Shown here: piece by piece, positions 1 through 41,325 of the stretch
Layout of the letters: every line of letters begins with the position of its first letter
Numbering within the stretch: the first letter of the stretch is position 1
DNA from: Chloroflexota bacterium
Lineage (GTDB): Bacteria; Chloroflexota; Anaerolineae; UBA4142; SHND01
Length of the DNA: 41,325 nucleotides
Direction of reading: 5' to 3'
NCBI GenBank assembly: GCA_016209205.1
Contig: JACQWQ010000083.1
Location: forward strand, 1 to 41,325
The notes under the pieces: generated by a model
What the model saw: only the letters and a program-made list of their open reading frames with translations
Told to the model about the DNA's origin: nothing
Database searches by the model: none
Made by a program: the position numbers and the translations under genes

Positions 1-64
1 CCGACCATCCGACTCACCGACCATCCGACCATCTGACTCTCCGACCACCCGACCAACCGACTCA
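1..64. repeat. Octad (8-bp) short tandem repeat array
   Basis: Eight consecutive 8-bp units in exact register (consensus CCGACCAT with variants such as CCGACTCA and CCGACCAA) fill positions 1-64. The array may continue beyond the left window edge. It passes without a gap into a 7-bp array that leads to the moxR start codon. The same octad family recurs before the HAD gene at 34356. It resembles the short tandemly repeated repetitive (STRR) sequences of cyanobacteria; that comparison is from general knowledge, and the function is unknown. Confidence 0.9.
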
Positions 65-141
65 CCAATCTCCAATCTCTAATTTCCAACTTCCAACTTC
101 CAACTTCCAACTTCCAACTTCCAACTTCCAACTTCCAAACC
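65..141. repeat. Heptad (7-bp) tandem array ending at the moxR start
   Basis: Eleven 7-bp units in strict register: two CCAATCT, one CTAATTT, seven CCAACTT and one CCAAACC. Only three bases (ACC) separate the last unit from the moxR ATG at 145. The array occupies the place where a ribosome-binding site should be, and no purine-rich Shine-Dalgarno sequence is visible. The octad-to-heptad switch at 64/65 is exact. Confidence 0.92.
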
Positions 142-144
142 ACC

Positions 145-1092
145 ATGAATGTCCAGCAATCCTACCAAGCTCTCTCTGCCGAATCGAAAAAAGCCCTCAT
201 CGCGCAAGACGAAATTTTCGCGCAAATGGTCATTGCGTTGTTTGTGCGCGGGCATGTTTTATTGGAAGGTGTGCCGGGCACAGCCAAAACGCTTGCGGCG
301 AAAACTCTCGCTCATCTCGTCCGCGCCGAATTCAAACGCGTTCAATTTACCCCCGACTTGATGCCGTCCGATATCGTCGGCACGCAAGTGTTTGACGTCA
401 ACTCGAGCAAATTCTTTTTGAAACGCGGACCGGTCTTTGCCAACGTCGTGCTCGCCGATGAAATCAATCGCGCGCCCGCAAAAACGCAGGCGGCGTTGCT
501 CGAAGCGATGGAAGAACGCAACGTGACCATCGAAGGCGAGCGTCAACCGCTGCCCGAACCGTTTCTCGTTTTGGCGACGCAAAATCCGGTGGAATACGAA
601 GGCACGTATCCGCTGCCCGAAGCGCAGCTCGACCGTTTCTTGTTCAAAACGATCGTGCACTATCCGCCGCTCGACGCCGAAACCGATATTTTGCGGCGCT
701 ATCATCAAGGATTCGACGCGCATCGGCTCGCCGACGCGGGCTTGACCCCCGTGCTCGGACCGGAAGAATTGGTGCAGCTGCGCCAAGAAATTGATCACAT
801 CGCGGTCGAAACCGGCATCCTGTCGTACATTACAAAATTGTCCGACGCGACGCGCAAGGCGAACGACCTCGCGTTGGGCGCAAGCCCACGCGCTTCGATT
901 GCGATGCTGCTCGCGTCGAAAGCGTACGCCGCGATGCAGGGACGCAGCTATGTCGTGCCCGACGACGTAAAAACAGTGGCGCTGCCCGTGATGCGCCACC
1001 GCATTCTCTTGAAACCCGAAGCCGAAATCGAAGGGCTGGACGCGGACGGCATCATTCGCCGCATTCTCGCGTCGGTGGACGTACCGCGATAG
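145..1092 (+). CDS. moxR: MoxR-family AAA+ ATPase
   Basis: The 315-aa protein is a full-length MoxR ATPase, a chaperone-like AAA+ protein thought to remodel or activate vWA-domain partners. Walker A is GVPGTAKT (about residues 42-49), Walker B is VVLADEIN (about 101-108), and the sensor region [26 protein letters not shown] motif follows at about 150-170. The C-terminal lid domain ends with the usual P-DDVK segment. No signal peptide or membrane helix is seen. The ATG at 145 follows a 7-bp repeat array and lacks a Shine-Dalgarno sequence, but residues immediately after it match the usual N-terminus of the family. Downstream lie a zinc-ribbon membrane protein and a DUF58 protein on the same strand; MoxR plus DUF58 is a classic functional pair. 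The precise client is unknown. Confidence 0.95.
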
Positions 1093-1210
1093 ATTTATGA
1101 TTTTCGATCTTTGATTTTCCCCCCTCGCCCTGTGGGCGAGGGGTGATGCGACAAGACGCGGATGTTGTGCAACAAAGCGTCGGCTTGTCGCATCAAAGGG
1201 GTGAGGGGCT
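1093..1210. repeat. Heptads plus nested palindromic element
   Basis: Directly after the moxR stop come four heptads (GATTTAT, GATTTTC, GATCTTT, GATTTTC; 1092-1119). A perfect 10-bp hairpin follows (CCCCTCGCCC at 1121-1130, GGGCGAGGGG at 1134-1143), then a second hairpin with 12-bp arms (TGATGCGACAAG at 1144-1155 and its complement at 1184-1195). The flanking GGGGTGAGGGG looks like the far end of the same C-rich element, so the second hairpin appears nested in the first. The element ends a few bases before the next ATG and supplies its only G-rich, SD-like sequence. Confidence 0.8.
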
Positions 1211-1216
1211 TTGCCC

Positions 1217-1549
1217 ATGTCCACATCCGTCTTCCAACCCGCGCACGAATTGAGCTGCCCGAACTGCGGCGCGCCATGTACGCTGTCTGCATTTGGGAAT
1301 CAAGTCGAATGTGAATACTGCGGCACGCGATTTCTCGTACCCGCGACGCATCGCCCCACCGCGCCCGTTCAGGTCATAGAAATGCCAGACCCGCAGGTCA
1401 TTTCGCTCCAAGCGCAAACCAACGTCGCGCGCTGGGTCAAGTGGATTGTCATCATCGTGGTCGTGAGCACGGTATTGCCAGTAGTGTGTTCGATTGTTTT
1501 TGGAGTTTGCGGCGCGTTCGCCGGACTCGCGCCGATTTTTCTTCGTTGA
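1217..1549 (+). CDS. Small zinc-ribbon single-pass membrane protein
   Basis: A 110-aa protein. The N-terminal half carries a zinc ribbon with two CxxC knuckles (CPNCGAPC at about 15 and CEYCG at about 34), like rubredoxin/TFIIB-type ribbons. The C-terminal half has one strong hydrophobic helix (about residues 75-105) and no charged tail. It is therefore probably a membrane-anchored cytoplasmic zinc ribbon. The ATG at 1217 was preferred over a TTG two codons earlier. GGTGAGGGG in the preceding palindromic repeat, about 9 nt upstream, is the only SD-like sequence. It lies between moxR and the DUF58 gene, 9 nt from the latter, so it is probably cotranscribed. Exact role unknown. Confidence 0.8.
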   Translation: MSTSVFQPAHELSCPNCGAPCTLSAFGNQVECEYCGTRFLVPATHRPTAPVQVIEMPDPQVISLQAQTNVARWVKWIVIIVVVSTVLPVVCSIVFGVCGAFAGLAPIFLR

Positions 1550-1558
1550 GTTGAAACG

Positions 1559-2941
1559 ATGCTGCTAACCCGTCGCGCGCTCTTTCTACTTTTGCTCACC
1601 GCGCTCTTGCTCGCGCTTGCCACGCTGGAATCGTTATTCGTCTATGTGGCGCTCGGTTATTTGGCGCTCGTCGTCGCGATGATTTTTGTTGACCGCGCGT
1701 TGACACCCAAGCCGAACGATTTTCACGTCACGCGCACGAACGACGCGCGCCTTTCCCTCGGCGCAGAAAATCGCGTCGTCATTCACATCGAAAACACCAA
1801 CAAACGCACCGTGCGCGCTATCGCGCGCGACGAATATCCGTCCGAATTTCGCGCCGATAGAATTTTGCTGAACGCCGCCGCGCTCGCGTCCGCTCCACTT
1901 CCCTCCGTTCGCCCCCTCCCCTTTTCGCTCAAACCGCGCGCGCCCGTCGAATTGGCATATCACGTCCGCCCGCCGCATCGCGGCGATTACGCGTTCGGCG
2001 ATACTAATTTGCGGTGGGGAGGCGTTTTGGGCTTGATCCTGCGCCAAGCGCGATTCGCCACGCGTGCACCAGTCAAGGTCTATCCGAATTTGCTCGACAT
2101 TCGCAAATACGAACTGCAAGCGCGCAAAGGGCAATTACAAGAAATCGGTCTGCGCCAGATGCGCATGTTGGGCAGCGGCACGGAATTTGAACGCCTGCGC
2201 GAATATCAACTCGACGACGAGTTTCGCAAGATTGATTGGAAAGCGACGGCGCGCCGCGCCAAACCCGTCACGCGCGAATTTGAGACCGAAAAAAGCCAGA
2301 CCATCATGTCGCTGTTGGATGTGGGACGTTTGATGCGCCCGCCTATCGCCGACCCGAACAATCCTTCGGGACAGGGACTGGCAAAATTGGACTATGCCGT
2401 AAACGCGGTTTTGATGCTATCCTATGTTGCAAGTTTACGCGGCGACCGTGTGGGCATGTTGACGTTCGCGGATGAGGTGAAACATTATCTCAATCCGCGC
2501 GGCGGGCGCGGACAGTTTTATCGCATGTTAGCGACATTGTACGCGGTGGACACCGAGCCGGTCGAATCGGATTACGTGCGCGCGTTCGCGTACCTCGGCG
2601 CGAAACACAAAAAGCGTTCGCTCGTCGTCATTTTTTCCGACATTGCCACGGGCATCGCGGCAGATACGCTGGTGAAACAAATCGCGCCCATGTCGCCGCG
2701 CCATCTCGTCTTACTCGTCGCCATCAGCGACCCGACCGTCGCGCAAATCGCGCAGCAGTTACCGCGCGATTCGGTGGGTGTGTACGAACGCGCGGTCGCG
2801 GAACAACTGGTGGACGAACGCGCGTTGATTCTGGAAAAATTGCGCCAGCGCGGTGTGTTGACGCTCGACGTGCCCGCAAACCAATTGACCGTCGCGGTGG
2901 TGAACAAGTATTTGGAATTGAAAGCGCGAGGAAGGATTTGA
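1559..2941 (+). CDS. DUF58 domain protein (vWA-like MoxR partner)
   Basis: A 460-aa protein with two N-terminal membrane helices (about residues 5-45), an immunoglobulin-like beta region (about 60-200) and the DUF58 signature at about 216-257. That signature includes R-E-Y-Q-L-D-D-E-F-R-K-I-D-W-K-A-T-A-R-R and is followed by a vWA-like fold. The metal site usually reads D-x-S-x-S; here the equivalent strand reads LLDVGRLM, so the MIDAS appears degenerate, as is common in DUF58 proteins. Such proteins are encoded next to MoxR ATPases and are thought to be their substrates or partners at the membrane. The ATG lies 9 nt after the preceding stop codon, supporting an operon. Confidence 0.93.
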   Translation: MLLTRRALFLLLLTALLLALATLESLFVYVALGYLALVVAMIFVDRALTPKPNDFHVTRTNDARLSLGAENRVVIHIENTNKRTVRAIARDEYPSEFRADRILLNAAALASAPLPSVRPLPFSLKPRAPVELAYHVRPPHRGDYAFGDTNLRWGGVLGLILRQARFATRAPVKVYPNLLDIRKYELQARKGQLQEIGLRQMRMLGSGTEFERLREYQLDDEFRKIDWKATARRAKPVTREFETEKSQTIMSLLDVGRLMRPPIADPNNPSGQGLAKLDYAVNAVLMLSYVASLRGDRVGMLTFADEVKHYLNPRGGRGQFYRMLATLYAVDTEPVESDYVRAFAYLGAKHKKRSLVVIFSDIATGIAADTLVKQIAPMSPRHLVLLVAISDPTVAQIAQQLPRDSVGVYERAVAEQLVDERALILEKLRQRGVLTLDVPANQLTVAVVNKYLELKARGRI

Positions 2942-3152
2942 GAGAGAGAGATAGAGAGCGGGAGAGCGGGAGAGAGCGAGAGCGGGAGAGCGGGAGAGAG
3001 CGAGAGCGGGAGAGCGGGAGAGAGCGAGAGAGAGCGAGAGCGGGAGAGCGGGAGAGAGCGAGAGCGGGAGAGAGCGAGAGAGAGCGAGAGCGGGAGAGCG
3101 GGAGAGAAAATGCACTCCATCGCTCCATCGCTCCATCGCTCCATCACTCCAT
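2942..3152. repeat. Long purine-rich octad array then CGCTCCAT octads
   Basis: Starting at the DUF58 stop codon, an all-purine/GC array of 8-bp units (GAGAGCGG and GAGAGAGC) runs to about 3106. Five units of CACTCCAT/CGCTCCAT follow (3113-3152). An SD-like CAGGAG (3153-3158) and the ATG at 3165 come next. Strand asymmetry is extreme, with almost no pyrimidines on the plus strand over about 150 bp except scattered C. Such tracts can form triplex or slipped structures and expand or contract easily. Confidence 0.9.
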
Positions 3153-3164
3153 CAGGAGTTTCAC

Positions 3165-3837
3165 ATGAGTCGCAACGCAAAAATCGCATTGATCGTCGTC
3201 GGCACGTTGGTCGTCATTTGTTTGGGCATTTGCGGCATCCTCGTCCTCGTCGGACCGAATCTTGCCCAGCGCGCAATTTCGACCAAACCCGCCGATGCAA
3301 AAAATGTCGGCGCATCCATCGCCGACTATACCCTGCCCCCCGGCTACACCGAACAGATGGGCATGGATTTGCTCTTTGAAAAAATTGTGATGATTACGCG
3401 GGCTGACCGGCGCGGCATGTTTTTTATGCTGCTTCAGGTCTCGACACCGAACATACAGAGGTTGGCGACGTGCGTTCAGCATGTCCGCCAACCGAGTGAT
3501 CCACGAAGGACACAAAGCACACGAAGAATCTTGGTGCCCTTCGTGTCCTTCGTGGATCACCAGTCGCGCGCAAATGGAACAACAAATGCGTCAAGCATTC
3601 GCGCAGCAGTTCAATACAAGCGCGGGGACAATGGTAAAGGTCGGGGAAGAAACCGTTACGATTCGCGGGCAGCAAGTTCCGCTGACCATTTATGAATCAA
3701 AAGGTTCCGGACAGACCATGCGCCAAGCCATCTGCACCTTTACAGGCAAAAATGGTCTCGTAATGATCATGGTCACGGGCACGCTGCGCGAGTGGGATCA
3801 AGGATTGATCAATACGTTTTTGGGTTCGATTCAATGA
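3165..3837 (+). pseudogene. Membrane-anchored protein gene broken by a hairpin insertion
   Basis: The N-terminal part (3165 to about 3452) encodes a protein with one membrane helix at residues 7-30 and the segment IADYTLPPGYTEQMGMDLLF. The C-terminal part continues from about 3562 in another reading frame as SRAQMEQQMRQAFAQQ, then an extracellular-type beta-rich domain, ending at 3837. Between them lie two palindromes of roughly 110 bp in total. The inserted length is 1 modulo 3, which explains the frame change. Read through, the first frame stops at 3695 with a nonsense tail. The start has an SD (CAGGAG, 6-nt spacing). The family is not recognised; it looks like a membrane-tethered extracytoplasmic domain belonging to the MoxR/DUF58 cluster. 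It could survive as a truncated protein or be rescued by frameshifting, but disruption is the simplest reading. Confidence 0.75.
3459..3560. repeat. Twin-hairpin palindromic insertion
   Basis: Two stem-loops in tandem. The first has arms GGTTGGCG and CGCCAACC (about 3460-3494) extended inward by a near-match. The second has perfect 18-bp arms, GTGATCCACGAAGGACAC at 3496-3513 and its reverse complement at 3543-3560. The insert interrupts the gene at 3165 and shifts its frame. The CCACGAAGGACAC type of palindrome is, to my recollection, widespread between genes in several environmental phyla, so finding one inside a gene is notable. Confidence 0.85.
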
Positions 3838-4070
3838 CCTCACCCCCGACCCCTCTCCTACAAGGAGAGGGGAGAAATTCCCCTCCCTTCGTAGGAGAGG
3901 GTCAGGGTGGGGTCACTTCCCCTCCCTTTGTAGAGGAGGGTCAGGGTGGGGTCACTTCCCCTCCCTTTGTAGAGGAGGGTCAGGGTGGGGTCAGATTCCC
4001 TCCCTTTCTAGGGGAGGGTTAGGGTGGGGTCACTTCCCCTCCCTTCGTAGGGGAGGGTTAGGGTGGGGTC
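3838..4070. repeat. Tandem 39-bp GC-rich palindromic repeats
   Basis: The array begins immediately after the stop codon at 3837. After a first hairpin copy, five tandem units of about 39 bp (starts near 3880, 3919, 3958, 3998 and 4036) each carry a CCCCTCCC...GAGGGTCAGGGTGGGGTC pattern with a short palindromic core. The last unit is translated on the minus strand as the C-terminal tail of the SpoIIM-like protein. Related sequences occur near 1121-1210, 7750-7832, 38560-38605 and 40551-40642. Confidence 0.9.
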
Positions 4071-5013
4071 GTCCCACCAAAAACAAGTACACGTACAACA
4101 AAATTCCCGTCAACAAACCGACCGCCAGTTTTACCCACGCGGGCAGCGTGTCCGACGGCGAAAGCATTCCTTCAATCGCGCCCGCGACAATCAACAGCGG
4201 CGCGGTGCCCAAGAGCAAACGGATGGATTTCTGCGCGGCGATCCCCAGCGCATCGCGGCGGGATAACAACCCCGGACGCAGCAGCGCGTAACCCAGCATC
4301 AAGCCGCTGCCGCCCGCCATCGTGATCTCACTCAATTCCAAAAACGCATGTCCCGCGACAAATTCATACAGCGGGAGATGGTGATTATAATAGTGCAACA
4401 AGCCAAACACGGCGCCGAACGTAATGCCGTTCATCAACAAGACATACACCGTAAACAAGCCAAACAACATGCCGCCCGCGTACGCGAGAAACGCCACGCT
4501 CAAGTTGTTCCGCATGATCAATGACGCGCCCACTTGATTGGCGTCATTCAAATCTTTCCACCACCGGGTCCCGTTTTCAATGTCGGCGATCAGGAATGGC
4601 GACAGGACGTAATCCGCCGCCGTTGGATTAAAATACACCACCACGCCCGCGACCAACCAGGGCCCGAAAAGCAGCAGCGCCGCGACGAGAGTGAACGGAA
4701 ACACCTCGCGGTATAATTGGGGCAAGCCGGAACGATAAAACAATTTCAAGCGCCGCCATACTAACGGCTCGCCGCGATACACGACGGGATGCGCGCGCCC
4801 AACCAGTTGATTCAAATATAATGTGACGTCATTTTGTGGCAAGTCGCGCTGCGCGATAGCAAGGTCCGACGTCGCGTGGCGGTACAACTGCCCGAACTCG
4901 ACCAACTCGGTTTGGCTCAACGCGCGGACTTGATCGCGTTCGATGCGTTTCAATAAATTTTCCAAACGTTCCCAATCGCGTTTGCGTTGGCGAATCAATT
5001 GATCGGATTGCAT
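4030..5013 (-). CDS. SpoIIM-like (DUF95) integral membrane protein
   Basis: A 327-aa protein of the stage II sporulation protein M family. It has a basic, helical cytoplasmic N-terminus (about residues 1-110, with QLYRHATSDLAIAQ) and at least five hydrophobic helices (about 113-135, 175-200, 205-225, 250-270 and 290-312). Family features include the GPWLVAGV helix, the central MRNNLSVAFLAYAGG segment and the GHAFLELSEITMAGGSG segment. In non-sporulating bacteria this family is linked to MoxR/DUF58/RDD clusters, as here; its biochemical role is not established. The last ~13 residues (RPHPNPPLRREGK) are encoded by the 39-bp palindromic repeat, so the native stop has probably been replaced by repeat sequence. 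Its start codon lies 2 nt from that of the divergent RDD gene. Confidence 0.9.
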   Translation of the reverse strand: MQSDQLIRQRKRDWERLENLLKRIERDQVRALSQTELVEFGQLYRHATSDLAIAQRDLPQNDVTLYLNQLVGRAHPVVYRGEPLVWRRLKLFYRSGLPQLYREVFPFTLVAALLLFGPWLVAGVVVYFNPTAADYVLSPFLIADIENGTRWWKDLNDANQVGASLIMRNNLSVAFLAYAGGMLFGLFTVYVLLMNGITFGAVFGLLHYYNHHLPLYEFVAGHAFLELSEITMAGGSGLMLGYALLRPGLLSRRDALGIAAQKSIRLLLGTAPLLIVAGAIEGMLSPSDTLPAWVKLAVGLLTGILLYVYLFLVGRPHPNPPLRREGK

Positions 5014-5015
5014 AA

Positions 5016-5801
5016 ATGACCGAGACCACTCCTTCCGACCATTTCGAGGTCGAGACGCCGGAAAACATCCGCTTTGGGTATGACATTGCGGACATCGGCT
5101 CGCGTTTTTTGGCGATCTTTATAGATTCACTAATTCAAGGCACGTTATACGTCGTCATGTTTTTTACCATGATCGTGTTGGTCAGCCAATTGACGGCGCT
5201 CGACCTGCCGCGTCCGATCAACGATGCCTTTGGCATTTTCGTCGTCATTGCCTTGTTTTTGATCCAGTTCGGCTATTTTCTGTTTTTTGAAATTATCCTG
5301 AACGGGCAAACGCCGGGCAAACGCTTGTTTGGCTTGCGCGTGATCAAAGACAACGGCTATCCGCTTTCGCCGATTGACTCGATCATTCGCAATCTCGTGC
5401 GCGTCATTGATTTTTTTCCGTTCGCGTACGGCGTTGGGCTGGTAACAATGTTTATGAACGCGCGCGCCAAACGTTTAGGCGATTTTGCCGCGAGCACGAT
5501 TGTCGTCAAGATGCGGCATCAAGTCCGCCTGCAAGATTTGAATCCGGTGACCTCTGTCTCCACGGCGCCGTCCAATCTCCCCGCCGGTCTTTCACGGCTT
5601 GCCGAAGCCGACATCGCGCTAGTCGAATCTTTTTTGCAGCGGCGCGCAACTTTGCACAACAGCAATGCGCTGGCGATTCAAATGGCGATCCAGCTCGCGC
5701 GGAAAATGGAGCCCGACACCCAGGCGACGCCAAAATCTGCGGACCAAGCCATCGTCTTTTTGCGCCACGTCGTCGCCGCGTATCGCCGCCCGCGCGCATA
5801 A
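5016..5801 (+). CDS. RDD family membrane protein
   Basis: A 261-aa protein. The segment VETPENIRFGYDIADIGSRFLAIFIDSLIQG at residues 12-42 is the typical RDD beginning, with the R-D pair of the family. Three hydrophobic helices follow (about 27-58, 70-95 and 120-145), with the loop GQTPGKRLFGLRVI between the second and third and RAKRLGDFAASTIVV after the third. The C-terminal ~90 residues are a soluble helical extension. RDD proteins are putative transporters or membrane accessory factors. The ATG at 5016 fits the family N-terminus, but there is no SD because the upstream sequence is the 5' end of the divergent SpoIIM-like gene. Both genes probably act with MoxR/DUF58. Confidence 0.92.
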   Translation: MTETTPSDHFEVETPENIRFGYDIADIGSRFLAIFIDSLIQGTLYVVMFFTMIVLVSQLTALDLPRPINDAFGIFVVIALFLIQFGYFLFFEIILNGQTPGKRLFGLRVIKDNGYPLSPIDSIIRNLVRVIDFFPFAYGVGLVTMFMNARAKRLGDFAASTIVVKMRHQVRLQDLNPVTSVSTAPSNLPAGLSRLAEADIALVESFLQRRATLHNSNALAIQMAIQLARKMEPDTQATPKSADQAIVFLRHVVAAYRRPRA

Positions 5802-5852
5802 ATCTTCACCGCGCCCACGCGCACATTGTATCATAGACAACCTCCTGCTCGC

Positions 5853-5952
5853 GCTGGATTGCGGATGAACGCCATCCGAGTAATCCAGCATCTTGGGCGT
5901 GGATGCCAATGAACGCCGATGGAGTTCATCGGATCATTCGACAAATCCACGC
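5853..5952. repeat. Two nested hairpins between RDD and glucosaminidase genes
   Basis: The stretch 5802-5989 holds no gene. It contains a hairpin with arms GCTGGATT (5853-5860) and AATCCAGC (5882-5889) around an inner CGGATG/CATCCG stem. A second hairpin has arms GCGTGGAT (5897-5904) and ATCCACGC (5945-5952) around CCGATG/CATCGG. Each is a stem within a stem, matching the nested style of the other palindromic elements in the window. No confident promoter was recognised. Confidence 0.7.
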
Positions 5953-5989
5953 GAGCAATCGGTGTCCAATCACGTTGAGTTGAGCAAGT

Positions 5990-7000
5990 ATGATCAAGCA
6001 CGTCGTTCGTTGGGCGTGGGTCGGCGGTTGGATGCTTTGCGCGTTGACAACGTTTTCACCGCTTGCGGCGCAGAGCAATGTATCGTTTCTCGAACAAGCC
6101 GTACAGCTGGCGCGCCAATCCCAACGTGAGACGAGTGTGCCCGCGTCGGTGACATTGGCGCAGGCAATGTGGGAAACCGGTCGCGGCGTCAGTCCGATTG
6201 GCGCGGCAAAAAATTACTTTGGCATCAAAGCCGCCGTAGCCGCCGACGGCACGGTCAATGTCGGACCGCTCGCCGAGGGCTGGGTTTGGGCGTGGACCAA
6301 AGAGTGGAACGGCACGCGGTACGTGGACACGCGCGAACGCTTTCGCAAGTATCGGACGATGGAAGATTCGTTCCGCGATCACGGGCTGCTGCTCGCCACG
6401 ACGCCGCGTTATGCTAAAGCCATGCGCGCGGTGGACGACCCGCGCGAATTTGCGCGCCACATCGCCGCTGCGGGCTATGCGACCTCGCCGACGTACGCGG
6501 CGGACTTGATTCGCGTCATGGACGGCGAAAACTTGTACCAGTACGATTTACCGCGCAACGACGCGCAGCGCACCGAACAGTCCGCAGCGCGCACGGTGAA
6601 CCCCGGCGAAATTTTTCAAATCTATTTTGATGTAAAAAATACGGGCTTTGGGACGTGGAGTCCGACAGCGGGTTATCTATTTGCGAATACCAATGCGCAA
6701 CCGTTGGGCGCAACCGAAACGCAAACCTTGGATCAGCTAGTCGCGCCCGAGCGCGTCAAGCGTTGGGCAATCACAATGTTTGCGCCCCAAGCCCCGGGCA
6801 CATATCGGACGGCGTGGCAAATGAAACACGGCGCGGTTAGCTTTGGACCGGAAATGAGCGTAGAGATTCACGTGCGCGAGACGTCCGGCAGCGAGCTGGC
6901 GGGAATTCTTGGAGCAATTGCGACGGTGGGCATATTCGGCGGGGCAATCGGGTTTTTCGCGTGGCGCAACAAACGGCTCAAAACAAAACACACGCGTTGA
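5990..7000 (+). CDS. Secreted glucosaminidase with NBR1-like Ig domain and C-terminal anchor
   Basis: A 336-aa protein with an N-terminal signal peptide (hydrophobic residues 8-27, likely cleavage after LAA). The glucosaminidase (FlgJ/LytG-type, Glyco_hydro_73-like) domain spans about 30-185: PASVTLAQAMWETGRGVSPIG contains the catalytic Glu62, followed by AKNYFGIKA. From about 200 to 292 there is a beta-sandwich resembling the NBR1/Ig-like domain (YFDVKNTGFGTWSP, then ERVKRWAITMFAPQAPGTYRTAWQM). A transmembrane helix (about 303-325) and a basic tail anchor the protein. It should cleave peptidoglycan glycan strands at the cell surface. There is no SD before the ATG at 5990. A hairpin overlaps the stop codon. 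Confidence 0.9.
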   Translation: MIKHVVRWAWVGGWMLCALTTFSPLAAQSNVSFLEQAVQLARQSQRETSVPASVTLAQAMWETGRGVSPIGAAKNYFGIKAAVAADGTVNVGPLAEGWVWAWTKEWNGTRYVDTRERFRKYRTMEDSFRDHGLLLATTPRYAKAMRAVDDPREFARHIAAAGYATSPTYAADLIRVMDGENLYQYDLPRNDAQRTEQSAARTVNPGEIFQIYFDVKNTGFGTWSPTAGYLFANTNAQPLGATETQTLDQLVAPERVKRWAITMFAPQAPGTYRTAWQMKHGAVSFGPEMSVEIHVRETSGSELAGILGAIATVGIFGGAIGFFAWRNKRLKTKHTR

Positions 7001-7012
7001 TTCGCGTGTGTT
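6987..7012. terminator. Hairpin at the end of the glucosaminidase gene
   Basis: Perfect 10-bp arms (AACACACGCG at 6987-6996, CGCGTGTGTT at 7003-7012) with a 6-nt loop that includes the stop codon (6998-7000). No T-run follows, so classic intrinsic termination is unlikely. It lies between two convergent genes and may act as a bidirectional terminator or transcript stabiliser. Confidence 0.5.
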
Positions 7013-7061
7013 CTCGTACAAGACAATATAGACCCCCGACACCAGTTACATCGTGAATGGG

Positions 7062-7268
7062 CTACCTGCTCTTGTGCTGGGTCCGATACCATTCGTTCAG
7101 GGCTTCAGAGAGCTCGAACTCGGCAGAGCCAATCTCAAGCATTGCATTTTGTAACACTTTGTGATCTTGCTCCTTGAGCAATTGCGCGCTGCGCTTTTGG
7201 ATCACCTTCTCCTGATATGCTTTCGCGGCTTTGGCAACGCGTCGCAGAGCATTTAATTCCTTGTCCAT
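7062..7268 (-). CDS. Small charged helical protein (68 aa), unknown
   Basis: Encodes a 68-aa, strongly helical, charged protein (MDKELNALRRVAKAAKAY at the N-terminus, ending NEWYRTQHKSR) with no signal peptide or membrane segment. A GTG three codons earlier is possible, but the ATG at 7268 was chosen because an AGAGGTG Shine-Dalgarno sequence sits 6 nt upstream. Alternating hydrophobic positions suggest a coiled coil or helix-turn-helix bundle. The family is not recognised. The DNA here and just upstream is less GC-rich than the flanking genes, suggesting acquisition. It is convergent with the glucosaminidase gene. Confidence 0.6.
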   Translation of the reverse strand: MDKELNALRRVAKAAKAYQEKVIQKRSAQLLKEQDHKVLQNAMLEIGSAEFELSEALNEWYRTQHKSR

Positions 7269-7725
7269 ATAATTCACCTCTGGAGTATGAATTCGCTTCG
7301 CTTATGGCGCTCGCGCTCCTCCCCTCAGATTGATTCTCTTTAGCCAAGCATACCATTTCAGAGGATACAAGGTCAATGAATTTTTCTTGCGAATCCATTA
7401 CAATCAGATCGGTTGTCCCACGCTTTGGCAAAACCCGTTCACTTGTTTTACTCTTGATCGTTGACTGAGAGCAGCACACTTCATCGCGGAGCGGAGAAAA
7501 AAAGCCATTTATCAAGGCGGAATGCGCCCAGTACCAAATGGGGTCATTATCCCACCTCCCACTTTCTGGCACATCAATAGTTCTTCAGGTTAGGTTCTGG
7601 GCAGTTTGCGTCAAAACCTTCTCTGAACATCTATACCAGAGCCGAGATAATGCTTTACATTTTCTCGCGCCCGCGCCATAATGAACGAGATGACATCAAG
7701 TAACGCACGCGGTTTGCCCCGCCAC
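7269..7725. other. Low-GC stretch without a confident gene
   Basis: About 450 bp with noticeably lower GC than the surroundings. On the minus strand, an open frame from a GTG at 7572 runs into the small gene at 7268 in a different frame. Its first ~100 residues (VPESGRWDNDPIWYWAH... then VMDSQEKFIDLVSS) look protein-like rather than random. It has no clear SD and no family I recognise, so it may be a decayed or foreign upstream partner of the 68-aa gene. Nothing else convincing is seen on either strand. Confidence 0.35.
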
Positions 7726-7832
7726 CCGTCACTTGTCACCCGTCACCTTTTCAACAGGGGTGTGCGGTCATTCCCCTCGCTTTGTAGTGCCTGTCCTGAA
7801 CCGCGTGAAGGAAGAGGGGGCAGGGGGTGAGG
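7726..7832. repeat. CCGTCAC heptads plus degenerate C-rich palindrome
   Basis: Three heptads (CCGTCAC, TTGTCAC, CCGTCAC at 7726-7746) are followed by a degenerate member of the GC-rich palindromic family (CCCCTCGCTTTGTAG ... AGGGGGCAGGGGGTGAGG). Its end lies 4-5 nt before the TTG start of the next gene, and its GGTGAGG is the only SD-like sequence available there. The same heptads occur before the Gfo/Idh gene at 29371. Confidence 0.75.
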
Positions 7833-7836
7833 TCCC

Positions 7837-8643
7837 TTGGCTGAATTTTCACTCTTGAGTCTCAATACCTTTGGGCTGCCGCTCTTTTTGGGCTTGGGGC
7901 GTTTGGCGCGCTTGATGCGCCAATTGAATCGTTCCCCCGCCCAAGTTTTGTGCTTGCAAGAAATTCAACAAAACGCGTATCTGCCGCTGCTCGTGCGCGG
8001 CTTGCCTGCATACAAACATCATGCCTATGAACGCAATCGCTTTGCGCCGAAAGGTGGCTTGTATACAGCCGGACGTGTGATGCTACAGCAGACGCAATTT
8101 GTGGCGTACCAAAACCGCGGGCGCATGGTCAGTCTGGGCGTCGGCGATTGGGCGTTGAACAAAGGCGTGTTGCTGTCGCATACCGACATTTCAGGACAGC
8201 GCGTGATCGTGATGAATACCCACCTGCACGCGAATTACGCCGGCAATTGGAGCGACCCCGCGCACGTGTATGCAAAAATTCAACGCGACCAGGTTTCACA
8301 CCTAGCAGAAATGGTCAATGCCCAGCCGCGCGACGCGCTCGTGATTGTGTGCGGCGATTTCAATTTTCCGCGCGGCACATTTTTGTATGACGAATTATTG
8401 AACGCGACGAATTTACTCGACCCTCTCGCACAGGACCCGCGCCCGACGTATCGCCCGTTCCGCCTGCTGCCCGCGCGCAAGTGGTCGCTGCCGATTGACT
8501 TTGGTATGGTGCGCCTGCCGCAGTCCAAGCACGTCGAGGTACACGCCGATGTCAAGCACATTCAAGACCCGACGCGTGCGCTGCCCCATCAACGTTTTTT
8601 AACCGATCACAACGCGCTGACTTTGCACATCAAATGGAATTGA
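7837..8643 (+). CDS. Endonuclease/exonuclease/phosphatase (EEP) family protein
   Basis: A 268-aa protein with the DNase I-like/sphingomyelinase-like EEP fold. Motifs in order: SLNTFGLPLF with the metal-binding Asn (residue 10), VLCLQEIQ (catalytic Glu42), MNTHLHANY with the active-site His, VCGDFNFPRGTF (Asp/Asn pair), and the C-terminal TDHNALTLHI with the Asp-His dyad. All core residues are present, so it should be an active metal-dependent phosphodiesterase; lipid, nucleotide or nucleic acid as substrate cannot be decided. No signal peptide is evident, although the hydrophobic LPLFLGLG follows the first strand. The TTG start is inferred because the family's first strand begins at once and the upstream DNA is repeat sequence. 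Confidence 0.85.
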   Translation: MAEFSLLSLNTFGLPLFLGLGRLARLMRQLNRSPAQVLCLQEIQQNAYLPLLVRGLPAYKHHAYERNRFAPKGGLYTAGRVMLQQTQFVAYQNRGRMVSLGVGDWALNKGVLLSHTDISGQRVIVMNTHLHANYAGNWSDPAHVYAKIQRDQVSHLAEMVNAQPRDALVIVCGDFNFPRGTFLYDELLNATNLLDPLAQDPRPTYRPFRLLPARKWSLPIDFGMVRLPQSKHVEVHADVKHIQDPTRALPHQRFLTDHNALTLHIKWN

Positions 8644-8677
8644 CTCTGCTGGCGAATTTTGTGTCGAGCGTAATTAG

Positions 8678-8783
8678 TGTCAACGAATGGGAAACGAACA
8701 AACGAATCTGCGCGCGCTTTATTCGTTTATTCGTTGCGATGTGCGATGTATTCCCATCGCCTCAATCGCACCATTCGTTGACA
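8678..8783. repeat. Nested palindromic element, family copy also at 19940
   Basis: Outer perfect 13-bp arms (TGTCAACGAATGG at 8678-8690 and its complement at 8771-8783) enclose inner 15-bp arms with one mismatch (8693-8707 and 8721-8735). A third small palindrome, GCGATG...CATCGC, follows. A 27-bp stretch (8736-8762) is repeated exactly at 19940-19966 inside another palindromic element. The element fills the space between the EEP and cyclase genes. Confidence 0.85.
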
Positions 8784-8808
8784 TTGATTGCCCGCGCGCC
8801 CAACGCCG

Positions 8809-11800
8809 ATGGACCCCTTGCTTGCCTTTATTCCGATTGATCGCCAAATCGCCCTGGTGGATTTCACGCCGCTGCGCACACGCACGCGCGGCGCGGCGCT
8901 GTTCGCCGACTTGTCCGGGTTCACTCCATTGGCAGAAGCGCTCGTACAGGCCCTGGGACCTCAGCGCGGCGCAGAAGAATTGACGCGCCAACTCAACCTC
9001 GTTTATGACGCGCTCATCGGTCAGGTGGAGAATTATCGCGGCACCGTCATCGGATTCAGCGGCGACGCGATTACATGTTGGTTCGAAGAAGACAACGGAT
9101 TGCGCGCGCTCGCGTCGGCATTGGCGATGCAGCAAGAAATGAAAAATTTCGCGGCAGTGCCGATTCCAAACGGCGGCGCCGTCGTGCTCGCCCTCAAAGT
9201 CGCGGTCATCTGCGGCGCGGCGCGGCGTTTCACCGTCGGCGATCCTGCCATTCAATTGTTTGACGTGCTGGCAGGTTCCATCTTGGACCGGCTCGCCGCA
9301 GCAGAACATCATGCGGAAAAAAGCCAAGTCGTCGTTGACCAAACCACGGCGGCGGCGCTACAAACCGCCATCCACATCGCCGCATGGAAACACGCGCATC
9401 AAGAACGCTTTGCTGTGATAGACGCGTTGAACGTTCACGTCGAGCCGCTGCCCTGGGTGCATCCACCGCGCGGGGAATTGAGCGCGGAAGAAATCAAGCC
9501 CTGGATTTTGCCCGCCGTGTATGCGCGTCTGACTTCGGGGCAGGAATCCTTTCTCGCCGAACTGCGCCCCGCCGTTTCGCTGTTCGAACGCTTTGGCGGG
9601 ATTGATTATGATAACGATGCCGACGCGGGCGCGAAACTCGACGCGTACGTGAAATGGGTGCAGCGCATTCTCAGCAAGTATGACGGCATCCTCGTCCAAC
9701 TCACCATCGGCGACAAGGGCAGCTACATGTATGCGGCCTTCGGCGCGCCGGTGGCGCACGACGACGATGAGGAACGCGCGCTGCGCGCCGCGCGCGAATT
9801 ACAAAAGCACGCCGAGACCGCGCCGGAATTGAATTACATCACCCCCCCCCAAATCGGCGTCAGTCGCGGGCGCGTGCGCGTGGGCGCGTACGGCGGCGCC
9901 ACGCGCCGCACCTACGGCGTGCTCGGCGATGAAGTGAATGTCGCCGCGCGTTTGATGCAAGCCGCACAGCCCGGACAAATTCTAGTCACCGCGCGCGTGC
10001 GCGACGCGTCCGCGCGTGTCTTTGAATTTGAACCGCTGCCGCCGCTTCAGGTCAAAGGCAAAAGCGAACCGCTGCACGCGGCGGCGCTGCGCGGCGAACG
10101 CGCGGAACCGGCGCGTGCGCTCGACGCGGAATACGAATTGCCTGTCGTCGGACGCCTCCAAGAATTGCAGACGATTCAAGCCAACCTCGAACGCGCCGCC
10201 GCGGGACAGGTCCAAGTTCTCGTTTTGACCGGCGAAGCCGGCGTCGGCAAATCGCGCCTCGCCGCCGAAGCGGCGCGCCGCGCGCGGCGTTTTGGCTTTG
10301 ACGAGTTTGCCGGAGAATGCCCTTCGTACGGCGCCGAAAGCAGCTATATCGTTTGGCACTCGATCTGGCGCGCATTCTTTGGATTGGACAAGAACGCGTC
10401 GCCGGAAACGCAAATTCAACAGCTCGCCGCCGCGCTGCGCCGCATCCATCCAAATTTCGAGCGACGCGCGCCGCTGTTGAGCGCGGCGCTCAATCTCCCG
10501 ATTCCCGACAACGATTTGACGCGTTCCCTCGACGGGCGCGTGCGAAAACAACTGCTCGAAGCATTGCTCGTAGACTGCGTGCGGGCGCGGGCGCTCGATA
10601 CCCCGCTGCTTTTTTTACTTGAAGATTGTCACTGGCTCGATGCACTGTCTCAAGATTTGGTCCAAGTCCTCGCGCGCGAAACGGCGGACCGCGCGGTGTG
10701 GTTTGTCCTTACGCTGCGCCCGCCCGACATGGCGCGCTTGCAAGCGCCGCACCTTTTACGTCTGTCCAATACCACGCTCATTGCGCTGACCGATTTTTCG
10801 CGCGACGAGGCCGCGCGCCTGATTGCGTTGAAACTCCAACAGTTGCACAATGACAACCGCGCTCCCGAGCCGGGCGTCGTCGAACAGCTCACCGCCCGCG
10901 CCGGAGGCAATCCGTTTTATCTTCAAGAGCTGTTGAACTATATGCGCGATCAGGGTCTCGACGCGCGTGACCCGCACGCGCTGGAAGCGTTGGACTTGCC
11001 TGATAGTTTGTCCTCGCTGATCTTGAGCCGCATTGATCGTTTGAGCGAGCCGCAGCGCGCGACGCTAAAAATCGCGAGCATCATCGGACGCCAATTTCCG
11101 TTCCGCTGGTTGTGGGGCGTCTATCCGAATTTGGGGGACACGCGCAATGTGCGCCGCGATCTGGACACGACCGATACTCTCGAATTGACCATGCTCGACG
11201 AACCCGACCCAAATCGCGCGTATGTGTTCCGCCACGCGCTCACGCAGCAGGTCGCTTATGAAAGCCAACCCTACGCGTTGCGCGCCGAACTGCACGGGCG
11301 GCTCGGTTTTTATCTCGAACGCGAATTTCAGGGCGACCTCGAACGCAAAGTGGATTTGCTCGCGCATCATTTCGACCGCAGCGAGCAGGCGGACAAACGC
11401 CGCGCGTATCTGTTACAAGCCGGGGAGCAAGCCCAAGCCGAATACGCGAACGACGCGGCAATCAGCTATTATCGCCGCGTCCTGCCGTTACTGGATGAAA
11501 CGGCGCGCTTGCCGGTGATGTTGAAACTGGGGCAAGTATACGAAGTCGTCGGCGCGTGGGATGAAGCCAGCGCGCTGTATCGCGACGGCTTGACGCTCGC
11601 CGCGCAATTGCAGGATGCGCGCGTCGAGGCGCAGTGTCGCGCGGCATTGGGCGTTTTGCTGCGCAAGCGCGGCGATTTTTCCCAAGCCGCGCAGTGGCTG
11701 GACGAGGCGCAGCGCGGTTTTGAAAACTTGGACGACCGCGCGGGCATGGGCCAGGTGTTGAACGAACGCGGGACGCTCGCCGCGCAGCAAGGCGATTTCG

Positions 11801-12483
11801 ACAAGGCGCGCGCGTTTTATCAAGAGAGTCTGGCGCTGCGGCGCGCGTTGGGCGACAAACGCGCGATTGCCAACCTTTTGAGCAATCTGGGTATTCTCGC
11901 GCGCATGAAAAGCGATTACGCCGCTGCCGCAGCATTGTACGGCGAAGCCCTCGCGCTGCGCCGCGAAATCGGCGACCGCTGGGGCATTGCTATTTCGCTC
12001 AACAATCTCGGCATGTTGAACCGCTATCAGGGCGAATTCGCGCAGGCGCGGCGCACTCTGGAACAAGCCCTCGCGCTGTGGCGTGAAATCGGCGACCGCG
12101 CGAATTTGGCAAACACACTGACGAGTCTGGGCGAAGTGTTGATTGATCAGGGCGACAGCGCCGCCGCGCGCGAACATTTGACCGAAAGTTTGAATACCAA
12201 TCGCGTGCTGGGCGACAAACGCGCGATTGCCTTTCTCTTGGAAAATTTTGCGCGCGCCGCGCTGTTGGAAGACGACGCGCCGCGCGCGCTCCAACTCATC
12301 GGCGCGGCGAGCGCGCTGCGGCAAACTATCGGCGCGGCGCTGCCGCAAACCGAACAAGCCAACCTCGACCAACGTCTGCAAACGCTGCGCGCGCAATTGG
12401 GCGACGACGCCTACACGACCCTTTTGCAGCAAGGTCGAGAACTGTCGCTGGAACAGGCGATTGCGTTCGCGTTAAAGACCTGA
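8809..12483 (+). CDS. Tandem cyclase-domain / AAA ATPase / TPR signalling protein
   Basis: A 1224-aa cytoplasmic protein. The first class III nucleotidyl cyclase homology domain (about residues 15-150) has ALFADLSGFTPLAEAL and GFSGDAITCWFE, retaining two candidate metal Asp residues. The second (about 245-400) has IGDKGSYMYAAFG and YGVLGDEVNVAARL, but the first metal position reads SLFERFGGID, so it may be impaired or serve as the partner half-site. An AAA/STAND-type NTPase follows with Walker A GEAGVGKS (about 475-482) and Walker B LLFLLEDCHWLD (about 601-612). The C-terminal third (about 900-1224) is at least six TPR repeats (GDFDKARAFYQESLALRRALGDK type). The layout matches AfsR/MalT-like sensor cyclases of Chloroflexota and actinobacteria. 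The ATG at 8809 is preferred over a TTG at 8788. A run of nine C occurs at 9842. Confidence 0.9.
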   Translation: MDPLLAFIPIDRQIALVDFTPLRTRTRGAALFADLSGFTPLAEALVQALGPQRGAEELTRQLNLVYDALIGQVENYRGTVIGFSGDAITCWFEEDNGLRALASALAMQQEMKNFAAVPIPNGGAVVLALKVAVICGAARRFTVGDPAIQLFDVLAGSILDRLAAAEHHAEKSQVVVDQTTAAALQTAIHIAAWKHAHQERFAVIDALNVHVEPLPWVHPPRGELSAEEIKPWILPAVYARLTSGQESFLAELRPAVSLFERFGGIDYDNDADAGAKLDAYVKWVQRILSKYDGILVQLTIGDKGSYMYAAFGAPVAHDDDEERALRAARELQKHAETAPELNYITPPQIGVSRGRVRVGAYGGATRRTYGVLGDEVNVAARLMQAAQPGQILVTARVRDASARVFEFEPLPPLQVKGKSEPLHAAALRGERAEPARALDAEYELPVVGRLQELQTIQANLERAAAGQVQVLVLTGEAGVGKSRLAAEAARRARRFGFDEFAGECPSYGAESSYIVWHSIWRAFFGLDKNASPETQIQQLAAALRRIHPNFERRAPLLSAALNLPIPDNDLTRSLDGRVRKQLLEALLVDCVRARALDTPLLFLLEDCHWLDALSQDLVQVLARETADRAVWFVLTLRPPDMARLQAPHLLRLSNTTLIALTDFSRDEAARLIALKLQQLHNDNRAPEPGVVEQLTARAGGNPFYLQELLNYMRDQGLDARDPHALEALDLPDSLSSLILSRIDRLSEPQRATLKIASIIGRQFPFRWLWGVYPNLGDTRNVRRDLDTTDTLELTMLDEPDPNRAYVFRHALTQQVAYESQPYALRAELHGRLGFYLEREFQGDLERKVDLLAHHFDRSEQADKRRAYLLQAGEQAQAEYANDAAISYYRRVLPLLDETARLPVMLKLGQVYEVVGAWDEASALYRDGLTLAAQLQDARVEAQCRAALGVLLRKRGDFSQAAQWLDEAQRGFENLDDRAGMGQVLNERGTLAAQQGDFDKARAFYQESLALRRALGDKRAIANLLSNLGILARMKSDYAAAAALYGEALALRREIGDRWGIAISLNNLGMLNRYQGEFAQARRTLEQALALWREIGDRANLANTLTSLGEVLIDQGDSAAAREHLTESLNTNRVLGDKRAIAFLLENFARAALLEDDAPRALQLIGAASALRQTIGAALPQTEQANLDQRLQTLRAQLGDDAYTTLLQQGRELSLEQAIAFALKT

Positions 12484-12507
12484 TACAGTGCATAGGAGTT
12501 TGAACGA

Positions 12508-15500
12508 ATGAATTCGCTACTATGTTATCGCCCGCTGTTCCTGGCGTCAGCCCTGCTGGTGGCAGGACTGTTTTTATTTGTCAGTTCAGGCGACAATGCG
12601 CGACCCGCTTTTGCCGCGCCCAATGCCGCCACGTTTACGGTCACGACCACCAGCCAGTTTGGCACAGGTTCTTTGGGCGATGCCATTGCAGCGGCAGCGG
12701 CGGGCGACGTGATTGATTTCAATTTGAGCGGATGTCCGTGCACGATTGCGCTCGTCCAAGAACTCGCCATCCAGACCGATCTGACCATTCAAGGTCCGGG
12801 CGCGGATCAATTGACGTTGGATGGACAAAACAGCATACGCGTTTTGAGTGTCTTGACCGGCACGGCGGCGCTTTCGAGCTTGACGATTGCGAACGGCGCG
12901 GCACGCGGCGACGGCGGTGGGATTTATAACACGGGTGCTTTGACGCTGGACGACGTTGCAATCTCCAACAATGTCGCGTCGGCAAGCGGCGGCGGAATTT
13001 ACAATGCAGACGGCGCGACCCTCTCTGGCAATCGCTTGCTCATCAACGGGAATCAGGCAAACGCGTATTTCGGCGGCGGAATTGTAAATGTGGGAAACGG
13101 CCAGGTCACACTCACCAACACGACGTTCAGCGGCAATTACGCGGCGGATGACGGCGGCGCGCTTTACAACAATGACAACAACCTCCGCGGCAGCACCAAC
13201 AGTGTCACACTCCTGAACGTTACCATCGCCAACAATTCGACGGCGAGCGATGCAGGCGGGATTGATAATTACGGGACGATCAATTTCAAAAATACACTCA
13301 TCGCGGGAAACACCGCGCCCGGTTTTGGTCCCGACTGTAGAAATCCGTTTGGTCACCCGTACAATTCGCAGGGATATAATCTCGTCGGCAACAACACGGA
13401 TTGCACGTTCGCGGCGCAGACGGGCGATCTCGTCGGCGCCAGCAGCACGCCCATTGACGCGCGCTTGAACGCATTGGCTGACAACGGTGGTCCCACCCAA
13501 ACACACGCCTTGATGACGGACAGCCCTGCGTTGGATGCAGGTACGGATACGGGATGTCCTGCCACCGACCAACGCGGTGTCGCGCGACCCCAAGGTCTTG
13601 CTTGCGACATTGGCGCGTACGAGTTTCAACCAGCAACGCCCCCGTCCGCATTCAACAGCGCGTGGACCCTCGCACAACGCGTCAATCCGAATCCAAGCGT
13701 AACGGTCACCGAGTTTTTGAATCAACCCGACGAATCGCGCTGGTACAAATTCGCCATCTCGCCGCGCAGCAAAGTCACTATTACCTTGACGAACTTGCCT
13801 GCGGATTACAATCTCGTCGTTTTCAAAGATATTCTGAAAGCGTACGAGCAAGACCGCGACGCGTTGAACAATCCGAATCCCGACGAAGAATTGGAACGTC
13901 TCGGCGCGGAATTTGCGCCCGAAGCGTTCTCGCCTGAAGCATTCTCGCCCGAAGCATTTTCACCCGAAGCTTTTTCGCCCGAAGCTTTTTCGCCCGAAGC
14001 TTTTTCGCCCGAAGCTTTTTCACCTGAAGCGTTCTCACCCGAAGCATTCTCGCCCGAAGCATTCTCGCCCGAAGCATTCTCACCCGAAGCGTTTTCACCC
14101 GAAGCGTTTTCACCCGAAGCATTCTCGCCTGAAGCATTCTCGCCCGAAGCGTTTTCGCCCGAAGCATTTTCGCCCGAAGCATTTTCACCTGAAGCATTTT
14201 CGTCCGCGCAAATGCGCAGCATCATAGGCGTCTCGGCCTTCCCCGGCGCCGCCGGTGAAGGCATAAGCATCAACACGTGGGACAACACGGGCGATTTTTA
14301 CGTGCGCGTCCGCGGCGCGAACGGCGCGCACGATCCGAACAAGCCATTCACGCTCACGATAACCGTCGAAGCTTCGGACTGCGCGTCGGTGTTTGAACTC
14401 ACGACGCCCACCAGTTTGACGCCCATCAGCACTTCCAAAGCGACATTGATTTTGGTGGACTGGAATCGGATGCCTGGCACTGCCGCAGACAAGAGCGCGC
14501 TGCACGCGAAACTGGACGCGCTCGCCGCGGCAACGGATGGCGTCGTCGTGGACGTCAGTCAAGACGCGCGCGTGAGTCAAGGCAATACGCAAGCCGACGC
14601 GCACCGCACCTGTCCCGTCGCGAAAAATTTGGTCGCCCGCGCCATCAAGGACATTATTGATTTGTACGACGCGAACGGCGCACTGCAATACATCGTGCTC
14701 GTCGGCGGCGATGACGTGATTCCCTTTTTCCGCTATCCCGATCAGGCGCTGCTCGCCGCCGAAAGCGGCTACATTCCGCCCGTCCGCGACAATACCGCGT
14801 CCCAAGCCAGTTTGCGGCTCAACTATATCTTGACCCAAGACCCGTACGCGGCGCGCACCGAAATTTCGCGCGGCAACCAGACGTTCGTGATTCCATCCAT
14901 CGCCGTCGGACGCTTGGTGGAAACGCCGGACGAAATCGGCGGCATTGTGGACGCGTATCTCGCGCTCAATAACGGCGTCGCGCCCTTGACCACGAACGCG
15001 CTAGTGACAGGTTACGACTTTTTGGCAGACGCCGCAGGTCAAGTCAAGGGTGAATTGGAAAGCGGCATGGGCGCGACTGCCGACGCGTTGATTGCGCCGC
15101 GCGACGCCGCGCCCACCGATCCGGTTTCGTGGAACGCGGACGCGCTGCGCGCGCAAATGTTGAATCAGCGTCACGACATCATTTTCCTCGCCGGACATTT
15201 TTCGCAGGGCAGCGCGCTCGCGGCGGACTGGACCACGCACGTCCGCGCCTCCGAAATTGCCGCGTCGAGCGTGAATCTCGAAAATGTCATTCTCTTTAGC
15301 GCGGGCTGTCACTCGGGCTATAACTTGATTGATGCGGACGCGGTTTCGGGCGTGACTGCCGAACCGGATTGGGCGCAGGCATTCGCGATGAAACGCGCGA
15401 CGTTTATCGGCGGCACGGGCTACCAGTACGGCGACACCGACGTGATCGAGTACACCGAACGCTTGCTATACGAGTTTGCGCGGCAGCTGCGCACAGGCAG

Positions 15501-18257
15501 CGGACCCGTTTCCGTAGGAAATGCGCTCTTGCGCGCGAAACAAGAATATCTCGCCAACACGCCACAGCTGCGCGGCATTCACGAAAAGACGCTGTTGCAA
15601 TCCACGCTGTTTGGTTTGCCAATGCTGCGCGTGAACATGCCGGGGCAGCGCATCAACACGAACCGCCGCAGTAAACCCGAGCTCGCGATCACACTCAACG
15701 CCTATACGACGAATCCCGGTTCGACGCTCGCGTTGAAATACGCGAACGTGTCGCTGAGTCCCGCGCTGCAACAAAAAAGCGTCACCTACAAACAACTCAC
15801 CGACAACTCGAATGTCATCGCAACATATCTGCAAGGACGCGAAGGGATTGTCTCGAATCCGACCGAACCGCTCTTGCCGCTGCAAATCGAAAATGTCAGC
15901 GCAGCGGGAATCGTTCTGCGCGGCGTCGGTTTGCGCGGCGGCGCGTACACCGATTTGGACGACATTTTGCCTGCCACAGGCGCGCCCGCGACGGAAATTC
16001 GCGGCGTACACGTCCCCTTCCCGTCGCAAGTGTTTTTCCCGATACGCGTGTGGAGCGTCAATTATTTTGACGCGCTCGCGCAAAACGGCGCGACGCGTCT
16101 GATGTTGACGCCCGCGCAATATCGCGCGCACACCGCCGATCCGGCGCGCGGAACATGGCGCAAGTACTCGCAGCTCGCGCTGCGGCTCTTTTACAGCGGC
16201 AACACGACGATTTATAACGACGCGCGAAATATCGAAAGCATTCCGTCGCTCGCCGCCGCGCCATCCATCTCGAACATATCTGCGACCTCTGTCGCGAATC
16301 AAGTCCACTTTCGCGCGAACGTCGTCGGCAATCCCGCCGCGGGCATTCAAGAAGTGTGGGTCACGTACACGGGCGCGGAGGGCGATTTGTACGGCGCGTG
16401 GCAGTCACTCGATCTTGTCCAAAGCAACACGGACTCGACCTTATGGGAAGGGGATTTGACGCTCGGCGCGACCGCGCCCAAGGATTTGCGTTTCATCGTG
16501 CAAGCCGTAAACGGCGTGGGCTTGGTCACGCTCGCGGCGAATTTGGGAAATTATTATGCGCCGTTTGTCAGCGATGATCCGGGGCTGCCGCGCGCTCCGT
16601 CAACCACCGCGTTGGAATTTCAATCCCCGCCCGCGTCGGGCAAATACAACGACGCCGCGACGTTCACCGCGATCCTGACGAGCGAAGAGCAGCCCGTCGC
16701 CGGAAAATTCATTACCTTTGGTTTGGGCGCGCAGCGACGCCGCGCGATGACCGACGCGAACGGGCAAGCGACCGCGCGTTTGTCGCTGCTCACACTGCCC
16801 GGCGCGTACGCGGTTAGCGTCGCGTTTGCGGGCGATGCCAGCTACGACCCCGCGAGCGCAACGACAACCTTCAACGTCACAAAACAAAACACCCAGCTCA
16901 CGCTCGTCACGCCCGCGACCCAGACACAGTACAGCGACGCTGCCAACCTCTTTGCGAGCGTGCGCGATGAGAAAGTCCGCGCGCTCGGCCAAGTGACCAT
17001 CGCGTTCGTCGCCGCCAACGCGAGCGATACGCAGGCGACCACTGCGATTACGAATTTCGCCAGTGAAGCGCACGTCACCAACATTCCGTTCCAAGCCGGA
17101 ACGTACGAGTTGAACGCATCGTTCGGCAACACGATTACGCTCGACGGGAACGTGATTGATTTGACCGACCCGCGTTATAACGCGTCGAGCGCCAAGGGCG
17201 CGCTGGACGTTGCTGCCGAAAACGCGACGGTGACATACACGGGCGAAACCGTCGTACCCGCCAACGGCGACCTTGTGCTGGGCGCGACGGTGACGCAAGA
17301 AGATGACGGGCAGCCGGGCGATTTGACCCTCGCGCGCGTGCGCTATCAACTCTATGATGAGAACGCGCAGTTGGTGGATTCCAAAACGGACGACGCGGAT
17401 GCGAACGGAAATTCCACCGCCACATTGAGCAATGTTCCGGGCGGCAACTATATCTTGAAAGTTACTGTTGTCGGCGGCTTCTTTACCTCCGCTACGGTTG
17501 AAATTCCCGTCGTCAGTCAGAGCGTGGCATTGTCACAAAGCATCCGGCTCAAGTCCGACAGCGGCGCCGCACTGCAAGCACTGAAAGCCAAATTCAAACT
17601 CGACGGACGCGAAACGGGATTCAAACTCGTTGACACCGCGCCGGGTTCATTCCAGTACATCGAAACGTTAAACAACACCGGCAATGTGGCTTTGACCGTG
17701 ACGGTGAACCTGACGCTGCCCGCGAGCATACGATTACACCCACCATGCCGCTCGCCAGTGCGGACGAAACGACGCGCACGTGCGTGACAAAAGTTGTCGT
17801 CGCGCTCGACGTGCCTGCAAAAGCAAAACGCGTGATCAAACTGGACCTCGAATTTGCGGGCAAGGGCGCAGCGGGCTTTGACAAGAATGCGAGCAAGAGT
17901 TACGCGCAAGGACTGTTGCTCACGAGCGTTGTTTCTAACGCACAGCTCCCTGCCCCACTGCGCGATACGACGGGCATCGCGCTGGTCGGCAATCGCCTGC
18001 GCGGGATCGGTGGATTCGTGTTTGACGATGCGCTCGAACCGCGCGTGGGATGGATCGTGCGCGTCAAACAGGCGCAGAAAAAAATCGGCGAGACCAAAAC
18101 GGACGCGAACGGGTTCTTTGTGGTGCGCGTGCCGGTGGGCGGACCCTACACCGTGCAGCTCATCGATCCCGCGACGAACGACGTGCTTGCGACCGCCGAG
18201 GTCGACGCGGTTGGGAAAAAGCAATTCGTCAAGGTCAATTTCAACCAGCGGAAATAG
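12508..18257 (+). pseudogene. Giant surface protein: beta-helix, EAFSP repeats, gingipain-like protease, Ig domains (one frameshift)
   Basis: The first frame (12508-17787) encodes 1759 aa. Domains in order: signal peptide (about 1-36); right-handed beta-helix with choice-of-anchor-Q ending GACDIGAYEF-like (about 40-372); a PPC-like beta-sandwich (about 385-630) interrupted by 19 EAFSP pentapeptides (472-566); a caspase/gingipain (clan CD, C25-like) domain (about 639-1045) with candidate catalytic His897 in LAGHFSQ and Cys934 in SAGCHSG; a beta-rich region; and several bacterial Ig-like domains (about 1362-1670). At about 17733 the frame is lost: restoring one base gives SITITPTMPLASADE and continues to 18257, adding about 170 residues with a carboxypeptidase-regulatory/SdrD-like fold (GGFVFDD...KTDANGFFVVRVPVGGPYTVQL). 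A single-base deletion or a sequencing error explains this. AGGAG lies about 9 nt before the ATG. It is probably a secreted adhesin-protease. Confidence 0.85.
13921..14205. repeat. 19 x 15-bp tandem repeat encoding EAFSP
   Basis: Exactly 285 bp, 19 units of GAAGC(N)TT(Y)TC(R)CC(Y), each translated as EAFSP; the last unit reads EAFSS. Third-codon positions vary between units (GCG/GCA/GCT, TTC/TTT, TCG/TCA) while the peptide is constant. This indicates selection on the protein rather than recent DNA amplification. The array sits in a loop of the PPC-like domain, forming a ~95-residue stalk or spacer. Confidence 0.95.
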
Positions 18258-18276
18258 AACAGAGGCAGAAAACTGT

Positions 18277-18452
18277 CACAGTACATCACAATTTGAGGGT
18301 TTGTCATTTCGAGCGGAGGCGAGAAATCTCGGTTTTGCCGAGATTTCTCGCTCCGCCTTGCTCCGCTCGAAATGACAATTGTGATGTACTGTGTCATATC
18401 GAACGGAGTGAGATATCTCATTGTTTCGGAATACGAAACATTCGATATGACA
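18277..18452. repeat. Triple-nested palindrome plus second palindrome before the CYTH gene
   Basis: Outer perfect 17-bp arms at 18277-18293 and 18377-18393 enclose perfect 17-bp arms at 18301-18317 and 18362-18378. Those enclose 13-bp arms (CGAGAAATCTCGG at 18320-18332, complement at 18338-18350). Immediately after comes a second element with arms GTCATATCGAA (18393-18403) and TTCGATATGAC (18441-18451). The CYTH start codon (18447-18449) lies inside the last arm. A related element with GTCATATCGA ends lies at 35300-35402. Confidence 0.9.
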
Positions 18453-19106
18453 AACCAAGCCCTGTGCAAAAAATTGGAAGTCGAAGCCAAATTCGCAATC
18501 CCCGATGCGCGCACGGCGCGCGTGCTGCAACTCGTCGCGCGAATCGGTGAATTCACGCTCGATCCCGCAGAAACGCTGCGGGTGCGCGATACGTTTTACG
18601 ACACCCGCACGCGCGCGCTGCGCGGGGCGCGGAATGTGTTGCGCGTGCGCCAGCGCAGTGACGGCAGGACACTTGTCGCGCTCAAGGCGCCCACGAAACA
18701 ACGCGGCGCGATTCATCGGCGCCCGGAAACCGAAGTAGCAGTGAATTTTGAGCGCGCGCCGCGCAAGTTATCGCGCGAAAATTTGCCGCCGCGCCTTGAC
18801 AAACTGCTCGCGCCAATGTGCAATGACGCGTCCCTGCACCCGCTCTTTGCCACGATGCAGACGCGCCACATCCGCGCCGTGCGCCAGGGGCGGCGCGTCA
18901 TTGGCGAATGGAGCGTTGACCGCGTGGAATTTCGCGCGGGGACGCGGCGGCAAGTGTTTTACGAATTAGAGATCGAGTTGAAGAAATCGGGGACGGAAGT
19001 GGAACTCGCAGAACTCGTCGAGGCGCTAAGACAGAGTTGGAAATTAAAGCCGCAAGCACGCGGCAAATTCCAACGCGCGCAAGAATTCATGTCACATAAC
19101 GAATAA
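18447..19106 (+). CDS. CYTH domain protein (triphosphate tunnel metalloenzyme)
   Basis: A 219-aa single-domain CYTH protein. The hallmark ExExK motif is LEVEAKF (Glu11, Glu13, Lys15). The beta-tunnel strands follow: TLRVRDTFYDTRTRAL, NVLRVRQRSDG, TLVALKAPT, and near the C-terminus FYELEIELKKSG, giving the expected Arg/Lys and Glu ring. Family members hydrolyse inorganic triphosphate or thiamine triphosphate or make cAMP; without a CHAD domain, tripolyphosphatase or ThTPase activity is most likely. The ATG at 18447 lies inside a palindromic repeat arm, and no SD is visible. A TTG at the Leu before EVEAK is an alternative. The gene stands alone, convergent with lutC. Confidence 0.88.
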   Translation: MTNQALCKKLEVEAKFAIPDARTARVLQLVARIGEFTLDPAETLRVRDTFYDTRTRALRGARNVLRVRQRSDGRTLVALKAPTKQRGAIHRRPETEVAVNFERAPRKLSRENLPPRLDKLLAPMCNDASLHPLFATMQTRHIRAVRQGRRVIGEWSVDRVEFRAGTRRQVFYELEIELKKSGTEVELAELVEALRQSWKLKPQARGKFQRAQEFMSHNE

Positions 19107-19122
19107 ATTCGTTACTACGGTA

Positions 19123-19803
19123 CTACTCTAACACAAGCACGTGCAGATACTTGGGTCCGTGTACGCCGCGCGTCAAGGTCAGTTCAATATCGGCGGTGCG
19201 ACTCGGGCCTGTCACGAAAACGAGATTACTCGCATCACGCGTCAGGTCGGGGTGCGCGGCAAACAACGCCGCCATGTCTGCATACAAACGCGACGCGGGG
19301 AGCAACGCGATGTGTGTCGGCGGCAAGAGCGAGGCGAGGCGCGAGCGCGTCGGTCCGGCAAGCAGCACGAGCGAACCTGAATCCGCGAGCGCGCCATACG
19401 CGCTCGTGATGCCCGCCGTTGCGCGCTCGAGTTCGGCAAGTTTGGCTTTCCGTCCGGCATCGTCCGGTGGCACTTGCACTTCAAGTCTTGTGTAACCCGC
19501 CGCGCGCAGGGCTTCCCCTAAACCGCGTACCGGCAAATCGGCATCGCCCCACGTCAACACCTCATTTCCGCCGGATTCACCTAACCATTTCAAAACAAGC
19601 TCTATCGCTTCTGTATCGTTGTGCGCGCGACGACTCGTTGCGCCGAGCGGCTCCAATTCGCGTTCAAAGCTTGCGATCATTTCCTCTGGCGTGCCCTGCC
19701 CTGCAATTGCGCGCGCAGGCACGTTCGCCCGCGCGTCGGGAAGATGCGCGCGTTGCAATGAGGCGCGGATGTTGGACAGTACTTGGTGACGATCGTCAGA
19801 CAT
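19123..19803 (-). CDS. lutC: LUD-domain lactate utilization protein C
   Basis: A 226-aa protein of the LutC/YkgG (LUD) family, the third component of the iron-sulfur L-lactate oxidation complex (lactate to pyruvate). Recognisable segments are the helical start (HQVLSNIRASLQ), the central GITSAYGALADSGSLVLLAG, and the C-terminal FVTGPSRTADIELTLTRGVHGPKYLHVLVL, which is characteristic of the family. It is last in the lutA-lutB-lutC order on the minus strand, separated from lutB by a ~310-bp repeat-containing spacer. It may therefore have its own promoter or be expressed at a lower level. Confidence 0.93.
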   Translation of the reverse strand: MSDDRHQVLSNIRASLQRAHLPDARANVPARAIAGQGTPEEMIASFERELEPLGATSRRAHNDTEAIELVLKWLGESGGNEVLTWGDADLPVRGLGEALRAAGYTRLEVQVPPDDAGRKAKLAELERATAGITSAYGALADSGSLVLLAGPTRSRLASLLPPTHIALLPASRLYADMAALFAAHPDLTRDASNLVFVTGPSRTADIELTLTRGVHGPKYLHVLVLE

Positions 19804-19818
19804 GGTGGATAACTCAAC

Positions 19819-20121
19819 TTACGCAGTTTCTTTGCAAACAGGTCCCTATCTCGAACAAGCGGAAACCAAATCAGGAAACCGCGAATCTACGCCAATCTAC
19901 GCGAATTTTTTTCGTAACCCGATTCGCGCAGAACCTGTGGCGATGTGCGATGTATTCCCATCGCCTTCATCGCATGAAGCACTGAGGGATTCGCGCAAAT
20001 TCGCGGTGGAAACATCTTTGCTCGTTGCGCAAAGATTTCATTTTTCCAGAGAAACTGCGTAACGTGAGTGAATAAATGGGAAATGAGGAAAAGAAACAAT
20101 TCCCTCGTTTCCCTCATTTCC
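19819..20121. repeat. Large nested palindrome in the lutB-lutC spacer
   Basis: Outer 13-bp arms TTACGCAGTTTCT (19819-19831) and its complement (20050-20062) enclose CCGCGAAT/ATTCGCGG half-sites and the 27-bp sequence shared with 8736-8762 (here 19940-19966). A separate hairpin (GGAAATGAGG 20079-20088, CCTCATTTCC 20112-20121) overlaps the lutB stop codon and could end or stabilise the lutAB message. No gene is seen in this 310-bp stretch. Confidence 0.75.
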
Positions 20122-21553
20122 TTTTTTGCTCTTGATTTTCTCCCTGATATTTTTCCCACTGCGCACGGAACGACTCGTTCGCGAACGCGGGAAAATCGCG
20201 CGATTGTGTCCACGCGTTCAACGGCGGCGGCAGCGCGCGAATCCAGCCCTGGTTCGACGCGCCCAAGATTCGCGTGCCCACGCGCGCGCCCCACGCGGCA
20301 AGTCCAAACAGCGCGGGACGCGTTGCCGCAACCGAATAGGCGTGTAAACCAAAACGCAGCCACCACGGCATTTGACCGGCACGCGTCGCCGCGTCGCGTT
20401 CGAGCAAAAGCATACGCGGAATGTCAATGCGCGCAGGACACGCTTCGCGGCACATTCCGCACAACGAACTCGCTTGCGGCAAATCACTCCACGGCGCGAT
20501 ACCGCCCAACGCCGGAGTCAACACCGCGCCGACCGGTCCGGGATACACACTGCCGTACGCGTGTCCGCCGATTTCGCGATACACCGGGCACGCGTTCAAA
20601 CACGCGCCGCAGCGAATACAGTACAAAATTTCCGCGAACTCTGTGCCTAGTACGCGACTCCGTCCATTGTCCAAAAGGATAATGTGCAATTCGTCGGGTC
20701 CATCGCCTTCGCCATTGCGGCGCGGACCGGTGATGAGATTGGTATAGACCGCGCTTTTTTGTCCCGTCGCCGAACGCGCCAAAACTTGAAGCATCACGCT
20801 CAAATCGTCGAGCGTGGGCACGATGCGTTCAAGCCCCATCAACGCGACGTGCACACGCGGCGCCGTCGTCGTCAAACGCCCGTTGCCTTCGTTCTCGACC
20901 AAACATATCGTGCCCGTCGCGGCGACACCAAAATTCACGCCGCTCACACCCATGTCCGCGTTCAAAAATTCAAAACGCAATATCGCGCGTGCCGCCGCGG
21001 TCATTTCGGCAGGTTCGGTGTACACCGGCACGCCTAGTTTTTCATGAAACAGCTGTCCGACTTGCTCTTTGGTTTTGTGAATCGCGGGCGCGAGAATGTG
21101 TGACGGGCGCTCCCCTGCGAGTTGAATAATGTACTCGCCCAAATCCGTTTCGACGACGCGGACGCCTTGCGCCTCCAACGCGTGATTCAGTTCCGCTTCT
21201 TCGCTAATCATGGACTTGCCTTTGACGACGGATTTTACGTCGTGCGTGCGCGCGATGTCGGCGACGATGCGATTCAGCGCGTTTGCGTCGGCAGCAAAAT
21301 GAACGTGTCCGCCCGCGCGTTCCACGTTAGCGGCGAATTGTTCGAGGTAAGCGTCGAGACGACTCAGGGTGTGCGCGCGAATCAGCCGCACGCGGTCGCG
21401 CACCGCGTCCGCATTTGGCAATGAACCCATGCCTGTGACGCGCAGCCGTTGAAAACGCTCTGTCGTGCGTTCCAACGCGACGTGCAAAATTTGATCACGC
21501 AGCGCGTCCTCCACGCGTTCGTGAAAGGTGACGTTAGATGTTTGTTGGGACAT
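20114..21553 (-). CDS. lutB: Lactate utilization iron-sulfur protein B
   Basis: A 479-aa LutB: an N-terminal LUD domain (about 60-290: HDVKSVVKGKSMISEEAELNHAL, then ADMGVSGVNFGVAATGTICLVENEGNGR) followed by a ferredoxin-like region with two 4Fe-4S motifs, CIRCGACLNACP and CGMCREACP. The C-terminus (about 400-479) carries the usual helical tail. The ATG at 21553 lies inside the end of lutA (20-nt overlap), so translation is probably coupled; a longer start 12 codons upstream is less likely. It works with LutA and LutC to oxidise L-lactate, probably at the membrane-associated electron transport chain. Confidence 0.94.
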   Translation of the reverse strand: MSQQTSNVTFHERVEDALRDQILHVALERTTERFQRLRVTGMGSLPNADAVRDRVRLIRAHTLSRLDAYLEQFAANVERAGGHVHFAADANALNRIVADIARTHDVKSVVKGKSMISEEAELNHALEAQGVRVVETDLGEYIIQLAGERPSHILAPAIHKTKEQVGQLFHEKLGVPVYTEPAEMTAAARAILRFEFLNADMGVSGVNFGVAATGTICLVENEGNGRLTTTAPRVHVALMGLERIVPTLDDLSVMLQVLARSATGQKSAVYTNLITGPRRNGEGDGPDELHIILLDNGRSRVLGTEFAEILYCIRCGACLNACPVYREIGGHAYGSVYPGPVGAVLTPALGGIAPWSDLPQASSLCGMCREACPARIDIPRMLLLERDAATRAGQMPWWLRFGLHAYSVAATRPALFGLAAWGARVGTRILGASNQGWIRALPPPLNAWTQSRDFPAFANESFRAQWEKYQGENQEQKRK

Positions 21554-22289
21554 AAGAGTCGAGAATTTCTGCGAGATGTTTCGTTTCAATCTTGGAACCG
21601 CGCCGGTGCAAACCTCCGCTGAGGTGCAAGAGACAACTCACGTCACAGCCCACGACGGTTTCCACCTTTGCGGATTCAATCGCATCTAACTTGCGTGCGA
21701 GCATGGCGCTCGAAATTTCGCCCATCTTGATGGCAAAGAGTCCGCCGAACCCGCAGCATTCATTCGCGCCCGGTATTTCGACCAATTCGCCGTCTTGTAG
21801 ATTCGACAAAAGTTCGCGCGGCGGTGCGCTGATGCCCATACCGCGCGACAAGTGACACGACGGATGATACGCAAGGCGTCCCGCGCAGCGCGCCTTCAAA
21901 TTCTTGACGCCCAAGACCTCCACCAGAAATTGCGAGAATTCGTACGTGCGCGCGGCGATTTGCTCCGCGAGCGGACCGTATTTTGGATCGGCAGCAAACA
22001 ACTCGGGATAGTGATGCACGAGCATATCGCCGCACGAACCGGAAGGCACGACAATCGGCGCGTCGGATTGGGCGAGCACGTCGAGGGTGTGTCGACCCAT
22101 CGCGCGTGCGTCATCCCACGCGCCGGCGTTGAACGCGGGCTGCCCGCAGCAGGTTTGTGCACGTGGGAATTCCACGCGAATCCCCAAACTTTCCAAAACA
22201 CGCACAACTGCCATCCCTGCTTCCGGGCGCAGGGTTTCAATCAAACAGGTCACGAACAACTGGATGGTACGCGGCGCATTTGGATTCAT
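21534..22289 (-). CDS. lutA: Lactate utilization iron-sulfur protein A
   Basis: A 251-aa LutA/YkgE protein with two cysteine-rich CCG domains: TCCGQPAFN (about residue 46) with GSCGDM, and YHPSCHLSRGMG with ECCGFGGLFAIKMGEIS. These are typical of heterodisulfide-reductase-like iron-sulfur subunits. It is the first gene of lutABC on the minus strand and overlaps lutB. The ~300-bp region shared with the divergent sorC gene holds a 21-bp palindrome in its leader and the SorC-type operator about 140 nt upstream, so lactate oxidation may belong to the same regulon. No clear minus-strand promoter was recognised. Confidence 0.94.
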   Translation of the reverse strand: MNPNAPRTIQLFVTCLIETLRPEAGMAVVRVLESLGIRVEFPRAQTCCGQPAFNAGAWDDARAMGRHTLDVLAQSDAPIVVPSGSCGDMLVHHYPELFAADPKYGPLAEQIAARTYEFSQFLVEVLGVKNLKARCAGRLAYHPSCHLSRGMGISAPPRELLSNLQDGELVEIPGANECCGFGGLFAIKMGEISSAMLARKLDAIESAKVETVVGCDVSCLLHLSGGLHRRGSKIETKHLAEILDSYVPTNI

Positions 22290-22313
22290 CAGTGATCTAC
22301 CTGGTGATTACCC

Positions 22314-22360
22314 TTTTCAAAACCTGTGAGGTCTCCAAAAGACCTCACAGGTTTTGAAAA
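22314..22360. repeat. Perfect 21-bp hairpin in the lutA leader
   Basis: The left arm at 22314-22334 (TTTTCAAAACCTGTGAGGTC plus T) pairs exactly with 22340-22360, leaving a 5-nt loop. A stem this strong lies 25-70 nt upstream of the lutA start, on the transcribed side. It could be an attenuator or only a dispersed palindrome; the AAACCTGTGAGGTCT type is, to my recollection, common in Chloroflexota intergenic DNA. As a + strand signal it could also terminate transcription arriving from the left. Confidence 0.8.
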
Positions 22361-22404
22361 CGAACCGATTCTACGAAATGTGAGTAATCAACACTACTCA
22401 CCCC

Positions 22405-22433
22405 TTGACAATCGTCAAAACTTGACGGATAAT
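22405..22433 (+). promoter_or_regulatory. Sigma-70-type promoter of the sorC gene
   Basis: TTGACA (22405-22410), a 17-nt spacer and GATAAT (22428-22433), an almost consensus promoter. Predicted start near 22440, giving a leader of about 155 nt. Its -10 is fused to a 12-bp sequence identical to that at the E1 promoter (38010-38021). Confidence 0.75.
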
Positions 22434-22463
22434 TCGTGCACAAGCGTGCTGCACAATTGTGCA
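22431..22463. promoter_or_regulatory. Putative SorC-family operator
   Basis: AATTCGTGCACA (22431-22442) followed by the perfect 14-bp palindrome TGCACAATTGTGCA (22450-22463). Repeated TGCACAA/TTGTGCA half-sites directly overlap the predicted transcription start of the regulator gene, as expected for autoregulation. The same 12-mer in the same register to the -10, plus further TTGTGCA half-sites, occurs at 38010-38041 before the E1 gene. Confidence 0.7.
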
Positions 22464-22516
22464 ACAGACTGCAAAATTTTTCAAGCCACCCGAACGCGTT
22501 ATGCTCGAGCCATCCA

Positions 22517-22579
22517 GACCCCAAGGATTTTATAGCATAGCGCGGCTCGACGAGCAACATCGTACAAAACCCTTGGGGT
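22517..22579. repeat. 15-bp inverted repeat in the sorC leader
   Basis: GACCCCAAGGATTTT (22517-22531) pairs with AAAACCCTTGGGGTC (22565-22579) with one mismatch. It lies 15 nt before the sorC start codon, so folding of the leader could affect translation. It belongs to the same general style as the 22314-22360 palindrome. Confidence 0.65.
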
Positions 22580-22594
22580 CTCTATGTCCCGCCG

Positions 22595-23566
22595 ATGGAA
22601 ATTGAGCAAGCGGAGCTGCTCGCCCAAGTAGCCCATCTCTATTTTGAAAAGGGTAATGACCAGAGCGCCATTGCGCGGCGTTTGCGCGTCTCGCGTTCCA
22701 GCGTCTCGCGGCTCCTCACGCAAGCGCGCAAATCCGGCGTCGTCGAAATCCGCATTCATTACCCGCTGGCGACCGTTCCAGAGATGGCGCAGCAGTTGCG
22801 CGAGCGTTTTGGGTTGAAAGAAGCGCTGGTGCTGCGCGCGGGGCGCGGTGAAGCGTACGATGCCAAAACCCAGATTGCGCGTTTGGCGGCGCGTTATCTC
22901 GAAACGCACATTGCGCCGAACGATATTCTCGCCATCAGTCGCGGCACCACGTTGCACGCGGTCGTCGAGCATTTTACACCCGCCCCCGTGCGCAATGTCA
23001 GTGTAGTACAATTGGTCGGCGCGCTGCGTGTCAGTCATTCTGCTCAAGATGACGCCAACCTCGCCCGCGCGCTCGCGCAGAAAATGGGCGGAGAGTATTA
23101 TAACCTGACTGCGCCGCTTTTTGTCGAGAACGTGGAAACGCGACGCGCGTTGATGCAAGAATCCTCCATCGTCCAGGTGCTGGCACTGGCGCGGCAGGCC
23201 AAGTTGGCGTTGGTCGGCATTGGTTCGTTGGAGCGGCAGTCGTCCTCCATTGTGCGGCAGAAATTGTTGGCGCCCGCCCAAGTAGCCACCCTCCGCAAAG
23301 GACGCGCCGTCGGCGAAATCTGTTCGCAGTATTTTAACATCGAGGGCAAAATTGTTTCGACGGAATTGAGTGAACGGACGATTGGCTTGGAATTGGCTGA
23401 CTTGAGCAAGCTCCCACGTGTGCTGGGAGTGGCAACCGGGGCACATAAAGCCAAAGCAATCTTGGGAGCGTTGCGCGGCGGTTATGTTGGTGTTATCATT
23501 ACGGACGACCACACCGCCAAGCTGGTGCTAGAGCTTGACCGCCCACGCACACGCCTCGAAAAATAA
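22595..23566 (+). CDS. SorC/DeoR-type sugar-binding transcriptional regulator
   Basis: A 323-aa protein with an N-terminal helix-turn-helix (about 18-45: QSAIARRLRVSRSSVSRLLTQARKSGVVEIRI), which is the SorC-family signature. The sugar-phosphate-binding domain follows (about 60-318: ILAISRGTTLHAVVEHF, SVVQLVGAL, LALVGIGSLE, VGEICSQYFNIEGKIV, VLGVATGAHKAKAILGALRGGYVGVIITDD). Members (CggR, DeoR, SorC, LsrR) are tetramers that release DNA on binding a phosphorylated sugar. The sigma-70-like promoter with overlapping palindrome upstream suggests autorepression. The epimerase gene follows after 55 nt, probably cotranscribed. The ATG at 22595 has only a weak SD. Confidence 0.93.
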   Translation: MEIEQAELLAQVAHLYFEKGNDQSAIARRLRVSRSSVSRLLTQARKSGVVEIRIHYPLATVPEMAQQLRERFGLKEALVLRAGRGEAYDAKTQIARLAARYLETHIAPNDILAISRGTTLHAVVEHFTPAPVRNVSVVQLVGALRVSHSAQDDANLARALAQKMGGEYYNLTAPLFVENVETRRALMQESSIVQVLALARQAKLALVGIGSLERQSSSIVRQKLLAPAQVATLRKGRAVGEICSQYFNIEGKIVSTELSERTIGLELADLSKLPRVLGVATGAHKAKAILGALRGGYVGVIITDDHTAKLVLELDRPRTRLEK

Positions 23567-23621
23567 TCACACCCCGCGCGCGCAAATCCCAAGACAGCGC
23601 GCGCAAAACCGAGAGGCGCAA

Positions 23622-24422
23622 GTGACAAACACCCAGAGCAGAATCGGCAAGCCGCGCCAGCGCGTAAAACTTGCCGCAGGTTTATTTTGGGCGGACTATA
23701 CCGTGTTGGGCGCACAAGTGCGCGAGTTGGAAGCAGCCGGCGCAGATTGGATTCACATCGAAGTCCGCGACGGACAGTACATGCAGTTTGCCATGCCGCG
23801 CGGCGGGATTGACATTCTGGAGGCAGTACGCTCACGCACCTCTCTCGAAATCGAGGCGCAGCTGCAAATGATGCGCCCCACCCAAGAACAACTCAAGCAG
23901 ATGATTGACGCGGGCGTGAATTTGATTTCGCTGCCTATCGAGACCACGGGCGAAACCATCGTCGAACACATTTTTTTCATCAAGGAACACGGCTTGAAAG
24001 TTGGCGTTTGGGGTTGGGAAGGCATGCCGATTGGCAATTTTGAACCGCTGATTCCGTTCGCCGACATTATCGAGTACGAAACATGGTATCCCTTTTGGCA
24101 GCCCCCGCAAACCGGACGCAGTCCGCACATCGTCAATCCCACGTTTGGCAAACAATTGCGCCAGCTGCACGACATGATCGTCGCCGTCGGTCTGGAAGAT
24201 CAAGTTGACTTGATGATGGATGGTGGAGTGAATGCGGGGAATTGCGCGGACTTTGTAAAACAAGGCATGACCGTCGCCGAGATGTCTTCGCCGCTTTTCA
24301 AAGGACCAAAAGGCAAACTCCAACCGGGCACTGGCGAAATTCCCGCCGCCGTCGCGCGCGTGCGTCAAGCATTGGACGAAGCGAGCACGCGGTATCGCAC
24401 AGACAACGGGCTGAAGAGCTGA
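23622..24422 (+). CDS. Divergent ribulose-phosphate 3-epimerase-like protein
   Basis: A 266-aa TIM-barrel protein of the RPE family (PF00834-like). The GTG at 23622 was chosen because GAGAGG lies 5 nt upstream and the family fold begins soon after. Key positions: WIHIEVRDG (His45, Glu47; canonical RPE has His-x-Asp), EAQLQMM (Gln80 where RPE has the metal His of VHLM), and the late MDGGVN Asp. With one metal ligand changed conservatively and one lost, substrate or mechanism may differ from true RPE. GGVNAGNCADFVKQGMTVAEMSSPLF-like phosphate-binding loop residues remain. It is probably in one transcript with the sorC gene, so its substrate may be related to the effector. Confidence 0.8.
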   Translation: MTNTQSRIGKPRQRVKLAAGLFWADYTVLGAQVRELEAAGADWIHIEVRDGQYMQFAMPRGGIDILEAVRSRTSLEIEAQLQMMRPTQEQLKQMIDAGVNLISLPIETTGETIVEHIFFIKEHGLKVGVWGWEGMPIGNFEPLIPFADIIEYETWYPFWQPPQTGRSPHIVNPTFGKQLRQLHDMIVAVGLEDQVDLMMDGGVNAGNCADFVKQGMTVAEMSSPLFKGPKGKLQPGTGEIPAAVARVRQALDEASTRYRTDNGLKS

Positions 24423-24578
24423 TTCACATCAGAACTGACAGGGTTTCTTGCGATGACATACATCGCGCGTACGCGGCGCATACCACTTTCGTGTTGTACA
24501 GTACCTCTGTGATCCGTAAAACGGATGCGTCGAAAACTTGTCAGGTCTCGATCCTACGATTTCATCAGGAGGAGAGGA

Positions 24579-25529
24579 ATGCGCAAAGGTTTTCTTGTCA
24601 CGGTTACCCTGTTTATGATTTTGCTCGCGCTCGCAGCGTGCGGCGATGGCGGCACCGGGTTGCCGGGACAACCCGGTACAGGCGGCGGTGAACCCACCGT
24701 CATATTCACACCGATCGTCATTGCCGCAACACCTACACCGCCCCCCCCCCCTCCAACGCCAACGCCGCGGCCTAAACCAACCGACGCGCCGACCAAAGCA
24801 GCGGAACCAACACAAGTCGGTGCAACGGCTGTTCCAACCGAAGCGCCCAAACCTTCTATTGATACACCCATGCTCGACATTCCCGCGGGTTCCTTTCAGA
24901 TGGGCAGTGATGCAGGCACTGCCGATTCCAAGCCACCGCACAAAGTGGACGTTGCGGCATTCATGCTTGACCAATTAGAAGTCACGAATGGGGATTTCAA
25001 GAAATTTGTGGATGCGACCGGATACAAAACCGACGCGGAAAAAGAAGATCAAAAGGCGTGGACAGCGTATGTCGAAGGCAAGGAAAATCATCCTGCCGTC
25101 AAGATCAGTTGGAACGATGCGAATGAGTTTTGCAAATGGGTCGGCAAACGATTGCCCACAGAAGCAGAGTGGGAATATGCCGCACGCGGCGCAAAAAATC
25201 TTGGCTTTCCGTACGGAAATGATTTCGATCCCAAGAAACAGAATGGCAAAGAATCGGGCTTGCGCGGAACTGCGGTGGTGGGTTCCTACCCCGCCGGGGC
25301 AAGTCCATTCGGCGTCCTCGACATGGCAGGCAATGTATGGGAGTGGACCAGTACCAAGGCAGAACATTATCCGGGAAACACAACCGACTCCAAACTCTAT
25401 GGTGACAACAACTATATTTTGCGCGGCGGTGGTTGGTTTGACGCAGAGAACTTTTTGACAGCGTACTATCGCAACTCTGGCGTGCCGACGACAGCGAATG
25501 ACGATTTGGGCTTTCGATGCGCAAAATAA
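24579..25529 (+). CDS. FGE/SUMF1-domain lipoprotein
   Basis: A 316-aa protein. The lipobox LALAAC at about residue 21 indicates a lipoprotein; a Pro/Thr-rich linker with a run of prolines (about 50-100) then connects to a formylglycine-generating-enzyme-like (SUMF1) domain: MLDIPAGSFQMGSD, HKVDVAAFMLDQLEVTNGDF, HPAVKISWNDANEFCKWVGKRLPTEAEWEYAARG, GNVWEWTSTK, and ending ILRGGGWFD...DDLGFRCAK. The copper-binding Cys pair of true FGE is not evident, so it is probably a binding or accessory C-type-lectin-like fold. A strong SD (AGGAGGAGAGG) sits just before the ATG. The linker is encoded by an 11-C run (24741-24751). The 156 bp upstream show no confident promoter. Confidence 0.88.
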   Translation: MRKGFLVTVTLFMILLALAACGDGGTGLPGQPGTGGGEPTVIFTPIVIAATPTPPPPPPTPTPRPKPTDAPTKAAEPTQVGATAVPTEAPKPSIDTPMLDIPAGSFQMGSDAGTADSKPPHKVDVAAFMLDQLEVTNGDFKKFVDATGYKTDAEKEDQKAWTAYVEGKENHPAVKISWNDANEFCKWVGKRLPTEAEWEYAARGAKNLGFPYGNDFDPKKQNGKESGLRGTAVVGSYPAGASPFGVLDMAGNVWEWTSTKAEHYPGNTTDSKLYGDNNYILRGGGWFDAENFLTAYYRNSGVPTTANDDLGFRCAK

Positions 25530-25530
25530 G

Positions 25531-25600
25531 CAATTCGGTGATTGGGTGATTGGGTGATTGGACGCCATCACCTAATCACCCAATCACCAATCACCCAAAT
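25531..25600. repeat. Octad array forming a hairpin (TGATTGGG units)
   Basis: Units of 8 bp (CAATTCGG, TGATTGGG x2, TGATTGGA, CGCCATCA, CCTAATCA, CCCAATCA) continue to a 7-bp unit. The first half is roughly the reverse complement of the second, so the transcript can fold into a long hairpin after the SUMF1 stop codon. This may separate that gene from the ABC operon. The remainder up to 25703 holds only the SD (GGGAGG, 25689-25694) of the next gene. Confidence 0.8.
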
Positions 25601-25703
25601 AAAAGGAGGGGTGCCTATAGACGCGATTGTTTATCGCCTCAAACTTGTAAAGCTACAGAGGATACAAAGGACCATGTGAAACGACCAAGGGAGGTCAAGA
25701 GAG

Positions 25704-27245
25704 ATGAAACAATCAAAATTCCTGTACGCCCTGATTGCGTTGGCGATGTTATTGGCGATTGTCCCTGCAGCGAGCGCCGCGCCAAACACCGCAGTTGCTT
25801 GCACGGATACGCACACCGTCGTCGCGGGCGACACGCTTTCTCTGCTCGCCGACAAAGCCTATGGTAATGTCAAGGCGTACTGGCCCATCATGGCGTACAC
25901 CAATTATGCCAACCTCGATGATGCAAAGAAATATCCGAACAAGATCACGAATCCTGATGTCATTGATGTCGGTTGGGTCTTGTGCATCCCAAGCCAGGCG
26001 GATGCGACGGCGTTTCTCGCCAAGTTCGACCCGACCAAGCCCAATGTGGGCTTGCTCTTTGGCACGCCCAGTAGCGGACAGCTTCAAGTCGGCAATTGGT
26101 GGACGTCTGGCGGCGAATTCGCTGGCATCAACGGCGTGTACGATCTCTACAAGAAAGCATATCCAGGCGTTGAGTTGATCCATGCCGGCATCGCGGGCGG
26201 CGGCGGCGTGAACTTTCAGGCATCGAACATTACCAAGCTCCAAGCAGGCGATCCATTCGACGTGTTTATGCTCCATGCTGGTAAAGAGGTAATCCAATAC
26301 GACCCGGAAAAATACCTCACCCCTGTCGAAGATATCGTGGAAGCTGGCGAAGGATCGGTCATGCCCGATGACCTCAAAAAATTGCTGACCTACAAAGGTC
26401 ACATGTGGACGGTGCCGCTCAACATCCATCGTGGGAACGTGCTGTGGGTCAACAAAAAGATCCTCGCCGACAATGGCTTGACCGCGCCGACAACGTTTGA
26501 CGAATTCTTTACGGTCGCCGATGCCTTGAAAGCCAAGGGCATCATTCCGCTCGCGATGGGTGGAGCGAATAAATTCGAAGGTCCTCAAACCTTTGAGGTG
26601 GTACTGCTCGGCACGGTCGGACCGGACGGCATGTTGGGGCTCCACGATGGCACGATGAAATTTTCAGACCCGAAAGTTACCGAGGCATTGAACACGTACA
26701 AAAAAATGCTTACGTACACCAACCAGGATCGTGACTCACTTTCCTGGGATCAAGCGACCAAACTGGTGATCGAAGGCAAAGCCGCGATGAACATCATGGG
26801 CGACTGGGCGGATGGGGAATTCGTCCATGCGAAAAAGACCGCGGCGGATTACGAAGGAATTCCCGCGCCGAACAACAAGGGCTCGTTCCTACTCGTGTCA
26901 GACGGCTTTGGATTCCCGATCAAAGCGCCCAATCCCGAAAACGCCAGAAACTGGCTCAAGTTGATCACGGGTAAAGAGGCGCAAGAAGTCTTTAACATCA
27001 ACAAAGGTTCAATCTGTTCGCGCACCGACTGCGACTATAGCAAGTTCGACGATTACCTCAAATCATCGGCTGCGGATTTCAAAGTCTCGCGCGTGATCCC
27101 GATCATCGTTCACGGCTCTGCCATTGACCCCGCATGGAAGACGGCGTTCACCGATATCGTCATCAAGTTTACGGCGGACGGTGATGTCGCCGCTGCCCAA
27201 GCCGCGCTCGTTCAAGCCGCGAAGGATGCAGGAGTTGCACAATAA
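25704..27245 (+). CDS. Sugar ABC transporter substrate-binding protein with N-terminal LysM
   Basis: A 513-aa secreted protein. The signal peptide (1-26, ending ASA-A) has no lipobox Cys. Residues 36-96 form a LysM-like domain: HTVVAGDTLSLLADKAYG, then a longer loop and NPDVIDVGWVLCIPS. From about 110 to 513 it is a family 1 (MalE-like) solute-binding protein: PFDVFMLHAGKEVIQYDPEKYL, MWTVPLNIHRGNVLWVNKKILADNG, GKAAMNIMGDWADGEF, FGFPIKAPNPENARNWLKLI. The usual lipid anchor thus appears replaced by a LysM that could tether the binding protein to peptidoglycan or another glycan. The SD GGGAGG is 9 nt before the ATG. Two permease genes follow; the carbohydrate bound is unknown. Confidence 0.92.
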   Translation: MKQSKFLYALIALAMLLAIVPAASAAPNTAVACTDTHTVVAGDTLSLLADKAYGNVKAYWPIMAYTNYANLDDAKKYPNKITNPDVIDVGWVLCIPSQADATAFLAKFDPTKPNVGLLFGTPSSGQLQVGNWWTSGGEFAGINGVYDLYKKAYPGVELIHAGIAGGGGVNFQASNITKLQAGDPFDVFMLHAGKEVIQYDPEKYLTPVEDIVEAGEGSVMPDDLKKLLTYKGHMWTVPLNIHRGNVLWVNKKILADNGLTAPTTFDEFFTVADALKAKGIIPLAMGGANKFEGPQTFEVVLLGTVGPDGMLGLHDGTMKFSDPKVTEALNTYKKMLTYTNQDRDSLSWDQATKLVIEGKAAMNIMGDWADGEFVHAKKTAADYEGIPAPNNKGSFLLVSDGFGFPIKAPNPENARNWLKLITGKEAQEVFNINKGSICSRTDCDYSKFDDYLKSSAADFKVSRVIPIIVHGSAIDPAWKTAFTDIVIKFTADGDVAAAQAALVQAAKDAGVAQ

Positions 27246-27303
27246 GCTCGGCGCTCTGTGTCTTTGGGTGCTTGCACCCGAGAGGCAAGTCGCAAAATAC
27301 TCG

Positions 27304-27329
27304 GCGAGGGGGAGAAAACTCCCCCTCGC
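27304..27329 (+). terminator. Hairpin between binding protein and permease genes
   Basis: Perfect 11-bp arms (GCGAGGGGGAG at 27304-27314, CTCCCCCTCGC at 27319-27329) with an AAAA loop and no T-run. In transporter operons such intercistronic stems often stabilise the binding-protein message and attenuate downstream genes, which would give more binding protein than permease. Confidence 0.6.
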
Positions 27330-27379
27330 TCCAAATCTAACCGGGACGACACCGCGGCCGGTTTTGTGGGAGGACGCTC

Positions 27380-28384
27380 ATGAAGGGTAAAGGATGGGAA
27401 CGTTGGGCTGCCGTCTTGATGGTGCTGCCCTCAATTATTCTGATCGCCATCTTTGTCTATGGCTTTATCAGCTGGACTGGCTATGTCTCCCTCACCAAAT
27501 GGGCAAGCACCGCGCCCGATTACACGTTCGTTGGACTTGCCAATTACCAGCGCATCCTCTTTGGAGCGGGGATTGAAACACAGCGCTTTTATATTGACAT
27601 TCGAAATTTCGTCGGCTTTACCTCGCTCTTTCTGTTTTCTTGCATTGTTCTGGGTTTTGGATTGGCACTCTTGATTGACAGCCGCATTCGGGGCGAAAGC
27701 TTTTTCCGAAGTGTTTTTCTTTTGCCCTTTGCCATTTCCTTTATCGTCACCGGCGTAGTCTGGCGCTGGCTGCTGACGCCCGGCACACCGGAACTCGGCA
27801 GCACGGGCGTCAACAAATTGTTCGAGTACATTGGACTAGGATTTTTCAAGCCGCGCTGGTTTACGGATCCGACCGTCTTCTACATCGCCGACAATACCGC
27901 ACTTGGCGGCTTTCTCAATCAGATTGGATTGAGCTTTGTAACCAACCCGAACTGGGGTATTTCGGTCGGAACATTTTCGCTCGTCCTTGCCGCGACGTGG
28001 CAATTATCCGGTTATGTGATGGCGTTGTATCTCGCGGGCATGCGCAGTATCCCGCACGAATTGCGCGAGGCAGCGCGGGTGGACGGCGCAAACGAATACC
28101 AGATCGTGCGCTATATTTATATCCCACTCTTGACGCCTATCACGTTGAGCGTCGTCATCATCTTGAGCAGCATTTCGTTGAAACTATATGACCTCAGCGT
28201 TTCCATGACCGGCGTCGGTCCCGGTTTTGCCACGGATACCCTCGCCTTTAACATGTTCGAGACAACCTTCAAAGCCACGCGCTTTGCGCAGGGAGCGGCG
28301 ATTGCTGTGATTCTACTGGTGCTTGTTTCCGTATTGATTATCCCTTACCTGCGCTACAGTTTGCGCTCGGAGACTACCCAATGA
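27380..28384 (+). CDS. Sugar ABC transporter permease, MalF type
   Basis: A 334-aa inner-membrane permease with about seven hydrophobic helices; the first is at residues 12-32. The EAA loop, docking site for the ATPase, is visible as ELREAARVDGANEYQIVRYIYIPLL (about 232-256). A long extracellular loop lies between helices 3 and 4 (about 130-185). It pairs with the next permease, whose start overlaps its stop by 4 nt (ATGA). The SD GGAGG precedes the ATG at 27380. No ATPase gene is found in the window, so a shared MsmK/UgpC-type ATPase encoded elsewhere is likely. Confidence 0.93.
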   Translation: MKGKGWERWAAVLMVLPSIILIAIFVYGFISWTGYVSLTKWASTAPDYTFVGLANYQRILFGAGIETQRFYIDIRNFVGFTSLFLFSCIVLGFGLALLIDSRIRGESFFRSVFLLPFAISFIVTGVVWRWLLTPGTPELGSTGVNKLFEYIGLGFFKPRWFTDPTVFYIADNTALGGFLNQIGLSFVTNPNWGISVGTFSLVLAATWQLSGYVMALYLAGMRSIPHELREAARVDGANEYQIVRYIYIPLLTPITLSVVIILSSISLKLYDLSVSMTGVGPGFATDTLAFNMFETTFKATRFAQGAAIAVILLVLVSVLIIPYLRYSLRSETTQ

Positions 28385-29277
28385 CAACTGAAACTGCCCT
28401 TGCCCGCGAAGCGACTACAGAGGTCGCCGGCCGCCGTGGATATTTCAACTGGTGGCGCATCTTGCTGTACGCCATCGCAATCATCTTTACTGCCTATTAC
28501 CTCCTCCCCATCTTTTTGATGGTCCTCACAGGTCTCAAGAGCTATAACGAGATTAATCTGTACGAAATGTGGAGTTTGCCGCGCCAGCTGAGCTTTCAGA
28601 GTTTCATTGACGCTTGGGTAGGTAGTCCGTCCGTCGCGGGCTTGGGGCGCAACTTTGTAAACAGTCTCCGTGTAGCAATCCCCGCGACCCTCATCTCGGC
28701 GATTCTCGGCGCGATGAATGGTTATGTTTTATCCAAGTGGAAATTCCGCAGCGCGGATATTATTTTCCCGCTGCTCCTGTTTGGCATGTTCATTCCCTAC
28801 CAAAGCATCCTCATCCCACTGGTTACAACACTCAACGCGCTCCGCATTGGGGGTTCGCTGGAAGGTTTGACGTTCGTCCACATCGTGTACGGAATTCCGG
28901 TCTGCGCGCTCATTTTTCGCAACTATTACGCCACGATTCCCAATGAAATGATCGAAGCGGCGCGGATTGACGGCGCGAATTTCTTTAGCATTTTCACGCG
29001 CATCATGCTGCCGCTTTCCGCGCCCGGCTTTGTCGTCGTCGCCATTTGGCAATTCACCAATATCTGGAACGACTTTTTGTTCGCCATCACCGTCACCAAC
29101 AATCCGGCGAATCAACCCATCACCGTCGCGCTCAACAATCTCGCGGGCAGTTTCACCGTCGAATGGAACGTCCAATTCGCCGCCGCGCTCATCGCCGCCG
29201 CGCCGACGATTTTGTTGTACATTCTGCTGGGTCCGTTCTTTGTGCGCGGGCTGATGGCTGGCTCGTTGAAAGGTTAA
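28381..29277 (+). CDS. Sugar ABC transporter permease, MalG type
   Basis: A 298-aa permease with six hydrophobic helices (about 25-48, 95-115, 120-145, 160-180, 210-232 and 265-285). The EAA motif reads EMIEAARIDGANFFSIFTRIMLPLS (about 196-220). MalG-family features include a short periplasmic N-terminus and GLMAGSLKG at the C-terminal end, the typical -G(A/S)-KG tail. Translation is coupled to the preceding permease through the ATGA overlap. It completes the transmembrane part of the importer. Confidence 0.94.
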   Translation: MTTETALAREATTEVAGRRGYFNWWRILLYAIAIIFTAYYLLPIFLMVLTGLKSYNEINLYEMWSLPRQLSFQSFIDAWVGSPSVAGLGRNFVNSLRVAIPATLISAILGAMNGYVLSKWKFRSADIIFPLLLFGMFIPYQSILIPLVTTLNALRIGGSLEGLTFVHIVYGIPVCALIFRNYYATIPNEMIEAARIDGANFFSIFTRIMLPLSAPGFVVVAIWQFTNIWNDFLFAITVTNNPANQPITVALNNLAGSFTVEWNVQFAAALIAAAPTILLYILLGPFFVRGLMAGSLKG

Positions 29278-29286
29278 AAGTGACGG

Positions 29287-29391
29287 CGACGTGTCATCAC
29301 GCCCCACGCGGTTCGACGGGCAGCATGCGTGATGATACGTCGGTGTGACGGGAAACGGGGAAATGCCAACCCGTCACTCGTCACCCGTCAC
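29287..29391. repeat. Hairpin and CCGTCAC heptads before the Gfo/Idh gene
   Basis: A 16-bp inverted repeat with one mismatch (29287-29302 and 29327-29342) follows the permease stop. Then come heptads CCGTCAC, TCGTCAC, CCGTCAC (29371-29391), ending 7 nt before the ATG at 29399. The heptads match those at 7726-7746. The gene has no SD. Confidence 0.8.
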
Positions 29392-29398
29392 ATTTCCC

Positions 29399-30496
29399 AT
29401 GGATTCTCTCGGCATCGGTCTCATCGGCTTTGGCATGATCGGCAAAGTTCACGCCCTCGCCTATCGCGAAATTCCGCACTTTTACCCTCGCACGCTTCCC
29501 CCCATTCAACTCGCTGCCATTTGCACGACGCGCGCGGAATCCGCAGAACGCGCCGCGCACGAAGGCGGATTCGACAATTGGACGACCAACCTTGACGAAC
29601 TTGTTTCCCGCGCAGATGTCCAAGTTGTAGACGTGTGCTTGCCGAATTATGCGCACCGTCCCACGATTCTCGCGGCGATCCATGCGGGCAAACACGTTCT
29701 CGTGGACAAACCGCTTGCGTTGAACGCGGCAGAGGCACAAGAAATTGTAGACGCCGCGCGGGAAGCGAATGTCCGCGTCGGAATGGTGTGCAATTATCGC
29801 TTTGTGCCCGCGCTGATGCTCGCGCACCAGATGATTGCCGAAGGCGCGCTGGGACAAATTTATCATTATCATATTGATTATTTGCACACGGGCTATCAAA
29901 ATCCGCAGCGCCCGATGAGTTGGCGCTTGCGTCACGCGCAATCGGGCGGCGGCGCGCTCGTGGATTTGGGATCGCACGTGATTGATATGGCGCGTTTTTT
30001 GATTGGAGAGTTTGAAACGGTGAATGCGACAACGCGCACGTACATCACCGAGCGACCAGCAGATGCGAAATCCGAGAAACGAGAAGGCGTTGACGTGGAC
30101 GACGCCGCGTGGCTCAATGCGAAAATGCAAAACGGCGCGCAGGGCACACTCTTTGTAACGCGTTTCGCGACGGGCGCGGTGGACGACATGAACGTGCAGG
30201 TGTACGGCGAACGCGGCGCATTGAAATTCAGTCTGCAAGACGGCAACGTGCTGCAATTTTTCGACGCGACGGCGAACGCGGCGACACAGGGCTGGACGCG
30301 TATTCCGACCGGCACACAGTTTCAAGGCGCGGTCGTTCCCCCCCCCCGCAGCATTCTGGGCTGGAACCGCACGCACGCGGAAAACATTTATCAATTCCTC
30401 CGCGCTGTCGTCGAAAACAAACCCTTTGCGCCGGACGCGAACGACGGACTGCGCGTGCATCAGGTGATTGACAACGCGTACGCGTTGGGCAAGTAG
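29399..30496 (+). CDS. Gfo/Idh/MocA family NAD(P)-dependent oxidoreductase
   Basis: A 365-aa sugar dehydrogenase-like protein. The N-terminal Rossmann fold starts at once (GLIGFGMIGKVHALAY, GxGxxG). The family's E/D-K-P motif is HVLVDKPLALNAAEA (about 97-111). The C-terminal catalytic fold contains GGGALVDLGSHVIDMARFLIG with the conserved Asp-x-x-x-His. It probably oxidises or epimerises a sugar or polyol imported by the adjacent transporter. The ATG at 29399 was chosen because the Rossmann strand begins six residues later. A 10-C run (30338-30347) encodes PPP. The stop codon lies inside the first unit of a 30-bp tandem array. Confidence 0.93.
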   Translation: MDSLGIGLIGFGMIGKVHALAYREIPHFYPRTLPPIQLAAICTTRAESAERAAHEGGFDNWTTNLDELVSRADVQVVDVCLPNYAHRPTILAAIHAGKHVLVDKPLALNAAEAQEIVDAAREANVRVGMVCNYRFVPALMLAHQMIAEGALGQIYHYHIDYLHTGYQNPQRPMSWRLRHAQSGGGALVDLGSHVIDMARFLIGEFETVNATTRTYITERPADAKSEKREGVDVDDAAWLNAKMQNGAQGTLFVTRFATGAVDDMNVQVYGERGALKFSLQDGNVLQFFDATANAATQGWTRIPTGTQFQGAVVPPPRSILGWNRTHAENIYQFLRAVVENKPFAPDANDGLRVHQVIDNAYALGK

Positions 30497-30698
30497 TATA
30501 GCGCCTTGTGCGCGTTGGGCAAGTAGTATAGCGCCTTGTGCGCGTTGGGCAAGTAGTATAGCGCCTTGTGCGCGTTGGGCAAGTAGTATAGCGCCTTGTG
30601 CGCGTTGGGCAAGTAGTATAGCGCCTTGTGCGCGTTGGGCAAGTAGTATACCGCCTTGTGCGCGTTGGGCAAGTAGTATACCGCCTTGTGCGCGTTGG
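30481..30698. repeat. 30-bp tandem repeat, 7 copies plus 8 nt
   Basis: Seven contiguous 30-bp units, each beginning CGCGTTGGGCAAGTAG and ending CCTTGTG, plus a partial eighth. Units 1-5 are identical; units 6 and 7 share one substitution. Unit 1 contains the last codons and stop of the Gfo/Idh gene (A-L-G-K-stop), so every later copy repeats that gene's end. There are no spacers, so this is not CRISPR. Each unit contains TAGTATA, a possible -10-like sequence. Confidence 0.97.
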
Positions 30699-30801
30699 AG
30701 ACTGGAGATTGGAAATTGCGGATTGCACATTTTGAATTTTGAATTTTGAATTTCGAATTCTGAATTTGCGATATGCGATTTGCGATACGCGATCAGCGAT
30801 G
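30697..30801. repeat. 15-unit heptad array containing the ROK start codon
   Basis: 105 bp split into fifteen 7-mers without slip: GGAGACT, GGAGATT, GGAAATT, GCGGATT, GCACATT, TTGAATT x3, TCGAATT, CTGAATT, TGCGATA, TGCGATT, TGCGATA, CGCGATC, AGCGATG. The last unit supplies the ATG (30799-30801) of the ROK gene. The units diverge gradually while the period stays exact. No SD is present. Confidence 0.95.
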
Positions 30802-31722
30802 AGCGAACTCTGGCACATCGGCGTTGACCTCGGCGCAAGCACGTTCAAATGCGGCTTGATTTCGCCCGAATGGAGAATCGTCGCGCGCAATGAAGCGCCG
30901 ACGCGCGCGTTGGAGGGTCCGGCGCAAGCCGCCGAACGCGTCGCACAAAGCGTACGCGCCTTGCAAGCACAATTGCCTGCAGGTGCGACACTTGCTGCGC
31001 TCGGCATTTGCAGTCCCGGACCGATCGAGCACAACACGGGCGTAATCGTTGACCCACCGAATCTCACGGGTTGGCGCAACGTGCCTTTCGCGCAAATGGT
31101 GCGCGAACATTTGGGCATCCCCGTTTCGCTCGAACACGACGCCAAAGCCGCCGCGCTGGGCGAATATCATTTCGGCGCGGGGCGCGGCGCAAAATCCATG
31201 GCGCTCATCATCGTCGGCACGGGCATCGGCGCGGCGTTCATCGTGGACGGCAAACTGCATCGCGGCGAACAAGACGCGGCAGGCGAGGTCGGACATTTCA
31301 CGGTAGATATGGACGGACCGATATGCACCTGCGGCTCGAACGGCTGTGTAGAAAGTTACGCGGGCGGTCCCGCCATCATGAATGCGTACATGTACGCCAC
31401 GCGCAAAAAAGTGGAATCGGCAGAAGAAATCGTCCGCGCCGCGCAAAACGGCGACGAAATCGCGCAGCGTGTCTTGCAACGCGCGGGACGCGCGCTCGGC
31501 GTGTGCATTGCAACCGTCGCGATGACGATGGACATTTCGACGTTTGTTTTGTTCGGCAGCGTCATCAGAGCAGGCGATCTGCTGCTCGAACCCGCACGTG
31601 CAACCGTGCCAAAATATTCGCACAAGTCCATCTCGTCGCGCGTGCGCGTCATGGCAGGGGAACTGGGAAACGACGCGGGGATTTTGGGCGCGGCGTGGGG
31701 GGCGCGGTCAGCGGATGGGTAA
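30799..31722 (+). CDS. ROK family sugar kinase with displaced 3' end
   Basis: A 307-aa ROK protein. The phosphate-binding strand GVDLGASTFKCGL (about 8-20), the catalytic Asp114 in EHDAKAAALGE, the GTGIGAAFIVDGKLHRG segment, and the zinc motif GH...CTCGSNGCVE are all present, so it should be an ATP-dependent sugar kinase (glucokinase-like). ROK repressors have an extra N-terminal HTH, absent here. It probably phosphorylates the sugar imported by the adjacent ABC system. The C-terminus reads GNDAGILGAAWGARSADG, while 32571-32629 downstream encodes the natural-looking tail GNDAGILGAAIEQLHVWF. An insertion of about 0.9 kb has therefore replaced the last residues, probably without abolishing activity. 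The ATG lies in a heptad array. Confidence 0.92.
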   Translation: MSELWHIGVDLGASTFKCGLISPEWRIVARNEAPTRALEGPAQAAERVAQSVRALQAQLPAGATLAALGICSPGPIEHNTGVIVDPPNLTGWRNVPFAQMVREHLGIPVSLEHDAKAAALGEYHFGAGRGAKSMALIIVGTGIGAAFIVDGKLHRGEQDAAGEVGHFTVDMDGPICTCGSNGCVESYAGGPAIMNAYMYATRKKVESAEEIVRAAQNGDEIAQRVLQRAGRALGVCIATVAMTMDISTFVLFGSVIRAGDLLLEPARATVPKYSHKSISSRVRVMAGELGNDAGILGAAWGARSADG

Positions 31723-31783
31723 AGCGGATGAGCGGATGGACGATTCTCGTTCCGCACCCACAGCATGAACGAATATCTATTTC

Positions 31784-32305
31784 ATGGTGCTACAAATGAA
31801 AAACAAACTCGACCCGTCTATTCCACATCAAGACATCACATATCGTATCATCGGCTGCGCAATGCGCGTGCATAATCGGTTAGGACCGGGGTTGCGCGAG
31901 AAAATGTATCAACGCGCGTTGACGGCGGAAATGCGTGCGGACGGGATGGAAGTGATTGAAGAATATCGCATTGACGTTTACGATGGCGATGTGTGGATTG
32001 GAACAACCTATCCCGATCATTGGGTCGAAAATAAAGTCGTCGTCGAAGTGGAGGCGTTTTCACATTTTTTGACCAAGACCGAAATTGCGCAGACGATTGG
32101 TTTTCTGGCAGCAGCAAACACGCCCGTAGGATTACTGATCAATTTCGGTCGTAAGCGATTGGACTATCAAAGAATTTTGCTGCCAAATGATTTACAGGAT
32201 TGGAAAAAATATATCACGCGTTTTCTATGGCGTCCGCCGGGAGCAGGACCGCCACAACGCGCGCGGGAGGAAGGGCAGCTGCCAGCGGATGATAAAAGCG
32301 GATAA
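31784..32305 (+). CDS. GxxExxY family protein (PD-(D/E)XK-like)
   Basis: A 173-aa protein; the family signature is LGPGLREKMYQRAL (G-L-R-E-K-M-Y). The N-terminal DITYRIIGCAMRVHNRL and the distal TEIAQTIGFLAAANTPVGLLINFGRKRLDYQRI are diagnostic. To my recollection the family (TIGR04256/PF13366) has the PD-(D/E)XK nuclease fold; the catalytic strand normally reads D..VE..VVVELKA, but here it is PDHWVENKVVVEVEAF, with Glu replacing the Lys. The last ~22 residues (from about RPPGAGPPQ) are encoded by adjoining repeat DNA. ATG 31784 or 31796 is possible. It lies within the insertion in the ROK gene; function unknown. Confidence 0.85.
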   Translation: MVLQMKNKLDPSIPHQDITYRIIGCAMRVHNRLGPGLREKMYQRALTAEMRADGMEVIEEYRIDVYDGDVWIGTTYPDHWVENKVVVEVEAFSHFLTKTEIAQTIGFLAAANTPVGLLINFGRKRLDYQRILLPNDLQDWKKYITRFLWRPPGAGPPQRAREEGQLPADDKSG

Positions 32306-32560
32306 TCGGATGCGAGCGCGCCCATCCGCTTTCCATTATCCGCGCGCTTGGTTCGGCGCACAGCTGCCAGCGGATACATAAAGCGGATAAGCGGATACCG
32401 TACGCGCCCATCTGCTCATCCGCTTTCCCGAATCCGCTGGCAGCTGTCCACACGGGGATTTTGGGCACGGCGGGGGGGGAGCTGCCAGCGGATACATAAA
32501 GCGGATAAGCGGATACGTACGCGCCCATCCGCTTATCCGCTTTACCAAATCCGCTGTCCA
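32262..32560. repeat. Cluster of AGCGGAT-type palindromic elements
   Basis: Three related ~90-bp palindromes (about 32262-32335, 32346-32440 and 32480-32558). Each has CAGCTGCCAGCGGAT, AGCGGATAAGCGGAT-type 8-bp steps, a GTACGCGCCCAT centre and the complementary ATCCGCTTATCCGCT arm. The middle copy ends in ATCCGCTGGCAGCTG, giving a full palindrome. A decayed relative follows the ROK stop at 31711-31745. They have multiplied locally beside the GxxExxY gene. Confidence 0.85.
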
Positions 32561-32568
32561 TGTGCAGA

Positions 32569-32629
32569 TGGGAAACGACGCGGGGATTTTGGGCGCGGCA
32601 ATTGAACAGCTTCACGTTTGGTTCTGACC
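32569..32629 (+). pseudogene. Orphaned C-terminal tail of the ROK gene
   Basis: In frame this reads GNDAGILGAAIEQLHVWF followed by TGA (32627-32629). It has the ordinary look of a ROK C-terminus and matches the current ROK protein up to GILGAA before diverging. It is the displaced original end of the kinase gene, now untranslated. Confidence 0.75.
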
Positions 32630-32653
32630 AAGGTTTCTGCAAAGGACTCGTCT

Positions 32654-33286
32654 ATGTTTGACACTCCTGACTTGATGCCATTGTGTGTTGCTCCTATTCT
32701 TGCACTTACTGTTGGTGCGTTAGTCTATGTGCTTGGCAAAGCGCTCAAAAAAATGATTGAAAAGCGCACTGGCGAGGATCAGCCACTGATGGACTTTATC
32801 ACTTTGTTGTCTGTTGTGATTGTCGTACCAGTTGCCTGCTATGCATCGCTCGCACTCGAAATCGGCATTCGTTCACCTGCCCCTTGGATTCAACCCAGTA
32901 CAAATGATATTGTCGGCAAATGGGAATTGTCTAAAGGTTCGGCGGAAACCCTTCAAAAAACGTTTCACGTCGTATCAACGGAAGGAGAACTCGTTTTTAA
33001 TCAAGATGGGACATTCCAGTTAAAAAGCATGCCGACTTTCTGGGGGTTGTCAAAAACTCCTTTTCCACAAAGCCAGAAATATATTTCGGGCAATGGCACG
33101 TGGTATTTGGGACAAATGGAAGGATCTCAAAGATTGGAATGGGCTATCTTTGCACAGTTCCAAAACATAAACGACAAACCAGAAAATCGGTCAATGCGCT
33201 TTTATTTTGAGGGACATTTGGCTCCATATTCACTTGTTGCAATGGACAATGACAACTCTGTCTATTATCGCTATGAGAAGCGGTAG
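32654..33286 (+). CDS. Two-helix membrane protein with lipocalin-like domain, unknown
   Basis: A 210-aa protein. The ATG at 32654 has AAAGGA 7 nt upstream. Two hydrophobic helices (about residues 9-30 and 48-72) are separated by a basic loop (KALKKMIEKRTGED). The rest is a beta-rich extracytoplasmic domain starting IVGKWELSKGSAETLQ and continuing GELVFNQDGTFQLKSMP, a pattern seen in lipocalin-like domains. The codon use and base composition are clearly less GC-rich than in every neighbour, which suggests recent acquisition, perhaps with the adjacent insertion. No specific family recognised. Confidence 0.75.
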   Translation: MFDTPDLMPLCVAPILALTVGALVYVLGKALKKMIEKRTGEDQPLMDFITLLSVVIVVPVACYASLALEIGIRSPAPWIQPSTNDIVGKWELSKGSAETLQKTFHVVSTEGELVFNQDGTFQLKSMPTFWGLSKTPFPQSQKYISGNGTWYLGQMEGSQRLEWAIFAQFQNINDKPENRSMRFYFEGHLAPYSLVAMDNDNSVYYRYEKR

Positions 33287-33346
33287 ACTTTGCCTGCACA
33301 TTCCAATGTGGACAACGCATCGTTGATAATCGATTAAAGGGGATTT

Positions 33347-34357
33347 ATGCTTGTTCCTGTCTTCACGGGCGAAGGTCGTCTCGAAATCCAAGAGCGCCCC
33401 TTACCACAAATCAAAAATCAGGATGATGTTTTATTGCGCGTCGAAGCGTGCGGTTTGTGCGGCACCGATTTGAATATCCTTGCCGTGCCGCCCGCGCACA
33501 AAGCCGCGCCCGGCACCGTGCTCGGACATGAATTTGTCGGCACGGTCGAAGCCATTGGCGCGGGCGTGAAATATCTACGCGAAGGCGACCGCGTCGTCGT
33601 CGCGCCGCGTTTGATTTGCAATCAATGTCGCTACTGCCGCCGTGGGTTTCCGAATCAATGCGAAGATTACAAAACGCTCGGCATCTCGCTAGACGGTGGG
33701 CTGGCGCCGTACGTCGTCGCGCCCGAACGCGCGTTGTATAAAATCTCGCGCGATGTGCCGCTCGACGACGCGGTGTTCGCCGAAGTGCTTTCGTGCGTCG
33801 CCAGCGGCACGACGCGCGTTCCCGTCCACGCAGGCGAGAATGTTGTGATTCTCGGCGCGGGTCCCGTCGGTTTGTTGTACGGCATGGTGTATCGCGCGGG
33901 CGGCGCGGGAAAAATCATCATGACCGATGTCGCGCCGTTCCGTCTCGACATGGCAAGGAAAAATGGCGCGGATGTTGCCATCCATTCGCGCGAGCAAGAT
34001 GTCGAAGCGATTGTACAAGAACACACCGACATTGGCGCGGACATTGTCGTGGACGCGGTGGGATCACTGCTGCCGCAAGCGTTGAAACTTGCGCGGCGCG
34101 GCGGACGCATTGTGTTGTTCGGGATGCAGCCGCACGCGCTGCCGCCCGTTTCGCAGTATCTCATCACGCGTTACGAATTGACGGTGTATGGCGCGTTCGG
34201 CGCGGCGAATCAATTCCCCGGCGTCGTGCAAATGCTCGAAAGCGGCGTCGTGAAACCATCGCCCTTGATTACGCACCACATTCCCGCGACCGAAGCATCC
34301 AAAGCATTCGACGCGATGCGCGCGGGTGAAACGATGAAAGTTGTTATAGTCCATTAG
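33347..34357 (+). CDS. Zinc-dependent medium-chain alcohol/polyol dehydrogenase
   Basis: A 336-aa MDR dehydrogenase. The catalytic zinc site has Cys38 in CGLCGTDLN and His61-Glu62 in GHEFVGTV. The structural zinc is held by Cys91, Cys94, Cys97 and Cys105 in CNQCRYCRRGFPNQC. The NAD(P) Rossmann motif is VVILGAGPVGLLYG (about 165-178). The closest types are sorbitol, threonine and galactitol dehydrogenases; polyol oxidation fits the surrounding sugar genes. The ATG at 33347 follows AAAGGGG about 6 nt upstream. Its stop codon merges with an octad array leading to the HAD gene. Confidence 0.93.
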   Translation: MLVPVFTGEGRLEIQERPLPQIKNQDDVLLRVEACGLCGTDLNILAVPPAHKAAPGTVLGHEFVGTVEAIGAGVKYLREGDRVVVAPRLICNQCRYCRRGFPNQCEDYKTLGISLDGGLAPYVVAPERALYKISRDVPLDDAVFAEVLSCVASGTTRVPVHAGENVVILGAGPVGLLYGMVYRAGGAGKIIMTDVAPFRLDMARKNGADVAIHSREQDVEAIVQEHTDIGADIVVDAVGSLLPQALKLARRGGRIVLFGMQPHALPPVSQYLITRYELTVYGAFGAANQFPGVVQMLESGVVKPSPLITHHIPATEASKAFDAMRAGETMKVVIVH

Positions 34358-34427
34358 TCGGATCGTCGGATGGTCGGTTGGTCAATCCACTCGACTATCC
34401 GACTATCCGACTGCCCGACCATCCGAC
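34356..34427. repeat. Nine-unit octad array with inverted halves
   Basis: Nine 8-bp units in exact register: AGTCGGAT, CGTCGGAT, GGTCGGTT, GGTCAATC, CACTCGAC, TATCCGAC x2, TGCCCGAC, CATCCGAC. The next base starts T-ATG of the HAD gene (ATG 34429). The first units (GTCGGAT) are reverse complements of the last (ATCCGAC), so the array can fold on itself. It begins within the previous stop codon and is the same octad family as positions 1-64. No SD. Confidence 0.95.
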
Positions 34428-34428
34428 T

Positions 34429-35100
34429 ATGAATTTGGGTTTTATTTTCGATCTCGACGGCACCATCGTAGATTCCACCGCGCACTATCGCGCGACATGG
34501 GCGGAATTGCTTGCGGAGTTTGGCGCGGACGACGATCCCGAAATGTATTTGCGCCGCAGCACACGCGACAATTTTCGCGTTTTGCTCGGCGGTGAAATCA
34601 CGGACGACGAATTGGAACAGCACGTCGCGCGTCAAGCGCGGATCGGCAACGCGAAAATGCGCACGCACGGCGTTGCCATGCACGACGGCATTCCCGAATT
34701 ACTGCACGCACTAAAAGCGCGCGGCGTGAGCTTGGCGGTCGCGACTTCGGCGGAACGCAGCAACGCGGAATGGACGCTCGACACGTTGAGGATTCGCGAT
34801 TTATTTGACGTGGTGGTGACCGATCAAGATGTAGAAAACGGCAAACCCGCGCCCGATGTGTATCGCGAAGCGGTGCGCCGCCTCGGCGTGAATGCCTCAC
34901 ACTGCGCGGCGATGGAGGATTCCGGCACCGGCGTGCGCGCGGCGAAGAGCGCGGGTATGCGCGTCATCGGCGTTGTCACTACGCACGCGCGCATTGAACT
35001 GGAACAAGCCGGTGCAGATAAAATTGTTGCGCGTGCACGTGACTTGACTGTTCAAGACATTATTGATTTTATGATTTCCTCACCACAAAAAGGCGATTGA
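34429..35100 (+). CDS. HAD-family sugar phosphatase / phosphoglucomutase-like
   Basis: A 223-aa HAD subfamily IA protein. Motif I is FDLDGTIVDS with the nucleophile Asp8 and Asp10. A helical cap (about 16-85) follows, then motif II SLAVATS (Ser/Thr), motif III with Lys in ENGKPAPDVYREAVRRLG, and motif IV in CAAMEDSGTGVRAAKSAGM (Glu-Asp). It is similar in layout to beta-phosphoglucomutase and 2-deoxyglucose-6-phosphate phosphatase; it probably acts on a phosphosugar of the pathway. The start codon is the first base step after the octad array, with no SD. Confidence 0.9.
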   Translation: MNLGFIFDLDGTIVDSTAHYRATWAELLAEFGADDDPEMYLRRSTRDNFRVLLGGEITDDELEQHVARQARIGNAKMRTHGVAMHDGIPELLHALKARGVSLAVATSAERSNAEWTLDTLRIRDLFDVVVTDQDVENGKPAPDVYREAVRRLGVNASHCAAMEDSGTGVRAAKSAGMRVIGVVTTHARIELEQAGADKIVARARDLTVQDIIDFMISSPQKGD

Positions 35101-35129
35101 AAAATCATAACTCATGTTACGCAGTGAAT

Positions 35130-35450
35130 GTCATCCCTCAATTCTTCGGGACAAGTTTTCGAGCCGTTCCCTCAATTCTTCATGCGATGAACTGCATCGC
35201 CACAAGTTTTGCTCACGCGGAGTTCGCGTGCGAAATCTCGGTTTGCAGCCGCTGAGATTTCTCGTCGCAAAAACCGCTCCTGCTCAGAACTTGAACGGGG
35301 TCTGTCATATCGAACCACGGCTGCGAGCCACGGCTGCGAGCGCAGCGTGGCAGGCTCCGCGTGGCAGGCTCCGTGAGATATCTCGCTCCGCTCGATATGA
35401 CAAGTTCTCCGCCCATACAGCCTCCGCGGGCTGACCATCTCGAAATGACA
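35130..35450. repeat. Repeat-filled spacer with nested palindromes
   Basis: The 391 bp between the HAD and GMC genes hold no gene. Palindromic fragments include GCGATG...CATCGC (about 35186-35203), CGAAATCTCGG facing CTGAGATTTCTCG (about 35231-35262), and GTCATATCGA (about 35302) facing TCGATATGAC (about 35393). The last encloses two direct duplications, CCACGGCTGCGAG x2 and GCGTGGCAGGCTCC x2. These belong to the family seen at 18277-18452. Confidence 0.75.
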
Positions 35451-35468
35451 GTGTGTAAGGTGAGTCAT

Positions 35469-35491
35469 AAATCAAAAATCAGAAATCAGAA
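35469..35491. repeat. AAATCAG heptads running into the GMC start codon
   Basis: Units AAATCAA, AAATCAG, AAATCAG (35469-35489) are followed by AA-ATG-GA, so the start codon at 35492 falls in the fourth heptad. This short A-rich array replaces an SD. It fits the same pattern as the ROK, HAD, E2 and moxR leaders. Confidence 0.8.
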
Positions 35492-37003
35492 ATGGATTAC
35501 GACATCATCATCATCGGCACGGGCGCGGGCGGGGGGACACTCGCGTACGCGCTCGCCGATTGGGGCAAGAAAATATTATTGATCGAGCGCGGCGGGTTTT
35601 TGCCGCACGAAAAACAAAATTGGAGTCCCGAAGAGGTCTTTGATCGCGCGCGGTACAAGACCTCCGAAATCTGGTACGACCGCGACGACAAACCCCTTCG
35701 CCCCGGCATGAATTATTACGTCGGCGGCAACACGAAAGTGTACGGCGCGGCGCTGCCGCGTTTTCGCCAAGAAGATTTTGGCGAGCTGACACATCGCGAT
35801 GGCATCTCGCCCGCCTGGCCCGTATCGTACGCCGAACTCGAACCGTACTATACGCGCGCGGAAAAAATTTATCGCGTGCATGGCAAAATCGGTGAAGACC
35901 CGACCGACCCGCCGCGCAGCGCGGATTTTCCCTATCCGCCGATTTCGCACGAACCGTATATTGAGGAACTCGCGGAAAAATTAAAAGATGCGGGCCTGCA
36001 TCCCTATCACTATCACATGGGTCTTGATCTGAACGAGCAAGACCGTTCGCTCGGCGCGTGCGTGCGTTGTAACACGTGCGATGGTTTCCCCTGTCTGCTA
36101 GATGGAAAATCGGACGCGCACATCAATGCCGTGCTGCCCGCGTTGAAAAGCGGCAACGTCACATTGCTGCTGAACGCGCTCGTGAAAAAATTGCACACGA
36201 ACGCGCGCGGCGATGAAATCAGCGCGGTCGAGGTGGAACGCAACGGGCAAACGGAAATGCTTCAAGCGCCGATTGTGGTCGTCGCGTGCGGCGCGGTCAA
36301 TTCCGCCGCGCTGCTGCTGCGTTCCGCGAATGACAAGCACCCGAACGGTCTCGCGAATTCCAGCGACCAAGTCGGGCGCAATTACATGTCGCATCACGGC
36401 ACGGTTGCAATGGCGGTGAATCCGACGAAACGCAGCGACGTCATTTTCCAAAAAACCATCGCGATTAACGATTATTATTTCAGAGGACCGCATTACGCTT
36501 TCCCGATGGGCAATATCCAAGCGGTCGGCAAATTGCAGCCCGGCATGTTGACGGCAGATGTTGCGTACGTGCCGCGTCCCGTGCTGAAATATATTACCAA
36601 CCACAGCTGCGAGTGGTGGATCATGTCCGAAGATTTGCCCGACCCGAACAATCGCGTGCAATTGACGCGCGACGGCAGCATCAAAATCGCGCGCAAGTTC
36701 AACAACATGGAGCCGCACCGCCGTCTCGTCGAAACCTTCAAACAGGATATGCGCAAGGCGGGCTACCCGATTTATATCGCCAAAGAAGTCGGCATTGAAT
36801 TTCTCGCGCACCAATGCGGCACCGCGCGCTTTGGGCGTGATCCCAAAACATCCGCGTTGAATGAATGGTGTCGCGCGTGGGATGTGCAAAACCTGTACGT
36901 CGTGGACGCGTCGTTCATGCCCTCCTCTGCTGCAATGAATCCCGCGCTCACCATCATGGCGATGGCGCTGCGCGTCGGCGATTACTTGCGTTCGACGTTT
37001 TAA
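35492..37003 (+). CDS. GMC family FAD-dependent oxidoreductase
   Basis: A 503-aa GMC (glucose-methanol-choline) oxidoreductase. The FAD-binding motif is IIIIGTGAGGGTLAYAL at the N-terminus; ERGG follows at the second strand. NYYVGGNTKVYGAALPRFR is the FAD attachment loop. The C-terminal signature includes FLAHQCGTARFG (active-site His) and LYVVDASFMPSSAAMNPALTIMA. A Cys-rich segment (about 190-205, ACVRCNTCDGFPC) is typical of sugar/polyol dehydrogenase members. No Tat signal peptide is seen, so a cytoplasmic location or dependence on a partner is possible. It probably oxidises a sugar or sugar alcohol to a keto form. Confidence 0.93.
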   Translation: MDYDIIIIGTGAGGGTLAYALADWGKKILLIERGGFLPHEKQNWSPEEVFDRARYKTSEIWYDRDDKPLRPGMNYYVGGNTKVYGAALPRFRQEDFGELTHRDGISPAWPVSYAELEPYYTRAEKIYRVHGKIGEDPTDPPRSADFPYPPISHEPYIEELAEKLKDAGLHPYHYHMGLDLNEQDRSLGACVRCNTCDGFPCLLDGKSDAHINAVLPALKSGNVTLLLNALVKKLHTNARGDEISAVEVERNGQTEMLQAPIVVVACGAVNSAALLLRSANDKHPNGLANSSDQVGRNYMSHHGTVAMAVNPTKRSDVIFQKTIAINDYYFRGPHYAFPMGNIQAVGKLQPGMLTADVAYVPRPVLKYITNHSCEWWIMSEDLPDPNNRVQLTRDGSIKIARKFNNMEPHRRLVETFKQDMRKAGYPIYIAKEVGIEFLAHQCGTARFGRDPKTSALNEWCRAWDVQNLYVVDASFMPSSAAMNPALTIMAMALRVGDYLRSTF

Positions 37004-37046
37004 CCCTCAAATCCTCAAAACCCATACCTGTTCGTATCGGCGGCAA

Positions 37047-37964
37047 ATGACATCCTCTCCCCACTCCCACACCGCGCGTGGTTTCACTTACATCGCGCTT
37101 TCGGCAATTCTGTTCGGCTCCATCGGCGTTGCGACGTCAAGTATTTTCAACGTTGCCGCGACCAACGCGCTGTCCATCACCTTGTGGCGCGCCTTTATCG
37201 CCCTGCCTATCTTTTTGCTCATTTCGTTTTTTCTGCTGGGCAAAAAGATGTTTGTCGTGCAGCGGCGCGATTTACGCATCATGCTCCTCGCGGGGTTGAT
37301 GATGGCGATTTATCAGGCGGGCTTTGTCGTCGCGCTGCAAAATGTAAACGTCACCATCGCGACGTTGGTCACACTCGGCACGGTGCCCATCTTTGCCGCG
37401 CTGCTGTCCGCGCGCTTGCTGCGCGAACGATTGCACTTGCAGGTCTATCTTGCGCTGCTGTGCGCGCTGGTCGGACTGGTGCTGCTCGTCGGTTTTCAGC
37501 CCAGCAAAAATTTGGGTGTAAACGTGGGCTGGGGTGTTTTCTTTTCGCTGCTGACCGCGCTGGGCAGCGCGTCCTTTCAAGTGTGCGGCAGAGTTTTGGC
37601 GAATCGGTATCATCCGCTGCAAACGCTCGCCGTCTTTTTTTTCGTCGCTACGCTGGCGCTGTTACCGCTCGCCTTGTACAACGGGTTCGTCGTCACCTAT
37701 TCGCTACAGGGCTGGTTGTTGCTGCTGCATTTGGGCATCGGCGTTTCGATCTTGGGTTACGCTTTCCTGATTCTGGGTTTGCGCACGATACCCGCGACCA
37801 GCGCCACGATCATCGCACTGCTCGAACCGTTGACGGGCACCTTGCTCGCGTGGCTGCTCTTGGGCGAACGACTGGACGCGCTGGGTTTGGTAGGCGCGGC
37901 TCTGATGCTGGTCGCAATGGTCATGGTGTTTCGCACGAACGCGCAGCCCCCCGAACCGTTGTAA
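37047..37964 (+). CDS. EamA/DMT family transporter
   Basis: A 305-aa protein with about ten hydrophobic helices arranged as two EamA repeats (about residues 10-145 and 160-295). The first contains SAILFGSIGVATSSIF and NVTIATLVTLGTVPIFAALLSARLL; the second GLRTIPATSATIIALLEPLTGTLLAWLLLGERL, the typical family pattern. Substrates of this family are small metabolites or amino acids; here export or import of a pathway intermediate is possible but unproven. It follows the GMC gene by 43 nt, so cotranscription is plausible. No SD is obvious. Confidence 0.92.
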   Translation: MTSSPHSHTARGFTYIALSAILFGSIGVATSSIFNVAATNALSITLWRAFIALPIFLLISFFLLGKKMFVVQRRDLRIMLLAGLMMAIYQAGFVVALQNVNVTIATLVTLGTVPIFAALLSARLLRERLHLQVYLALLCALVGLVLLVGFQPSKNLGVNVGWGVFFSLLTALGSASFQVCGRVLANRYHPLQTLAVFFFVATLALLPLALYNGFVVTYSLQGWLLLLHLGIGVSILGYAFLILGLRTIPATSATIIALLEPLTGTLLAWLLLGERLDALGLVGAALMLVAMVMVFRTNAQPPEPL

Positions 37965-37983
37965 TGCGCCAGTCAAAAATCAA

Positions 37984-38012
37984 TTGACGCGGTGGTTTTT
38001 GTGTGCTAGAAT
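37984..38012 (+). promoter_or_regulatory. Sigma-70-type promoter of the E1-E2 operon
   Basis: TTGACG (37984-37989), a 17-nt spacer and TAGAAT (38007-38012). Predicted start near 38019, giving a leader of about 67 nt. Spacing and fusion of the -10 to AATTCGTGCACA are the same as at the sorC promoter (22405-22433). Confidence 0.75.
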
Positions 38013-38041
38013 TCGTGCACATTTGTGCAAAATTGTGCACA
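38010..38041. promoter_or_regulatory. Putative SorC-family operator of the E1-E2 operon
   Basis: AATTCGTGCACA (38010-38021), then TTTGTGCAA and AATTGTGCACA: three TTGTGCA/TGCACAA half-sites in ~30 bp, the outer ones forming GTGCACA...TTGTGCAC symmetry. The site overlaps the predicted transcription start, consistent with repression released by a sugar-phosphate effector. Confidence 0.7.
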
Positions 38042-38085
38042 TACGTTCAAATCGCAAAACCGTATGGCGTCCAGAGGAGTATTCC

Positions 38086-40206
38086 GTGTCTAGTCCGCTT
38101 GTATCCACCGCCCCAGTAAACGTCCTCGACAAAACACTGCTGCTCGAATACCTGCGCGAAATGTGGGAGATCCGCATCTTTGAAGATACCATCTATGATT
38201 TGTTGACGCGCAATCTCATCAAAGGCACCGTGCACCTGTACGCCGGAGAAGAAGCGGTTGCCGTCGGCGCGATTGCCAATTTCCGGCCGGGCGATTACAT
38301 TACCAGCACACACCGCGGGCACGGGCATTGTCTCGCGCACGGCGCACATCTTGCGCAGAGTGACGCCGAACGTCAAGAACATCTTAACAAGATGATGGCA
38401 GAGCTCGCGGGCAAAGAGACCGGTTACTCGCGCGGGCGCGGCGGTTCGATGCACATTGCCGATACGGCGCAGGGCAACCTCGGCGCGACGGGCATCGTCG
38501 CGGGCAACATCCCCGTCGCGACGGGCGCGGGGCTGGCTTTGAAAATGCAAAAATCACTCGCCCCTTCGCCCCTCTCCCCTTGGGAGAGGGGGGGGGGTGA
38601 GGGGATGGGCGTCGTGCTCTGTTTCTTTGGCGACGGCGCGGTGAATAACGGCATCTTTCACGAATCGCTCAACATGGCATCCATTTGGGATTTGCCCGTC
38701 ATTTACATTGTCGAAAACAATATGTACGCCATGAGCGTACCGTGGCAATCGGTGACAAAAAATCCTGACGCGGCGGATCGCGCCGCGGCGTACGGCATTC
38801 CCGGCATTGTCGTGGACGGCATGGACGTGCTCGCGGTGCGCGAAGCCGTGGACCAAGCCGTGCGCCGCGCGCGGCGCGGCGAAGGTCCAACGCTGGTCGA
38901 GTGCAAAACCTATCGCTGGTACGGCCATTCCCGCAGCGACCCGCGCGCGTATCGCACCCGCGATGAAGAAAAAGCGTGGAAAGCGCGCGATCCGCTTACC
39001 GTGTTGTCGCAAAAACTCTTGGATTCGGGGTTGGCAACGCAAGCCGAAATTGACGCGGTGGAGCAAACCGCACGCGCCGGAATCGAACACTCTGTGAAAT
39101 TCGCTTTGGAAGCAAGTCCCAATCCCGATCCAAAGGACTTGTACGCGGGCTTGTATGCGCCGCTCAAGACGAATGCGCTCGACATTGAACACGAAAAGAA
39201 TTTGCGCGCCCGCGTGCGCGCCGACAAAACCCTGCGCCACATTCCGTACTGGCAGGCAATCAACGAGGCGCTGGAAGAAGAAATGAAACGCGACGAACGC
39301 GTCTTTTTGATGGGCGAAGACATTGGCATTTACGGCGGCGCGTACGGCGCCACGCGCGGCTTGCTCGAAAAATTCGGCGCAGAACGCGTGCGCGAAACGC
39401 CGATTAGCGAAGCCGCGATTGCAGGCGTCGGCGTCGGCGCGGCGATGGCGGGGCTGCGTCCCGTGAACGAAATCATGTACATTGATTTCACGCTCTTGTC
39501 CGCCGACCAGATCGCGAATCAGGGCGCGAAAAATCGCTACATGTTTGGCGGCAAAAGCACTGTGCCGTTCGTCTTGCGCACCGAAGGCGGCGCGGGGCGC
39601 GGCATTGCGGCGCAGCATTCCCAATCGCTCGAAGCGATTTGGACGCATTTCCCCGGCGTCATGGTGGTGATGCCGGCAACGCCGTACGACGCAAAAGGGT
39701 TGTTAAAAGCCGCGATTCGCGAAGATAACCTCGTCATGTTCATCGAGCACAAAATGTTGTACGGCGAAAAAGGTCCGGTGCCCGAACAAGAATACATCAT
39801 TCCGCTCGGCGTCGCGGATGTGAAACGCGCAGGCAACGCGGTGACGATCATTTCGTATTCGCGCATGGTGCTGCGCGCGCTCGACGCGGCGGATATATTG
39901 GCGCAAGCAGGCGTGGATGCGGAAGTGATTGACTTGCGCACGCTCAAACCGCTCGATACGGAAACGATTGTCGAATCCGTAAAAAAAACCGGACGCGTCG
40001 TGATCGTTTCGGAGGGATACAAGAACACGGGGTTCAATGCGGAGCTGCTGGCGACGGTCAACGATCTCGCGTTCGATTATCTCGACGCGCCCATCGTGCG
40101 CGTGGCCGCCGCCGACGTGCCCGTGCCCGCGAGTCCGGCGCTCGAAGAATTCGCGATTCCACAAACGCGCGATATTGTGGCGGCGGTGCGAAAGGTGATG
40201 GAATAA
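38086..40206 (+). CDS. Fused E1 alpha-beta 2-oxoacid dehydrogenase
   Basis: A 706-aa thiamine-diphosphate enzyme joining E1 alpha (about 1-345) and E1 beta (about 380-706) in one chain. E1 alpha motifs: YAGEEAVAVGAIANF, RGRGGSMHIAD, and the ThDP motif FFGDGAVNNG...VENNMYAMS, then YRWYGHSRSDPRAYR. E1 beta motifs: GEDIGIYGGAYGATRGL, RVRETPISEAAIAGVGVGAAMAGLRPV, HSQSLEAIW, VIDLRTLKPLD. It resembles acetoin/branched-chain/pyruvate dehydrogenases. GTG at 38086 was chosen because AGAGGAG lies 6 nt upstream. A palindromic repeat is translated in frame at residues 157-173 (SPLSPWERGGGEG), just before the GDG motif. E2 follows. Confidence 0.93.
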   Translation: MSSPLVSTAPVNVLDKTLLLEYLREMWEIRIFEDTIYDLLTRNLIKGTVHLYAGEEAVAVGAIANFRPGDYITSTHRGHGHCLAHGAHLAQSDAERQEHLNKMMAELAGKETGYSRGRGGSMHIADTAQGNLGATGIVAGNIPVATGAGLALKMQKSLAPSPLSPWERGGGEGMGVVLCFFGDGAVNNGIFHESLNMASIWDLPVIYIVENNMYAMSVPWQSVTKNPDAADRAAAYGIPGIVVDGMDVLAVREAVDQAVRRARRGEGPTLVECKTYRWYGHSRSDPRAYRTRDEEKAWKARDPLTVLSQKLLDSGLATQAEIDAVEQTARAGIEHSVKFALEASPNPDPKDLYAGLYAPLKTNALDIEHEKNLRARVRADKTLRHIPYWQAINEALEEEMKRDERVFLMGEDIGIYGGAYGATRGLLEKFGAERVRETPISEAAIAGVGVGAAMAGLRPVNEIMYIDFTLLSADQIANQGAKNRYMFGGKSTVPFVLRTEGGAGRGIAAQHSQSLEAIWTHFPGVMVVMPATPYDAKGLLKAAIREDNLVMFIEHKMLYGEKGPVPEQEYIIPLGVADVKRAGNAVTIISYSRMVLRALDAADILAQAGVDAEVIDLRTLKPLDTETIVESVKKTGRVVIVSEGYKNTGFNAELLATVNDLAFDYLDAPIVRVAAADVPVPASPALEEFAIPQTRDIVAAVRKVME
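38554..38604. repeat. GC-rich palindrome translated inside E1 alpha
   Basis: Hairpin CCCCTCTCCC (38569-38578) / GGGAGAGGGG (38582-38591) followed by GGGGGGTGAGGGG. It contributes about 17 residues, a multiple of three, so the frame is kept. The inserted peptide occupies the loop before the ThDP-binding GDG; homologues go directly from the helix to the VVVCFFGDGA strand. Confidence 0.85.
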
Positions 40207-40209
40207 TTG

Positions 40210-40297
40210 CAAGTCACAAGTCGCAGGTCACAGGTCACAGGCTACAAGTCGCAAGTCACAAGATGCAACCTGTGACCTGTGACCTGCCGCCTGCAAC
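40210..40297. repeat. Twelve-unit heptad array leading to the E2 start codon
   Basis: Twelve 7-mers in register from 40210 to 40293 (CAAGTCA, CAAGTCG, CAGGTCA x2, CAGGCTA, CAAGTCG, CAAGTCA, CAAGATG, CAACCTG, TGACCTG x2, CCGCCTG); a thirteenth unit, CAACATG, contains the E2 start codon at 40298. The CAGGTCA units are reverse complements of TGACCTG, so the leader can fold. No SD. Confidence 0.95.
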
Positions 40298-41325
40298 ATG
40301 ATTACCCCTGTCATTCTTCCCCAACTCGGCGATACGATGGACGAAGGCACGATCACGCGCTGGTTCAAACACAAAGGCGACGCGGTAAAAAAAGGCGAGC
40401 CGTTGTTCGAAGTGCTGACCGACAAAGCCAACATCGAGGTCGAAGCGACGACAAGCGGATTCTTGCGCGAAATTCTGCATCAGGAAAATGAAACCGTGCC
40501 GACGGGCAAAACCATCGCGTACTTGACGACGACGGCAGATGAGCCGTTAAACCCCTCACCCCTGGCCCCTCTCCCAACGGGAGAGGGGAAGGAAGCGGCT
40601 GTTCTCCCCTCTCCCATTGAGAGAGGGGTCGGGGGTGAGGTCAAGCCCGCGCGCAAACGGCAATTCATTTCTCCGCGCGCGCGGCGCGTGGCTCTAGAAT
40701 TCGGCGTAGATGTTTCGCAGCTGTCCGCGTCGTCCCAGAGCGGGCGCATCATGGAAGCCGATGTGCGAAAATTTATCGTGCAGCGCGCGGCTGCCCCAAG
40801 CGTCACGCCCACCGCCCCCCCCCCTCTCTCTGTCCCCTCGCAACCGACGACTGACGCCACCATTCCCATCACCGGTGTCCGCAAAATCATTTTTGACCGC
40901 ATGGGCGCCAGCGCGCGGGAGATCGCGCGCGTGACCTTGACGACCGAAGCGGACGCGACGCGTCTGGTCGAATTGCGCGAACAATTGAACGCGCAGCAAA
41001 CGGAAATGAAATTCAGTTTCACCGACTTGGTCGTGCTGCTCGTCGCGCGCGCGCTGTCAAAATATCCATACATGAATGCAACGCTGCACGACGACGGCGT
41101 GCAGCAACACACCGCTGTTAATCTGGGCGTGGCAGCGGACACGGAACGCGGATTGCTCGTGCCGGTCATTCGCGATGCACAACGCAAAGGGCTGGGCGAA
41201 ATTTACGCGGAGGTGCGGCGCTTGAGCGATGCAGCGCGCACGGGAAAAATTTTGCCGGACGATTTGCGCGGCGGAACGTTTACGATCACAAATCTCGGGC
41301 AACAAGAGATTGACGCGTTCACGCC
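40298..41325 (+). CDS. Dihydrolipoyl acyltransferase (E2), 3' end beyond window
   Basis: The first 342 codons of an E2 subunit, open to the window edge. The lipoyl domain (1-80) has the lipoyl-lysine in VLTDKANIEVEA; a linker follows (81-118), then the E1/E3-binding domain (about 122-158: ISPRARRVALEFGVDVSQL...GRIMEADVRKFI). A Pro-rich linker leads to the catalytic domain (from about 185: ITGVRKIIFDRMGASAREI, ...GVAADTERGLLVPVIRDAQRKGL, GGTFTITNLG). The catalytic His (HxxxDG) would lie beyond the end. The first linker is encoded by two copies of the GC-rich palindromic repeat, and a 10-C run lies in the second. The ATG is embedded in a heptad array without SD. E3 presumably follows. Confidence 0.93.
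   Translation, partial: MITPVILPQLGDTMDEGTITRWFKHKGDAVKKGEPLFEVLTDKANIEVEATTSGFLREILHQENETVPTGKTIAYLTTTADEPLNPSPLAPLPTGEGKEAAVLPSPIERGVGGEVKPARKRQFISPRARRVALEFGVDVSQLSASSQSGRIMEADVRKFIVQRAAAPSVTPTAPPPLSVPSQPTTDATIPITGVRKIIFDRMGASAREIARVTLTTEADATRLVELREQLNAQQTEMKFSFTDLVVLLVARALSKYPYMNATLHDDGVQQHTAVNLGVAADTERGLLVPVIRDAQRKGLGEIYAEVRRLSDAARTGKILPDDLRGGTFTITNLGQQEIDAFT
40551..40642. repeat. GC-rich palindromic repeat forming the E2 linker
   Basis: Two hairpins (CCCCTCTCCCAACGGGAGAG-type, about 40566-40587, and CTCCCCTCTCCCATTGAGAG-type, about 40603-40626) flanked by ACCCCTCACCCC and GGGGGTGAGGT ends. They encode residues about 85-115 of E2, reading NPSPLAPLPTGEGKE and LPSPIERGVGGEV. The frame is preserved. 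E2 linkers are normally flexible and Pro/Ala-rich, so the repeat peptide may be tolerated there. Confidence 0.88.

Follow-up and report, generated by a model that had tools for sequence, protein, structure and literature searches.

Results

The ROK kinase gene and the cassette behind it

Within the window, i.e. the whole 41,325-nucleotide stretch of DNA that was analysed, a ROK-family sugar kinase gene occupies positions 30799..31722 of the forward strand (PF00480, 231 bits). Behind it lie a cassette consisting of a small gene set among palindromic repeats and, from position 33347, a dehydrogenase-like gene, which has a counterpart in the same-genus genome G002. The cassette is thus placed between two protein-coding genes and not in a 23S rRNA helix. 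Reading from the ROK end, it comprises a left arm (31709..31742, forward strand) with three AGCGGAT words at 31710, 31723 and 31731, a GxxExxY gene (31784..32305, forward strand; PF13366, PD-(D/E)XK fold) with a possible second start at 31796, and three hairpins at 32277..32346, 32360..32447 and 32480..32559. The first hairpin has a right arm that is one word short, the second is formed by ACAGCTGCCAGCGGAT … ATCCGCTGGCAGCTGT, and the left arm of the cassette pairs best, in inverted orientation, with the right arm of the third (32522-32559). The ROK stop codon (31720-31722) falls within the left arm, and between 31710 and 32555 the word AGCGGAT occurs 11 times and ATCCGCT six times.

The 31-bp sequence TGGGAAACGACGCGGGGATTTTGGGCGCGGC is present as an exact duplicate on the forward strand, once at 31664..31694, where it belongs to the native end of the ROK gene, and once at 32569..32599, beyond the last arm, where non-ROK sequence follows. 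A third, decayed copy of the ROK end (32450..32479, forward strand) occupies the interval between hairpins 2 and 3, matches the sequence at 31673 by 85% over 65 nt and continues into hairpin 3. An earlier, sequence-only reading of this DNA had reported the exact duplication, the decayed copy, and a GxxExxY gene with AGCGGAT palindromes enclosed between the exact copies, and all of these were confirmed. It had further taken IEQLHVWF-stop, after the second exact copy, as the natural ROK tail and concluded that an insertion had displaced the 3' end of the gene, and neither of these proposals was sustained. The IEQLH tail was present in none of 120 ROK homologues (the 120 matches listed, of 715), LGA[AVL][WYLM] was found near the C-terminal end in 83 of the same 120, and the closest homologues among the matches listed end in GILGAAWGA..., in agreement with copy 1. 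In G002 the ROK gene ends in GILGAAWEEK-stop and is followed by approximately 60 bp containing an unrelated palindrome, and then by the counterpart of the window gene starting at 33347. Because the homologue tails and G002 both point to copy 1 as the native end (…GILGAAWGARSADG-stop), the ROK gene keeps its own end, neither displaced nor cut open, with the cassette sitting behind it.

In the comparison with a sister genome that the sequence-only reading had suggested, the cassette is absent from the ROK–dehydrogenase junction of G002, and the approximately 1.6 kb present in the window and missing there consists of the cassette together with a further open reading frame (32618-33286), for which no Pfam or NCBIfam match was found. 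The 31-bp copies look more like the product of tandem amplification of a hairpin along with its flank, and similar hairpin-plus-flank tandem arrays are present at contigs C7 (period 96) and C264 (period approximately 95).

The GxxExxY protein

The protein encoded by the cassette is a clear member of the GxxExxY / PDDEXK_3 family, scoring 100.1 bits with TIGR04256 (cut-off 35) and 99 bits with PF13366 (cut-off 22). PF13366 was the sole domain found by profile search, with no Y1 (HUH) transposase, DDE enzyme or S23p (PF05635) domain detected in the same search. The aspartate and glutamate of the motif are kept in the window protein as D78 and E88, with glutamate in place of the catalytic lysine at position 90, a replacement that marks the window subfamily and is seen in 45/120 homologues. 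The active enzyme BamHI has an ExE motif. Across 107 non-redundant proteins, the PD-(D/E)XK aspartate is kept in all 107 and the acidic residue preceding the lysine in 105.

A predicted helix at residues 16-33 (mean pLDDT 83.8) contains the candidate word-reading residues T19, M27, H30 and N31. Fold neighbours include the Cas4-like protein SSO0001, lambda exonuclease, MGME1, Holliday resolvases and restriction enzymes, and the best structural match begins at residue 33, so that this first helix falls outside it; a sequence search against solved structures gave no significant match (best E 0.092). No role for the GxxExxY family, no occurrence of the name PDDEXK_3 and no description of such cassettes was found in the open-access literature searched, where GxxExxY is named in two papers and PF13366 in one.

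Inverted arms around GxxExxY genes

The genome to which the window belongs contains 11 PF13366 matches at 10 loci, one reading frame on contig C3 holding two of the matches. At six of these 10 loci, including the window, inverted arms of at least 26 bits were found within 300 bp of the match, and a seventh (C3) shows arms if the distance is counted from the ends of the entire frame instead. The words in these arms are AGCGGAT in the window, AACGGAT (C7), AACGAAT (C84), CACGAAGGA (C206), CGCGGATAA (C276) and CGCGAATCT (C108). When five same-genus genomes are included, arms are present at 12/21 loci, the cleanest cassette with the same word throughout being L084, which runs left arm, gene, right arm. 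The branch of the family with the THCMEVDYQ motif (L008, L011, L081, L085, L086 and L087) showed no bracketing inverted arms, although a cluster of GCGAA-type repeats lies upstream at four of the six.

For named genomes, the best 80 of 559 confirmed loci were taken, a sample that was picked with two peptides from one subfamily and is not random; 79 were usable, with L145 dropped because its flank was too short. Arms were called, with one alignment score, as an inverted repeat of at least 30 bits between the 300 bp upstream and the 300 bp downstream. They were found at 53/79 named loci (among the best 80 of 559), compared with 2/105 neighbouring open reading frames (from 59 of the named loci) and 469/6162 same-flank mismatched pairings, the last of these rates being above zero because many cassettes share a word core. 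By record title, the loci with arms belong to at least a dozen phylum-level groups, with titles naming Chloroflexi, Pseudomonadota, Geobacter, Bacteroidetes, Ignavibacteriales, Planctomycetes, Verrucomicrobia, Lentisphaera, Sumerlaeota, Cloacimonadota, Firmicutes, Treponema, Holophagaceae and Tectomicrobia.

Among 60 relatives, matches to the window protein were listed at 86 places, eight of them in the own genome, and 69 of the 78 others were taken, 68 with enough flank. Arms of at least 30 bits were present at 44/68 of these loci compared with 157/4556 mismatched pairs, at 39/63 when five loci repeating others were removed, and at 53/68 when loci were scored singly at 26 bits. The proposed tie between the GxxExxY gene and its palindromes is thus borne out, inverted arms being present around other GxxExxY loci as well. 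AGCGGAT as a signature of the family was ruled out, given the other spellings carried by other loci.

Word spelling and residues of the first helix

An arm is mostly a threefold repeat of a word 7-10 bp long. The word core is C[A/G]C[G/A/T][A/G]A[N], [A/T]CC commonly precedes the first word of an arm, and each cassette has one main spelling. Pairs of words within the same cassette were identical at a frequency of 0.746, compared with 0.163 expected from pooled frequencies, where word labels were assigned by a fixed core expression and the count covered those 113 of 128 armed cassettes in which one word predominated and the gene was free of internal stops, a selection that raises the 0.746.

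Words and proteins were compared over the 107 proteins remaining after removal of those at least 95% identical, the window protein among them, with residues numbered from E1 of EEAYAIVGAAMEVYNELG in L079. Across these non-redundant loci, the final base of the word tracks residues 11 and 15 taken together (the pairs given here cover 96 of the 107). Words ending in T accompany M+N (23/23), F+N (8/8), M+R (8/8), Y+N (5/5), M+K (3/3) and M+S (2/2), words ending in G accompany I+R (17/17), words ending in A accompany F+K (15/15) and F+R (8/8), and words ending in C accompany M+H (2/2); the exception is I+K, with G in three cases and T in two. The two bases preceding the final A track residue 3, with GA for V, A or C in 41/41 and for S in 22/24, and GG or AG for T in 37/41. 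In the window protein, positions 3, 11, 14 and 15 are T, M, H and N (own residues 19, 27, 30 and 31), which fit CGGAT, the word observed in the window.

Two controls for shared ancestry were applied to the last-base relationship. The first compared disjoint pairs of closest proteins, 45 differing in last base and 45 with the same word, which are imperfectly matched in mean identity (0.61 and 0.68, respectively). Residues 11, 14 and 15 differed in 77%, 64% and 87% of the pairs with differing last base and in 16%, 13% and 38% of the same-word pairs, with column medians of 40% and 27%, and these three residues took the top three ranks of all columns tested. In the second control, the last base was predicted after training without proteins of at least 0.60 identity; residues 11, 14 and 15 predicted 77/107, compared with a majority baseline of 56 and a best random residue triple at 0.54. 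Residues 2, 3 and 6 reached 75-77/107 compared with a baseline of 66-67 and a best random triple at 0.77, and because they do not clearly pass this prediction test, the residue-3 rule suggested by the sequences is held as weaker than the residue 11/15 rule.

Gene-less hairpins

A triple-word AGCGGAT pattern, allowing up to three mismatches, had 58 matches in the genome compared with none for the reversed-pattern control, and 50 of these 58 matches (half-sites) sit away from PF13366 loci. Double-word hairpins were sampled in 441 kb of the own genome (G000) and in 200 kb each of G008, G009, G019 and G030, with three CAAAT matches in G009 set aside as another repeat, and reversed-word controls gave no double-word hairpins in the five samples. 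Away from cassettes, G000 contained three CGAAT and three CGGAT hairpins, a further seven CGGAT hairpins lying at the C7 and window cassettes. Gene-less hairpins in the other samples were one CGAAT in G008, two CAGAG and one CAGAT in G009, and one each of CGAAG, CGAAT and CGGAC in G030, with none in G019. These hairpins carry the word of a cassette in the same genome in 12/13 cases (the exception being the CGAAT hairpin of G030), a small sample in which the match in G000 is undemanding, as that genome has cassettes of three word classes.

Among relatives, the idea that AGCGGAT hairpins strictly accompany the window-type protein was only partly borne out: genus genomes without the window-type protein have 1, 8, 12 and 3 same-word hairpin hits compared with 58 here, and G004, which has a window-type gene, has five, two of which are its own arms. 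Heptad-word hairpins of other spellings are abundant in the own genome. With regard to possible vehicles, matches to one query were rare in plasmid (8/72,556) and phage (2/50,697) records. A Y1 transposase as the mover was rejected, the genome having four such genes, two without an inverted repeat and two with repeats of another type.

Presence, absence and decay of cassettes

As at the G002 junction, the cassette at L001 is absent from the matching junction in G001-G004, where gaps of 82-164 bp correspond to 1.5 kb, and this 1.5 kb also contains another gene. In both cases the DNA missing from the cassette-free site thus includes another gene besides the cassette, so that neither represents a clean one-step insertion. 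At L009 the flanking genes are differently placed in the sister genomes, which gave no readable empty site. The sister genomes compared are separate species, and movement between strains was not observed.

At one further site, the cassette has been retained by all five genus genomes that show the site, and the gene behind it has a start like that of glucose-1-phosphate adenylyltransferase. The words at this site are CGCGAATCT (L004 and L079), CACGAATAA (L078), CGCGGATAA (L083) and CGCGAATTTT (L080). In two of the five orthologous cassettes the gene is broken, by a stop in L080 and by loss of frame in L083, with the arms kept in both, and internal stops occur in 11/86 listed matches to the window protein. 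Cassettes are therefore inherited, often vertically given the one site kept in five genomes, and they change spelling and decay, as well as appearing at new places.

Identical direct repeats, which the sequence-only reading had suggested looking for at each cassette, were not established as a general feature. A shared word of at least 7 bp was found at the outer edges in 7/40 own pairs compared with 58/1560 mismatched pairs. This is an excess, but the seven shared words are for the most part AT-rich, only those of L155 and L182 being longer and mixed, and no consistent target-site duplication was established from the 40 own pairs.

Cassettes around PF05635 genes

The own genome contains 25 PF05635 (S23p) matches, and 14/19 of those tested had inverted repeats, built largely from words of 7-8 bp, compared with 7/342 mismatched pairs, the five without repeats being weak matches. 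In nine other genomes, arms of at least 30 bits were found at 26/30 PF05635 loci, the 30 that came as loci among 52 matches listed, compared with 17/870 mismatched pairs. Similarity of protein and similarity of arm are correlated over 37 loci (r 0.57, with none of 5000 permutations as high), a permutation that leaves shared ancestry in. PF05635 genes share the anatomy of the GxxExxY cassette, with other words. In Coxiella, an intervening sequence (IVS) of 428 nt with a 28-bp terminal stem and an S23p gene inside is described as of unclear origin (PMC4990558).

Discussion

Interpretation of the cassettes

The window holds one copy of a widespread GxxExxY gene-in-palindrome cassette, whose protein is predicted to bind the arm word and probably spreads both the cassettes and the gene-less hairpins. 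By analogy, such cassettes are probably REP/RAYT-like selfish elements with a reader of PD-(D/E)XK fold. The likely course of events begins with contact between the first helix and the word, either as DNA or as transcript. The arms, or a cruciform formed by them, would then be nicked or cut by the PD-(D/E)XK domain, and break repair or replication would place further copies of the hairpin elsewhere, some including the gene and some lacking it. The same process could multiply the hairpin in tandem along with its flank, which would explain the copies of the ROK end in the window; there, the left arm and gene likely entered the small interval that follows the ROK gene, after which the hairpins would have multiplied, taking the ROK-end copies along.

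An unlikely alternative that has some evidence on its side is that nothing moves, the arms being operators, the GxxExxY protein a small autoregulator acting on iterated words, and the scattered hairpins regulon sites or relics. In its favour, arms lie tight around the gene, a code between protein and word requires binding alone, the catalytic lysine is replaced in the window subfamily, and one cassette site has been kept in five species. However, inverted operators on both sides that change their word in concert would be unusual, sister sites lack the cassette, genes decay while arms persist, and the PD-(D/E)XK aspartate (107/107) and the acidic residue preceding the lysine (105/107) have been kept.

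Somewhat less probable again is spread of the hairpins by another agent, such as a transposase, replication slippage or template switching, with GxxExxY proteins as passengers or defenders. Slippage is what the tandem amplification with flank resembles, and the heptad-word hairpins of other spellings that abound in this genome also enclose unrelated PF05635 genes; but each protein family has its own word type, protein sequence tracks spelling in both families (for PF05635 without the ancestry control applied to GxxExxY), and the four Y1 transposases are few, with other repeats in two cases and none in two. It is highly improbable that an insertion inside the ROK gene pushed its 3' end away and produced the 31-bp copies as a target duplication. 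Exact 31-bp copies do flank the unit, but the tail after copy 2 occurs in 0/120 listed homologues, the native end being copy 1; another copy is found between hairpins, flank copies have multiplied elsewhere (C7 and C264), and no such repeat is established at other cassettes. G002, whose cassette-free ROK gene ends much as copy 1 does, comes close to refuting this reading.

The interpretation as a cassette whose protein reads and spreads its own arms can be extended to a broader proposal, for which belief and doubt are nearly balanced, with doubt slightly the stronger. Under this proposal, GxxExxY cassettes would be an undescribed, multi-phylum form of selfish DNA. A single PD-(D/E)XK protein would read the iterated word at its own inverted ends by an amino-acid-to-base code, rewrite the arms in concert as the protein changes and seed gene-less hairpins, with PF05635 as a second, independent family; if so, rRNA intervening sequences would be one special form of a mobile element of wider occurrence. 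No role was found in the literature searched for GxxExxY, a common annotation, and the cassette interpretation supplies a testable one, while also accounting for intergenic palindromes overlooked by annotation. It further provides a protein-to-word code that can be read off about a hundred natural cases, and a comparative footing for the open question of the origin of rRNA intervening sequences.

Comparison with known systems

Terminal inverted repeats and short gene-less derivatives are shared with MITEs and DDE insertion sequences, from which the cassettes differ in that no DDE domain was found in the window protein; nor was a regular short target duplication established. As described (PMC4990558), the 23S rRNA IVS resembles the cassettes in carrying a small gene (PF05635) in the loop of a stem of approximately 30 bp terminal inverted repeats, within a unit of a few hundred bp; in contrast, the GxxExxY cassette lies outside rRNA, encodes another protein family, has arms of iterated words and has gene-less copies. 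Compared with the GxxExxY family as catalogued (TIGR04256, PF13366), of which the window protein is a member, what differs here is the tie to flanking repeats.

A further likeness is to REP sequences and their RAYT transposases (IS200/IS605-related), which (PMC2817692) share the arrangement of one gene between two inverted repeats, scattered gene-less copies and tandem arrays. The enzyme there is of Y1/HUH type, whereas the GxxExxY cassettes encode a PD-(D/E)XK protein, and the GTAG-headed palindrome there contrasts with arms of iterated words, commonly [A/T]CC-led. On inspection of the GxxExxY arm listings, no GTAG/CGTC-type head with a simple palindrome was seen, and the residue-to-base code would take the place of the head motif. 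A logic similar to that of REP and RAYT, with a PD-(D/E)XK-like protein in the role of the transposase, was the comparison made by the sequence-only reading, and it proves apt well beyond the window, with arms at 53/79 of the named loci and 44/68 of those in relatives.

Iterated words and other features in the window

Additional iterated-word hairpins lie within the window at 3496-3560, 8682-8779, 19880-20005, 25537-25595 and 34357-34427. Among the words from which the window hairpins are built, CACGAAG, AACGAAT and CGCGAAT are also the words of resident GxxExxY cassettes, and GGTGATTG is the word of a PF05635 cassette (23S rRNA IVS protein family); for GTCGGAT, no matching cassette was noticed. 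Upstream of the ROK region, a 30-bp unit, TAGTATAGCGCCTTGTGCGCGTTGGGCAAG, occurs in approximately seven repeats at 30481-30690, beginning at the end of an oxidoreductase-like gene, and hairpins resembling this unit in sequence are present at loci L102 and L103. Beyond the window cassette, a 222-aa ORF (32618-33286), which has no Pfam or NCBIfam match, is missing from the corresponding junction between the ROK and dehydrogenase-like genes in the same-genus sister genome G002.

Repeats and arms in other loci and genomes

In genome G010, six AGCGGAT triple-word sites are packed into 1 kb of contig C79 (12170-13226), a contig with no reported match in the search with the window protein. A control neighbouring ORF at L113 (883-1828) is surrounded by an inverted repeat of 85 bits and may represent another cassette or an insertion sequence. 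At L307 (12158-12471), TAGGACAAATTTGCAAATTTGTCC is densely repeated, with some N masking, and is a repeat of a different kind. Within many arms (e.g. L111, L126, L154 and L166), CGAA is frequently replaced by CTAA, a single G to T change, with the remaining letters of the word kept. Inverted arms, with words mostly of 7-8 bp, were also observed on both sides of PF05635 genes (L052-L066 and L343-L372), some of these arms being arrays of at least 10 copies.
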